48,923 nt of DNA, from NCBI GenBank assembly GCA_946482165.1, contig CAMLQS010000004.1, positions 1 to 48,923 on the forward strand. Direction: 5' to 3'. Shown piece after piece: positions 1 to 48,923 of this stretch. Source of the stretch: an uncultured Verrucomicrobiota bacterium. Lineage in GTDB: Bacteria > Verrucomicrobiota > Verrucomicrobiae > Opitutales > Opitutaceae. Each line of letters opens with the position of its first letter. The first letter of the stretch is position 1. The notes beneath the pieces are model-generated. The model saw only the letters and a program-made list of their open reading frames with translations, did no database searches and was not told the origin of the DNA. The translations under genes were made by a program, and so were the position numbers.

Positions 1-1818
1 ACCGCCAGGGCCCTCGCCGACGATCAGGTCGCGCACGACTCCCAGCGCCAAGTGATCGAGTCGTTGCAGGCCCGCCTCACCGAGGCCGAGGAAGGCCTGG
101 AAACCAAGCGGGCCGAGGTGCTGGAGGCCTCGCAGAATCTCGCCACCGTCCAGCAGGAGGAGCGCAACGCCCAGCGCGCCGTCGAGGAGGTCGCCAACCG
201 CGTCGATCGCATGAGCCGCGAGCTGGAGGCGCTCGAGGCGGCCCGACACGAGACGCAGGCGCGCTTTGATCGGGCCCGCGAGCAGTTGATCAACGCCGAG
301 CAGGCCGTCGAGGCCGGCCGCGTCCGCATCAACGAATTGGAGACACTCATCGCCGCGCAGCGCACCGAGCGCGACGTGAAGCGCGACACCCTCGCCCAGG
401 CCCGCCTCGAGCTGGCCGAGCGTCGGCAGAAGGTCGAGGTCCTCGACCGCGGGCTCGCCGACATGCAGCGCCGCCGTTCGCAGATCTCCGAGATCCTTAT
501 TCAGCGCCAGCAGGAGATCGAGACATGGAGCGACCAGACGTCCCAGCTCGAGCAGGAAGCGGACGCCCAGCGCGCCCGCGCCTCGCAGATCGCCGAGACC
601 CTGGTTGTCGCGATGCAGCAGGTGGAGCAGATCCGCGTCGAACTCGGCGAGGTCGAGCACGCGATCAACAGCGTGGAGAATTCCCAGGACGGCATTCGAA
701 CCGACGCCGAAAAGAGCGCCGCCGATCTCAGCCGCTGCGAGGTCGAGCTCGCGCAGACCCAGAGCCGCGTGCAGTTCATCGCCGAGGACGTGCAGCGCGA
801 GTTCCAGCTGCCTGTCGGCGGCTACGACTGGCGCGGCTTGCTTTATCGCGCCGACGACGATCCGCCCGACATCAAGGATCTCGACCTCGATGACGACGAC
901 GAGGGCGGGGAGGCCATCGCGCCTGCTCCAGTGGCCCCTCCCTCCGTCGAGAGCGATCCCGCGGGCGAGGGCGCGTCCCCCGCCGAAGGGGCCGCAGCCG
1001 CCGCGCCGACTCGCCGTCGCAGGAAAAAGGGACCCAAGCCCGATCCCACCGAGGAGGATCTCGTCAAGGTCGCCGCGTCCGCCGACTGGGCGGCGATCAA
1101 GATAGAGGTCGACGCGCTTCGCGCCCGCCTCGCCGGCATGGGCGCGGTCAATACCGGAGCCATCGAGGAATACGCCGAGCTGAAGCAGCGCTACGATTTT
1201 CTCAAGGGACAGAGCGACGACCTCGCGACCGCCAAGACCGACCTGATGAAGACCATCGACGACATCAACCGCACGTCGATGGAGCAGTTTCAGATCACCT
1301 TCGATCAGATCAAAAAGAACTTCATCTACACCTTTCAGACGCTTTTCGGCGGCGGCGTGGCCAACCTGGAACTCATCGTCACCGACGACGTGTTGGAAAG
1401 CGGCATCGAGATTACCGCCCAGCCTCCGGGCACGAAGCTGAAGAGCATCACGCTCCTCTCGGGCGGGCAAAAAACCCTGACCGCGGTCGCGCTGCTCTTC
1501 GCGCTCTACATGGTGAAGCCTTCGCCCTTCTGCTTGCTCGACGAGCTCGACGCGCCGTTGGACGAATCCAACATCGGGCGTTTCACCGACCTCCTGAAGA
1601 AGTTCGTCCACGAGTCGCAGTTCATCATCATCACGCACAACAAGCGCACGGTCGCGGCGGCGCATTCGATCTACGGTGTGACGATGGAGGAACGCGGCGT
1701 CTCCAAGACGGTCTCCATGCGTTTCAACCAGGTGCGCGGCGAACCCGAAACCCAGCCCGAGAACATCGCGGAGTCCGTTCGCGGTGCAAAGGTCCGCAAC
1801 GCGACGACCGCGGCCTGA
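1..1818 (+). CDS. smc: Chromosome segregation ATPase SMC, C-terminal part (5' end outside window)
   Basis: The frame is open from base 1, so only the C-terminal arm and head are present. The first ~280 visible codons are a charged, Gln/Glu/Arg-rich coiled coil. The C-terminal head is recognisable by the G-x-VN motif near nt 1140-1155 (GAVNTGAIEEY), the ABC signature LLSGGQK near nt 1455-1475, and the Walker B/D-loop stretch LLDELDAPLDE near nt 1534-1566, followed by the conserved switch His in IIITHNKRT. SMC ATPases condense and segregate chromosomes by ATP-driven DNA loop extrusion. Nucleotides ~870-1060 encode an unusual low-complexity insertion: an Asp/Glu run, then Ala/Pro-rich, then an Arg/Lys cluster, just before the helix that leads into the head. 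The next gene starts 50 bp downstream on the same strand. Identification is firm; the insertion is seen directly, its role is unknown. Confidence 0.95.
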   Translation, partial: TARALADDQVAHDSQRQVIESLQARLTEAEEGLETKRAEVLEASQNLATVQQEERNAQRAVEEVANRVDRMSRELEALEAARHETQARFDRAREQLINAEQAVEAGRVRINELETLIAAQRTERDVKRDTLAQARLELAERRQKVEVLDRGLADMQRRRSQISEILIQRQQEIETWSDQTSQLEQEADAQRARASQIAETLVVAMQQVEQIRVELGEVEHAINSVENSQDGIRTDAEKSAADLSRCEVELAQTQSRVQFIAEDVQREFQLPVGGYDWRGLLYRADDDPPDIKDLDLDDDDEGGEAIAPAPVAPPSVESDPAGEGASPAEGAAAAAPTRRRRKKGPKPDPTEEDLVKVAASADWAAIKIEVDALRARLAGMGAVNTGAIEEYAELKQRYDFLKGQSDDLATAKTDLMKTIDDINRTSMEQFQITFDQIKKNFIYTFQTLFGGGVANLELIVTDDVLESGIEITAQPPGTKLKSITLLSGGQKTLTAVALLFALYMVKPSPFCLLDELDAPLDESNIGRFTDLLKKFVHESQFIIITHNKRTVAAAHSIYGVTMEERGVSKTVSMRFNQVRGEPETQPENIAESVRGAKVRNATTAA

Positions 1819-1867
1819 CGAGTCCTTTTCACGCTTCACGTCCTTCGCCACGTCCCGATTACCCCGC

Positions 1868-3868
1868 ATGCCTCGCATTACCCGCATCAAACTTCAATGG
1901 GGCGCCTCGAGCGTAACTCCCGGCGATTGGTATCTCGGCCTTTTGGGTCTCTACGGGCGCAAGATCGGCCGAGGCACGGGGCTCGCGATCAGCATCCGGG
2001 GCGTGCTCCTTTGGAGTCTGCTCGCCTGCGTGATCGGATACTTTTCCGGCGCTGGCTATTATTGGTGGAAGCTGGAGCAGCGGACCTACAACTACGTCCG
2101 TTACGCCGATGTGTTGCTCTATCCGCTGAGCTCCCAGAAGCGCCGGGAGGTTCGCGAACTCCAGGGCAAGGCCTTGCTCGCGGATGCGACGGACGCCTTT
2201 AAGGCGAAGCAGTGGAGCCGGGCGTTGAACAACCTGCATTTCGGTTTGGAACGCTACCCCCGGGACCTGAACGCCCGATTGAAGCTCGCGCAGATGTATC
2301 TCGGCTATCGTCTGCGCACCAAAGCGCAGGAGACCCTTATGCAGGGGCTCGATTACGGGTGGCCCGGCCGGGCCTATCTCCAATCGGCGATCGAGATGGC
2401 CGGAAGCGGCGAAGATTACGAGTTGGTGGTCGAGATCTGCGACCGCGCCTTGGCTCTGCATGAGCCTGCGAGCCAACCCGTTGCGGACCGCCGCTGGCTG
2501 ACCGAACAAAAACTTCGCGCGTTGATCGTCGAGAAGCGCACCGAGGACGCCCTCGCCTTTGCCGAGCGGGAGAGCGGGGCCGTCGCCGACGCCACCGTGT
2601 TCGAACTGCGGATCCAGGCGCTGTTGCAGGCGGGCCGCGCCGCCGAGGCGGCCACCATTGCGGAGGACTGGGCGAAACGCTTCGAGAAGGACGGCCAAGC
2701 GTTGCGTTTGCTCGCGCGCGCTTATCGCGAGTCCGGGCGGATCGATGACATGAAGCGCGTGCTGGCCCGGCTGCGGTCGGACTCTCCCGCCGATCCGCGC
2801 GCCTTGGTTTACTCGATGATTCAGCATTTCCTCGCGGGTTTGGACGGCGAGGGGCGGCTCCTGCTGGACGACTACATTTTTCGGTTCGGCGGCACCGAGG
2901 CCAACTTCATTCTGGCCGCCGAGCCGCTAGCCGAGATCAAGCGCGGAGAGGAACTGGAAGTCGTCTTGGCCGCCGCCGCCGAGCGAGGATTTCACGACTC
3001 TCGGCTGCGCATTTCTCGCCTGCAGATCATGATCGCAGGCCGCCGCTGGGCGGAGGCGACTCACGAGATTTACGAGATTCGTGCGGCGCTTCCGGCCGGC
3101 TCTTCCGCGCGTGCCGCGATGCTCGATTTTTTCCAATACCTGGTTGCGGCGGCCTCCGACTCTTCCGACGGGGCGCAAACCGGTTTGATCACCTTCGTGC
3201 GTGAGCGGCAACTGACGATGGTCGCCTATCGTCAATGCGTCGAAATCCTCCGCGCCGCGGGTCGGATCGACACGGCCCGCCAGATAGTCACGTTCGCGCA
3301 GGGCGCCTATCCCCAGAACAAATACCTGGCGGATGCGGTTGTCGCGTTGGACAAAGAGATGGCAGACCGCCGCGCCGCCGAAGAGGCCGCGCGTCCTGTC
3401 GCCGCTCCGGTGGCCGCGTTCGCCTCGGCCGAGGCGTTTTTCAAGGAGCTCGATGCGGCCGAGGCGCAAAAAGGTTCAAAGACCGCGCTGGCATTCTTCT
3501 CGGAGATGCGAAAAGCCCGCCCCGAATGGCTCCCGCTCAATTCCGAAGCGGTGGAGCGCCGGGAGCTGGAGCTGCGCTCCCGTGTCAACGACATCGCCGG
3601 CTTGCAGAGCGCCGTGCGCTCCTACCTCACCGAGGAGCGAGCGCGAATCCAGGCGGTCGTCTCGATCGCCACGCGTCTGCACGGGGAGAAGCGCGATTCC
3701 GATGCACGTATGCTGCTGACCGAAATTCTGAGGAAAATTCCCGGCGAGCCTACGGCGACCGGTCTCATGGCCAGCTGGTTCCCCCCGCCGAAGGCTGCGC
3801 CGACCTCGGGCAATCAGCCTCCGGCCACTCCGCAGCCGACCTCACCGACTCCGGCGCCCAAATCCTGA
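1868..3868 (+). CDS. Membrane-anchored TPR-like repeat protein, unknown function
   Basis: 666 residues starting at ATG 1868 (context ccccgcATG, no Shine-Dalgarno). An upstream in-frame start would overlap smc and add a non-conserved-looking leader. One membrane segment lies at about residues 44-66 (LLWSLLACVIGYFSGAGYYWW), after a short basic cytoplasmic N-terminus. The rest is Ala/Leu/Arg-rich helical sequence with the look of tetratricopeptide-type repeats (for example ALNNLHFGLERYPRDLNARLKLAQMY), so most of the protein probably projects into the periplasm as a scaffold. The C-terminus is Pro/Thr/Ala-rich and disordered-looking. It follows smc with a 49-bp gap and may be co-transcribed with it. 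No enzyme motif is visible and I cannot assign a named family. Confidence 0.75.
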   Translation: MPRITRIKLQWGASSVTPGDWYLGLLGLYGRKIGRGTGLAISIRGVLLWSLLACVIGYFSGAGYYWWKLEQRTYNYVRYADVLLYPLSSQKRREVRELQGKALLADATDAFKAKQWSRALNNLHFGLERYPRDLNARLKLAQMYLGYRLRTKAQETLMQGLDYGWPGRAYLQSAIEMAGSGEDYELVVEICDRALALHEPASQPVADRRWLTEQKLRALIVEKRTEDALAFAERESGAVADATVFELRIQALLQAGRAAEAATIAEDWAKRFEKDGQALRLLARAYRESGRIDDMKRVLARLRSDSPADPRALVYSMIQHFLAGLDGEGRLLLDDYIFRFGGTEANFILAAEPLAEIKRGEELEVVLAAAAERGFHDSRLRISRLQIMIAGRRWAEATHEIYEIRAALPAGSSARAAMLDFFQYLVAAASDSSDGAQTGLITFVRERQLTMVAYRQCVEILRAAGRIDTARQIVTFAQGAYPQNKYLADAVVALDKEMADRRAAEEAARPVAAPVAAFASAEAFFKELDAAEAQKGSKTALAFFSEMRKARPEWLPLNSEAVERRELELRSRVNDIAGLQSAVRSYLTEERARIQAVVSIATRLHGEKRDSDARMLLTEILRKIPGEPTATGLMASWFPPPKAAPTSGNQPPATPQPTSPTPAPKS

Positions 3869-3877
3869 GCCAAGCGG

Positions 3878-3897
3878 GGAGGGCCTCCTTTTTCCAG
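3878..3897 (+). terminator. Weak terminator-like hairpin after the TPR protein gene
   Basis: A short GGAG/CTCC stem with a three-base loop is followed by five T residues about 10-25 bp after the stop codon. A second GC stem (CGGCCG-GAAAA-CGGCCG) lies at 3899-3915 but has no T-tract. Either could end the smc transcript. The stems are short, so this is a weak call. Confidence 0.3.
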
Positions 3898-4033
3898 CCG
3901 GCCGGAAAACGGCCGTCCACCGCCTGGCGCCGCCCCGCCTGTTCGGAGGCCGCAGGCCGGCGCGTTCATGTGCAGACGCGTGGCGCCTGCACCGCGCGCG
4001 CCGAAAATTCACGAAGATTTTGAGCCCGGGCGC

Positions 4034-4076
4034 TTGCCAAATAGATTAGGCGCCTAACTATCAGCCACCTTATAGT
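4034..4076 (+). promoter_or_regulatory. Palindromic MarR operator candidate and promoter region
   Basis: TTAGGCGCCTAA at 4046-4057 is a perfect 12-bp palindrome, flanked by TAG on the left (one extra base between) and CTA on the right. It ends 35 bp before the MarR start codon. TTAG...CTAA palindromes are typical of MarR-family operators. A TTGCCA hexamer at 4034-4039 sits 16 bp before AACTAT (4056-4061), so the palindrome would overlap the spacer and -10 region of a plausible promoter; TATAGT at 4071-4076 is an alternative -10. Autoregulation of the operon is inferred. Confidence 0.55.
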
Positions 4077-4092
4077 CACGTCGCCATCGATC

Positions 4093-4635
4093 ATGCCTCA
4101 TTTGCTTCTCAAGGACTTGCCGCGCTACGAATGCCTGCTCGAGGCGTCGCAGCAGTTTCCCGGCCTCGATCCGACGGCGTGCGAGCTGTTTCTCCATCTC
4201 CTGCGCACGGGCGACGAGGCCTTCCGCGTCACCGAGGAGCACTTTCACGCGGTGGGGCTCAGCCAGGGGCGTTTCACGGCGCTGATGCTGCTTTACGACA
4301 AGACCTGCGGGCAGACGCACGTGCTGACGCCGGCCCAGCTGGCGGAGCGTTCCGGGGTCACCCGGGCGACGATGACCGGCCTCATAGACACGCTCGAGCG
4401 CGACGGAATGGTGACTCGCAAGCCCGATCCCGCGGACCGCCGCCAGTTTTGCGTGGAGCTGACCGCCCGGGGAATCGCCTTTCTCGACAAAATCCTCCCC
4501 GAGCATTTTCGCCGTATCGCTTTTCTCATGACGGCGCTTTCCGAAAGCGAGCGGCGCACGATGGTGCGCCTCCTGGGAAAAATCGCATCCCGCGCGTCGG
4601 AGGACTTCCCGCCGGGCCCCGCCGTCCGCCCCTGA
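4093..4635 (+). CDS. MarR-family transcriptional regulator
   Basis: 180 residues. The winged-helix core is clear: helix-turn-helix around residues 75-105 (LTPAQLAERSGVTRATMTGLIDTLERDG) followed by the wing with the family's DxRRQ-type turn (PADRRQFCVELTARG). The N-terminal helix and the C-terminal helix form the usual dimerisation region. MarR proteins are dimeric repressors released from DNA by small phenolic or toxic ligands. It stands first in a four-gene operon with an RND tripartite pump; the pump adaptor begins 32 bp downstream. A palindrome in its own promoter suggests autorepression and ligand-induced pump expression. The N-terminal ~40 residues are longer than in minimal MarR proteins. 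Family assignment is firm; the ligand is unknown. Confidence 0.9.
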   Translation: MPHLLLKDLPRYECLLEASQQFPGLDPTACELFLHLLRTGDEAFRVTEEHFHAVGLSQGRFTALMLLYDKTCGQTHVLTPAQLAERSGVTRATMTGLIDTLERDGMVTRKPDPADRRQFCVELTARGIAFLDKILPEHFRRIAFLMTALSESERRTMVRLLGKIASRASEDFPPGPAVRP

Positions 4636-4667
4636 TTTCCCCTCTCCACGTCAACCCGCTCTCTCCC

Positions 4668-5789
4668 ATGATAAAGAAATTCGTCATCGCCATCGCCGGT
4701 TTCATTCTGGTGCTCGCCGTCCTTGGCGGCGTAAAGGCCATGCAGATCCAAAAGGCGTCGTCGCAACCCCACGTCACTCCGGCCAGCTCCGTGACGACGG
4801 TCGAGGCGGTCGAGGCGACCTGGCGCCAGACGCGCAGCGCCATCGGCACGCTCGCGCCGGTCCAGGGGGTCACCCTCGGCGCCGACGCCGACGGCACGAT
4901 CGCTCGCATCTCGGTCGAGAACGGCGCCGCCGTGCGGGAGGGGGACCTTCTGCTCGAATTTGACACGACGGTGGAGCACGCCCAGCTGGCCTCCGCCGAG
5001 GCTCGTCTGGCGATCGCGAAGCTGAACCGCGACCGCGCCTCCGAGCTGCGCGAGCGCAACACCAACTCCCAGGCCGAGCTCGACCAGGTCGAGGCCCAGC
5101 TCAAGCAGGCCCGGGCCGACGCCGACGCCCTGCGCGCCCAGCTCGCGAAAAAACAGGTGCGCGCCCCCTTTGCCGGCCGCGTCGGCATCCGTCTGGTCAA
5201 CGTCGGGCAGTTCGTTTCCCGCGGCGCCCCGCTCATGCCCATACAGAAACTCGACCGGGTCTACGCCGACTTCACCATCCCGCAGCGCCAGCTGCCGGAG
5301 CTCGCCCTCGGCCAGCCGGTCAAGATTCACGTGGACGCTTTCCCCGGCCGCACGTTCTCCGGCGAGATCACCGCGATCAACCCGGTCGTCGACGCGTCCT
5401 CGCGCAACGTCTCCGTCCAAGCCACGCTGGCCAACCCGGACGAGTTGCTTCGCGCCGGCATGTTCGCGCGCGTCGAGGTGCAGCTCCCCGAGGCCAAGCC
5501 CGCCATCGTCCTGCCCGCCACCGCCATCGCCTACGCCTCCTACGGAAACTCGGTCTACGTGATCGAGAAGATGAAGGACAAGGAGGGGAAGGAGTTCCTC
5601 GGCGCCCGCCAGCAGTTCGTGAAGCTCGGGGCCGCCCGCGGCGACCAGATCGCGATTCTCGAGGGCCTCAAGCCGGGCGAGACGGTCGCCTCCGCCGGAG
5701 TCTTCAAGCTCCGCAACGGGGCGCCGGTCCAGGTCAACAACGAGAAACTGCCCTCGAACAACCCCGCGCCCGAGCCGGCGAACACCTGA
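4668..5789 (+). CDS. RND efflux periplasmic adaptor (membrane fusion protein)
   Basis: 373 residues from ATG 4668 (context tctcccATG); a longer in-frame extension would run back through the MarR gene and is rejected. One N-terminal membrane anchor or signal (residues 4-24) is followed by a split biotinyl-lipoyl-like domain (GTIARISVENGAAVREGDLLLEF and later VRAPFAGRVGIRLVNVGQFV), enclosing an alpha-helical hairpin of about 60 residues. A beta-barrel follows, and then a membrane-proximal domain ending in the typical GLKPGETVASAGVFKLRNGAPV. It resembles MexH/AcrA-type adaptors that link an inner-membrane RND pump to an outer-membrane channel. The next gene encodes that pump, 69 bp downstream. 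Confidence 0.92.
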   Translation: MIKKFVIAIAGFILVLAVLGGVKAMQIQKASSQPHVTPASSVTTVEAVEATWRQTRSAIGTLAPVQGVTLGADADGTIARISVENGAAVREGDLLLEFDTTVEHAQLASAEARLAIAKLNRDRASELRERNTNSQAELDQVEAQLKQARADADALRAQLAKKQVRAPFAGRVGIRLVNVGQFVSRGAPLMPIQKLDRVYADFTIPQRQLPELALGQPVKIHVDAFPGRTFSGEITAINPVVDASSRNVSVQATLANPDELLRAGMFARVEVQLPEAKPAIVLPATAIAYASYGNSVYVIEKMKDKEGKEFLGARQQFVKLGAARGDQIAILEGLKPGETVASAGVFKLRNGAPVQVNNEKLPSNNPAPEPANT

Positions 5790-5858
5790 GTTTCGCCGCG
5801 CCTCCGCCGCCACTCTTTCCATTCCTCAACCGTCCCGCGCGCCGTGCGCGGCCCTCCC

Positions 5859-8800
5859 ATGCTGCAAAAAAGCTTCACCGACCTCTTTGTCCGCAAGCCG
5901 GTCATTTCGCTCGTGGTGAACATAGCGATCCTCGTGATCGGCCTTGTCGCCTATTCCCAGCTCAACGTCCGCCAATACCCGCGCAGCGACAGCGCCGTGG
6001 TAAAGGTCACCACCGTCTACTTCGGCGCCAGCGCCGAGACCGTGCGCGGTTACATCACCACCCAGCTCGAGCGGGTCATCGCCAGCGCCGACGGCATCGA
6101 CTATGTCGAGTCCCAGAGCGTCGCCGGGGTGAGCACGATCAGCGTGTATCTGCGGCTTAACTACGACACCAACGCCGCCCTCGCCCAGATAAGCTCCAAG
6201 ATAGACCAGGTCCGCAGCGAGCTCCCGCCCGAGTCGGAGGCGCCGACGATCAGCGTCGAGTCGAGCGACAACCAGTTCGCCTCGATGTATCTCAGCTTCT
6301 ACTCCGACACCCTCGAGCAGAACCAGATCACCGACTACCTCAACCGCGTCGTCCAGCCGCAGATCGCCTCGATCAAGGGCGTGCAGAAGGCCGACGTGCT
6401 CGGCGGTCGCACTTTCGCGATGCGCGTCTGGCTGAAGCCCGACCAGCTCGCCGCCCGCGGCATCGGCGCCGCCGAGGTGCGCCAGGCCCTCGCCGACAAC
6501 AACGCCCTTTCCGCCGTCGGTTCCACCAAGGGCTCGATGATCTCGGTCAGCCTCGTCGCCGACACCGACCTCAAGAACGTCGAGCAGTTCAAGCAGCTCG
6601 TCGTGGCCGAGCGCAACGGCGCCATCGTCCGCCTCGAGGACGTCGCCGAGGTCGTGCTCGGCGCCGAGAGCTACGACGAGGAGGTGCGCTTCGGCGGCCA
6701 GAAGGCGACCTTCATGGGCGTCTGGGTGCTTCCGACCGAGTCGACGGTCGAGGTTATCCAACGCGTCCGCGAGGCCGTCCCCGAGTTGCAGAGCCGCCTG
6801 CCCGCCGGCCTCAACGCGAAGATTGCCTACGACGCCACCGCCTACATCGACGACGCGCTCCATGAGATCGTGAAGACCCTCGTCGAGACCCTGCTGATCG
6901 TCTCGGTTGTCATCTTCCTGTTCATGGGATCCATCCGCTCGGTGCTCATCCCGGTCATCGCGATGCCGCTCTCCCTCATCGGCGCCCTCTTCATCATGCT
7001 GGTGATGGGCTTCACCCTGAACCTCCTCACGCTGCTGGCCATCGTGCTGGCGGTCGGCATCGTGGTCGACGACGCCATCGTCGTGGTCGAGAACGTCGAG
7101 CGCCACGTGCGCGAGGGCAAATCCAGGGTCGACGCCGCCATTCTCGGCGCGCGCGAGCTGGTCGGCCCGGTTATTTCGATGACCATCACGCTCGCCGCCG
7201 TCTACGCCCCGATCGGTCTGCAGGGCGGCCTCACCGGCGCGCTCTTCCGCGAATTCGCCTTCACCCTGGCCGGAGCGGTGATGGTCTCGGGCTTTGTCGC
7301 GCTCACGCTTTCGCCGATGATGAGCTCACGCCTGCTCAAGGATCACGACCATGAGGACGAGGGGCTGAGCGGGCGCATCAACCGCAATTTCGACCGCCTG
7401 CGGAACTTCTACGACCGCCTCATCGGCCACAGCCTTGGCTGGGTGCCGGTCACCATCACCGTGGCCGTTCTGCTCACGCTCCTGCTCGGGCCTTTCTTCA
7501 TGTTCGCGCAGAAGGAACTGGCGCCGAAGGAGGACCAGGGCGTCGTCTTCAGCATCCTGCTGCCTTCGCCCAACGGCACCATCGACCAGAACATGATCTA
7601 TTCCGGGCAGGTGCAGGACATGTTCGAGTCGTTCCCCGAGTATTCGAACTCCTTCCAGATCACGAGCACCTCCTTCGGCTTCGGCGGGGCGATCCTGAAG
7701 CCCTGGTCCGAGCGCGAGCGCACCGCGGAGGAGATCCAGATCTCGCTTCAGGACGACGCCGCGCGGATCGCCGGCCTCAACGTCGTGATGAACACGCCCG
7801 ACCCCTTGCCCTCGGGCGGCCAGTTCCCGATCGAGTTCGTCGTGCGCTCCACCGCGGGCCATCGCCAGATGAACGAGTTCGCCCAGCAGCTTCTCCTCTA
7901 CGCCAACACCGAGGCGAACGATCCCAACGGCATGCCGACCTTCTTCTTCGCCGACGCCGACCTGAAGTTCGATCTTCCGCAGGTGGAGATCGAGATCGAC
8001 AAGGACAAGGTCGCCGCGATGGGCCTCAGCCTGAGCGACATCTCGCGCGACCTCGGCTCGTTGCTCGGCGGCGGCTACGTCAACCGCTTCGTCAACGACG
8101 GACGCAGCTACCGCGTCATCCCGCAGGTGGAGCGCGGCGAGCGTCTCAACGCCGACCAGTTGCTCGATTATCACGTGCGGGGCCCGGACGGACGCCTCAT
8201 TCCTCTCTCGACCATCGCCACGCTGAAGGAGACCGTCGAACCGCGCTCGCTCAACCGCTTCCAGCAGCTCAACGCGGTCAAGATCACCGGCGTCGGCCCT
8301 TCCGTCGACAAGGCCCTCGCCAAGCTCGAGCAGAAGGCGAAGGAGATCCTTCCCCCCGACTACTCCATCGACTACGGCGGCCAGTCGCGCCAACTCCGCC
8401 ACGAAGGCAACGCGCTCTGGAAGGCCGGCGTGCTCGCGCTGCTTCTCATCTTCCTCGTGCTCGCGGCGCAGTTTAACAGCTTCCGCGATCCCTTCATCAT
8501 CCTCCTCGGTTCCGTGCCGCTCGCGCTGTTTGGCGCGATGATCCCGATCTTCCTCTGGGAAACCACGCTCAACATCTACTCCCAGATCGGCCTCATCACG
8601 CTCGTCGGCCTGATCGCCAAGAACGGCATCCTCATCGTCGAGTTCGCAAACACGCTCCAGGAACGGGGCGTGGCGAAGCGCGACGCGATCCGCCAGGCCG
8701 CGGCCACCCGCCTGCGCCCGGTGCTCATGACCTCCGCCGCCACGGTGTTCGGCCATCTGATGCTGATTTTCGTCAGCGGCCCCGGCGCCGCGGCGCGAAA

Positions 8801-8963
8801 CAGCATAGGCTGGGTGCTCGTCGTCGGCATGGCCGTCGGTTCCTTTTTCACCCTGTTTGTCGTTCCCGCCTTCTACGTGCTGATCGCGGAGGACCACGCA
8901 AAACGGGGCCCTCGCGCCGCCGATCCCGACGCCAAGCCGTCCGTGGAACCCGTTCGCGCCTGA
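5859..8963 (+). CDS. RND family multidrug efflux transporter, inner-membrane pump
   Basis: 1034 residues from ATG 5859 (MLQKSFTDLFVRKPVIS), chosen over an ATG 15 bp upstream because the conserved RND N-terminus begins here. The family layout is complete: TM1 at residues 12-30, a porter domain opening with the NVRQYPRSDSAVV segment, TM2-6 around 335-470 with the proton-relay motif VGIVVDDAIVVVEN in TM4, a second porter and docking region, and TM8-12 near 865-1025 with GLIAKNGILIVEFAN. The sequence is closest in style to the MexI/MdtB-MdtC branch of HAE1 pumps. It works as a trimeric proton/drug antiporter with the adaptor upstream and the TolC-type channel 24 bp downstream. Confidence 0.95.
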   Translation: MLQKSFTDLFVRKPVISLVVNIAILVIGLVAYSQLNVRQYPRSDSAVVKVTTVYFGASAETVRGYITTQLERVIASADGIDYVESQSVAGVSTISVYLRLNYDTNAALAQISSKIDQVRSELPPESEAPTISVESSDNQFASMYLSFYSDTLEQNQITDYLNRVVQPQIASIKGVQKADVLGGRTFAMRVWLKPDQLAARGIGAAEVRQALADNNALSAVGSTKGSMISVSLVADTDLKNVEQFKQLVVAERNGAIVRLEDVAEVVLGAESYDEEVRFGGQKATFMGVWVLPTESTVEVIQRVREAVPELQSRLPAGLNAKIAYDATAYIDDALHEIVKTLVETLLIVSVVIFLFMGSIRSVLIPVIAMPLSLIGALFIMLVMGFTLNLLTLLAIVLAVGIVVDDAIVVVENVERHVREGKSRVDAAILGARELVGPVISMTITLAAVYAPIGLQGGLTGALFREFAFTLAGAVMVSGFVALTLSPMMSSRLLKDHDHEDEGLSGRINRNFDRLRNFYDRLIGHSLGWVPVTITVAVLLTLLLGPFFMFAQKELAPKEDQGVVFSILLPSPNGTIDQNMIYSGQVQDMFESFPEYSNSFQITSTSFGFGGAILKPWSERERTAEEIQISLQDDAARIAGLNVVMNTPDPLPSGGQFPIEFVVRSTAGHRQMNEFAQQLLLYANTEANDPNGMPTFFFADADLKFDLPQVEIEIDKDKVAAMGLSLSDISRDLGSLLGGGYVNRFVNDGRSYRVIPQVERGERLNADQLLDYHVRGPDGRLIPLSTIATLKETVEPRSLNRFQQLNAVKITGVGPSVDKALAKLEQKAKEILPPDYSIDYGGQSRQLRHEGNALWKAGVLALLLIFLVLAAQFNSFRDPFIILLGSVPLALFGAMIPIFLWETTLNIYSQIGLITLVGLIAKNGILIVEFANTLQERGVAKRDAIRQAAATRLRPVLMTSAATVFGHLMLIFVSGPGAAARNSIGWVLVVGMAVGSFFTLFVVPAFYVLIAEDHAKRGPRAADPDAKPSVEPVRA

Positions 8964-8987
8964 CCCGTCCCTTATTTGATTCCGCCC

Positions 8988-10400
8988 ATGAAAAAAATCT
9001 CCCTTGTCGCCTTGTCCCTCGGGGTTTCCGCCATGCCGCTGTTCGCCGTCGATCTTCCGGTCGTGGGTCCGCTGGCGCCCGTCGAGGCGCTCAAGCCCGA
9101 GCCGGCGGCGCCGGCCGAGCCTGCGGCGCCCTCGGTGCCCGAGCGGCTCACGCTCGACCAGGCGCTGCGCTTCGCCCTCGAGAACAACTACTCCATCCGC
9201 CAGGCGCGCGAGCGCTTGCGCGAGCAAGAGGGCCTCATCGTGGAGGTCCGGGCCGACGCGCTGCCAAATGTCAGCGCGGAAGGGAACTACAGCCGCGACG
9301 ACAAGGATTTCCTTGCCGCGGGCGGCGGGGGACGCGGTTACCAGGACTGGACGGTGGGCATCTATGTCCGCCAGCTCATCTACAGCGGCGGCGGGGTGAA
9401 ATCCGCACTCGATGCGGCCAAAACCGTTCGCGAGGCCGCCGCCCTCGACATCCAGGCAGTCGTGGACGAGGTGCTCCTGCAGGTGCGCACGCGGTTCGCC
9501 GACGTGCTCCTGGCCCGCGAGCGCATCGAGGTGCAGGAGCAGAGCGTCAACCTCCTGCGCGAGCAGCTTCAGACGGTGAAGAACCGTTTCGAGGCAGGCA
9601 GCGTATCCCAGTTTGAGGTGCTCACCGCCGAGGTCGCCCTGGCAAACGCCCAGCCCGATCTCATCAACGCGCGCAACTCCTTCCGCATCTCGATCGACGA
9701 GCTTCGCCAGGTGCTTGGCTACCGCGGTGGTTTCGGCGGCGATTTGCAGAAGGTTCCGGAATTCGAGGGCGAGCTCGCGTATGCGCCGGCGAGCTACGAT
9801 CTCGAGGCCGCTCTCGCCGCCGCGCGGGCCAAGCGTCCCGAGCTCCTCCGCCTGGAGCAACTCCGGCAAGCCCGCGAGGCGGGCGTCGAGGTCGCTCGCT
9901 CGGGCTACCTGCCCCAGCTGTATGTGAGCGCCGGATACGAGGGTCGGAAGCTTTCCTCGTCGAACTCCTTCTCCGACACCCGGGATGGCTGGACGGCCGG
10001 CGTCACCGGCAGCTGGGCGATTTTCGACGGCGCGCGCACGCGCGGCCGCGTCACGCAGGCCCGCGCCCAGCTCAACCAAGCCCGGCTGAGCGTGTCCGAG
10101 CAGTCTTTGGCGATCGAAGTCGAGGTGCGGCGCGCGCTTTCCAGCCTCCAGGAGGCGGCGGAGCTCGCGGAGGCGGCGGGCAAGGTGGTGGACCAGGCCA
10201 CCGAGGCGCTGCGGCTGGCCGATGTTCGTTTCCGCAACGGAGCCGCCACCCAGCTCGACGTTCTCCAGGCGCGCGTGGCGCTCACCGAGGCGCAGCTAAA
10301 CCGGCTGGAGGCGAACTATCGCCACACCGTCGCGCTCGCCACGGTGCGGCGCGCCATCGGCGAATCCAACGCGGCGCCGGCGACGTCGGCGAGTTCCTGA
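8988..10400 (+). CDS. TolC-family outer membrane efflux channel
   Basis: 470 residues from ATG 8988. The signal peptide spans about residues 1-20 (KKISLVALSLGVSAMPLFA). A short Pro/Ala-rich stretch precedes two OEP repeats, each beginning with the characteristic Leu/Ala-rich helix (LTLDQALRFALENNYSIRQARERL at ~50; a second copy around YDLEAALAAARAKRPELLRLEQ at ~265) and carrying long helices for the periplasmic tunnel. Beta-barrel strands are visible as alternating hydrophobic/aromatic stretches, for example QLYVSAGYEG. It is the last gene of the MarR-adaptor-RND-OMF operon and supplies the exit duct. No lipobox is present, unlike OprM. Confidence 0.92.
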   Translation: MKKISLVALSLGVSAMPLFAVDLPVVGPLAPVEALKPEPAAPAEPAAPSVPERLTLDQALRFALENNYSIRQARERLREQEGLIVEVRADALPNVSAEGNYSRDDKDFLAAGGGGRGYQDWTVGIYVRQLIYSGGGVKSALDAAKTVREAAALDIQAVVDEVLLQVRTRFADVLLARERIEVQEQSVNLLREQLQTVKNRFEAGSVSQFEVLTAEVALANAQPDLINARNSFRISIDELRQVLGYRGGFGGDLQKVPEFEGELAYAPASYDLEAALAAARAKRPELLRLEQLRQAREAGVEVARSGYLPQLYVSAGYEGRKLSSSNSFSDTRDGWTAGVTGSWAIFDGARTRGRVTQARAQLNQARLSVSEQSLAIEVEVRRALSSLQEAAELAEAAGKVVDQATEALRLADVRFRNGAATQLDVLQARVALTEAQLNRLEANYRHTVALATVRRAIGESNAAPATSASS

Positions 10401-10431
10401 GGCGCGCGATCCGTCTCGTCTGCGGCGGACA

Positions 10432-10449
10432 GGCGGCATCCTGGCCGCC
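10432..10449. terminator. GC hairpin in the convergent intergenic region
   Basis: GGCGGC and GCCGCC pair around a six-base ATCCTG loop, 31 bp after the TolC-type gene and 100 bp from the end of the convergent permease gene. There is no T-tract on either side, so a terminator role is only suggested by position. The remaining ~130 bp of this gap show nothing else. Confidence 0.25.
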
Positions 10450-10550
10450 GGAAGCGCTGGAAACCAGGTGGACGCGCGAGTCCCTGCGCTGGAGCGGCGG
10501 ACGGCGGCCGAACGGCGTGCGCGGGGACGCGCACGCCCATCGCCGTGGCG

Positions 10551-11762
10551 TCACTCGAAGCGGAGGGCGTCGATCGGGTCGAGCTGGGCCGCCTTGTGCG
10601 CGGGGTAGAAGCCAAACGCGACGCCGACAAAGGCGGAGAAGCCGACGGCGAGGGTGACGGAGGCGGTGGAGACCTGCGTGGGCCATCCGTTGAGATTGGA
10701 GAGGAGCTCGGCGAGTCCGACGCCGCAGAGCACGCCGAGCGAGCCGCCGAGCATGCTGAGAATCATCGCCTCGATCAGGAACTGCACGCGGATGTCCCGG
10801 TCGTGGGCGCCGATGGCGAGTCGAATGCCGATCTCGCGGGTGCGCTCGGTGACGGACACGAGCATGATGTTCATGATACCGATGCCGCCGACAAGGAGCG
10901 AGACGCCCGCGATGGCTCCGAGGAGGGCGGTCATGGTGCGCGAGGTCTGCGTGGCGGCCTCGGCGAGTTCGAGCTGGTTGCGCACGGTGAAATCGGGTTC
11001 GCGGTCGCCACGCCGTTGTTGGAGAAGATCGGAGATATCCTGCTGAAGGCGGGGCATGGCGGCGGCGGAGGGCGACTCGATGACGATGTTGTTGACCGTG
11101 TTTCGCCACCGGAAGACGCGGCTCATGAAGCTGGTGTAGGGCATGAGCACGCAGTCGTCCTGGTCCTGGCCGAAAAAGTTGAACCCCTTGGCGGTGAGGA
11201 CGCCGAGAACCTGGAAGGGAACCTCGCGGATTCGGATGGTCTGTCCGACCGGGTCGGCGTCGGGGAAGATCTGTTTCGCGACGGTCGCGCCAATGACGCA
11301 GACCTTGGCGTTGCCGCGCACGTCGGTTTCTGTGAAAAGCCGTCCCTCGGCCAGGGGCCAGGCGCGGATGGCGGTGAATTCGGGGGCGACTCCGTAGACG
11401 GACGTGCGCCAGTTGAGCCCGTTGCCCAGGACCTGCCAGCCCTGCCGCACTTCGGGGCTGACTGCGACGGCGCCCGCGATCTCGCGCCGAATGGCGTCGG
11501 CGTCTTCGACGGTAAGGGTGTTGGAGCTCCCGTAGCCGCCGCGCGCGCCGGAGGTGGTGGCGCTGCCGGGGAGGATGGTGATGACATTGCGCCCGAGCGA
11601 GGCGACCTGGGCCTCGACCTGCGCCTTGGCGCCGTTGCCGATGCTGACCATCGTGATGACGGCGCCGACGCCGATGATGATGCCGAGCGCGGTCAGGGCG
11701 GAGCGGAGCTTGTTGCGTCGGAGCGCGCGGAGGGCGATGACGGTGGTGGCGAGGAGTCTCAT
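10551..11762 (-). CDS. MacB-type ABC transporter permease (FtsX domain)
   Basis: 403 residues from the ATG at 11762; another in-frame ATG eight codons upstream would place a heptamer array inside the coding region and is less likely. TM1 is at about residues 20-42 (SALTALGIIIGVGAVITMVSIGNGA), followed by a ~210-residue periplasmic MacB_PCD domain. Three C-terminal TM segments (about 270-395) form the FtsX domain, with the coupling-helix motif SVTERTREIGIRLAIGA. Its separate ATPase is encoded upstream on the same strand, so this is the split form of MacB. MacB complexes act as mechanotransmission exporters of peptides, lipoproteins or macrolides from the periplasm through a TolC partner; the substrate here is unknown. 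Confidence 0.92.
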   Translation of the reverse strand: MRLLATTVIALRALRRNKLRSALTALGIIIGVGAVITMVSIGNGAKAQVEAQVASLGRNVITILPGSATTSGARGGYGSSNTLTVEDADAIRREIAGAVAVSPEVRQGWQVLGNGLNWRTSVYGVAPEFTAIRAWPLAEGRLFTETDVRGNAKVCVIGATVAKQIFPDADPVGQTIRIREVPFQVLGVLTAKGFNFFGQDQDDCVLMPYTSFMSRVFRWRNTVNNIVIESPSAAAMPRLQQDISDLLQQRRGDREPDFTVRNQLELAEAATQTSRTMTALLGAIAGVSLLVGGIGIMNIMLVSVTERTREIGIRLAIGAHDRDIRVQFLIEAMILSMLGGSLGVLCGVGLAELLSNLNGWPTQVSTASVTLAVGFSAFVGVAFGFYPAHKAAQLDPIDALRFE

Positions 11763-11770
11763 CGGATGAG

Positions 11771-11802
11771 AATGACCAATGTCCAATGACCAATGACCAA
11801 TG
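11771..11802 (-). repeat. Tandem heptanucleotide repeat (GGTCATT)n before the permease start
   Basis: Read on the plus strand, AATGACC, AATGTCC, AATGACC and AATGACC stand in tandem at 11771-11798, followed by a partial AATG. On the transcribed strand this is GGTCATT repeated four times with one variant. It fills the gap between the ATPase and permease genes and ends 8 bp before the permease ATG. It is clearly a repeat; whether it affects translation is unknown. Confidence 0.8.
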
Positions 11803-11820
11803 CGGGGGCGTGCATAACGT

Positions 11821-12609
11821 TCAATGGCCGGGTTTGTTGCCGAAAGGTGCGGATGTGAGCTGGGCGAGTTGCTCGGCGTTGTAGAGCTTGGCGAGTTCTT
11901 CGGAGGCGATGGAGCGGTTCTCCACCGGTTCGTCGCGGACGAGCAGGCCGTCGCGGACGACGAGGATGCGTTTGCAGTATTGGGCGATATCGAGCTCGTG
12001 GGTGACCATCACCAGGGTGATGCCGCGCTCGTTGAGGCGTTGGAAAACGCCCATGACCTCGACGGAGGTTTTCGAATCGAGGTTGCCGGTGGGCTCGTCC
12101 GCGAGGAGGAGCCGGGGTTCGTTCACGAGGGCGCGGGCGATCGCGACGCGTTGCTGTTGTCCGCCGGAAAGCTGGGAGGGCAGATGGTCGGCGCGCGGGG
12201 CGAGGCCGACGACGTCCAAGGCCGCCATGGCGCGGCGGCGCATCTCGGCGGAGGGCACGCGCTGGTGCGCGTAGAGCATGGGGAGCTCCACGTTTTCGAC
12301 CGCGCTGGTGCGGGGGAGGAGATTGAAGCCCTGGAACACGAAGCCGAGCTTCTGGTTGCGCAGATCGGCGCGTTGCTCGCGATCAAGCGACGAGACATCC
12401 ACGCCGTCGAGGAGATAGCTGCCGGAGCTGGGGCGATCCAGGCAGCCCAGCGTGTTCATGAGCGTGGATTTTCCGGATCCGGAGGCGCCCATGATGGCTA
12501 TGAATTCTCCGGCATGGATATCGAGAGAGATGCCGCGGACGGCGTGGACCTCGAGTTCGCCGTTGCGGTAGGTGCGGCGGATATCGCGGAGCTGGACGAC
12601 GGGAGCCAA
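11821..12609 (-). CDS. MacB-type ABC transporter ATPase (LolD/MacB family)
   Basis: 262 residues. Walker A GASGSGKST is at residues 41-49, Q-loop Gln 93 in VFQGFNLLP, signature LSGGQQQR at 147-154, Walker B LLLADEPTGNLDS from 167 with catalytic Glu 172, and switch His 204 in VTHE. The start appears to be TTG at 12609, since the conserved N-terminus (APVVQLRDIRRTY) begins directly there and no ATG lies close in frame; the leader is C-rich (cttcccTTG). It energises the separately encoded FtsX permease downstream. The adaptor gene ends 44 bp upstream, giving the order adaptor-ATPase-permease. Confidence 0.93.
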   Translation of the reverse strand: MAPVVQLRDIRRTYRNGELEVHAVRGISLDIHAGEFIAIMGASGSGKSTLMNTLGCLDRPSSGSYLLDGVDVSSLDREQRADLRNQKLGFVFQGFNLLPRTSAVENVELPMLYAHQRVPSAEMRRRAMAALDVVGLAPRADHLPSQLSGGQQQRVAIARALVNEPRLLLADEPTGNLDSKTSVEVMGVFQRLNERGITLVMVTHELDIAQYCKRILVVRDGLLVRDEPVENRSIASEELAKLYNAEQLAQLTSAPFGNKPGH

Positions 12610-12653
12610 GGGAAGGGTGGGAGGAGGGTGAAAAGGCGCGAAACGGCGGCGGG

Positions 12654-14012
12654 TCAGAAGCGACGCTGGTTGCCTCCGCCACCGAATGGATTGGCGGAGG
12701 GGCGAGCGACGGGGCCCGCGGCGGCCATCTCTTCGGCGCTGATGACGTTCATGATGAGCGTGTCGCCCTCGGCGAGACCGGAGAGGACCTCGGTGTTGAC
12801 GCCGTCGGTGATGCCGAAGCGGGCGTTGACGGCCTGCGCGCGGGGGGCTTCCGGGGTGCCTGCGGCGCGGTAGACGGTGCGCGAGCTTTCGGCGTTCGGG
12901 GTGGCGGCTCCGCGGTTGCGGCCGCGACGTTCGGGAATCGGGACGCCGCGTTCGACGGCGAGGGCGCGGGCCTTCTCCAAGACGGCGGCGGTGGGACGTC
13001 CTTCGGTATGTCCGGCCTCCTTGAGGAGCGATTCAAACGTGACGCCGGAGCCCGGGGCGGGGGCGTCGGGCGCGGCGGGAAGGACGAGTTCCGACGGCAC
13101 GCGGGCGCGAAGCGCGGCGTTGGAGACGAGCAGGGCGTCGGGGCGCTCTTGCACGATGATCGAGACGTCGGCGGTCATGCCGGGCTTGAGGCGGAGGTCG
13201 TCGTTGCGCACGTCGATGACGGTGACGTAGCTGACGACGTTTTGTTCGCGGACGGGGTTGTTGCGGATCTGCCGGACGGTGCCGCGGAAGGACTGGCCCG
13301 GATAGGCGTCGACGGTGAAATTCACGTTTTGTCCTTCGTTCACATTGCTGATGTCGGCCTCGGAGACGGAGGCGCTGATCTGCATGAGGCGGAGGTCGTT
13401 GACCAAGACGAAGAGCACGGGGGCCGAGGTGCTGGCCGAGATCGTCTTGCCGGCGATGGCGGGGCGGTCCAGGACGAGGCCATCGATGGGGGCGGTGATG
13501 GTGCAGCGCGAGAGGTCGACCTTGGCGGTCTGAACGGCGGCCCTGCGGATGAGAAGTTGGGCGTCGGCTTGGGAAAGCTGGGCCTCCGCCTGGTCGAGCT
13601 CCTGCTGGGACACGAGTTTGCGTTCGTGGAGCGAGCGGATGCGTTCGGCGTTGAGGCGGACGAGCTGATGGTTGGCCTGGGTGTTGGCCAGTTCCGCCTC
13701 CGCCTGCCGGAGACGGTTTTCATAGGTGGCGGGATCGAGGCGGGCGAGGACGTCGCCGGCTTTCACCTGGGTGTTGTAATCGACCGCCACCTCTTTGATG
13801 AGGCCGGAAATCTGCGAGCTGACATCGACGGTGGAGACCGGCTGCAGGCCGCCGCTCGCGGTCACGTTCTGCGAGAGGGTTCCCCGCGTGACGGCGACGG
13901 TGCGGAAGGAAACGGGCTTGGGCTTGCGGCTTTCCTGCCACCAGAAGTAGCCGCCGGCGAGGGCGGCGAGAACGACGAGAGGAAGGATGAGGCGGCGCGG
14001 ACGGAAGGGCAT
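12654..14012 (-). CDS. MacA-type periplasmic adaptor of ABC exporter
   Basis: 452 residues from ATG 14012 (MPFRPRRLILPL); an upstream in-frame start gives a Pro/Ser-rich extension and is rejected. The membrane anchor is at residues 8-24. Lipoyl halves lie at about 63-95 and 170-195 (CTITAPIDGLVLDRPAIAG), flanking a helical hairpin at 97-165. The beta-barrel is at about 205-290, and the membrane-proximal part ends near 425 (ARFGITDGVNTEVLSGLAEGD). Residues ~300-385 hold a charged, partly helical insertion rich in Arg, Glu and Gly between the barrel and the last domain. The C-terminus is Gly/Arg-rich (NPFGGGGNQRRF). First gene of the exporter operon; divergent from secG. Confidence 0.9.
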   Translation of the reverse strand: MPFRPRRLILPLVVLAALAGGYFWWQESRKPKPVSFRTVAVTRGTLSQNVTASGGLQPVSTVDVSSQISGLIKEVAVDYNTQVKAGDVLARLDPATYENRLRQAEAELANTQANHQLVRLNAERIRSLHERKLVSQQELDQAEAQLSQADAQLLIRRAAVQTAKVDLSRCTITAPIDGLVLDRPAIAGKTISASTSAPVLFVLVNDLRLMQISASVSEADISNVNEGQNVNFTVDAYPGQSFRGTVRQIRNNPVREQNVVSYVTVIDVRNDDLRLKPGMTADVSIIVQERPDALLVSNAALRARVPSELVLPAAPDAPAPGSGVTFESLLKEAGHTEGRPTAAVLEKARALAVERGVPIPERRGRNRGAATPNAESSRTVYRAAGTPEAPRAQAVNARFGITDGVNTEVLSGLAEGDTLIMNVISAEEMAAAGPVARPSANPFGGGGNQRRF

Positions 14013-14223
14013 GAGAATGCGTGGAGAAGTTGGAGGAGAAGAGGGGGCGAAAAGTCGACCAAGGCCCAATCTTCGCGGAGGGATGAAATAAGCGCGGTTT
14101 AAAGGTAGGCGAAGCGGAGGGCGAATCGATCGGAGAGTCTGTGGGCGGCGAGACGCGCGGGGACCGGTCGGGTTGCAACGGAAAGCAGGCGGGGCGGAAA
14201 ATTTTGTCGCAGGGGACGCGCCG

Positions 14224-14252
14224 TTGACAAAGGCCCGGCCGACGGGTCTGGT
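14224..14252 (+). promoter_or_regulatory. secG: Candidate promoter of secG
   Basis: A perfect TTGACA lies at 14224-14229, and 17 bp later stands TCTGGT (14247-14252), a poor -10. The start codon follows 11 bp after, so a transcript from here would have almost no leader. The rest of the 251-bp divergent gap (14013-14263) shows no other clear element. Confidence 0.35.
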
Positions 14253-14263
14253 GCTCGTTTTCC

Positions 14264-14689
14264 ATGTCCATTGTCATCTGGCTCCTCACGTTTGTCTTGG
14301 TCCTCCTATCGGTCTTCCTGGTGCTTATCGTCTTGATGCAGAAGTCGAAGTCCGATGGCGGCGTCGGCGCGGCCTTGGGCGGCGGCATGACGGAGGCGAC
14401 CTTCGGCGCCGATACCGGCAACATGCTCGCCACGATGACGCGCAATGGCGCCATCGCTTTCTTTGTCATCACGTTCGGACTCTATCTCGCGCATATCTAT
14501 CAGCACCGCACCGACCGGGCCAAGACGATCTTGCCGACGATCTCCGTCCCCGCCGCCGCTCCCGAGACGCCGGCCGCCACTCCGGCTCCGGAATCCACTT
14601 CCGAAGTCGCCGCTCCGGCCGTCGGCATTCCCGCGACGGAGGCCGCCCCCGCCGCCGCGATTCCCGCGACGACGGAACCCGCCAAGTAA
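14264..14689 (+). CDS. secG: Preprotein translocase subunit SecG
   Basis: 141 residues. Two membrane segments at about 3-24 (VIWLLTFVLVLLSVFLVLIVLM) and 61-79 flank the conserved cytoplasmic loop with QKSKSDGGVGAALGGG and the following MTEATFGADTGNMLATMT. SecG is the small accessory subunit of the SecYEG channel and assists SecA-driven translocation. The protein is longer than typical SecG: residues ~85-141 are an Ala/Pro/Thr-rich tail with near-repeats such as AAPETPAAT and ATEAAPAAAIPAT, likely unstructured. The next gene starts 19 bp downstream and is probably co-transcribed. Confidence 0.95.
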   Translation: MSIVIWLLTFVLVLLSVFLVLIVLMQKSKSDGGVGAALGGGMTEATFGADTGNMLATMTRNGAIAFFVITFGLYLAHIYQHRTDRAKTILPTISVPAAAPETPAATPAPESTSEVAAPAVGIPATEAAPAAAIPATTEPAK

Positions 14690-14708
14690 AGCCGCGGTCT
14701 CCACGCGC

Positions 14709-15644
14709 GTGGCCCGCCACCGCCCTACCTCTTCCCGGCAGACGGCTTTGTCCGTCTGCCTTTTGTTTGTCTGCGCCGCCGCCGGATTGGCGCCGGCGCC
14801 GCTCGCGGCTCAATCGCGGCTCAACCGGCCGCCTCCGCGCTACCTGCAACTCTCGCCTCCCGATCAAAAGAAGGGCGCCGAAATTCTGCGCGAGATGCGC
14901 GCGGCGGGGCCGGACGGCGATTATTACCTGGAGTTTGATCTGCGCGTGCTGCCCCGCCGCGGCGAGGAGCGGCAGATTCCCGGGCGCCTTTGGGGCGGCC
15001 GGAACGAAGACGGGCCGGTGACCCGGTTCAGTCTTCGTCCCGAGGCCGAATCCGCAAAGGCCGAGGCGGGCGCCGGTCCGCTTAAGTCCGAGCAACGATT
15101 GCTCATCCAGGGCGGTCCCCGGCCGGCCGCGTGGCAATGGCCCGCGAAGGATGGTTCGTCATCCATCGCGGTTGACGACGGCGCGCTCTTCGAGCCTCTC
15201 GCCGGCACGGATTTGTCGGCGTTCGATTTGCAGATGCCGTTCCTTTATTGGAGCGACTTCGTCTATGAGGGGAAGACGCGGCTTAACGACCGTCCGACCG
15301 ACGCATTCCTCCTTTATCCGCCCGCCTCGCTCGCGGCGCGCCGGCCGGATCTGGTCGCGATGCGGGTGTATTTGGACCCTCAATACCACGCGCTCGTTCA
15401 GGCCGAGCAACTCGGCGAGGGCGAGCGCTTGCTCAAGTCGATGCGCGTGGTCGAGCTGAAGAAGATCGGCGAGCAGTGGATGGTGAAGGCGGTCGAGCTG
15501 CGCGACGAGAAGACGCGCAACAAGACGCGCTTCGTGGTCACGGCCGCGGCGCTCGGGCGAGATTTCGCCAGCGGCGTTTTCGAGCCGGGCGGTTTGCCGC
15601 TGACTTTGACCGCCCCGTCTTCGCTCACCAAGCTGGGCGAGTAA
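14709..15644 (+). CDS. Secreted outer-membrane lipoprotein-sorting-like protein
   Basis: 311 residues from GTG 14709; a start further upstream would overlap secG with low-complexity sequence. An N-terminal signal peptide (hydrophobic residues ~12-33, ending PLAAQS) is followed by a ~270-residue domain with the pattern of the 'outer membrane lipoprotein-sorting protein' group (LolA/LolB-like fold): an early helix around PPDQKKGAEILREMRAAG, and later DLQMPFLYWSDFVYEGKTRLNDRPTDAFLLYPP and YLDPQYHALVQAEQL. Members are thought to be periplasmic lipid- or lipoprotein-handling proteins. It is coupled to secG, fitting a role in envelope protein export. Family assignment is by resemblance only. Confidence 0.65.
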   Translation: MARHRPTSSRQTALSVCLLFVCAAAGLAPAPLAAQSRLNRPPPRYLQLSPPDQKKGAEILREMRAAGPDGDYYLEFDLRVLPRRGEERQIPGRLWGGRNEDGPVTRFSLRPEAESAKAEAGAGPLKSEQRLLIQGGPRPAAWQWPAKDGSSSIAVDDGALFEPLAGTDLSAFDLQMPFLYWSDFVYEGKTRLNDRPTDAFLLYPPASLAARRPDLVAMRVYLDPQYHALVQAEQLGEGERLLKSMRVVELKKIGEQWMVKAVELRDEKTRNKTRFVVTAAALGRDFASGVFEPGGLPLTLTAPSSLTKLGE

Positions 15645-15661
15645 TCGCGAGGGGCGTGGTG

Positions 15662-15685
15662 GAGGGCGACGTCTCCGTCACCCTC
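15662..15685. terminator. Hairpin between convergent genes
   Basis: GAGGG-c-GACG and CGTC-a-CCCTC pair around TCTC with one C/A mismatch, 17 bp past the end of the LolA-like gene and about 80 bp from the end of the convergent ccsA. No T-tract is present on either strand. Position suggests a shared terminator. Confidence 0.3.
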
Positions 15686-15765
15686 GGCCGCATCTGGCTC
15701 GCTTCACGGTTATCGTTTGCGCGGACGCCGGGGGCGGCGGCCCTCCAAATGAAATGCCCGTGGTA

Positions 15766-17640
15766 TCAACCCGCGAGGCGGCGGTCCGCGCTTTCCGAGC
15801 TGCGCCACGGCAGGCCCGGAAGCGTGGCCAGCGCGATCAGCGCGAGCTGGCTGGCGGCGAAGCCGATGAGCCACGGGAAGGCGCGATCCATGAAGCCGTA
15901 ACTGTGCAGGCCGACGCCGAGCATGTTGGTGCCGAACCAGCTCCAGGTGGTCACGACATTGCCGAAGACGGCGAGGCCCATGAAGCCGCGCGCGCCGCAG
16001 AGGCGGCCCCAGCGCACGTGAAGGATGAGGGCGTTCCAGATCACGATGATAAGCGCGCCGTTTTCCTTGGGGTCCCAGCCCCAGAAGCGGCCCCAGGACT
16101 GGTCGGCCCAGATGCCGCCGAGGATGGTCCCCACAAGGCTGAAGAGGGTCGCGAAGCAAGTGATGCCGTAGACCATGCGCTCGAGCGCGGAGGCGGTCGG
16201 GGCGTCGAGGCCCCGGGTGAATGCGCCCCGCAGGATGTAGAGCATGGCGAGGAAACCGGCGAGATACGTCGCGCTGTAGCCGATGGTGATGACGACCACG
16301 TGGGTCGCCAACCAGAAGTTCGAGTCGAGCACCGCCTGCATCATTTGCATCGTGTCGCCGCTGAGCGAAAGGTGGTGGGCGATGATCAGCCCGGCGAAGC
16401 CGATGATGCCGCCGACCGCGGAGGCGAGGCCGCGGGGATGGAGCTTTTCCAGCACGAGGCACAGGCCGACCGCGCCCCACGCGACGAAGAGGGCGGAGGA
16501 GTAGAGGTTGGTGACCGGCGGGCGGCCTTCGATCCACATGCGCGCGACGATGCCGGCGCTCATCAGGGTGAAACCAAGTCCGAGAAGATAAAACGAGGAG
16601 CGGGCGAGCGCGTCGGGCCAGCAAAGCCAGGAAAGCAGTCCAAGAAGCAGGGCGGCGACAAAAAGGTTGATGCCGGAATAGAAGGGCGAGGCGGCCTTGA
16701 AACGCGTCTCGGCGTCGATCTTTGCGAGCTGCTTGGAAAAGCGGGTCTCCGAGAGGCCGCGGAGCTTGGCGAGGAGTTCGTTGAAGTGGGCGGCATCCCC
16801 GCTGCGCCACAGTTGGGCCAAGGTCGCGTAGCTCAGGGCATGGATATCGACCCGTCCGCTTTGGAATACCTCAAGCAAGGTGTCGCCCGTGCTGCGCCAG
16901 GCGGTGTCGTCTTGTTCCGAGTCCGCCGGGGGAACGGCGAGCAGGTGGCCGGTCTTCGCCATGAAATCGAAGCGGTGGAACATGTTGATGAGCGCGGTCG
17001 CCGCCGCCTCGTCGTGGGGCTGCTTTTGCTCGCGCAGCCGCACGGCCTCGATGCCGGAGGGAAGCTTCTCCTGGAACTCGGTGAGGGCGCGCAGCGGATC
17101 GTCGAGCTCGGGCGGAACGAGCGAAGCCTGGAGCTTCACGTAGAGGCCGACGTTGTCGCGAAGAGCTATGACGGCGCGCTGAAACGGCGTGCGACGCTGG
17201 GCCTCGATCGATTGGGCGAGGCCGGCCTGGCGCTGGAGTTCCTCCAAGCCCGGTGAAAGCTGCTGGTAGGAGAACCGTTTTTTCCCGGCGCCGTCCTCCT
17301 CCTTGAGTTTGAGCAGGGCGAGGAGGTCGGGGTGGACGACCTCGAAGACCTGGTAGGCGTTGGCCTTGCGGTCGTCGAGGAGCACGTCGGCGATCCATTG
17401 CGAGGGCGCGAGTTTGGCGCCGTCGGCGAGCCGCACCGTCTGCCGGCCCTGGAACTGAAGCAGGGTGGTGCGCGCGACGGTATCGATGGGCTTGATACGT
17501 CCGCCGACGAGCACGGGCAGCCGGCCGAAGGCGACGTGGTCGGGCGAGCCGGCCGGAGCGGCGGGCGGGATCAGCGTGTAGCCGACGTAGCCGAGGCCGA
17601 CGAGGACGACGAGGAAGGGGAGGAGACGCTTGAAGGACAT
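15766..17640 (-). CDS. ccsA: Cytochrome c biogenesis protein CcsA (system II haem handling), long form
   Basis: 624 residues. After one N-terminal TM (7-25), residues ~32-300 form a periplasmic domain beginning with LPVLVGGRIKPIDTVAR, a segment typical of the long CcsA proteins of Bacteroidota and related phyla. The C-terminal ~320 residues are the CcsA/CcmC membrane domain with about eight TM segments. It carries the tryptophan-rich haem-binding WWD-type motif SWGRFWGWDPKENGALI at ~515-531, an upstream external His in FWLATHV, and a downstream His 579 in GVGLHSYGF. CcsA with ResB exports haem and attaches it to apocytochrome c outside the membrane. Its start lies 13 bp after the resB stop. 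Confidence 0.92.
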   Translation of the reverse strand: MSFKRLLPFLVVLVGLGYVGYTLIPPAAPAGSPDHVAFGRLPVLVGGRIKPIDTVARTTLLQFQGRQTVRLADGAKLAPSQWIADVLLDDRKANAYQVFEVVHPDLLALLKLKEEDGAGKKRFSYQQLSPGLEELQRQAGLAQSIEAQRRTPFQRAVIALRDNVGLYVKLQASLVPPELDDPLRALTEFQEKLPSGIEAVRLREQKQPHDEAAATALINMFHRFDFMAKTGHLLAVPPADSEQDDTAWRSTGDTLLEVFQSGRVDIHALSYATLAQLWRSGDAAHFNELLAKLRGLSETRFSKQLAKIDAETRFKAASPFYSGINLFVAALLLGLLSWLCWPDALARSSFYLLGLGFTLMSAGIVARMWIEGRPPVTNLYSSALFVAWGAVGLCLVLEKLHPRGLASAVGGIIGFAGLIIAHHLSLSGDTMQMMQAVLDSNFWLATHVVVITIGYSATYLAGFLAMLYILRGAFTRGLDAPTASALERMVYGITCFATLFSLVGTILGGIWADQSWGRFWGWDPKENGALIIVIWNALILHVRWGRLCGARGFMGLAVFGNVVTTWSWFGTNMLGVGLHSYGFMDRAFPWLIGFAASQLALIALATLPGLPWRSSESADRRLAG

Positions 17641-17653
17641 CGAGGCGGAGAAT

Positions 17654-19234
17654 TTATCGGGCGAACCAAGCGGCGAGGTCGGGTTGGCGGAAGGCGCGGG
17701 CGAGGGCGAGAAGCGCGGATGCGGTGAGGATGTGGAGACCGATCACCACCCAGCGGAGGATGGCGTCGTAGATGTCGCCGCCAAGGAAGCCGTAGGCGAG
17801 GACGCCCGCGAGCAGGAGGATGGATGCCCACGCGTAGAGCCCAAGGAGCGGGCGGCTCCAGGCTTTTCGCAGGGCGATGCCGAGGAGCAGCGCGGCGCAG
17901 ACGGTGAACTCGACCGCGAGCACGCCGAGCCCGATCACGGCGGGAGTGCCGTCGGTGGACGCGGTCACCCAGAGGCCGACGAGGCCGGCCATCAGGCGCA
18001 GGATGAGCACGAGACCCAACGCGACGACCGGCGCGGGGGCGTCGGCGCGAGCGACTTCGTTCGCGGGGACGCCGCGGCGGGCGATGAAGCCCGCCAAGTG
18101 CCAGCCGAATTGCCAGAAGAGGCCGACGGCCATGAGCAGGCAGCTCAAGTAGGGGATGACCCAGGACGGGTTGCGGACGACTTGGAGGACGGTGGTCTTG
18201 TCGTTGTTGTCGAAGCCCGCCTGATAAAAGGTCATGCCGTCGTGGCGCAGCGGGTTGTTCATGAAGATGAGCACCTCGCGGTCGTTCACCCCGTCGGGCG
18301 TGGTCAGGCGGACGCGGCTGGAGAAATTCTTGGGAATCTCGGTGCCGGCGTAGCGGTCGTGGGAAAAATCGAGGAGCGTGAGCGAGTAGGGCTTATATGC
18401 CCGTTGGAAGCGCAAGGACATGGCCCACTCGCGACCGGCATAGCTGAAGCGCTCCGGCTGGGTGATCATCGTGGAGACGAGGAAGATGCCGATGCTGCCT
18501 TCGGGTCCGATCAGCTCGACGAGCGCGGCGGGCAGATTGCGCTGATCCTGCTTGTAGGTCATCGGCAGCGGCGCGAGGAGGAGCTGGGGGCCAATGCCGC
18601 GGTTGGACGTGTTTTCCACCGGCTTCAGCATTGGCGGGGCCTGCTCCTTCCCGGCGAGCGCGGCGTTGGGGTAATACGCGCGGGGAACAACGCGGAACGG
18701 CAGCGCGGGAACGTCGATCTCGTCCTGGGCGGTGGCGGCGCGCGCGAGTCGCTTTTCGGGAATGACGGTCACGACATCCTTGTCGGACGCGGTGGCATCG
18801 ATGATCGCCAGCTCGTTGAGACGCCAGCTCTCGGAGTAGTTCCTGGTCTGTCCCTCATCGAGGCGCATCTGGTATTCCTCTTGAAAGAGCCCGGTGAAGA
18901 GCTCGCCGAGGAGAAGGAGGATGAGGCCGAAGTGGACGAGTTGAATGCCCGCTTTTCTCCAGGAGAACGCGAAGCGCTTGGCGTGCGCGGCGACGAGGTT
19001 GAGAAGGAGGAGGCCTCCGATGAAATAGCCGCCGGGGAAGACCGGCACCGGGAAGCCTTTGATTTCCTGGAGAACGATCAGGCTTTTGAACCATTTCTCC
19101 TGCACCGCCCAGATGCCGAGATGAACCTGGTCGATGGTCGCAAGGAAGACGAGCACCGCGGAAAGGGCGAGCAGCGCGACGGTCAGCCGAAGCGAGATGA
19201 AGAAGCGGACGAATTCGCGGTAAAGTTCGCGCAT
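17654..19234 (-). CDS. resB: ResB/Ccs1 cytochrome c biogenesis protein with extra C-terminal membrane segments
   Basis: 526 residues. TM1 is at 14-33 (LTVALLALSAVLVFLATIDQ), where ResB proteins have the same SLRLTVALL start, followed by TM2 (68-82) and TM3 (96-115) with His 84 and His 101 nearby. A ~230-residue periplasmic domain follows, containing the usual VRLTTPDGVNDREVLIFMNNPLRHDGMTFYQAGFD segment. TM4 is near 358-380. The last ~135 residues add about four further membrane segments not needed for a minimal ResB. ResB forms the CcsBA synthetase with CcsA, encoded just downstream. A heptamer repeat array precedes the start codon. Confidence 0.88.
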   Translation of the reverse strand: MRELYREFVRFFISLRLTVALLALSAVLVFLATIDQVHLGIWAVQEKWFKSLIVLQEIKGFPVPVFPGGYFIGGLLLLNLVAAHAKRFAFSWRKAGIQLVHFGLILLLLGELFTGLFQEEYQMRLDEGQTRNYSESWRLNELAIIDATASDKDVVTVIPEKRLARAATAQDEIDVPALPFRVVPRAYYPNAALAGKEQAPPMLKPVENTSNRGIGPQLLLAPLPMTYKQDQRNLPAALVELIGPEGSIGIFLVSTMITQPERFSYAGREWAMSLRFQRAYKPYSLTLLDFSHDRYAGTEIPKNFSSRVRLTTPDGVNDREVLIFMNNPLRHDGMTFYQAGFDNNDKTTVLQVVRNPSWVIPYLSCLLMAVGLFWQFGWHLAGFIARRGVPANEVARADAPAPVVALGLVLILRLMAGLVGLWVTASTDGTPAVIGLGVLAVEFTVCAALLLGIALRKAWSRPLLGLYAWASILLLAGVLAYGFLGGDIYDAILRWVVIGLHILTASALLALARAFRQPDLAAWFAR

Positions 19235-19239
19235 GGAAA

Positions 19240-19281
19240 GGAGCAGGGAGCGAGGAGCTTGGAGCCGGGAGAGGGGAGCCG
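19240..19281 (-). repeat. Degenerate heptanucleotide array (GGAGCNN)6 before resB
   Basis: On the plus strand six units follow one another with exact 7-bp period: GGAGCAG, GGAGCGA, GGAGCTT, GGAGCCG, GGAGAGG and GGAGCCG. The first five bases are kept in five of six units while the last two vary. On the transcribed strand the array reads NNGCTCC and ends 5 bp before the resB ATG, filling nearly the whole 57-bp gap after the lipoprotein gene. Confidence 0.75.
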
Positions 19282-19291
19282 GGGACAGACC

Positions 19292-19981
19292 TTATCCGGC
19301 GGGGCGGAGGGTGCGAAGGAAGGCGACGAACCTATCTTTCTCGCGAGCGACGACGGCGTCGGGACCGGTCAGCTTGAAAAACCAGGTGGCGCCGGAGTAG
19401 GGGACGATCGCCCCGAGGACGCGCTGGGTGGCGGCGGGCGGCTTGGACGGACCGGTGATGTCGACGAGATCGACGTGCAGCGCGCCGACGTCGAGGTGTT
19501 GCAGCGCCCCGCCGAGTTCGGCTTCGCCAATCGGCGGAAGGGTGAGTTGCTGGCGCCAACGGTTCACGTTGGCGAGATTGCCGCCGACGTCTCCCGGGAA
19601 CGCGGTGACGGCGATTTCCCCGCCGGGACCGCCATTCTCATCTGGCACCAAAAGGGTGGCCTTGCGCATCGGACGTTCCGGGCCGGTCCGCCATCCGGTG
19701 GGAACTTCCCAGACCAAGGACGGGCCGCTGGCGGTATCGACGCGGGTGTTGGCCATCGTGGGGTTTGCATCGGCTCCGGAGGGGGCGGGACCGGACGAAA
19801 CGGGCGCGGAGCCGGGCCCGACCGGGGGATGTCCCGCGGGAAGTCCGGCTGCGGCCGGAGCGGCGGGCGCGGCCTCCTTTTTTACCGTGTAGGTTTTGAT
19901 CTCGTCGCGGCGACAGGCGGCGGTGCCGAGCGAGAGGGCGGTCAGGAGGACGGCAAAAGCAGAAAAAGCGGAGCGTCGCAT
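19292..19981 (-). CDS. Putative lipoprotein in the cytochrome c assembly operon
   Basis: 229 residues from ATG 19981. The N-terminus is a signal sequence ending in a lipobox-like LGTAAC (Cys ~23), followed by a ~60-residue Ala/Pro/Gly-rich linker and a compact domain of ~150 residues (LVWEVPTGWRTGPERPMRKATLLVP... to RDRFVAFLRTLRPAG). The domain has conserved-looking features of small verrucomicrobial proteins that start with 'W..P.GW' and end with 'F...L': a beta-rich fold is likely. It is the first gene before resB and ccsA on the same strand, so it may be an accessory factor in haem or apocytochrome handling. I recognise no named family. Confidence 0.75.
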   Translation of the reverse strand: MRRSAFSAFAVLLTALSLGTAACRRDEIKTYTVKKEAAPAAPAAAGLPAGHPPVGPGSAPVSSGPAPSGADANPTMANTRVDTASGPSLVWEVPTGWRTGPERPMRKATLLVPDENGGPGGEIAVTAFPGDVGGNLANVNRWRQQLTLPPIGEAELGGALQHLDVGALHVDLVDITGPSKPPAATQRVLGAIVPYSGATWFFKLTGPDAVVAREKDRFVAFLRTLRPAG

Positions 19982-20116
19982 GGCGGAAAAGCGGGAAGAT
20001 GTCGCCCGGCTTCGAGCGGAGAGCAACCCATTCCGGCCGCTTATCAGGGCGGGGCGTCCGGACAATAAGCGCGCGGTGTGCTTGTGCAGCGCGTTTTGCT
20101 TGAGCAGGGTAAGGCG

Positions 20117-21859
20117 ATGAGCCTCCAGACGATGGGCGACACCGCCTACTTGGTTACCTTCGCCGGCGAAGCCGACGCCGCGCTGCTGACGCGGGTGCGC
20201 GCCTTCGCGGCCGGTCTGGCGGCCGACCGGCTGGCCGGCGTCACCGACATCGTGCCGGCCTACGGCAGCGTCGGCGTAATCTATGAGCCGGAGCGCGTTC
20301 CGACCTCGCACGGGGAGTTGCCCTGGCGCGTGGTGGGCGAGTGGCTGGAACGCCATCTTTCGGGCAAGGCCTCGTCGGCGCCGCGTCACGAGCGGCGGCC
20401 TCGCGAACATGTGGTGCCCGTCGTTTACGGCGGCGAGCAGGGCCCCGACCTCGATGCGGTGGCGAAGAACGCGAAGCTAAGCGTCGAGGCGGCGATAAAA
20501 CTCCACTCCGGCGCGAGCTATCACGTCGCGGCGATCGGATTCAGCCCGGGGTTTCCTTATTTGGTCGGCCTCCCGGAAAAACTCGCGACGCCGCGTCGGC
20601 CGAGCCCGCGCCTGCGCGTTCCCGCCGGCAGCGTCGGTATCGGTGGTTCCCATACGGGCATCTATCCTCGCGAGACGCCGGGAGGGTGGCAGTTGATCGG
20701 ACGAACCTCGCTCGAGCTTTTCGAGCCGATGCGCACCGAGGGGCCGGCGCTCTTCGCGGTGGGCGACCGGGTCAAATTCAAGCCGGTCGACATACTGCCC
20801 GTGGCGCCGCCCCGGCCGATGATGCCCGGCGCGTTTGCCGGCGGTTCGGAGGCGGCGTCGGCGGCCGGCGCCGTGGCGTCCGAACGCGACCGATCTTCCT
20901 CTCCTTTCATCGAAGTGATCAAGCCGGGCACGCTGACCACGGTGCAGGATCTGGGCCGGCGCGGTTTTGCCGCGCTCGGGGTGGGAAGCGGAGGCGCGCT
21001 GGACCCGTGGGCGGCGGCGGTCGCAAACCTCGCGGTGGGCAATGCGCCGGAGGCTCCCCTGTTTGAGTGCACTTACGTCGGTCCCATCCTTCGTTTTTCG
21101 TCCGACACGGTGGTGTCGGCCTTGGGCGCGGAGTGCGTGGGTTTGCCTCCCGGGCGGCCGATCGCGGTCAAGGCGGGGCAGGTGCTCGATTGCTCCGCGC
21201 TGACTCGCGGCGCGCGTCTTTACCTCGCCGTGGCGGGCGGGCTGCGCGTGCCGGTCTTGCTCGGCGGGGCGGGAACGGCGGTGGGCGCGCGTTTCGGCGG
21301 TTTTGACGGCCGGCCTCTCGCGGCCGGTGATCGTCTGGCCTGCGGCACCGGTGCGGGTATCGCGTGCAACGTGACGTGGCGTCTGGCCTCGCCGGTGCCG
21401 GCTCCGGCGCGCAAAGAGAGTATCGAGGTTCGGCTGATTCCAGGGCTGGACTGGAGCGTCATTTTCAAGCGTTTCGGCCCTGGCGGCGGCGCTCGGGCCG
21501 TCGAGTCGCGACGATTCCAACTCAGCGCGAAATCGGATCGCATGGGGCTGCGGCTCGGCGGCGAACCTTTCCTTGTTCCCGGCGGGGCGGGTGAGCAGAC
21601 CTCGCGTCCGGTGGTGCCGGGCACGGTGCAGTTGCCGCCGGACGGACTGCCCATCGTGCTCATGGCGGAAGGCCAAACCATCGGCGGATATCCGCAGCTT
21701 GGCCAGGTGGCTTCGGTGGATTTGCCAAAGCTCGCCCAAGCGCGACCGGGCGCGGAGATCGTTTTTAAACTGACCGAGGTGTCGGCCGCCCAGCAGGCGC
21801 GCTTGCGGGTGGCGGCGGATGTGGCGCGTCTTCGCGTCGGGCTTGGGATGCGGCGCTGA
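20117..21859 (+). CDS. pxpBC: 5-oxoprolinase subunits PxpB-PxpC, fused
   Basis: 580 residues from ATG 20117, preceded by a Shine-Dalgarno-like AAGG. Residues ~1-230 are PxpB (KipI-like), with the core [22 protein letters not shown] and the conserved [17 protein letters not shown] linker rich in Gly, Ala and Ser (232-262) leads to PxpC (KipA-like) from ~264, with [19 protein letters not shown], later RLIPGLDW and the closing segment around [29 protein letters not shown]. With PxpA this enzyme hydrolyses 5-oxo-L-proline to glutamate using ATP; the KipI/KipA parts are thought to handle phosphorylation. In E. coli the two subunits are separate. pxpA starts 18 bp downstream. Confidence 0.92.
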
Positions 21860-21877
21860 GTCCGCTTGGGCGCGATC

Positions 21878-22612
21878 ATGGCCTCGTATGCGGGAACGAT
21901 CGATCTGAACGCGGATGTCGGCGAAGGCGGCGTGGCGGACGCGGCGCTGTTCGCCGCGGGTATTTCTTCGGCCAATGTGGCCTGCGGTGCGCACGCGGGC
22001 GATCCGGCGACGATGGCGGCGGCGTGCGCCCTGGCTGCGCGGCATGGGGTGGCGCTCGGCGCGCATCCCGGGCACGCGGACCGTCCGGGCTTTGGTCGCA
22101 GGGAGCTGCCGCTCGAGCGCGCCGAGGCGGAGACCTTGTTGCACGCGCAGTTTCTGCTCCTTACCGAGGCCGCGGAGCGGGCGGGCCTGGCGGTCCGGCA
22201 CGTGAAACCCCATGGCGCGTTGTATCATCAGGCGAATCGCGAGTCTTGGCTGGCGGAGCTGTTGGCGGATACTGCGCGGACCGATTTTCCCGGCGCGGCC
22301 GTGTTCGGCCCTCCCGAGGGCGCGCTCCGGGCGGCGGCTCTGGCGGCGCGAGTGGCGTTCGTGCCCGAGGGATTTATCGACCGTGGCTACCGAGCGGATG
22401 GAACCTTGATCCCGCGCGGCGAACCGGGCGCGGTTTTGCACAACGAGGCGGAGGTGGTCGCCCAAGTCTTGGCGCTCGCGCGTTCGGGCCGGGTGAAAAC
22501 GCTTTGCGTGCACGGCGACGGGCCGGACGCGGTGCGATTGCTCAAGGCCGCGCGAGCGGCGCTGCTGGCCGGCGGCTTCAGGATCGCGGCGCCGGGGGCG
22601 TCGGCGGCGTAG
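21878..22612 (+). CDS. pxpA: 5-oxoprolinase subunit PxpA (LamB/YcsF family)
   Basis: 244 residues from ATG 21878. The family motifs are all present: IDLNADVGEG at the N-terminus, NVACGAHAGDP, GAHPGHADRPGFGRRE, HVKPHGALYH, the FIDRGYRADGTLIPRG stretch, and LCVHGDGPDAV near the end. PxpA catalyses the hydrolysis step of 5-oxoproline to glutamate, with PxpB and PxpC encoded by the fused gene just upstream. The last 35 bp overlap the 3' end of the convergent lgt gene, so both proteins use the same DNA for their C-termini (here Ala/Gly-rich). Confidence 0.94.
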   Translation: MASYAGTIDLNADVGEGGVADAALFAAGISSANVACGAHAGDPATMAAACALAARHGVALGAHPGHADRPGFGRRELPLERAEAETLLHAQFLLLTEAAERAGLAVRHVKPHGALYHQANRESWLAELLADTARTDFPGAAVFGPPEGALRAAALAARVAFVPEGFIDRGYRADGTLIPRGEPGAVLHNEAEVVAQVLALARSGRVKTLCVHGDGPDAVRLLKAARAALLAGGFRIAAPGASAA

Positions 22613-23453
22613 CGGCGGGAGTTTGCCCGGTGGCGAGCGGTTGCGTGGGCGCGAAGAGCAGCGCCAGTCCGCCCACGACGAGGAAGATCGAGTAGAACGT
22701 CCCGCGGCTGAGCCCGAAAAGCAGGCCGGCATCGGGTTCGCGGTATACTTCGCCGATCGCGCGCACGACGGCGTAAGAAATGAGAAACACGCCCGCGATA
22801 CGCCCCGGAGCGCGGCGGAGCAGGGGAGTGCGCCAGACCAGCCACTGGGTGAGCGCGAGGAGGAGCAGTCCCTCGAGGGCAGCGGCGTAAAGTTGGGAGG
22901 GATGCCGGGGCGCGATCAGCTCGATCGGGGTGCCCGGCTCGGCGCTGGCGGGAAAAATCATCGCCCATGGGACCTGACTGGTTTTGCCCCAGAGTTCGCC
23001 GTTGATGAAGTTGGCGACCCGGCCGAAAAAAAGGCCTGCGGGCGCCACGCTCACGACCAGGTCTGCCAGGTGCCGCCACGGGAGCCGAAAGCTCCTTCCG
23101 CACCACCAGAGTGCGACGGCGACCCCGATGAAGCCTCCATGGCTGGCCATGCCGCCATCCCAGACTCGCAAAAGGGTAAGCGGATCGCGCCATATCGCCT
23201 CCGGCTGGTAGAACGCGAAGTAACCGAGCCGGCCGCCGACGAGCACGCCGATCACCAGCGCGGTCATCAGGTCGCCGATCTGTTCCGCGCGCAGGGGGGC
23301 GAGGCCTTTTTTGGCGTAACGCACCAACAGCCACCACCCTGCGGCGAAGCCCAGGAGGTAGGCCAAACCATAGTAACGCACCCCGAAGTTTTCCGTAAAC
23401 TGGTATAGGAAGGGGCTGAGGTCGTGGACCCAGTAGGCGAGGGGTGGATGCAT
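22578..23453 (-). CDS. lgt: Prolipoprotein diacylglyceryl transferase Lgt
   Basis: 291 residues from ATG 23453 (MHPPLAYWVHDLSPFLYQF). Around seven membrane segments. The catalytic-region motifs are present: VWDGGMASHGGFIG with the essential His, the Lgt signature GRVANFINGELWG, HPSQLYAAALEG, and the Arg/Glu pair in IGEVYREPD. Lgt transfers diacylglycerol from phosphatidylglycerol to the lipobox cysteine of prolipoproteins, the first step of lipoprotein maturation; at least six lipoprotein genes lie in this window. The Pro/Thr/Ala-rich C-terminal tail (TPPTPPAPRS) overlaps the 3' end of convergent pxpA by 35 bp. Confidence 0.95.
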   Translation of the reverse strand: MHPPLAYWVHDLSPFLYQFTENFGVRYYGLAYLLGFAAGWWLLVRYAKKGLAPLRAEQIGDLMTALVIGVLVGGRLGYFAFYQPEAIWRDPLTLLRVWDGGMASHGGFIGVAVALWWCGRSFRLPWRHLADLVVSVAPAGLFFGRVANFINGELWGKTSQVPWAMIFPASAEPGTPIELIAPRHPSQLYAAALEGLLLLALTQWLVWRTPLLRRAPGRIAGVFLISYAVVRAIGEVYREPDAGLLFGLSRGTFYSIFLVVGGLALLFAPTQPLATGQTPAATPPTPPAPRS

Positions 23454-23541
23454 GCGCGAGACCTGCGATGTGCCCGTCAATAAGGCCGGCACCAACCCAA
23501 AATTCGGGGGGAAGCTTTCAATTCGCGCTACGTCATTCCCC

Positions 23542-23570
23542 TTGACGGTAACGGTTCGTGCAAAAATGTT
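23542..23570 (+). promoter_or_regulatory. Candidate promoter of the PEGA lipoprotein gene
   Basis: TTGACG at 23542-23547 is followed after 17 bp by AATGTT (23565-23570) within an A/T-rich patch, 24 bp before the start codon. The -35 is good, the -10 weak. It lies in the 141-bp divergent gap with lgt. Confidence 0.4.
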
Positions 23571-23594
23571 TCCTCATCCCCTATTAGCCCGCTC

Positions 23595-24101
23595 ATGAAA
23601 CTTCCCCTTCTTCCCGCGGCCTTGGTGGCCGGGTTTGTCGCTCTGACTTCATCCGGCTGCGCCATCCTGACCAAGGGTCAAAAGCAGACGGTGATCGTTC
23701 GTTCCACGCCTGCCGGCGCGACGGCCAAGATCAACGGCATCGAGGTAGGCAAGACCCCGTTCCAAGTGAAGCTTCGCCGCGACGAAGTGTTCCGTGTCGA
23801 CTTGGAGAAGAACGGCTTCGTTTCCGAATCCGCGGTTCTTCTACCTTCTTCGACCAATTACGACCACCGCTTCCTGCGTTGGGGCCTCGATTACGATCTC
23901 GGCTACGCGACCAACCTGATACCCGAGGAGCTCGATCTTCCCCTGAAGCCGGCCTTGGCGGCGGTTTCCGACTCCGACCGTTTCTCCGAGATGACCGCCC
24001 AGATCGTGCGCGCCGACGCCATGCTCGCCAGCGGCGAACTCACGCAGGCCGATCACAAATATCTCGTGGAGAAAATCGTCGCGACCTACCACCGCGAGTA
24101 A
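23595..24101 (+). CDS. PEGA-domain lipoprotein
   Basis: 168 residues. Signal peptide with lipobox SSGC (Cys 22). Residues ~32-80 are a PEGA domain (VIVRSTPAGATAKINGIEVGKTPFQVKLRRDEVFRVDLEKNGF), a small beta-sandwich common in surface and cell-wall-associated proteins. A hydrophobic-aromatic middle (RFLRWGLDYDLGYATNLIPEELDLPLKPAL) resembles the short 'PEGA plus membrane-association' lipoproteins in which the protein may bend back to the membrane. The C-terminal helix (FSEMTAQIVRADAMLASGELTQADHKYLVEKI) may mediate assembly. A strong terminator follows, so it is probably a single-gene unit. Function unknown beyond envelope location. Confidence 0.85.
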   Translation: MKLPLLPAALVAGFVALTSSGCAILTKGQKQTVIVRSTPAGATAKINGIEVGKTPFQVKLRRDEVFRVDLEKNGFVSESAVLLPSSTNYDHRFLRWGLDYDLGYATNLIPEELDLPLKPALAAVSDSDRFSEMTAQIVRADAMLASGELTQADHKYLVEKIVATYHRE

Positions 24102-24132
24102 CGCGCGGGCCCGCCGCCGGTTCCCTTTCACC

Positions 24133-24160
24133 AAAGACGCCCTTCGAGGGCGTCTTTTTT
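24133..24160 (+). terminator. Rho-independent terminator
   Basis: AAAGACGCCC and GGGCGTCTTT pair around TTCGA, followed by a run of T (six in a row). It lies 31 bp after the PEGA lipoprotein stop and before gcvT. Confidence 0.9.
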
Positions 24161-24204
24161 GTTGCCCGCGTCACATGTAGGGACGCCTCTATCGCCTCCC
24201 TCTC

Positions 24205-25305
24205 ATGAGCGCCCTCCAACGCACCCCGCTTCGCGATTTTCACGCCGCCCACGGCGCACGCCTGGTCGACTTCGCCGGCTGGGAAATGCCCGTCCAATAC
24301 CGCTCGATCCTCGAGGAGCACAAGGCCGTGCGCCGCGCCGCCGGCCTCTTCGACGTCAGCCACATGGGCGAGGTCGACGTCCGCGGCCCGCAGGCGTTCG
24401 AGTTTCTTGAGCGGCTCGTCACCAATGAGGTCGCGAAACTCCATCCCGGGCGCGTGCTCTACTCGCCCATGTGCCGCGAAGACGGCGGCACGGTCGACGA
24501 CCTCCTCGTCTACATGCGCGCGCCGCAGGACTACTTCCTCTGCATCAACGCAGGCAACATCGCCACGGACCTCGTCTGGATTCGCGCCGAAGCCGCCGCC
24601 TTCGACGTCGTCGTGACCGATCGCAGCGCCGACTATGCGCTTCTTGCCATCCAAGGCCCCCGCGCCGCGCAGATCGTCCAATCGCTCACCGGCGCCAAGC
24701 TCGGCGCCGTCGGCTACTATCACTTTTGCGAGGGCACCGTAGCCGGCGTGCATTGCCTGATCAGTCGCACCGGCTACACCGGAGAGGACGGCTTCGAGCT
24801 CTATCACGCCGCCGGTGACGCCGTCGCGCTTGCGGAAGCGCTGCTCGCCGCCGGCCAGCCGCACGGTCTCGAACTCGCGGGCCTCGGAGCGCGCGACAGC
24901 CTGCGTCTCGAGGCCGGCTATCCGCTCTACGGGCACGAACTCTCCGCCGAGCTTTCCCCGCTCACGGCCGGCCTTGGCTGGACGGTTAAACTCAACAAGG
25001 CGCTCCACTGTGTCGGCCACGAGGCCTTGCTGCGCGAGAAAACCGAGGGCGGCGCGCGCAAGGTCGTCTTCTTCCGCACCGGAGACCGCCGCATCGTCCG
25101 CGCCGATGCGCCTGTGCTCGGCCCGACCGGCGCAACCGTCGGCCGCGTGCTTTCCGGCACGCTCTCGCCCATCCTCAACGAGGCCATTGGCTCCGCTCTC
25201 GTCGAGACGCCCGCCCTCGCCGGCCCGCTCTCGGTCGACATCCGCGGCACCGCCATCGCCCTCAACCTCGTCAAACCGCCTTTCGTGCCGCTCAAGCAGA
25301 GCTGA
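24205..25305 (+). CDS. gcvT: Glycine cleavage system T protein (aminomethyltransferase)
   Basis: 366 residues. The folate-binding GcvT domain opens with [22 protein letters not shown] and contains [15 protein letters not shown]; the motif [14 protein letters not shown] and the [21 protein letters not shown] segment are intact. The C-terminal barrel runs from ~285 to 360 with [22 protein letters not shown]. GcvT takes the aminomethyl group from lipoylated GcvH, releases ammonia and forms 5,10-methylene-tetrahydrofolate. gcvH follows after 61 bp. gcvP is not in the window. No glycine riboswitch is visible in the 45 bp left between the upstream terminator and the start codon. Confidence 0.97.
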
Positions 25306-25366
25306 AACTTGCGAAAAACAGCCTTTCCCCGCGCGCGCTTCCCCGCTCCCCTCCGACCTTAAGACC

Positions 25367-25747
25367 ATGAGCAACATTCCCGCCGATCTTAGCTACGCCA
25401 AATCCCACGAGTGGGTGCGTCTCGCCGCCGACGGCACCGCCCTCGTCGGCATCACCCACTACGCCCAATCCAGCCTCGGCGACATCACCTTCGTCCAGCT
25501 TCCCAAGGTTGGCGCCACCTTCGCCGTCGGCGCGACCTTCGGTGTCGTCGAATCGGTGAAGGCCGCATCCGACCTTTACGCGCCCGTCGCATGCACCGTG
25601 CTCGAGGTGAACGGCGCCCTCGACGCCACGCCCGAGATCCTCAATCGCGATCCCTACGGCGAAGCTTGGATGCTCAAGGTCAAGCTGGCCGGCCCCGCGC
25701 CCGCCGACCTCCTCGACGCGGCGGCCTACGCCGCGCATCTCGGTTGA
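25367..25747 (+). CDS. gcvH: Glycine cleavage system H protein
   Basis: 126 residues from ATG 25367. It has the full lipoyl-carrier fold: [37 protein letters not shown] at the start, and [24 protein letters not shown] with the lipoylated Lys 65. It ends in [15 protein letters not shown] and a short helix. The protein shuttles the aminomethyl group between GcvP and GcvT. A strong terminator lies 37 bp after the stop, so gcvT-gcvH form a two-gene unit and gcvP must be encoded elsewhere. Confidence 0.97.
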
Positions 25748-25784
25748 GCCGGCCGTAACCGAAACCCGTCCTTCTCGTCTCTCT

Positions 25785-25817
25785 TCGCCGCCCCGAAAAC
25801 GGGCGGCGATTTTTTTT
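25785..25817 (+). terminator. Rho-independent terminator after gcvH
   Basis: TCGCCGCCC and GGGCGGCGA form a nine-base-pair stem around a seven-base loop (CGAAAAC), followed by eight T residues. Confidence 0.92.
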
Positions 25818-25860
25818 GCCGGGACTTGCGAAGCCGTCGCCGCCCTTCCCCAGTGGCGGC

Positions 25861-26979
25861 ATGAAGTGGGTTTTCGTTTCTCTGCCGCCCTTGTTGGCCG
25901 CCGGCTTCCTTGCCGCGTGCAAACCCGCCGCGCGCGACGCCTCCGCCGGCGCCTCCGCGCGGGCCCCGCAGCGCGTCGAGGTTGTGCCGCTGGCCCGGGA
26001 CGATCTGCGCGAGACGCTTGAGGTGACGGGCAGCCTGGAGGCCAACGAATCCATCACGATCCAGCCCGAACTCTCCGGCATCGTGCGCGAGATCGCCTTC
26101 GCCGAAGGACAAACCGTGGAGAAGGGCGCACTGCTCGCCCGGCTCGATGACGCGGAGCTGCGCGCCCAGGTCGCCGAGGCCGAGGCCCGCGCCGACCTTG
26201 CCCGCATCAACCGCGAGCGGGCCGATTCCCTCGCGAAGGATCGAACCCTCGCGCAGGCCGAGATCGACCAGGTGCGCAGCGCCGAGCGCGCCGCCGTCGC
26301 CGCGCTCGAGTTGCTCCGCGTCCGCCTGGATCGCACGCGGATCGTCGCTCCCGTCTCCGGCGTGCTCGGCGCCCGCCGCCTCGCCGTCGGCGACTACGCC
26401 ACGCCGTCCACGGTGCTCACGACGCTCGACGACTTGTCCGTGCTCAAGGTCTCCTTCCGCGTTCCCGAGCGCAGCATCCCGCTCGTCAAGCCGGGCACCC
26501 GCGTGACCGCGCGCATCCGGGTCGGCGCCGAGATCCGCCCCATCGAGACCGAGGGCGAGGTGTTTTTCGTCAGCGCCAGCATCGACCCCGCGGTCCGCGC
26601 GAGCGAGGTGAAGGCCATCCTGCGCGATCCGCCGCCGGCCCTGCGCCCGGGTATGTTCGCCTCGGTGCGCATCCTTCTCTCCACCCGCGAGCAGGTGCTG
26701 GTGGCGCCGGAGGCTGCGCTGCTGGCCGGCGTTCGCGGCGTGCAACTCATCGCCGTCGCGGAGAAAGACGGTCGGCCCGTCGCTCGCTACGTGAACGTGC
26801 AAACCGGTCTGCGCGTCGGCCCGCGCGTCGAGGTGCGTCCAGTGGCGCCCGACACGCTGGCGGCCGGCGAGCGCATCGTGTCCTCGGGCGTGGGCGCCTT
26901 GGTGCTTTTCCCCGGCGCGCCGCTCGATCCGGTGCCGGCCCACGTCGAAATGAAACCCCTCGGGAGCGACGCGCCATGA
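25861..26979 (+). CDS. RND efflux periplasmic adaptor, lipoprotein form
   Basis: 372 residues from ATG 25861. The signal peptide ends in a lipobox (FLAAC, Cys 20), so the adaptor is lipid-anchored like AcrA. It shows lipoyl-like halves around SGIVREIAFAEGQTVEKGALLARLDD and RIVAPVSGVLGARRLAVGDYA, a short helical hairpin between them (~95-155), then a beta-barrel and a membrane-proximal domain ending near VEMKPLGSDAP. The stop codon overlaps the start of the RND pump gene (ATGA), indicating translational coupling. It is the first gene after the gcvH terminator; no dedicated promoter motif stands out. Confidence 0.92.
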   Translation: MKWVFVSLPPLLAAGFLAACKPAARDASAGASARAPQRVEVVPLARDDLRETLEVTGSLEANESITIQPELSGIVREIAFAEGQTVEKGALLARLDDAELRAQVAEAEARADLARINRERADSLAKDRTLAQAEIDQVRSAERAAVAALELLRVRLDRTRIVAPVSGVLGARRLAVGDYATPSTVLTTLDDLSVLKVSFRVPERSIPLVKPGTRVTARIRVGAEIRPIETEGEVFFVSASIDPAVRASEVKAILRDPPPALRPGMFASVRILLSTREQVLVAPEAALLAGVRGVQLIAVAEKDGRPVARYVNVQTGLRVGPRVEVRPVAPDTLAAGERIVSSGVGALVLFPGAPLDPVPAHVEMKPLGSDAP

Positions 26980-29900
26980 TCCTCTCCGACCTCTCGATCC
27001 GCCGGCCGGTCATCTGCATCGTGTTGTCGTTGCTCATCGTCACGGTGGGCCTCCTGTCTTTCCGTTCGCTGCCTGTTCGCGAGTATCCCGACATCGACTC
27101 GCCGGTCGTCTCCGTGTCGACCCGCTATCCCGGCGCCGCCGCCGAAGTGGTCGAGACGCAGATAACGGATCCGCTCGAGGAGCAGCTCAGCGCCATCGAC
27201 GGCGTGCGCCTCATGCGCTCCGACTCGGCCGAGGAGCGTTCGAACATCACCCTCGAGTTCACCCTCGACCGCGACGTCGACTCCGCCGCCAACGACGTGC
27301 GCGACCGCGTGGGCCGCGCCATCGACCGTCTTCCCGACGAGGTCGACCCGCCCGAGGTGTCCAAAGCCGACGCCGACGACGATCCCATCGTCGTGCTCTC
27401 CTTCAACTCGCCGCGCATGTCGCGCCTGGAGTTGACCGAACTCGCCGATCGCATCGCGGTGCAGCGGCTTCAGACCATTCCCGGCGTCTCGCAGGTGGAG
27501 CTTCGCGGTCAGCGCTACGCGATGCGCCTGTGGGTCGACGCCGAGCGGCTCGCCGCGCAAGGGCTTACCGTGGCGGAGGTGGAGTCCGCCCTGCGCGCGC
27601 AGAACGTCGACGTGCCGAGCGGGCGCATCGAGTCGCGCTCGCGCGAGTTTCCCGTGCGGCTGGAGGGGCGCCTCGTCGAGGTTTCGGACTTCGAGAACCT
27701 CGTCGTCGCGACGCGCGAGAACTATCAGGTGAAATTCCGCGATATCGGCCGCGTGGAGCTGGGCGCGAGCGAATACCGCAGCGACAATCGTTTCAACGGT
27801 CGCAACAACATCGCCGTGCGCGTGCTCCGCCAGTCGCAGGCCAACCTGCTCGACGTCGCGGCCGCGGTGAAAAACACGATCCCCGAGATCAAGCGAAACC
27901 TGCCCTCCGACGTGAACGTGCAGGTCGCCTACGACACGAGCGTGTTCGTGGAGCGCTCGGTCCACGAGGTCTATCGCACCCTGCTCGAGGCCTGCGTGCT
28001 CGTCGTCATCACGATTTTCGCCTTCCTGCGCGACTGGCGCGCGACGGTGGTCCCGCTGCTTGCGATCCCCGTGTCGCTCGTCGGCGCCTTCGCCGCGATG
28101 TCGTGGCTGGGCTTCAGCATCAACCTGCTCACGCTGCTGGCGCTGGTGCTCGCGGTGGGCCTGGTGGTCGACGATGCGATCGTGATGCTGGAGAACATCT
28201 ATCGCCGCATCGAGGGCGGCGAGGAGCCGGTGCGGGCCGCGGTTTTCGGCGCGCGGCAGATGGCGTTCGCGATCATCGCGACCACGCTCGTGCTGATCGC
28301 GGTTTTCGTCCCGGTGGCTTTCCAAAAGGGCAACACGGGCCGCCTGTTCTACGAGTTCGGAATCACGCTGGCCCTGGCCGTGACGGTCTCGGGCATCGTG
28401 GCGCTCACGCTCACGCCGATGTTGTGCTCGCGCATGCTGCGCTTCCGGCGCGGCGCCGACGGACACGCCGACCACGGCTGGCTGCACCGGCGCACGGAGC
28501 CGTTTTTCCAGTGGGTCAACCACCGCTTCTCCCGCGCGCTTGATTTTGCGCTGAGGCGAAGCGCGCTCGTGCTGATCGGCACGCTGTTGTTCACGGCGGC
28601 GGGCTTTTGGAGTTTCACGCAGCTGCAACGCGAGCTCACGCCGGAGGAGGATCGCGGCCTGTTTCGCCTGATCATGAATTTCCCGCTCGGCTCCAGCCCG
28701 GTCTATGCCTCGGCCTACGCCGGCGAGGTGGAGAAGGTCGTGGCCGAGACGCCCGAAGTGGAGCGCTTTTTCCGCAGCACGGGAGGCGGCTTCGGCGGAG
28801 GGGCCAGCCGCGGCTTTGCCTTCGTGACGCTCAAGCCCTGGGAGGAGCGCGAGCGCTCGACCCAGCAGGTGATCCGCGAGCTGCGCGCCAAGCTGCGCGA
28901 CAACACCGGCGCGTTGGTCATCGCGTCTCCCGTGCGTCCGTTGGGCGGGCGCCGCAGCGGTTCGGGCGGCGTGCAACTTGTGTTGCAGGGCTCCGACTAC
29001 CAGGCGCTCCGCGTGACGGCGGACAAGTTTCTCGAGGAGCTGCGCGGCAGCGGGGTGCTCGGGCAGATACGCGTCGAGCCGCAGCCGAACAAACCGCAGC
29101 TCGACGTGGTGATCGACCGTTCTCGCGCCGCCGACCTTGGCGTGCCGGTGGCCAGCATCGCCACGACGCTCGAGTCGCTCTTCGGCGGTCGTCAGGTCAC
29201 GCGTTTCCGCCGCGGGGCGGAAGAATACGACGTCATCGTGCAAATGTCGGAGGAGAGCCGCGCGCAGCCTTCCGACCTTTCGTCGATCTACGTGCGCGGC
29301 GCGGGCGGCCAGCTCGTGCAGCTAAGCAACCTCGTGGACGCGCGCGAGTCGGTGGTGCCCGAGGCGTTTCCGCATTTGGACCGCGAGCGCTCCATCACGA
29401 TCAGCGGACAGCTCGCGGCCGGTCGCACGCAAGGCGACGGCGTGGCGGAGTTCGAGGCGGTCGCGCAGCGAATCCTGCCTCCGACGATTCGCACCGCATG
29501 GGAAGGCGAGACGCGCGAGTTTGTGGAAAGCTCAAGCGACGCCTGGATGCTTTTCGCCCTGGCGCTGTTGTTCACCTTCCTCGTGCTCGCGGCGCAGTTC
29601 GAATCGTGGATTCACCCGGTCACGATTTTCTCCGGCGTCTTCGTCGCCATCGCGGGCGGCTTGATGGTTCTCTATCTCAGCCGCTTCTGGGGGGCGCCGA
29701 TGACGGATAATCTGTTTTCGCGTTTCGGTCTGATCATGCTGATCGGCCTCGTGGCGAAGAACGGCATCCTGATCGTGGAGTTCGCCAACGAGCTTCAGCT
29801 CGAAGGGCGCTCGGCCGCCCGTGCCGCCTACGAGGCGGCCACGCTGCGTTTCCGACCGATTTTGATGACCTCGATCTCGACGATCCTCGGCGCCTTTCCG

Positions 29901-30134
29901 CTCGCCGTCGCGACGGGCGCAGGCGCGGAGTCGCGCAATCCGCTCGGGCTGGTGATCGTGGGCGGCCTGGGCCTCTCGACGATCATCACGTTGTTCGTGA
30001 TTCCGATCGTCTACATCCTGATGGACGCGGCCTGCATGCGGGCGACCGGCAAGGGCAGCGCCAGCGGCTTGAAACGCGCGGCGGAGATCGGGCGCGAGGT
30101 GGAGGCGGCGGAGCGCGAGACGGCGGGTGTCTGA
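26976..30134 (+). CDS. RND family efflux transporter, inner-membrane pump
   Basis: 1052 residues with the complete HAE1 layout. The N-terminus is MILSDLSIRRPVICIVLSLL with TM1, followed by LPVREYPDIDSPVVSVSTRYPGA of the first porter subdomain. TM4 carries the proton-relay motif VGLVVDDAIVMLEN, and TM10 carries GLVAKNGILIVEFAN. Two large periplasmic loops carry the usual porter and docking parts. It overlaps the adaptor gene by 4 bp and probably moves hydrophobic toxins or lipids out of the inner membrane or periplasm. No outer-membrane channel gene follows, so it must borrow one, perhaps the TolC-type protein at 8988-10400. Distinct from the first pump in the window by sequence. Confidence 0.95.
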   Translation: MILSDLSIRRPVICIVLSLLIVTVGLLSFRSLPVREYPDIDSPVVSVSTRYPGAAAEVVETQITDPLEEQLSAIDGVRLMRSDSAEERSNITLEFTLDRDVDSAANDVRDRVGRAIDRLPDEVDPPEVSKADADDDPIVVLSFNSPRMSRLELTELADRIAVQRLQTIPGVSQVELRGQRYAMRLWVDAERLAAQGLTVAEVESALRAQNVDVPSGRIESRSREFPVRLEGRLVEVSDFENLVVATRENYQVKFRDIGRVELGASEYRSDNRFNGRNNIAVRVLRQSQANLLDVAAAVKNTIPEIKRNLPSDVNVQVAYDTSVFVERSVHEVYRTLLEACVLVVITIFAFLRDWRATVVPLLAIPVSLVGAFAAMSWLGFSINLLTLLALVLAVGLVVDDAIVMLENIYRRIEGGEEPVRAAVFGARQMAFAIIATTLVLIAVFVPVAFQKGNTGRLFYEFGITLALAVTVSGIVALTLTPMLCSRMLRFRRGADGHADHGWLHRRTEPFFQWVNHRFSRALDFALRRSALVLIGTLLFTAAGFWSFTQLQRELTPEEDRGLFRLIMNFPLGSSPVYASAYAGEVEKVVAETPEVERFFRSTGGGFGGGASRGFAFVTLKPWEERERSTQQVIRELRAKLRDNTGALVIASPVRPLGGRRSGSGGVQLVLQGSDYQALRVTADKFLEELRGSGVLGQIRVEPQPNKPQLDVVIDRSRAADLGVPVASIATTLESLFGGRQVTRFRRGAEEYDVIVQMSEESRAQPSDLSSIYVRGAGGQLVQLSNLVDARESVVPEAFPHLDRERSITISGQLAAGRTQGDGVAEFEAVAQRILPPTIRTAWEGETREFVESSSDAWMLFALALLFTFLVLAAQFESWIHPVTIFSGVFVAIAGGLMVLYLSRFWGAPMTDNLFSRFGLIMLIGLVAKNGILIVEFANELQLEGRSAARAAYEAATLRFRPILMTSISTILGAFPLAVATGAGAESRNPLGLVIVGGLGLSTIITLFVIPIVYILMDAACMRATGKGSASGLKRAAEIGREVEAAERETAGV

Positions 30135-30177
30135 TGCGGAGTTGCGAGCCGGGGGCGCTTGCGCATCGTGGCCCTCC

Positions 30178-31086
30178 ATGAAACGCCGCATCGCCGCTCT
30201 TTTCGGTGTCCTGGTCGCTCTTTTGTCCCTGCCGGCCTGCACCACGGTGCAGGAGACCAATCGGAAACAACTCAACTTTGTCTCGGACGACCAGGCCGCG
30301 TCCATGGGGGTGGAGGCCTTTTCCCAGATCAAGAAAGAGGAGAAAATCTCCACGGAGCCCGCCGTAAACGCCCGTATCCAGCGCATCGGGAAACGGATCG
30401 CCGGCTCGGTCGGCCGGGATTTGCCCAACGCGCAGTGGGAGTTCGTGGTTTTCGAATCGGACCAGATCAACGCCTTCGCGCTGCCTGGCGGCAAAGTCGG
30501 CTTCTACACCGCGTTGATCAAAATCGCCGAGAGCGACGACGAGATCGCCGCCGTGATGGGCCACGAGGTCGCCCACGTTACCAGCCGCCACGGCTCCGAG
30601 CGTCAGTCGCAGGCGATACTTCTCGGTTTGGGGGGCACGGCGCTCGCGGTCGGCACGGAGAGCAGCAAGAACCAGCAATACTACATGCTCGCCTACGGCC
30701 TGGGCAGCACGCTCGGCAGCCTGGCCTATTCCCGCGACCATGAGCGCGAGGCGGACGCGGTCGGGCTTCAGTTTGCCGCGCGCGCCGGCTACGATCCGCG
30801 CGCGGCGGCGAGTTTTTGGCGCAAGATGGCCGCCAAGGAAACGGGCGGTCGTCCGCCGAAGCTGCTCTCCACGCATCCCCCGTCCGCGGAGCGCATCGAG
30901 ACGCTGGAGCGCCTCGCTCCGGGCTTGATGCCGGTATACCAGCAGGCCAAGGCCAACCTCGCCACGGGCGGCGCCCCGGCTCGGTCGCCCGGAGCTGTCG
31001 CCGTCCCCGCGGCCGCCCCCGGGGCCACGACGACGAGAGCGGCCGCGACCGAGCAGCAGGAGTTGGACAAGTTCCTCGGGCGATAA
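30178..31086 (+). CDS. M48-family zinc metalloprotease lipoprotein
   Basis: 302 residues from ATG 30178 (context ccctccATG). Lipobox at LPAC (Cys 21). The catalytic HEVAH zinc motif is at 129-133 within MGHEVAHVTSRHGSERQSQ; the third ligand is Glu 191 in HEREADAVGLQFAARAGY. The FALPGGKVGFYTALI segment before it is typical of LoiP/BepA-type M48 proteases. These lipoproteins cleave or chaperone outer-membrane proteins in the periplasm. The C-terminal ~50 residues are Ala/Pro-rich. It starts 43 bp after the RND pump gene and may be transcribed with it; an M20 peptidase follows after 57 bp. Confidence 0.93.
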   Translation: MKRRIAALFGVLVALLSLPACTTVQETNRKQLNFVSDDQAASMGVEAFSQIKKEEKISTEPAVNARIQRIGKRIAGSVGRDLPNAQWEFVVFESDQINAFALPGGKVGFYTALIKIAESDDEIAAVMGHEVAHVTSRHGSERQSQAILLGLGGTALAVGTESSKNQQYYMLAYGLGSTLGSLAYSRDHEREADAVGLQFAARAGYDPRAAASFWRKMAAKETGGRPPKLLSTHPPSAERIETLERLAPGLMPVYQQAKANLATGGAPARSPGAVAVPAAAPGATTTRAAATEQQELDKFLGR

Positions 31087-31143
31087 ACGGGGGCCGGGCG
31101 CTTTTGCCTTTCGGTCGGCGGAAAGGCGCTTTGTGTTGGACGT

Positions 31144-32523
31144 ATGTTTGACCCCGTCGAAGCACTGAAGGAATTCATCCGTCACCCCAGCGTTTCCGCC
31201 GATCCGGCTTTCAAGTCCGGCATGGTCGGAGCCCGCGATTTCATCGCCGGCCTGTTGGGCAAGATAGGTTTTTCGGTCGAGATCGTGCCGACGCCGCTCC
31301 ACCCGGTGATCCTGGCCGAGCGCAAGGGACCGGAGTCGTGGCCCCACGTCATCATCTACGGCCACTACGACGTGCAGCCGGCCGATCCACTCAACCTCTG
31401 GACCAGCGCGGCCTTCGAGCCGACGATCCGCGGCGAACGTCTCTACGGTCGCGGCGCGGCCGACAACAAGGGGCCGCTCCTCGTGCATGTCACGGCGGTC
31501 GCGCGACTGCTCGAACGCCGGCCGGATCTGCCCCTGCGGATCACCTTCATGATCGAAGGCGAGGAAGAGATGGGGAGTCCGAGTTTCCCGGCGTTTCTCG
31601 ACACCTACGCGCCGCGCCTGCGCAAGGCGGACTTCGTGCTGCTCTCCGACACCGGCAGCCCGCGCGAGGACCAGATTGTGATCACCTGCGGCTTGCGCGG
31701 CCTCGTGCTGTTTGACGTGGAGGTTACCGGCGCCCGCACCGATCTGCACTCCGGTCTGCACGGCGGAGTCTTGCGCAACCCGATCCAGGCGCTGGCCGAG
31801 CTGTGCTCGACGCTCCACGACGCCGACGGACGCGTGAACGTGCCCGGCTTTTACGACGACGTGCTGCCGGTGGAGACGTGGGAGCGCGAACAGCTGGCGC
31901 GTTTTGGCCAGAGCGAGGAGCAATACCGCGAGTTTCTCGGCATACCGGCCTTCTACACGCACAAGGGCTATACGCCCTTCGAGGCCACGCGTTTCCTGCC
32001 GACTTTGGAGTTCAACGGCATCGGCGGCGGCTATCAAGGGGAGGGGACCAAGACGGTCATCCCGAGCAAGGCTTTCGTGAAGATCAGCTGTCGCCTGGTC
32101 GCGAACCAGAATCCGGAGAAGATCCGTGCGCTGCTTTACAAGACCATCGCCGAGCGCATGCCGAAGGATGTCACCTACCGCATCGTCGATCAGCATCAAG
32201 GCACGCCCTACGTCGTGGTGCCGCCGGACCGGGCCAACACGCCAAAGGACCAGTCGCCGGTGCTGGCGCGCGCCTTCCGCTCGGCCGACGCCGCGATCAC
32301 CGAGGTGTTCGGCAAGGCGCCGCTTTACCTGCGCGAGGGCGGCAGCGTGCCTATCATTGCCGACATCAAGCGAGTGCTCGGGCTGGATTCCGTGATGATG
32401 GGCATGTTTTTGCCCGAGGATAATCTGCACGCGCCGAACGAGAGTTTTCACCTCGGCGTGATGCGCAAGGGGATCGCCGCCTCGGAGAAGATCCTCGAAG
32501 GCGTGGCGTCGGGCGGGCGGTGA
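31144..32523 (+). CDS. M20-family metallopeptidase (dipeptidase)
   Basis: 459 residues without a signal peptide, so cytoplasmic. The two-zinc site of M20 is readable: YGHYDVQP (His 74, Asp 76), GRGAADNKGPLL (Asp 107), the catalytic IEGEEEMGS around 137-144, LLSDTG (Asp 169) and the late His in NLHAPNESF. A lid domain is inserted at about 190-330 (ARTDLHSGLHGG and GYQGEGTKTVIPSKAFVKISCRLV). It matches the ArgE/DapE-like dipeptidases related to carnosinase that split small peptides. A REP-like element and a strong bidirectional terminator follow the gene. Confidence 0.93.
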   Translation: MFDPVEALKEFIRHPSVSADPAFKSGMVGARDFIAGLLGKIGFSVEIVPTPLHPVILAERKGPESWPHVIIYGHYDVQPADPLNLWTSAAFEPTIRGERLYGRGAADNKGPLLVHVTAVARLLERRPDLPLRITFMIEGEEEMGSPSFPAFLDTYAPRLRKADFVLLSDTGSPREDQIVITCGLRGLVLFDVEVTGARTDLHSGLHGGVLRNPIQALAELCSTLHDADGRVNVPGFYDDVLPVETWEREQLARFGQSEEQYREFLGIPAFYTHKGYTPFEATRFLPTLEFNGIGGGYQGEGTKTVIPSKAFVKISCRLVANQNPEKIRALLYKTIAERMPKDVTYRIVDQHQGTPYVVVPPDRANTPKDQSPVLARAFRSADAAITEVFGKAPLYLREGGSVPIIADIKRVLGLDSVMMGMFLPEDNLHAPNESFHLGVMRKGIAASEKILEGVASGGR

Positions 32524-32533
32524 GCGGTCCGCT

Positions 32534-32601
32534 GTAGCCCCGACCGATGGTCGGGGATCCGGGGATGTTTGCTCAACCAGCCCGACCAACGGTCGGGTCT
32601 A
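32534..32601. repeat. REP-like element: two palindromic hairpins in inverted order
   Basis: CCCCGACC-GAT-GGTCGGGG at 32538-32556 and CCCGACC-AAC-GGTCGGG at 32581-32597 are two related hairpins 24 bp apart. The outer flanks are GTAG (32534-32537) and CTAC (32598-32601), so the whole unit is also an inverted repeat, in the manner of bacterial BIMEs made of paired REPs. It sits between the M20 gene and its terminator. No REP-associated transposase is in the window. Confidence 0.7.
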
Positions 32602-32625
32602 CATCGAGCCAAAGGCATCAAAACA

Positions 32626-32658
32626 AAAAGCCCGACACCGGAAAGGTGTCGGGCTTTT
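32626..32658. terminator. Bidirectional Rho-independent terminator
   Basis: AAAAGCCCGACACC and GGTGTCGGGCTTTT pair around GGAAA, giving a 14-bp stem with A-tract before and T-tract after. It serves the M20 gene on the plus strand and pal on the minus strand, whose ends lie on either side. Confidence 0.93.
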
Positions 32659-32691
32659 CTGAATACGGATGGCGCGTTTCGCTCGCTCGTC

Positions 32692-33258
32692 TTACTGTTT
32701 CAGGGGGACCAGCTCGGCGCGGCGGTCCTTGGCCATGATGTCGTCGGAAGCGTTTTCGACGGCCTCGAGATCGCCCTTGGAGAGGACCTCGATCTTGGTG
32801 TCCGGGACGCCGATGGTCACGAGGTATTGCTTGGCGGCCTGGGCGCGACGATCGCCGAGACCGAGGTTATACTCGGAGGTGCCACGCCAGTCGGCGCGAC
32901 CCTCGATGAGGATGCGCTTCTCGGGATTGGCGTCGAGGTAGGCCTTGGCGGCGTCGAGCTTGGAGCGCTCGGCCTGGGCGATGGCGGACTGATCGTAGGC
33001 GAAATAGACGGATTCGAGGACGCCGCGGATCTGGTTCTCGGGATTCAGCGGATCGCCGTTGCCGCGCTGATCGAGGCCGGTTCCGGGGGCCTGGCCGTCC
33101 TGGCCGAACATGCCGGCTTCGTTCGGATTGAGAACGCCTTGCTGCCCGATCACGGTGGCGGAGGGATCGGGGCGCTTGGGTTTCTTGTTGCAACCGCTGG
33201 CGATGAGCGCGGCGGCGGAGAGAAGGACAAAGAGGGCTTTGCGAGAGAACGCGTGCAT
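32692..33258 (-). CDS. pal: Peptidoglycan-associated lipoprotein Pal (OmpA-family)
   Basis: 188 residues. Lipobox IASGC (Cys 23), then a ~50-residue linker rich in Gly, Asn and Pro, and an OmpA/Pal C-terminal domain from ~78 (VYFAYDQSAI). The peptidoglycan-binding part reads LIEGRADWRGTSEYNLGLGDRRAQAAKQYL; the Asp and the two Arg that contact diaminopimelate in the family are present, while the usual GHTDERGT is GRADWRGT. Pal ties the outer membrane to the cell wall and works with the Tol system during division; tol genes are not in the window. A perfect TATAAT lies 49 bp upstream. Confidence 0.88.
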   Translation of the reverse strand: MHAFSRKALFVLLSAAALIASGCNKKPKRPDPSATVIGQQGVLNPNEAGMFGQDGQAPGTGLDQRGNGDPLNPENQIRGVLESVYFAYDQSAIAQAERSKLDAAKAYLDANPEKRILIEGRADWRGTSEYNLGLGDRRAQAAKQYLVTIGVPDTKIEVLSKGDLEAVENASDDIMAKDRRAELVPLKQ

Positions 33259-33307
33259 GGGAGGAGTGTTTGACGTTAAGGCTCATGGCTCTTGCGTCCA
33301 CAAGCAG

Positions 33308-33313
33308 ATTATA
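33308..33313 (-). promoter_or_regulatory. pal: Candidate -10 box of the pal promoter
   Basis: The minus strand reads TATAAT at 33313-33308, a perfect -10, about 50 bp before the pal start. No good -35 is visible at 16-18 bp. The element sits in the 76-bp divergent gap with the CbiX-like gene. Confidence 0.4.
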
Positions 33314-33334
33314 GCCCGAGCCGGGCCTCCTTAC

Positions 33335-34198
33335 ATGTCTTTGGATTTCGCCTGTTTCCTCTTCGACAACGGTTCCTTCCGCGCCGAGTCAACCCGCTCG
33401 CTCCGGCGTCTGGCCGCGCGCCTGTCCGAGCGCCTCGGGCACCCGGTGCGGGCGGTGTCGCTGCTGCATTCCACCCGGGTGCGCGCGGAGGAGTTGGACG
33501 GGGTGCCGGCGCAGCTCCTGGAGCCTGCGCTGGATCAGTGGTTCTCAGGGCGGCCAGGGGGCCGGGCTCTGTTGCTTCCTTTGTTTTTCGGTCCCAGCGG
33601 GGCGCTGACCGATTATGTGCCGGAGCGGCTGGCCAGCTTGCGCGCACGCCATCCGGCGGCTCGGACGGTTTTGGCCGAGCCGCTGGTTCTCGCGGGCGAG
33701 GAGCCGGCGGAGCTGGTGGACGCTTTGGCGGATAGGGTGCGGACGACGATTTCGGAGAAAGGCTGGTCGTCGCCCAGGGTTGTTCTCTGCGACCATGGAT
33801 CCCCGCAGCCCGCGGTGACGGCGGTTCGCGACAGGCTGGCGGCCTCGCTGGCCCGCGCATTGCGGGGGGAAGTCGCGGCGGTGGCGGCCGCCTCGATGGA
33901 GCGGCGGGCGGGCGACGAGTTTGCGTTTAACGAGCCTCTGCTGGCGACGCGCCTGGGGACTCCGCCTTTTGACGCCGGCGAGGTGGTGGTGGCGTTGCAG
34001 TTCCTGTCACCCGGGAGGCACGCCGGTCCGGGCGGGGATGTGGATACGATTTGCGCGGAGGCGGAGGAAGCCGCGCGCGTGGCCGGACGAGAGCTGCGCA
34101 CGGCGATGACGGCGACCTTGGCCGACGATCCGCGCATTGTGGAGATACTGGCGCGGCGAGCAGCACCCGCGCGAGCGAAGCTGGATGCGCCGCCCTGA
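33335..34198 (+). CDS. CbiX/sirohydrochlorin-chelatase-like two-domain protein
   Basis: 287 residues from ATG 33335. The protein is two copies of the class II chelatase half-fold. In the C-terminal half the metal-ligand positions are recognisable: VVLCDHGSPQ (His 154) and FLSPGRHAGPGGDVDTI (His 229). In the N-terminal half the corresponding HGS is NGS (Asn 12) and the second His position reads FGPSGALTDYVPERL, so that half seems to have lost its ligands. CbiX proteins insert cobalt or iron into sirohydrochlorin for cobalamin or sirohaem synthesis. No other tetrapyrrole gene is near. The substrate is uncertain; some relatives may not be chelatases at all. Confidence 0.7.
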   Translation: MSLDFACFLFDNGSFRAESTRSLRRLAARLSERLGHPVRAVSLLHSTRVRAEELDGVPAQLLEPALDQWFSGRPGGRALLLPLFFGPSGALTDYVPERLASLRARHPAARTVLAEPLVLAGEEPAELVDALADRVRTTISEKGWSSPRVVLCDHGSPQPAVTAVRDRLAASLARALRGEVAAVAAASMERRAGDEFAFNEPLLATRLGTPPFDAGEVVVALQFLSPGRHAGPGGDVDTICAEAEEAARVAGRELRTAMTATLADDPRIVEILARRAAPARAKLDAPP

Positions 34199-34211
34199 CG
34201 GCGGCTGGCAT

Positions 34212-34242
34212 AAAAAAGCCCCGGCTTGATATGGGCCGGGGC
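34212..34242 (-). terminator. Rho-independent terminator of the response-regulator gene
   Basis: GCCCCGGC (34218-34225) and GCCGGGGC (34235-34242) pair around a nine-base loop. On the minus strand six T follow the stem, so it ends the transcript of the response regulator that stops at 34296. On the plus strand no T-tract follows. Confidence 0.8.
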
Positions 34243-34295
34243 GAAAGGGGGGAGGTCCGAAATTGATCGGGACGGAGTCGGCTGTCCGAGTCTGC

Positions 34296-34943
34296 TCAGA
34301 GCGGCTTGCGCGGCTCGATGAGACCGACCTCGACGGCGTAGCGGGTGAGGCTCGCGACGTCGTGGAGGTTGAGCTTGCGCATCAAGTTGGTGCGGTGGTT
34401 GTCGACCGTCTTTACGCTGATGTTGAGCTTGGCGGCGATTTCCTTGGTGCTGTGGCTCTCGGCCACGAGTTGGAGGATTTCGCGTTCGCGGTCGGTGAGG
34501 AAGTCGGCGCTGTTGCTTGCGCCCGGATTGGCCACCACGTCGCGGAGGAGGGCGGCGACGGCGGGGCCGAAATAGGTGCCGCCGTTGGCGACGGTTTCGA
34601 GACCCTTCTTGAATTCGACCAAGCCGGCGGTCTTCTCGACGAAGCCATGGGCGCCGACCTCAAGCATCTCGCGAACGAGCACGGGGTTTTCGTGCCCCGA
34701 GAACACAAGCACGCGGACATGCGGCAGGTGCTTCACGAGGCGGCGCAGCAGATCCACGCCGTTTAGGCCGGGCAGCTTGGCGTCGAGGACGAGGAGGTCG
34801 GGCTTGACCTCGAGGCAAAGGTTAAGCGCTCCCTGCCCATCGCCGCTCTCGCCAACGAGATCGTAGTTTTTGTCCAGCCGGAGAATTTCAACCAGCATCT
34901 CGCGAATGGCGGTCTGGTCCTCGATGATCACAAGGCGCTTCAT
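34296..34943 (-). CDS. NarL/FixJ-type response regulator
   Basis: 215 residues. Receiver domain 1-120 with the acidic pair (EDQ, 8-9), phosphoacceptor Asp 54 in LVLDAKLPG, Ser in LVFSGHE and Lys in GFVEKTAG. The LuxR-type helix-turn-helix at ~148-205 is intact ([43 protein letters not shown]). It should bind DNA as a phosphorylated dimer. No sensor histidine kinase is adjacent, so it is an orphan regulator in this window. It is flanked by its own terminator and by a divergent gene 61 bp away, and is likely monocistronic. Confidence 0.95.
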
Positions 34944-35004
34944 AATGCGGATTTACTAGTCCTGCGATACGCGGCTTTTTCAACACAAACCTCGGACCCG
35001 CTTC

Positions 35005-35496
35005 ATGAATTTGAACAAAAATCGCCGCAAGGCCCGGAATGGGGCCCATTTTTTTGCGGGCGCGATGGCTGGGATATTACTTTTAGGCGCGCTCGGGTGC
35101 GCTTCGGGAGGCTCCGGGGACGCTCGCGGCGCGCCGCTTCCGCCGAGTGTCGGAGTGACCAAAAATCAAGCCTGGCGCGACGCGGAGGCGCTGGCGGCGC
35201 TCGATCCTTCGCGGCTGACGGTGATCGGCTCGGGCGAGTCGATGAAGCCCGTTTATGGCGAAAACACCGTGCTTGTCTTGCAGCGGGTGGACTTCGACGG
35301 ATTGGCGGAGGGTATGAATGTGGCTTACCGCAACGAGGGGGGCCGCGTCGTGCTGCATCGTCTTGTGGTGAAAGAGGGGAATCGGAGCTGGCGGGTGCGC
35401 GGTTTGAACAACGAGGCGGAAGATCGGGAGCGCGTGACCCCGGAAAATCTTTTGGGGATCGTTTACGCGGCCTTTGCGAACGACCAAGTCAGGTAG
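35005..35496 (+). CDS. Lipoprotein with an S24/S26 signal-peptidase-like domain
   Basis: 163 residues. An N-terminal basic region and a hydrophobic stretch end in a lipobox (LGALGC, Cys 32). After a ~40-residue linker, residues ~68-158 resemble the catalytic core of S26/S24 proteases: VIGSGESMKPVYGENTVLVL with the SM pair (Ser 79), a VDFDGLAEGMNVAYRN strand pair in the place where GDIVVY occurs, VVLHRLVVK (His 118) and a closing RVTPENLLGIVYAAF. A Ser plus His arrangement is that of the SipW/Sec11 branch, whereas bacterial SPase I uses Lys. The domain here is tethered by lipid outside the cytoplasm. Function unknown; activity is not proven by sequence. Confidence 0.65.
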   Translation: MNLNKNRRKARNGAHFFAGAMAGILLLGALGCASGGSGDARGAPLPPSVGVTKNQAWRDAEALAALDPSRLTVIGSGESMKPVYGENTVLVLQRVDFDGLAEGMNVAYRNEGGRVVLHRLVVKEGNRSWRVRGLNNEAEDRERVTPENLLGIVYAAFANDQVR

Positions 35497-35578
35497 CGGG
35501 AATAGGCCCCGCGCTGTTTCCCGCGGCTCGCGTTGAAGGGATATTACGCCCAAGCCGCGCCGAAAAACGCCTTGCGCA

Positions 35579-35653
35579 TGGTGGGTCGACTGGGATTCGA
35601 ACCCAGAACCAACAACTTAAAAGGATGCTGCTCTACCATTGAGCTATCGACCC
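35579..35653 (-). tRNA. tRNA-Lys (anticodon UUU)
   Basis: On the minus strand the 75 bases fold as a complete tRNA with encoded CCA: acceptor GGGTCGA/TCGACCC, D arm GCTC-AATGGTA-GAGC, anticodon loop CTTTTAA giving UUU, variable region TGGTT, and T arm CTGGG-TTCGAAT-CCCAG. The anticodon stem has one T-T mismatch. The acceptor and arms closely resemble E. coli tRNA-Lys. Confidence 0.95.
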
Positions 35654-35911
35654 GAAGCATGCGCTAACGACTTGGGGATTTGACTGTTCTGTCGCCCGAT
35701 GAGCTTTCGCGATCAGCGCCGGTCAGGCGGCTGAAGCAAAGAAGCAATCTCGGAGCGAAAGACGAGGCAAAGAACCAAGTCCCCGCGCCTCTCCGGCACA
35801 GGGGAGGGGCTACTACGGGAGGTTTTTCGGCGCCGGCAAGAAAAAGTTTGTCGCGGAGGACACAGAACTTGCCGAGCGGCTTGGTTGCGGATGCGCGGAG
35901 GGTGCGCCCGA
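35654..35911. other. Intergenic stretch between tRNA-Lys and the autotransporter-repeat gene
   Basis: About 258 bp without a convincing gene. A weak hairpin (CCTCTCC/GGGGAGG, one G-T pair) lies near 35790-35810 and could help end the minus-strand transcript of the large gene that stops at 35912. I see no tRNA promoter that is convincing, no repeat and no mobile-element end. Confidence 0.5.
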
Positions 35912-38900
35912 TCAGGGGAAAGTGAGTTTCAGACGCATGAACGCTTTGCCGCCCACTTCGTCGATGGGCTGGGTGTAGACCCAGGTGCGTTCCTCGAATT
36001 CGCCGAGATCAGCGAGGACGAAACTCGTCGTCGGGATGGAGGATTCGGAGGCGTCCAGACTGTCGAGCGAGGTGGCGGCCTGGGCGAACACCGTCGCGCC
36101 TACTAGGTTTTTGCGCACGATGGCGGTGAGGGTGAGGTAACGCTTGCCCTCGACTGCGGCGGGCCATTCGGAGGCGGTGACGGGACGGACGGCCAAGGCG
36201 GGCTGCGCGGAGGCGTCGGCGGCGAGCGGGGCGGAGCCGAACAGCCACTCAAGGGCGTTCACGCGGCCGTCGCCGTCGGGGTCGTCCGTCTGGCCGTCTT
36301 CGCCGCTGGGGAGCGATTGGGTGGCGAGCCAACCGGCGTAGGCGGCGGTGTCGTATTCGATGGAGAGGATGCCTTGGGCGAGCGTGGAGGTTTTCCAGCG
36401 GAGGCCCTCGGCGAGGGCGGGCAAATCGTAGGCGGCAAAGGCGCCGCCGATGAAACCGGCCTGGAAGAGGGTGAAGCTGTCGCCGGCGGCGAGGGTGCCG
36501 CCGAGATTGGTTACGGAGAGCGTGCCGCCAAGGCTCAGCGTGCCGGAAACGAAGAGCTGATCGCGGGTGGCGGCGCTCTTGTTGATTTCGAAGCGGGCGA
36601 GGGAGCCGGCGGCGAGCGTGGCCGAGCTTTGAGTGGTGAGACGGCCGATACCGGAGGAGGAGCCGGGGGAAAGGGTGCCCTGGACGTTGAGGGCGCCGCC
36701 GAGCGTTCCGGTGCCTCCGAGGGTGCCGGAGGAACCGACCGTGACCTGGCCGGTGGAGGTGGAGCCGGTGACGAGGAGGGTGCCGGCGGAGACCGAGGTC
36801 GGGCCGGTGGCGGTGTTGGCCTGGGTGAGGGTCCAGGTGCCGGCGCCGGTTTTCACGAGGGAGCCGGTGCCGGGGAGAACTTTGTCGAAGATGCCGTTGC
36901 CGACGCCGGCGAGGGTGAGCGTGCCGCCGGAGTCGCTGGCGACGGGGCCGCCGCCGCGGCTGTCGTTTTTGACCGTCCAGGTGTCGTCGGCCTTGGCGGC
37001 CTCGAGCGTGGCGCCGGACGCTCCGATGGTGAAGCCGGGGCCGTAGGGAATCTCGGCGGGGTTGAGGGGGGCGCCGGCCGCGCCGCCGGTGAAGCGGATG
37101 GTGCCGCCGTTGATGACAAAGCGGGCGGGATTGTAGTCCAGACCGCCGAGGGATTGGGTGCGGTAGGTGCCGTTCGGGCCATAGCCCCAGCGGTCGAGCT
37201 CGAGGACGGCGCCGGTGTTGACGGTGAGGATGGCGGCGTTGTTCCAGCCGCCGGCGTAGAGCGCGCCCGTGCCGAGGATGGCGAGGGTGCCGCCGGAGAC
37301 GGTGACGTTGCCGGTGAATGTGTTCGCGGCGGTGAGCGCGAGGCGGCCGGCGCCATTTTTCAGAATGTGCATCGTGGCGCTCCCGTTGGAGACGATGCCG
37401 CCGAGGGTGGTGTTGCCGACGCCCGAGAAGGTGAGCGTGCGATCGCCGGTGAGGGCGGTGCCGATGGCGCCGAGGGTGAGGGTGCCGGCGTCGGAATGAA
37501 AGAAGTAGTTGGAGCCGCCGCTTTGGAGCGCGATGGCGCCGGAGAGGGTGTTGGAGCCGGTGAGGTTGCGGATGGCGGCGACGGAGGAGGTGCGCGCGCT
37601 GAGATTGATGGCGGCCGGGACGACGACGTCGCCCAGGGTGCCATCGAGGACGAGGGTGGAGCTGCCGGCGTTGTTGTTGCGGATGGCGAGGGTGGTGGCG
37701 GAGGCGAGGGCGTTGGGGTGGGCGAGGCGGACGGAGCCCTCGTTGATGCTCGTGTTGCCGGTGTCGATGTTGACGGTGCCGGAGAGGGAGTTTGATCCGG
37801 AAAGCACGAGGGTGCCGACGCCGCTCTTGGAGAAACCATCCGTGCCGGTGAGGGGGGCGGAGATCGTGGCGGTGTTTTGGTTGACGACGATGCGGGGCGC
37901 GGCGGTGGTGCCGGTCAGGGTGAGGGTGGCGCCGCCGCTGGAGTTGAGGGTCCAGTTTTGGAGGCCGGAGGTGTCGCCGAAACGGAGCGTGCCGATGGAG
38001 CGGGAGGTGTTGAGGGTGACGGCGCGGTCGGCGGAGATGTTGAGCGTGCTGAAATCGGCGGCGTAGCCGGCGCCGTTGGCGGGGAAGCCGGAGCTCCACT
38101 TGGCGGTGTCGCTCCAGGTGCCGGAGGCGTCGGTGCTCCAGGTGCCGTTGCCGAGCACGGACGGCAGGGTGACGGTGAATACGACGGAGTCGGTGGCGCC
38201 GGCGGAGTCGGTGACGGTGATGACGAATTCCTGCGCGCCTTCGTCGGAGAAGGTGGGCGTGCCGGAGAGCGCGCCGCCGGCGGCGACGGCGAGCCAGGCG
38301 GGACCGGAGGTCTTGGAGTAGACGAGGGTGTCGCCGACGTCGGCGTCGGTGGCGGCGCCGGCGACGCTGCCTGAGTAGGCGACGCCTTGGGTGCCGTTGC
38401 CTCCATTGATCGTGGCGGTGGCGAACTGCGGCGCGGTGTTGGTTTGAAGCGCGGTGATCTGGGCGGCCGTGAAGGCGGAGTCGGCGATGCGGACCTCGTC
38501 GAGGCGGCCGGCGAAAAGCGGGTCGGCGGCGAACTGGCTCTTGCCGAGGAAATTCAGGTCGGCGGCGAGCTGGGCGGGCGTGATGGAGATCGAGCCGCTG
38601 GCGGCCTGGGCGCCGTTGAGGTAGATGCGGGCGGTGCCGCCGGAGAGGGTGACGGCGACGTGGCTCCACTGGCCGGAGGGCAGGGCGGAGGCGGTTTGCA
38701 CGATTTGCTCGGAGCCGCCGTTGCGGATGGCGAAGCGGAGGGTGCCGGAGCCGGAGCTCGGGGTGAGGAACATGTAGTTCGAGGTGCCGCGGCCGAAGTC
38801 GAAGATGCGCTGCCAGTTCGCGCCGCCGTCCCAGTAGACCCAGGCCGCGAAGCTGAAGGAGGTGGAGGAGGCGAGGTCGGGCGGGAGCTGGACGACGGTG

Positions 38901-40411
38901 TTGGCGCCGTCGAGGCGGAGGGCGGAGCCGCGCTGGCCGGTCGTGTAGGCGGGGCGGCCGACGCCGGTGGCGTTGTTGCCAAAGCCGGAGCTGTCGAGGG
39001 TGTCGCCGTCGAAGGCGAACTGGGCTACGCCGCGGGAGCCGGTTTTCGGAATGCGCTGGGCGTAGCTGAGCGGCGAGGCGTTGGCCTTGTAGCTCACTCC
39101 GGCGGGGGTGAGGCCGCCTTCGTCGTAGGTCATCTGGCGGACGCCCTCGACGCGGCTGTAGACGGCGTAGCGCTCGATGAAGGGCGCGTTGTCCATCATG
39201 TCGGTGAACTCGGCGATGCGGGTGGCGTTCTGCTCGTAGGTCGGATCGGCGCAGGTGGTCCAGTTGGCGCCGTTGTTGAACTCGGTGAGCCAGATGGGGC
39301 GGCCGGTGCGGACGTGGATGTCGTAGAGCCAGTTGTAGAGCTGGGTGGCGGTGTAGCCGCAGCGATAGAAGTGGATGGCGACGTAGTCGACGCGGAGGTC
39401 GGCGGCGTCGGCTTTGTCGATGAAGCTGTAGAGCCAGTTGACGCCGCCGTCGGTGACGGCGGGGGAGCCGACGCGGAGGCCGGAGGCGAGGAGTTCGGGC
39501 CAGACGGCGATGGCGGTGTCGACGTCGCCGTTGTTGAGGGAGGTGTAGGCGTCCTCGACGGGATTGTCGGGCTCGTTGAAGCCGAGCAGGTGGGTGGAGC
39601 CGGGCTGATTGGTCGGGTAGCCGGGCCACCAGCGTTGCTGACGAATGGGAACGTATTCCCAGTCGAGGGGGGAGCTCTGGTCGTTGTTCCAGTTGTAGAA
39701 CCAGGAGGAGTCGAGGGTGGCGGCGGAGACGTCGCAGGAGCCTTTTTTGGAGACCCAGCGCCAAGGGAGCACGCGCACGAAGCGGATGGCGTTGTTCAGC
39801 TCGGCGGGGAGGCGGCCGATCTCGAGATCGCCGTCCTGGGCGACGTAGATGCGGCTCGGGCCGGAGCCGTTGGTCTGGGTCGAGAACGTGGCCATGTAGC
39901 CGCGCTTGAGCTTGAAGGAGCTGATGGCGCGGTTGAGCGAGCCGAGGGTGGCGGCACTGTTGTAATAAGTGTATTGGCTATACGAGGCGGAGGTGCCGGT
40001 GAAGTCGGGGCCGCTGAAGGCCTGAAGCGGCTGGAAGCTGGACGCGTGCGGAATGACGACGGCGCCGAGTTCGTATTGGACGACGCGGACGTTGGTGCCG
40101 GAGACGGCGGCGGCGCCGTTGACGCGGAGCTGCGAGAGGTAGGTGGAGACGACGACCGACGGCTTGACGGAGGTGAACAGGACCCAGGCGTCGGGGGAGG
40201 TGAGATTTACGGTGGAGCCGGAGAGCGGGGTGGTCGAGGTGAGGCGGAGCTCCGACTTGCCGCTGAGCGTGACGGTGGCGCCCGACAGCGAAGCGTAGGT
40301 TTGCACGCCCTCGGTGATCGTTTGCGCGAGCGCCGACCGCGGGATTGATGCGACCGCCAGAAGGAAAACGGAAAGGGCGACGAGGCGGGAGAAGAGTCGG
40401 AACGGGGGCAT
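35912..40411 (-). CDS. Large secreted Asl1/GH128-like glucanase with LamG and autotransporter-associated beta-strand repeats
   Basis: 1499 residues. Signal peptide 1-29 (ending RSALAQ). Residues ~200-455 form a TIM-barrel-like domain of the Asl1/GH128 type, with the acid/base candidate Glu 280 in LLGFNEPDNP, YVAIHFYRCGY, and nucleophile candidate Glu 377 in IWLTEFN. Residues ~462-655 are a LamG/concanavalin-like domain. A ~95-residue cadherin-like module follows (APQF...GDTLVYSKTSGPAWLAV). From ~755 to ~1330 run autotransporter-associated beta-strand repeats (GTWSTDASGTWSD..., FSKSGVGTLVLSGSNSLSGTVNI, KTGAGTWTLTQANTATGPTSV). No autotransporter barrel follows; instead a DDPDGDGRVNALEWLFGSAP module and a ~110-residue tail end in FMRLKLTFP. 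Likely an extracellular beta-1,3-glucan-active enzyme held at the surface; substrate is inferred. Confidence 0.85.
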   Translation of the reverse strand: MPPFRLFSRLVALSVFLLAVASIPRSALAQTITEGVQTYASLSGATVTLSGKSELRLTSTTPLSGSTVNLTSPDAWVLFTSVKPSVVVSTYLSQLRVNGAAAVSGTNVRVVQYELGAVVIPHASSFQPLQAFSGPDFTGTSASYSQYTYYNSAATLGSLNRAISSFKLKRGYMATFSTQTNGSGPSRIYVAQDGDLEIGRLPAELNNAIRFVRVLPWRWVSKKGSCDVSAATLDSSWFYNWNNDQSSPLDWEYVPIRQQRWWPGYPTNQPGSTHLLGFNEPDNPVEDAYTSLNNGDVDTAIAVWPELLASGLRVGSPAVTDGGVNWLYSFIDKADAADLRVDYVAIHFYRCGYTATQLYNWLYDIHVRTGRPIWLTEFNNGANWTTCADPTYEQNATRIAEFTDMMDNAPFIERYAVYSRVEGVRQMTYDEGGLTPAGVSYKANASPLSYAQRIPKTGSRGVAQFAFDGDTLDSSGFGNNATGVGRPAYTTGQRGSALRLDGANTVVQLPPDLASSTSFSFAAWVYWDGGANWQRIFDFGRGTSNYMFLTPSSGSGTLRFAIRNGGSEQIVQTASALPSGQWSHVAVTLSGGTARIYLNGAQAASGSISITPAQLAADLNFLGKSQFAADPLFAGRLDEVRIADSAFTAAQITALQTNTAPQFATATINGGNGTQGVAYSGSVAGAATDADVGDTLVYSKTSGPAWLAVAAGGALSGTPTFSDEGAQEFVITVTDSAGATDSVVFTVTLPSVLGNGTWSTDASGTWSDTAKWSSGFPANGAGYAADFSTLNISADRAVTLNTSRSIGTLRFGDTSGLQNWTLNSSGGATLTLTGTTAAPRIVVNQNTATISAPLTGTDGFSKSGVGTLVLSGSNSLSGTVNIDTGNTSINEGSVRLAHPNALASATTLAIRNNNAGSSTLVLDGTLGDVVVPAAINLSARTSSVAAIRNLTGSNTLSGAIALQSGGSNYFFHSDAGTLTLGAIGTALTGDRTLTFSGVGNTTLGGIVSNGSATMHILKNGAGRLALTAANTFTGNVTVSGGTLAILGTGALYAGGWNNAAILTVNTGAVLELDRWGYGPNGTYRTQSLGGLDYNPARFVINGGTIRFTGGAAGAPLNPAEIPYGPGFTIGASGATLEAAKADDTWTVKNDSRGGGPVASDSGGTLTLAGVGNGIFDKVLPGTGSLVKTGAGTWTLTQANTATGPTSVSAGTLLVTGSTSTGQVTVGSSGTLGGTGTLGGALNVQGTLSPGSSSGIGRLTTQSSATLAAGSLARFEINKSAATRDQLFVSGTLSLGGTLSVTNLGGTLAAGDSFTLFQAGFIGGAFAAYDLPALAEGLRWKTSTLAQGILSIEYDTAAYAGWLATQSLPSGEDGQTDDPDGDGRVNALEWLFGSAPLAADASAQPALAVRPVTASEWPAAVEGKRYLTLTAIVRKNLVGATVFAQAATSLDSLDASESSIPTTSFVLADLGEFEERTWVYTQPIDEVGGKAFMRLKLTFP

Positions 40412-40529
40412 TGAGGGAACTTGGTTTTAAGAAGATCAATGGCGATTGGCTCGCCTCGGTGCTACTTAGCGTAAATGTGCGCAGGCAAATCGCGAATCGC
40501 CGGGTGAGCGGAGGTGGCGAAGTGGCGGA

Positions 40530-43500
40530 TCAGGGCAAATCGACTTGGAGCCGGAAAAAGTGGCGACCGCGGCTTCCGTCGAAGGGGAGCTGCAACGTAA
40601 CCCAGCCATCCACGTTGAGATCTACGGCGGACGCAATCAGCAGCGAGCTGAAATCCGCGTCCTCGCGGTTGTTCCAGAGCGAGTCCCATTGGAGAAGATC
40701 GTCGCTTTCCCAGACGCTGTAACCCGCGTCCAGCGCCTGGGCCGAGCGATGGAAACTGAACTCCGCGAGGCCGGTCGAGCCGAGCGCGAGCGTGGTGAGC
40801 GCGGCGGGGGCGGCCGACGCGGAAGCAGGGGAGCCTCCGGCGGCGTATTCAAGGGCGTTCGGCACGCCGTCGCGATCGGGATCGGCGGCGGGCGCCGAAT
40901 CGGGGGCGTTTACGCCGCCGACGAAGTGTGCCGCGGACCACGCTGCGTAACTGTGAAATGGATACGCGCGGGAGGCGGTGGCGTCGATCTCGATGAAACA
41001 GATCTTGTTGCGGTAGGCGCCGGGGCCGTTGGTCAAGGTGAGGCGGCCGTCGGCGACGAGGACGCGGGCGCGTTGGTCGATGAAGCGGCGGCCGGAGCCC
41101 TGGGCGTTGCCCTGCGTTACGGTGACCCCCTCGGCGAGGACGTGGTAATAGCTGTCGGTGTAGTCGGGGTCGCCGCAGACGAGGCGCACGTCGTAGCTGC
41201 CGTTGGGCACGGAGATTTCCCAGGTGTGGGTCTCGGTGGGCGGGTTGTTATACTGCATCTGGTTGAGCGTGTCGTAACGCTCGTCGGAGGAGTTGACGCT
41301 GTTGCGATCACGCGTGAGCCCGGTGTTGGCGCCCTCGATCCATCCGTAGGTCCGGCCGTTGCCGCGGTCGCCGTAGACGGCGCCGGTGTCGGGAAGGTAG
41401 CCGGGATAGCCGGCGGACGTGGAGGTTTGGAAATTGATCTTCGCCGAGAACGGGGTGGCGAACTCGGTCGCGGCGGCGTTGCCCGCGGCGGTCGCGGGCG
41501 CGCCGATCCAGGCGAAGGTGCCGAGGTCGGCGGCGGATTGAACGGTCGCAGGCAGGGGCGCGCGGGCGAGGAGCTGGCGTTCGGCCTGGCCGGCGGGCTT
41601 CACCCAGAGATCGAAGCGGCGCTCCATGAAGTCGACGAGGAGACGGATGCGGTGGGCGACGCCGGGGACGTAGGACAACTCGACCAGGCCCGGCCCAGGC
41701 GAGGGCGTGACGCGGCCGTCATCGGCAAAGTGCAAGGACACCGCGAGCGAGCCTGCCTCGCTCACGCCCGCGCCGGCGAAACCGGCCAACAGCATGCCCG
41801 AGGGGACGGACGGCGGGGTGAACTCCACCGTGGTTTCGAAACGTCGGCCGGAGACGGGCAGGGCGAGGTGATTCCAGAAGCCGGCGAAGGCGCCGAGCTG
41901 GACCGGCGTGTGCGGGGCGAGGGCGATCTCGCGCCCGGCGTGGGTGAAACGCGCGAAGCGGTCGACCTCGACGGCGGTGACGACGCCGTCGGAGAGCTGG
42001 AGAACGAAGGCGCAGCTCTGCTCGAAGGCGACGTCGTTGGCCCCGTCGCCGTCGAGATCGACGCCGGTGCCGACGCCGCCCGCGGACGTGCGGCCGACAT
42101 AGGTGTCGCCGCGAATGCGCCCGAGGACGGAGGAGAAATCGGCGCCGTCGCGAACCAAGCTCGCACGCACGGACTCGGCGGAGGGATCGGCGGCTTTGCG
42201 CGGGTAGACGAAAGTCGAGACCGCGGCGCCGGCGTTGGTGACGCGCAGCGGGCGCTGGTCGCCGTAGGCGGAGCGGCGAAGGGCGGCGGAGGCGTCGATG
42301 ACCGGAGAGGCGCCAAGTGCGATGAAGGTTTGCTGGTCGGGCTCGGCTTGAGCGGAGTCGGCGGGGAATACGCGCAACTCGTCAATGTTCAGGCCCGAGC
42401 CGTCGGAGGCCTCGAGGCGGACGGTGTTGGCGGCGCCGGCGAGGAGGGTGACCGGCACGTGGAGCTGGTGCCAATAGAGGGGGAAGTTGAGCACGCCGCC
42501 GCCGTAGGTGCTGGCGTTGCCGGTGTGGACGAAGCGGATCGTGCGCGCCTCGCCGTTGACGCGGAGCGTGACGGTGCGCGAGGCGCCGGTGGACTGGGGC
42601 AGCGTGTAGCGGAAGCCGATGGTGGCGGAGCCGCCGTCGCCGCCGGGGAGGCCGCTCCACTCGATGGCGCCGGATGTGGCGGGGAGGCCGACGTGGCCGG
42701 AGCCGCTGAAGCCGGGCAGGGCGCTCGCGACGGAGGCGCCGCCGGAGAGCGCGGCGGACTCGGCCTCGAAGACGAGACGGGCGGCGGATTGTTTCGGATA
42801 GGAGGTGGAGGCGATGTGCGTGCCGACGTGGGCGTCGAGGACGTGTTTGCCGTCGAACTCCATGAGAGGCCAGACGACGCCGAAGTCCTCGGTGCCGGCG
42901 TTGCGGACGGTGTCGACGAGGACGCCGTCGGGCGTGATCACGAGATTGAGCGCGAAGCCCGGGCCGGTCTGGCCGGCCTTGGGCGTGAGCGCGAGCGTGC
43001 CGCGAACGAGGAGCGGGTGGACGAAGCTCGGGGTGAAGACGCCCGCGTAGCGGTCGGGGAGTTCGGAGAGCGTTTTCCAGGCGCCGTTTTCGAAGAAGGT
43101 CGGGGTGAAGCTGATGGCCTGGCTCCAATCGGCGGCGGTCCAGCCGTCGGCGGGGCCGAGGCGGGATTCCCAGTCGGGGCGGCTGAAGCGGACGATGCCG
43201 AGGGTGAAGCTGTTGACGCCGGCCTGGCGGTCGTTGGCGGTCTGGCTGGAGCCGCGGGTGCAGAGCTGCACCTGCATGCCGCCGGCGTTGGCGAAGGAGG
43301 TGGCGAACTGGGAATCCAGGTTGAAGGCGAAGCCGCCGATCTCGGCGGGCGTGGGTTGCTCGGGAATGGCGGTGAGGCGGGTGGCGAAGGCCTCGGCGCT
43401 GTGAATCTCGGTGTAGCCGTTGTAGTTGGTGAGCGCGCTCCAGTCGTAGTAGACGTTTTTGTGGGAGGGCGGGAGGAGGCTCTTGGTGACGGAAAACCAG

Positions 43501-44681
43501 CCCTGCTCCTGCTGAAAGCGCCAGGCGCTTTGGAAGGCGAGGCGGGCGGCGCGGCGGAACTGGCCGGCGAGACGTTTGTCGCCGGCTGTCCAAGTGAGCT
43601 CGGCCATCTGCTCGTAGGCGTTGCCGTAGACGACGTCGTTCCAGATGTGGTTGCCGGTGCGGCCGGCGGCGGGGGCGTCGCCGTTGCCCGACATGGTGAG
43701 CAGGGAGCTGCGGGCGGCGAAGCCGATCGTATCGAAGATGTCGTTACGCGAGGGGCCGTCGTAGCCGTGGACGATCAGGTCGAGCAGATTGCCGGTGGCG
43801 CCGCCGTGGTAGGCGAAGTTTTGCCGGCCGTTTGTATCGTCGTCGTGATACATCAGGTAATGCGGCTCGAGGAAAAACTGGTCCCGGTCGCGGGAGTAGC
43901 GGGCGCGCTGCTCGTTGTTCCAATACCACTCGATGAAGCTCACGCCCTGATAGCTGCCGGAGCCGGTGCCGGCGGCGCGGGGAACGAGGCCGTCCCGCAC
44001 GCGGAGCCACTCGCCCTTCATGGCGTAGGTGCGCCAGTTTTGGCCGACGCCGTTGTTCATGTAGGCGACGCGCGAAGTGGACAGGCGCGATTCCCAGCGG
44101 GCAATGCGGGCGGTGGCGAGAATGGCGGGATGTTGCGGCGCGATCTGTTTGAACAGGCGCAGAGCCTTCATCATCGGAGCGCCGAAGAATTCGCCGTGAT
44201 TGTCGTTGGCCTTGGCGGAGCCGTCGAGGCCGGAGATGTCGGCGGTGGCGTGGTCGAGGGCGCGGGCGCCGGATTCGAGCAGAGAGACGGCGCGGCCTTC
44301 GGAGACGGCGGTGGCGACGGCGAAGGCGTAGTAGGGCGTGGCGTATTGGTGTTCGCGGAGATTGAAGGGGTCGATGATCGAGCCGTTTTGCACGTCGCCC
44401 CCGTCCTGGACGTCGCCGGGGTCGGACGTGTTCCAGTATTGGAGAGGCGCGAGGGCGGTGATGATGGCCTCCACCTTGTCGAGCGGGTCGGTGCGCGGAG
44501 TGTCGAGCGGCGTCCACGGGCGGGCGGAGATATGCCACTTGAGCTCGGGCAGGGTGTCGGGTTGTCCGCTTTGCGCCTGGGCCGCGGAGACGGGGGCCAG
44601 GAGGCCAAGCGCGAGCGAAACGACCGGAGGCAAGCGACGGACAAGCTGAATGGACGGACGAGGAGGGGTGGAGGTAGTCAT
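40530..44681 (-). CDS. Large secreted multi-domain protein, likely carbohydrate-active, catalytic family not recognised
   Basis: 1383 residues. Signal peptide 1-36 (ending VSAAQA). Residues ~45-430 are helical with aromatic and His/Glu/Asn-rich stretches (NDNHGEFFGAPMMKA, LEPHYLMYHDDDTNGRQNFAYHGG, TGNHIWNDVVYGNAYEQMAEL), resembling an alpha/alpha-toroid lyase or hydrolase. Residues ~445-635 look like a beta-sandwich. ~636-773 is a CBM6/35-type domain (starting VFEAESAAL, ending NIDELRVFP). ~900-1065 looks LamG-like. ~1076-1235 is malectin-like (KINFQTSTS... TWEISVPNGSYDVRLVCGDPD... ICFIEIDA). Residues ~1240-1383 are the same kind of C-terminal module as in the neighbouring 1499-residue protein (DPDRDGVPNALEYAAGGSP), ending FFRLQVDLP. 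It lies 118 bp upstream of that gene in the direction of transcription. Confidence 0.8.
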   Translation of the reverse strand: MTTSTPPRPSIQLVRRLPPVVSLALGLLAPVSAAQAQSGQPDTLPELKWHISARPWTPLDTPRTDPLDKVEAIITALAPLQYWNTSDPGDVQDGGDVQNGSIIDPFNLREHQYATPYYAFAVATAVSEGRAVSLLESGARALDHATADISGLDGSAKANDNHGEFFGAPMMKALRLFKQIAPQHPAILATARIARWESRLSTSRVAYMNNGVGQNWRTYAMKGEWLRVRDGLVPRAAGTGSGSYQGVSFIEWYWNNEQRARYSRDRDQFFLEPHYLMYHDDDTNGRQNFAYHGGATGNLLDLIVHGYDGPSRNDIFDTIGFAARSSLLTMSGNGDAPAAGRTGNHIWNDVVYGNAYEQMAELTWTAGDKRLAGQFRRAARLAFQSAWRFQQEQGWFSVTKSLLPPSHKNVYYDWSALTNYNGYTEIHSAEAFATRLTAIPEQPTPAEIGGFAFNLDSQFATSFANAGGMQVQLCTRGSSQTANDRQAGVNSFTLGIVRFSRPDWESRLGPADGWTAADWSQAISFTPTFFENGAWKTLSELPDRYAGVFTPSFVHPLLVRGTLALTPKAGQTGPGFALNLVITPDGVLVDTVRNAGTEDFGVVWPLMEFDGKHVLDAHVGTHIASTSYPKQSAARLVFEAESAALSGGASVASALPGFSGSGHVGLPATSGAIEWSGLPGGDGGSATIGFRYTLPQSTGASRTVTLRVNGEARTIRFVHTGNASTYGGGVLNFPLYWHQLHVPVTLLAGAANTVRLEASDGSGLNIDELRVFPADSAQAEPDQQTFIALGASPVIDASAALRRSAYGDQRPLRVTNAGAAVSTFVYPRKAADPSAESVRASLVRDGADFSSVLGRIRGDTYVGRTSAGGVGTGVDLDGDGANDVAFEQSCAFVLQLSDGVVTAVEVDRFARFTHAGREIALAPHTPVQLGAFAGFWNHLALPVSGRRFETTVEFTPPSVPSGMLLAGFAGAGVSEAGSLAVSLHFADDGRVTPSPGPGLVELSYVPGVAHRIRLLVDFMERRFDLWVKPAGQAERQLLARAPLPATVQSAADLGTFAWIGAPATAAGNAAATEFATPFSAKINFQTSTSAGYPGYLPDTGAVYGDRGNGRTYGWIEGANTGLTRDRNSVNSSDERYDTLNQMQYNNPPTETHTWEISVPNGSYDVRLVCGDPDYTDSYYHVLAEGVTVTQGNAQGSGRRFIDQRARVLVADGRLTLTNGPGAYRNKICFIEIDATASRAYPFHSYAAWSAAHFVGGVNAPDSAPAADPDRDGVPNALEYAAGGSPASASAAPAALTTLALGSTGLAEFSFHRSAQALDAGYSVWESDDLLQWDSLWNNREDADFSSLLIASAVDLNVDGWVTLQLPFDGSRGRHFFRLQVDLP

Positions 44682-44811
44682 GACGAGGCGGGCATCCCGG
44701 GGGCGAGGACAAGACGGCGCTCGTTGCCGATCCGTCTCAAGGGGCGGCGCGGTTTAACGTCCATCGTGGGCTCGCCGCTGCGCTGGTAAGAAAACTCGAG
44801 ACCGGAAAGCA

Positions 44812-44842
44812 AAAGACCCGGCCCTGTGCGGGTCGGGTCTTT
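44812..44842 (-). terminator. Rho-independent terminator after the GH35 gene
   Basis: AAAGACCCG-GCCC and GGGT-CGGGTCTTT form a 13-bp stem (one G-T pair) around TGTGC, 29 bp past the GH35 stop in the direction of transcription and followed by T residues. It separates GH43-GH35 from the next gene, so the downstream large genes need their own promoter. Confidence 0.88.
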
Positions 44843-44871
44843 GAACGACGAGCGGTGTTTCCGCGCGTGCC

Positions 44872-47301
44872 TTACTTGGCGAGTTCGAGGCCGTAGGGCT
44901 TGTCGGAGAGGTAGACGCGGTAGGACTTGATGCGGCCGGGGCGGGAGTTGTCGCCGGAGCGGGCGAGGTAGCGGATGCCGTCGATGCGGGTGGTCTCGCC
45001 GAGGTCGATGACGACGCGGTGCGGGTAGGGCGTGGTCTTGTTGTTCGCGTAGGCGGTGTGCCAATGGGTGTTGGGCTGGCCGTCGAGCATGTTGTCGGCG
45101 TAGCCGGCCTCGGATGCGACCTCCTCGCTGTCGACCCAGAGGATCTTCCAGCCGGCTTTGGAGAGGACCTTGCCGGCTGCGTCCGTGGCATCGAGTTCGC
45201 TGATCGTGGCGTGGGTGTTGCCTCCGTGGGCCTCGAGGGCTTCGAAGGCGAGGTAACGGCCCGATGCGGAGTGGGCGAACTTGACGGTCTGCCACTCGGG
45301 CTCGGGGCGGAGCTGCCCGGAGTGCGCGGCGATGACGCCTTCTGCGCTGAACTCGCCCTTGGCGCGGGCGGGGCGGGCGAAGTCGAGCTCGGGTCGGAGC
45401 ACGTCGAGGATGGGCTTGGCGAGACCGGCGAGCTCGGGCTTGGCGGGGCCGATCATGTCGAGGACGACGACCTCGTTGCGGCCGGCGCGGAGCCAGGGGG
45501 CGGGCACATACATGGTCTGCTGCGGACCGATGTTCCAGAAGCGGCCGAGGTTGTGGCCGTTGATCCAGACCATGCCTTTGCCGAGGTTGCGGACGTCGAG
45601 GAAGCTGTCGGCGGCCTCCGCGATCTCGAAGGAGCCGCGCCAGAAGCTAGGGCCGGTGGTGGCCTTGGCCGCGTCCTTGTCGGCGGGGGCGAAGCGGAGC
45701 GCGGCGAGATTTTCGGCGTCGAGCTCGAAGGGGTGGATCTTCCAGTCGCGGACTTCGACGGGGCCTGCGGGGCCTTCGGCGTCGAAGCGGACGGGACCGT
45801 TGATGCCCTTGCGGTCGAAGACCTCTTTGCCGAAGTTCACGCGGCCCATGATCTCGACGACGATCTCGAGGCGGGTCTCGGAGCTGCGGGCGGGGATGGG
45901 GAGCTCGTAGCGGCGGGACCGGCGGTCGAAGACGCCGGCGGGTTTGCCGTCGAGGAAGACCCAGCCGAAGTCATGCACGGCGCGGGCCGAGAGCGTGCCG
46001 GCGGGGCCGGCGGGCAGCGTGGTCGAGTAGACGGTGAGGCCGCGGCTCTGGTCGTAGGCCTCGATGTGGCGCGCGGAGGTGTCCGTGACCGGTTTGGTGA
46101 GGTTGGCCAGGACCGGGGCGGTCTCGGTGAGCGTGAAGCTCGGGAGCGTGATCACCGGGTTGGCGGCGGGCGGGGGCGGGATGGATTCGCCAGGCTGTAG
46201 GTATTTGGCGAATACGTCGCGGATCGCCTCGAACTTGGGCGTGACCCAGCCGGCCTCGCTGATCGGGGCGTCGTAGTCGTAGCTGGAGGTGTCGGGAAGG
46301 AAGGGGCGGTCGGAGCCGGGCCAGAAGCCGAAGGTGGTGCCGCCGTGGGCCATGTAGATGCTGAACGAGTGCTTGTTCTTCAGCATGTAATCGAGGTCGG
46401 CGGCGATGGGCTCGGGGGAGCCGGTGGCGTGCTTGCGACCCCAGACGTCGAACCAGGCGGGGTAATACTCGCCGTTCATGAGCGGGCCGGTCTTCTGGAA
46501 TTTGCGCAGGGTCTCGAAGGATTTCTTCGCGGCGCCCTGGCCGAAGTTGACCACTTGGAAAATGTCGTCGCGGAAGCCGTTGGCGATGGCGCCGGCGGGA
46601 TTGCAGGCGAAGAGGGGAACGTCGAAGCCGCCCTCGACCAAGGCGTCGCGGAGGGCGCCCATGTAGACGGGATCGTCGCCGTAGGAGCCGTATTCGTTTT
46701 CGACCTGCACCATGAGGAGCGGGCCGCCCTTGGTGACCTGTTGCGGGCCGAGGACGCGGCCGACTTCCTTGAGGAAGCGGGATGCGGGCTCGAGGAAGCG
46801 CGGGTCGGTGGTGCGGAGGCCGATGTTATCGTGCTTCACGAGCCACCAGGGCAGGCCGCCCATTTCCCACTCGGCGCAGGAGTAGGGGCCGGGGCGAAGG
46901 ATGACCCAGAGGCCTTCGGCTTGGGCGAGGCGGCAGAACTCCGCGACGTCGGCTTGGCCGGACCAGTCGAATTTACCCTCTTCCCATTCGTGGAAATTCC
47001 AGAAGAGATACACGCAAACGGTGTTGAGGCCCATCGCCTTGCACATCTGGAGGCGGTGTTTCCAGTATTCTCGCGGGACGCGGGGGAAGTGGATCTCGCC
47101 GCAGCGGATGACGAAGGGCTGGCCATCGAGGAGGAAATCCTCGTCGCCGATGGTGAAGGTATGCTTGGGCATGGAGGCGGAAGCGGAGGCGGCGGAAGCA
47201 GCGGGGGCGGTTTCGGCAAACGACACCGAGGCGAGGCCGAGGGCGGAGCCGAAGAGGCCGAGAAGCAGACTCGATCGTAAGCGGGTGCTGAGCAGGGGCA
47301 T
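44872..47301 (-). CDS. GH35 beta-galactosidase with C-terminal discoidin-type domain
   Basis: 809 residues from ATG 47301 (MPLLSTRLRSSLLLGLFGSALGL); a longer start would precede the signal peptide. Signal peptide to ~29 (SVSFAE). The TIM-barrel GH35 catalytic domain covers ~47-370: LLDGQPFVIRCGEIHFPRVPREYW, RPGPYSCAEWEMGGLPWWL, acid/base Glu 203 in VQVENEYGSYG and nucleophile Glu 278 in LMNGEYYPAWFD. Jelly-roll domains follow (FVWINGHNLGRFWNIGPQQTMYVPAPWL-type). The last ~130 residues are an F5/8 type C (CBM32-like) module. It removes terminal beta-galactose from oligo- or polysaccharides, probably in the periplasm or outside. It lies 70 bp after the GH43 gene and ends at a terminator. Confidence 0.95.
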   Translation of the reverse strand: MPLLSTRLRSSLLLGLFGSALGLASVSFAETAPAASAASASASMPKHTFTIGDEDFLLDGQPFVIRCGEIHFPRVPREYWKHRLQMCKAMGLNTVCVYLFWNFHEWEEGKFDWSGQADVAEFCRLAQAEGLWVILRPGPYSCAEWEMGGLPWWLVKHDNIGLRTTDPRFLEPASRFLKEVGRVLGPQQVTKGGPLLMVQVENEYGSYGDDPVYMGALRDALVEGGFDVPLFACNPAGAIANGFRDDIFQVVNFGQGAAKKSFETLRKFQKTGPLMNGEYYPAWFDVWGRKHATGSPEPIAADLDYMLKNKHSFSIYMAHGGTTFGFWPGSDRPFLPDTSSYDYDAPISEAGWVTPKFEAIRDVFAKYLQPGESIPPPPAANPVITLPSFTLTETAPVLANLTKPVTDTSARHIEAYDQSRGLTVYSTTLPAGPAGTLSARAVHDFGWVFLDGKPAGVFDRRSRRYELPIPARSSETRLEIVVEIMGRVNFGKEVFDRKGINGPVRFDAEGPAGPVEVRDWKIHPFELDAENLAALRFAPADKDAAKATTGPSFWRGSFEIAEAADSFLDVRNLGKGMVWINGHNLGRFWNIGPQQTMYVPAPWLRAGRNEVVVLDMIGPAKPELAGLAKPILDVLRPELDFARPARAKGEFSAEGVIAAHSGQLRPEPEWQTVKFAHSASGRYLAFEALEAHGGNTHATISELDATDAAGKVLSKAGWKILWVDSEEVASEAGYADNMLDGQPNTHWHTAYANNKTTPYPHRVVIDLGETTRIDGIRYLARSGDNSRPGRIKSYRVYLSDKPYGLELAK

Positions 47302-47371
47302 GGTGTGGTGTGGGTGATGTGGTGAAAAAACGGGACGAAGGAAACCGTGAGCGAGGCGGCGCGCCGGGGGA

Positions 47372-48923
47372 TCAAGGACGACCGCGTCCGTTGGCAAGCG
47401 GTTCCCCGATGTCTCCGGGAGGGAAGGCCGGCTGCATGGGGTCCATCGGGAGGATGTTGCCTTGCGCGTCGAAGTTCATGCGGACGAGGACGGTCTCTCG
47501 CTTGTAACCGCCGCCGCCGGGGATGGCATGGCGATGGTAGGCGACATACCAGCGGTCGGTGCCGGGGACGTTGACGACGCTGTGGTGGGCGGTGCCCTTG
47601 GCGGAGCCATTTTGGCGGAGCACGATGAAGTTTTCCTTCGGCGAGGCGACCGGGCCGAAGGGCTTGTCGGCGACGCCCCAGCCGACGCGATAGTCGGGGC
47701 TGCGCGCGTCGTCGATGGACCACATAAAATAGTAGCGGCCGGCGCGTTTGAATACGATGACGCCCTCGCGGAATTCGCGAAGGGCAATCTCCACCGGCTC
47801 GCCGGAGAACGAGATCATGTCTCGGTTCAGGCGCCAGGCGGTGGGGGTGCCGTTGCCGAAGTAAAGGTAGGCCTGGCCGTCGTCGTCGATGAAAGCGTGG
47901 GGATCGATGCTGAAGGTCTTGATTTTCGAATCCTCGACGAGAGGACGGCCGAGGGCCTCGCGGAAGGGGCCGACGGGCGAGTCGCCGACGGCGACCCCGA
48001 TGTTGTGCTCTCCGCAGAAGTAGAAGTAGTAGCGGCCGTCGCGCTCGATGCAGTCGGGAGCCCAGGCTTTGTTCTTCGCCCAGGAAACGTCTCCGCGGGC
48101 GAGATCGAGGATGACCTTGTCCTTTTTCCACGAGACGAGGTCGGGCGACGACCAGACGGCGAACTCGGTCGTATTCCAGAACGGGCGGTCTGCCGTGGGG
48201 TAGATATAATAGCGGTCGCCGAAGACGCGGATCGCCGGGTCGGCGGTGTAGCCGGGAAGGGCGGGGGTAGGGGCGCCGGCCTGCGCGACGGATTGGAGCC
48301 GGAGTTGTTCGGCCAAGGTCGCGGGAACGGCGACGACGGAGCCGTGGCGTTGGCCGGAAGCGGCCGAAAGGTTGGGGGTCAGGTCAGTCCACTTGAGGCC
48401 GTCGAGTGTTTCGCGGACTCGGTGGCGGGATTTGCCTTGGGCGCCGAAAAAGACGCGAAGACGGTCGCCGAGCACGAGGGGGGCGGGGCCTTCGGGGCGG
48501 TCGCCGGAGACAAGCGGCTCACGGCGGGGTTCGTAGGGGCCCAGAAGCCGGGGCGAGCTGGCGACGCGGAGAGCGCCCGTGCGGCCGTTCTCGACCGCTT
48601 CGGTGGTGGTATAGAAGAGCTGGTATTGACCATCCGCATAGACGAGGGACGGGTCGGCCGCGTCGAGGTTGATGTCGAGGAGAGTGCGCGGGGTGGTGAA
48701 GCGTTTGAAATCGCGGGTGAGCGAATAATAGATGCGTGACCGATCACGGGTCTCGCCGGCGGCGCGGACCACGCCGGACCACACCAGCGCGTATTCGCCG
48801 GTGTCGGGACGAATTGCGACAATCGACGCCAGGTACAAATTGTCGTTGGCTTTGGGATTGCGAACCGTGCCGCTCCACGGCAAGCCGTTGCCGGTGCCGA
48901 AGTAGAGCAAATCGAGTTCGGGG
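47372..48923 (-). CDS. Tandem-domain GH43 glycosidase, 5' end outside window
   Basis: The reading frame is open to the window edge, so the N-terminus (probably a signal peptide) is missing; about 516 codons are seen. The first visible ~210 residues look like a GH43-type propeller ([13 protein letters not shown]... [21 protein letters not shown]... [20 protein letters not shown]). A second, complete GH43 propeller begins near visible residue 218: base Asp 224 in [19 protein letters not shown], pKa-setting Asp 336 in [19 protein letters not shown], and acid Glu 372 in [24 protein letters not shown]43 enzymes act on arabinan, xylan or galactan side chains. It is the first visible gene of a GH43-GH35 unit. 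Confidence 0.9.

What the first reader, a model, noticed from the sequence alone, without database searches (positions are those of the whole stretch)
40530..44681. 1383-residue secreted protein may be a founding member of a new polysaccharide-active family
The N-terminal ~600 residues combine a helical region with conserved-looking His/Glu/Asn/Tyr clusters (NDNHGEFFGAPMMKA, HYLMYHDDDTN, TGNHIWNDVVYGNAYEQ) and a following beta-sandwich, the architecture of alpha/alpha-toroid polysaccharide lyases and some hydrolases. I recognise no catalogued family signature. CBM6/35-like, LamG-like and malectin-like modules follow, and GH35, GH43 and an Asl1-like glucanase are neighbours. This is the best candidate in the window for an undescribed enzyme.
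Basis: partly seen in the sequence, partly recalled or inferred. Interest (0 to 1): 0.75.

Follow-up and report, generated by a model that had tools for sequence, protein, structure and literature searches.

The report
Probable new polysaccharide lyase family
A large secreted bacterial protein belongs to a widespread, unnamed protein family that is predicted to be built like known acidic-polysaccharide-cutting enzymes (lyases) and to carry a similar set of conserved residues, but the activity has not been measured.

Summary
The 1383-codon ORF at 44681..40530 is real and lies on the minus strand. Its N-terminal module has no Pfam or NCBIfam match and no solved relative by sequence. It is not alone: hundreds of candidate homologues exist (120 best inspected per search), and 44 loci from at least six phyla were fetched. 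AlphaFold2 (pLDDT 94) gives an (alpha/alpha) toroid plus a long antiparallel beta-sandwich. With an insert-free family member as query, Foldseek's first 44 PDB chains (35 entries) are all polysaccharide lyases. Near-invariant residues (Asn215-Trp216, Tyr278, Arg341-x3-His345, Tyr420) resemble the active sites of PL40 ulvan lyase and GH154 uronate dehydratases in order and spacing. A few fused or adjacent GH88/105 and heparinase-like enzymes fit. Best reading: an undescribed lyase family for a uronic-acid glycan. Substrate and activity are unknown, and dbCAN/CAZy could not be searched.

The parts
40530..44681 (-). whole ORF, 1383 aa (P0002)
   Evidence: homologues
44571..44681 (-). probable signal peptide, residues 1-37
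   Evidence: read by eye; not tested with a predictor
43362..44549 (-). (alpha/alpha)6-like toroid, residues ~45-440
   Evidence: AF2 (12 toroid helices counted from DSSP, one short helix left out); fold matches
42786..43361 (-). antiparallel beta-sandwich, first part, residues 441-632
   Evidence: AF2; two-domain matches
42354..42782 (-). CBM35 inserted in the beta-sandwich, residues 634-776
41904..42350 (-). antiparallel beta-sandwich, second part, residues 778-926
   Evidence: found in 301 of 301 full-length members; alignment; AF2
40533..41894 (-). C-terminal modules of unassigned family, residues 930-1383
   Evidence: no Pfam match in three pieces
44034..44039 (-). Asn215-Trp216, proposed carboxylate-neutralising pair at the start of inner helix 6
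   Evidence: 301/301 and 300/301; same pair in PL40 Uly1040 and GH154/BcGDH; role inferred
43848..43850 (-). Tyr278, proposed catalytic Tyr (proton shuttle)
   Evidence: 300/301; 63 residues after Asn215, vs 60 in PL40, 53 in PL33, 52 in GH154; role inferred
43647..43661 (-). Arg341-x3-His345 at the start of inner helix 10
   Evidence: 301/301 and 300/301; compare Arg285-x3-Tyr289 of BcGDH
43422..43424 (-). Tyr420, first turn of inner helix 12
   Evidence: 301/301; compare Tyr354 of BcGDH
44872..47397 (-). neighbour: GH35 beta-galactosidase-like
35912..40411 (-). neighbour: PF11790 (GH128/Asl1-like) + LamG + PATR repeats
47372..48910 (-). neighbour: GH43, cut by or chimeric near the window end

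Best explanation
The protein is a secreted multimodular enzyme of an undescribed polysaccharide lyase family. The catalytic module (residues ~45-632 plus 778-926) is an (alpha/alpha) toroid joined to an antiparallel beta-sandwich, with the active cleft at the helix starts that line one rim of the toroid. It is proposed to bind a uronic-acid-containing glycan so that Asn215 (with Trp216) neutralises the C6 carboxylate of the +1 uronate, and Tyr278, kept reactive by Arg341 and/or His345, takes the C5 proton and/or protonates the leaving oxygen. This is beta-elimination, leaving a 4,5-unsaturated uronate that GH88/105 enzymes then remove. The nested CBM35 probably targets the enzyme to uronic acids. 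Shown by computation: fold, conservation, module nesting, fusions. Inferred: the reaction, the role of each residue, the substrate.
Confidence: 0.58

Rival explanations
1. Uronate dehydratase: like GH154 (BcGDH) or P29_PDnc it removes water from a saturated non-reducing-end uronate, priming it for GH88/105, instead of cutting a glycosidic bond.
For: E110 / N215-W216 / Y278 / R341 / Y420 follow the order and near spacing of E74, N177-W178, Y229, R285, Y354 of BcGDH; a GH88/105 fusion fits a dehydratase equally well.
Against: The crystallised BcGDH is a toroid-only tetramer, whereas 301 of 301 members here have the second domain seen in cleaving lyases, though another GH154, BT3677, is described as having a second domain too; BcGDH Tyr289 is His here and Arg78, Asn176 are not matched; no PF10022 match. 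P29_PDnc was not compared by sequence.
Confidence: 0.18
2. Glycoside hydrolase of a toroid clan using conserved acids (D104, E110, D280, D349) on a neutral or acidic glycan.
Against: Foldseek's first 44 chains for the insert-free model are lyases; the Asn-Trp/Tyr/Arg-x3-His pattern is lyase-like.
Confidence: 0.15
3. C5 uronate epimerase of the dermatan-sulfate-epimerase type: same fold and Tyr/His chemistry but no chain cleavage.
Against: Found in CBM-bearing, apparently secreted proteins, some beside degradative enzymes or fused to GH88/105, which acts on unsaturated products.
Confidence: 0.05
4. It is already a numbered CAZy family not represented in Pfam, NCBIfam, PDB or the open papers searched.
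For: dbCAN/CAZy was not searchable; families such as PL41 and PL44, named in a passage, were not compared.
Against: Of 263 protein ids listed over three searches most carry no name and the names seen are of the 'hypothetical', 'discoidin', 'malectin', 'CBM35/CBM6', 'Ig-like', 'T9SS/Por secretion' type; no such family in the listings or passages seen.
Confidence: 0.2

Closest known systems
PL40 ulvan lyase (Uly1040, 9vtk)
   Same: Toroid + antiparallel beta-sheet architecture (Foldseek rank 35, E 2.3e-6); Asn-Trp carboxylate pair; catalytic Tyr about 60 residues later.
   Different: PL40's Asp358/His485/His487/Mn tetrad has no evident counterpart; no PL core chain found in PDB profile searches.
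GH154 / uronate dehydratases (PF10022, BcGDH)
   Different: BcGDH lacks the large second domain; Tyr289 replaced by His345; Arg78 and Asn176 unmatched; no PF10022 match; hhalign probability 1-2%.
PL8 (chondroitin AC, hyaluronate, xanthan lyases)
   Same: Best Foldseek E-value (2wda, 3.3e-10); toroid + beta-sandwich.
   Different: No Pfam Lyase_8 match; the His nine residues before the catalytic Tyr (recalled) is not conserved here.
PL12/PL15/PL17/PL33/PL35/PL39 and DS-epimerase
   Same: Two-domain fold; Asn...Tyr pair (PL33 N238/Y291).
   Different: Their beta-domain His (PL33 H444) not found at the matching place; no Hepar_II_III or Alginate_lyase match.
CBM35 of Xyn30D and 2w47 (solved with uronic acids)

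Membership tests
PL8 | match to Pfam Lyase_8 models | tested here: not met
   no match at E<=10; hhalign 1.1%
PL8 | toroid + beta-sandwich fold | tested here: met
   2wda rank 1, E 3.3e-10, TM 0.42-0.43
PL8 | His nine residues before catalytic Tyr (recalled) | tested here: not met
   no polar residue at >=95% identity between 261 and 278, if Tyr278 is the catalytic Tyr
PL40 | Asn-Trp carboxylate pair and Tyr acid in the toroid | tested here: inconclusive
   N215 301/301, W216 300/301, Y278 300/301 agree by order and spacing; not superposed
PL40 | catalytic His and metal-binding His near the start of the beta-domain | tested here: not met
   no His conserved at 95% between 441 and 554
PL40 | sequence similarity to Uly1040 | tested here: inconclusive
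   no PL core chain found by profile; whether 9vtk is in that sequence copy was not checked
GH154 (PF10022) | match to PF10022 | tested here: not met
   hhalign 1-2%
GH154 (PF10022) | ten active-site residues of BcGDH (E74 R78 N176 N177 W178 F181 Y229 R285 Y289 Y354) | tested here: inconclusive
   six matched by order and spacing (E, N-W, Y, R, Y); Tyr289 is His; Arg78 and Asn176 unmatched; F181 not examined
PL12/15/17/21/33/35/39 | Hepar_II_III or Alginate_lyase Pfam match | tested here: not met
   hhalign under 1%
PL12/15/17/21/33/35/39 | two-domain toroid + beta-sandwich | tested here: met
Polysaccharide lyase (as a class) | beta-elimination yielding unsaturated uronate | not testable with these tools
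   needs an assay
Any CAZy family | dbCAN HMM match | not testable with these tools
CBM35 (residues 634-776) | sequence and fold match to solved CBM35s | tested here: met

The most novel reading that the evidence does not exclude
A new, unnumbered polysaccharide lyase family, widespread in Verrucomicrobiota, Bacteroidota, Acidobacteriota, Hydrogenedentota and other phyla, that runs its chemistry from the toroid alone (Asn-Trp, Tyr, Arg-x3-His, Tyr) without the beta-domain His of its relatives. It would link the toroid GH154 uronate dehydratases to the two-domain lyases, and would have a beta-sandwich loop into which CBMs have been inserted.
Probability: 0.43. Interest if true: 0.65.

Novelty: new variant of a known kind. 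Interest (0 to 1): 0.5.

Why it matters
Many apparently secreted bacterial proteins of this family are unnamed or called 'hypothetical'. If they form one lyase family, the uronic-acid degrading capacity of these groups (Verrucomicrobiota and Bacteroidota especially) is undercounted, a new tool enzyme may exist for an acidic glycan, and the order of residues gives a concrete test of how toroid dehydratases and two-domain lyases are related.

Tried and rejected
Sequence-level kinship with known toroid families: hhalign of the family core and toroid against profiles built here for PF10022, PF07940, PF02278, PF07470, PF07944, PF07221 and PF05426 (7-15 sequences each, from ten genomes; one PF10022 and one PF07940 candidate dropped as unlike the rest) gave at most 12.5% probability; unproven. 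Tyr291 as catalytic residue: rejected, it is Val in 153 of 301. PL8-type NNWW as counterpart of Asn215-Trp216: dropped, because in the PL8 row examined it lies 109-110 residues before the conserved Tyr, not about 60. Arabinogalactan or galactan as substrate: no direct evidence; tblastn of the window's GH35, GH43 and GH128-like proteins against the 44 loci found nothing at 1e-8, the 86%-identical relative L001 included. Single origin of the CBM insertion: a first measure put all detected inserts in one clade, but it had missed inserts; the corrected count is 79 of 301, with 7 changes on a FastTree of 176 representatives, so a single origin is not claimed. Viral carriage: 7 stretches of viral contigs matched a pattern, none encodes a relative. 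Foldseek against viral structures gave nothing informative. Pooled Pfam scans of the neighbours were diffuse; 150 of 183 listed neighbours were given, and only the first 25 families of each table were visible. The terminator-like stem between GH35 and this ORF is no better than chance (3 found in the region, 2.7 expected).
Full report
What is there. The minus strand encodes a 1383-residue protein from 44681 to 40530. The plus strand is also open for 1414 codons in this 67% G+C window, so openness is no argument. The minus-strand protein is real because close relatives exist: P0003 (100%, possibly the same organism) and eight further proteins at 78-93% identity over residues 30-640 head a list of 139, of which 120 were shown.

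Family searches. Pfam gives one sub-threshold CBM_35 match and NCBIfam nothing; residues 30-640 alone give nothing. Profiles of the family (88 and 68 rows) against PDB sequences at E<=10 hit CBM32-type modules of other proteins through the C-terminal columns of the alignments (and, huntingtin at 0.94), never the core. The family is large: 139 proteins at E<=1e-3, 349 at E<=10 with a profile, and 496 at E<=1 with a distant query. Each time the candidates were capped near 8000 and only the best 120 were shown, so the weaker ones were not inspected. Most of the 263 ids listed carry no name; names seen are of the 'hypothetical' or 'discoidin/malectin/CBM domain-containing' type. A genome scan found 44 loci. 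By labels that I assigned from record titles, 23 are Bacteroidota/Rhodothermota, 8 Verrucomicrobiota, 5 Acidobacteriota, 5 Hydrogenedentota, 1 Planctomycetota, 1 Pseudomonadota and 1 unknown. No relative was found in viral contigs.

Active site. Among 301 full-length rows (306 found; L018, L037, L041, L042 and L044 dropped for coverage under 80%) N215, R341 and Y420 never vary; W216, Y278, D280 and H345 vary once each. The rows are 262 protein ids and 39 locus ORFs, 289 distinct; thinned below 95% identity, 282 rows give the same picture. From the secondary structure (my reading), E110, H162, N215-W216, R341-x3-H345 and Y420 stand within five residues before, or in the first turn of, the even-numbered helices, and Y278/D280 in the loop before helix 8: one rim of the toroid. 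Three published systems give yardsticks. PL40 Uly1040: Asn245-Trp246 neutralise the carboxylate, Tyr305 is the acid, Trp246 is occasionally His (abstract and passages of PMC12915356); in this family Trp216 is His in one row. PL33: Asn238, Tyr291, His444 (sections of PMC11848413). BcGDH of GH154: Ala mutants of E74, R78, N176, N177, W178, F181, Y229, R285, Y289 and Y354 showed no activity (section of PMC12269599; the authors caution that the substrate is poor). A DUF2264 alignment made here shows E89, R93, N192, W193, Y244, R300, Y304 and Y369 invariant in 7 of 7, eight of those ten shifted by 15, which identifies PF10022 with GH154 (N176's counterpart is not invariant there and F was not scored). 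The Asn-to-Tyr distance is 63 here, 60 in PL40, 53 in PL33, 52 in GH154; Glu-to-Asn is 105 here and 103 in GH154; the residue four after the Arg is His here and Tyr in GH154. Arg78 and Asn176 of BcGDH have no counterpart here. This is agreement of order and spacing; I could not superpose coordinates, and profile alignments do not show kinship.

Context. P0038 fuses a GH88/105 domain (PF07470, 3.5e-68, residues 49-352) to this module; P0090, P0080 and P0088 share a C-terminal domain that matches PF07470 weakly in the first two (9e-9, and 3e-5 under the cut-off), and that my own GH88/105 profile did not recover. In L003 and L004 a GH88/105 gene ends 20-21 bases before the family ORF, and in L003 two BNR_4 proteins precede it. 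In 6 of the 7 Cyclobacterium loci the upstream gene is adjacent or overlaps slightly (from a 26-base overlap to a 27-base gap) and encodes a 1313-1317-residue protein hit by the heparinase profile; in L019 Pfam finds Alginate_lyase, beta-helix and Hepar_II_III_N/C in it. PL8, GH154, GH127 and PF05426-type profiles hit no neighbour ORF of the 44 loci at 1e-3 and the epimerase profile one, in L040. Sulfatase matches occur in 4 of 150 neighbours given to pooled scans. Elsewhere the neighbours look unrelated, so context helps only in part. In the window the cluster is GH128-like, this protein, GH35 (closest solved relative 6eon) and GH43; none of these three has a relative in the 44 loci at 1e-8.

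Conclusion. The best reading is a lyase family for a uronic-acid glycan (0.58), with dehydratase, hydrolase and epimerase as rivals. The listings and passages seen in the paper searches describe no such family; that library is open-access only and no CAZy HMM library was available, so prior numbering cannot be excluded.

Noticed in passing
window ~48787-48923 (minus strand, start of ORF 47372-48910): The first ~45 residues of the GH43 ORF match quinohemoprotein alcohol dehydrogenases (1kb0, 1e-11), with GH43 matches starting near residue 203-223, suggesting a chimeric join or assembly error at the window end.
   Followed up: partly
window 40545-44789, plus strand: A 1414-codon open frame lies antisense to the gene, as expected from high G+C; no Pfam match.
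   Followed up: partly
L019, L022, L023, L024, L026, L036 (Cyclobacterium), upstream gene: A 1313-1317-residue protein; in L019 it joins an Alginate_lyase match, a beta-helix and Hepar_II_III_N/C in one chain: an unusual double-lyase protein beside the family gene.
   Followed up: partly
P0090, P0088, P0080 residues ~881-1246: A C-terminal domain with only weak PF07470 similarity (9e-9 in P0090), possibly a divergent GH88/105-like toroid fused to the family module.
   Followed up: partly
L013:12157-13977 and L005:7581-9242: Neighbouring proteins of 606 and 553 residues without any Pfam match at 1e-5.
   Followed up: no
family core, between residues 632 and 778: 11 of the 79 members with an insert here carry one without detectable similarity to this CBM35, so the loop may accept different modules.
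   Followed up: no
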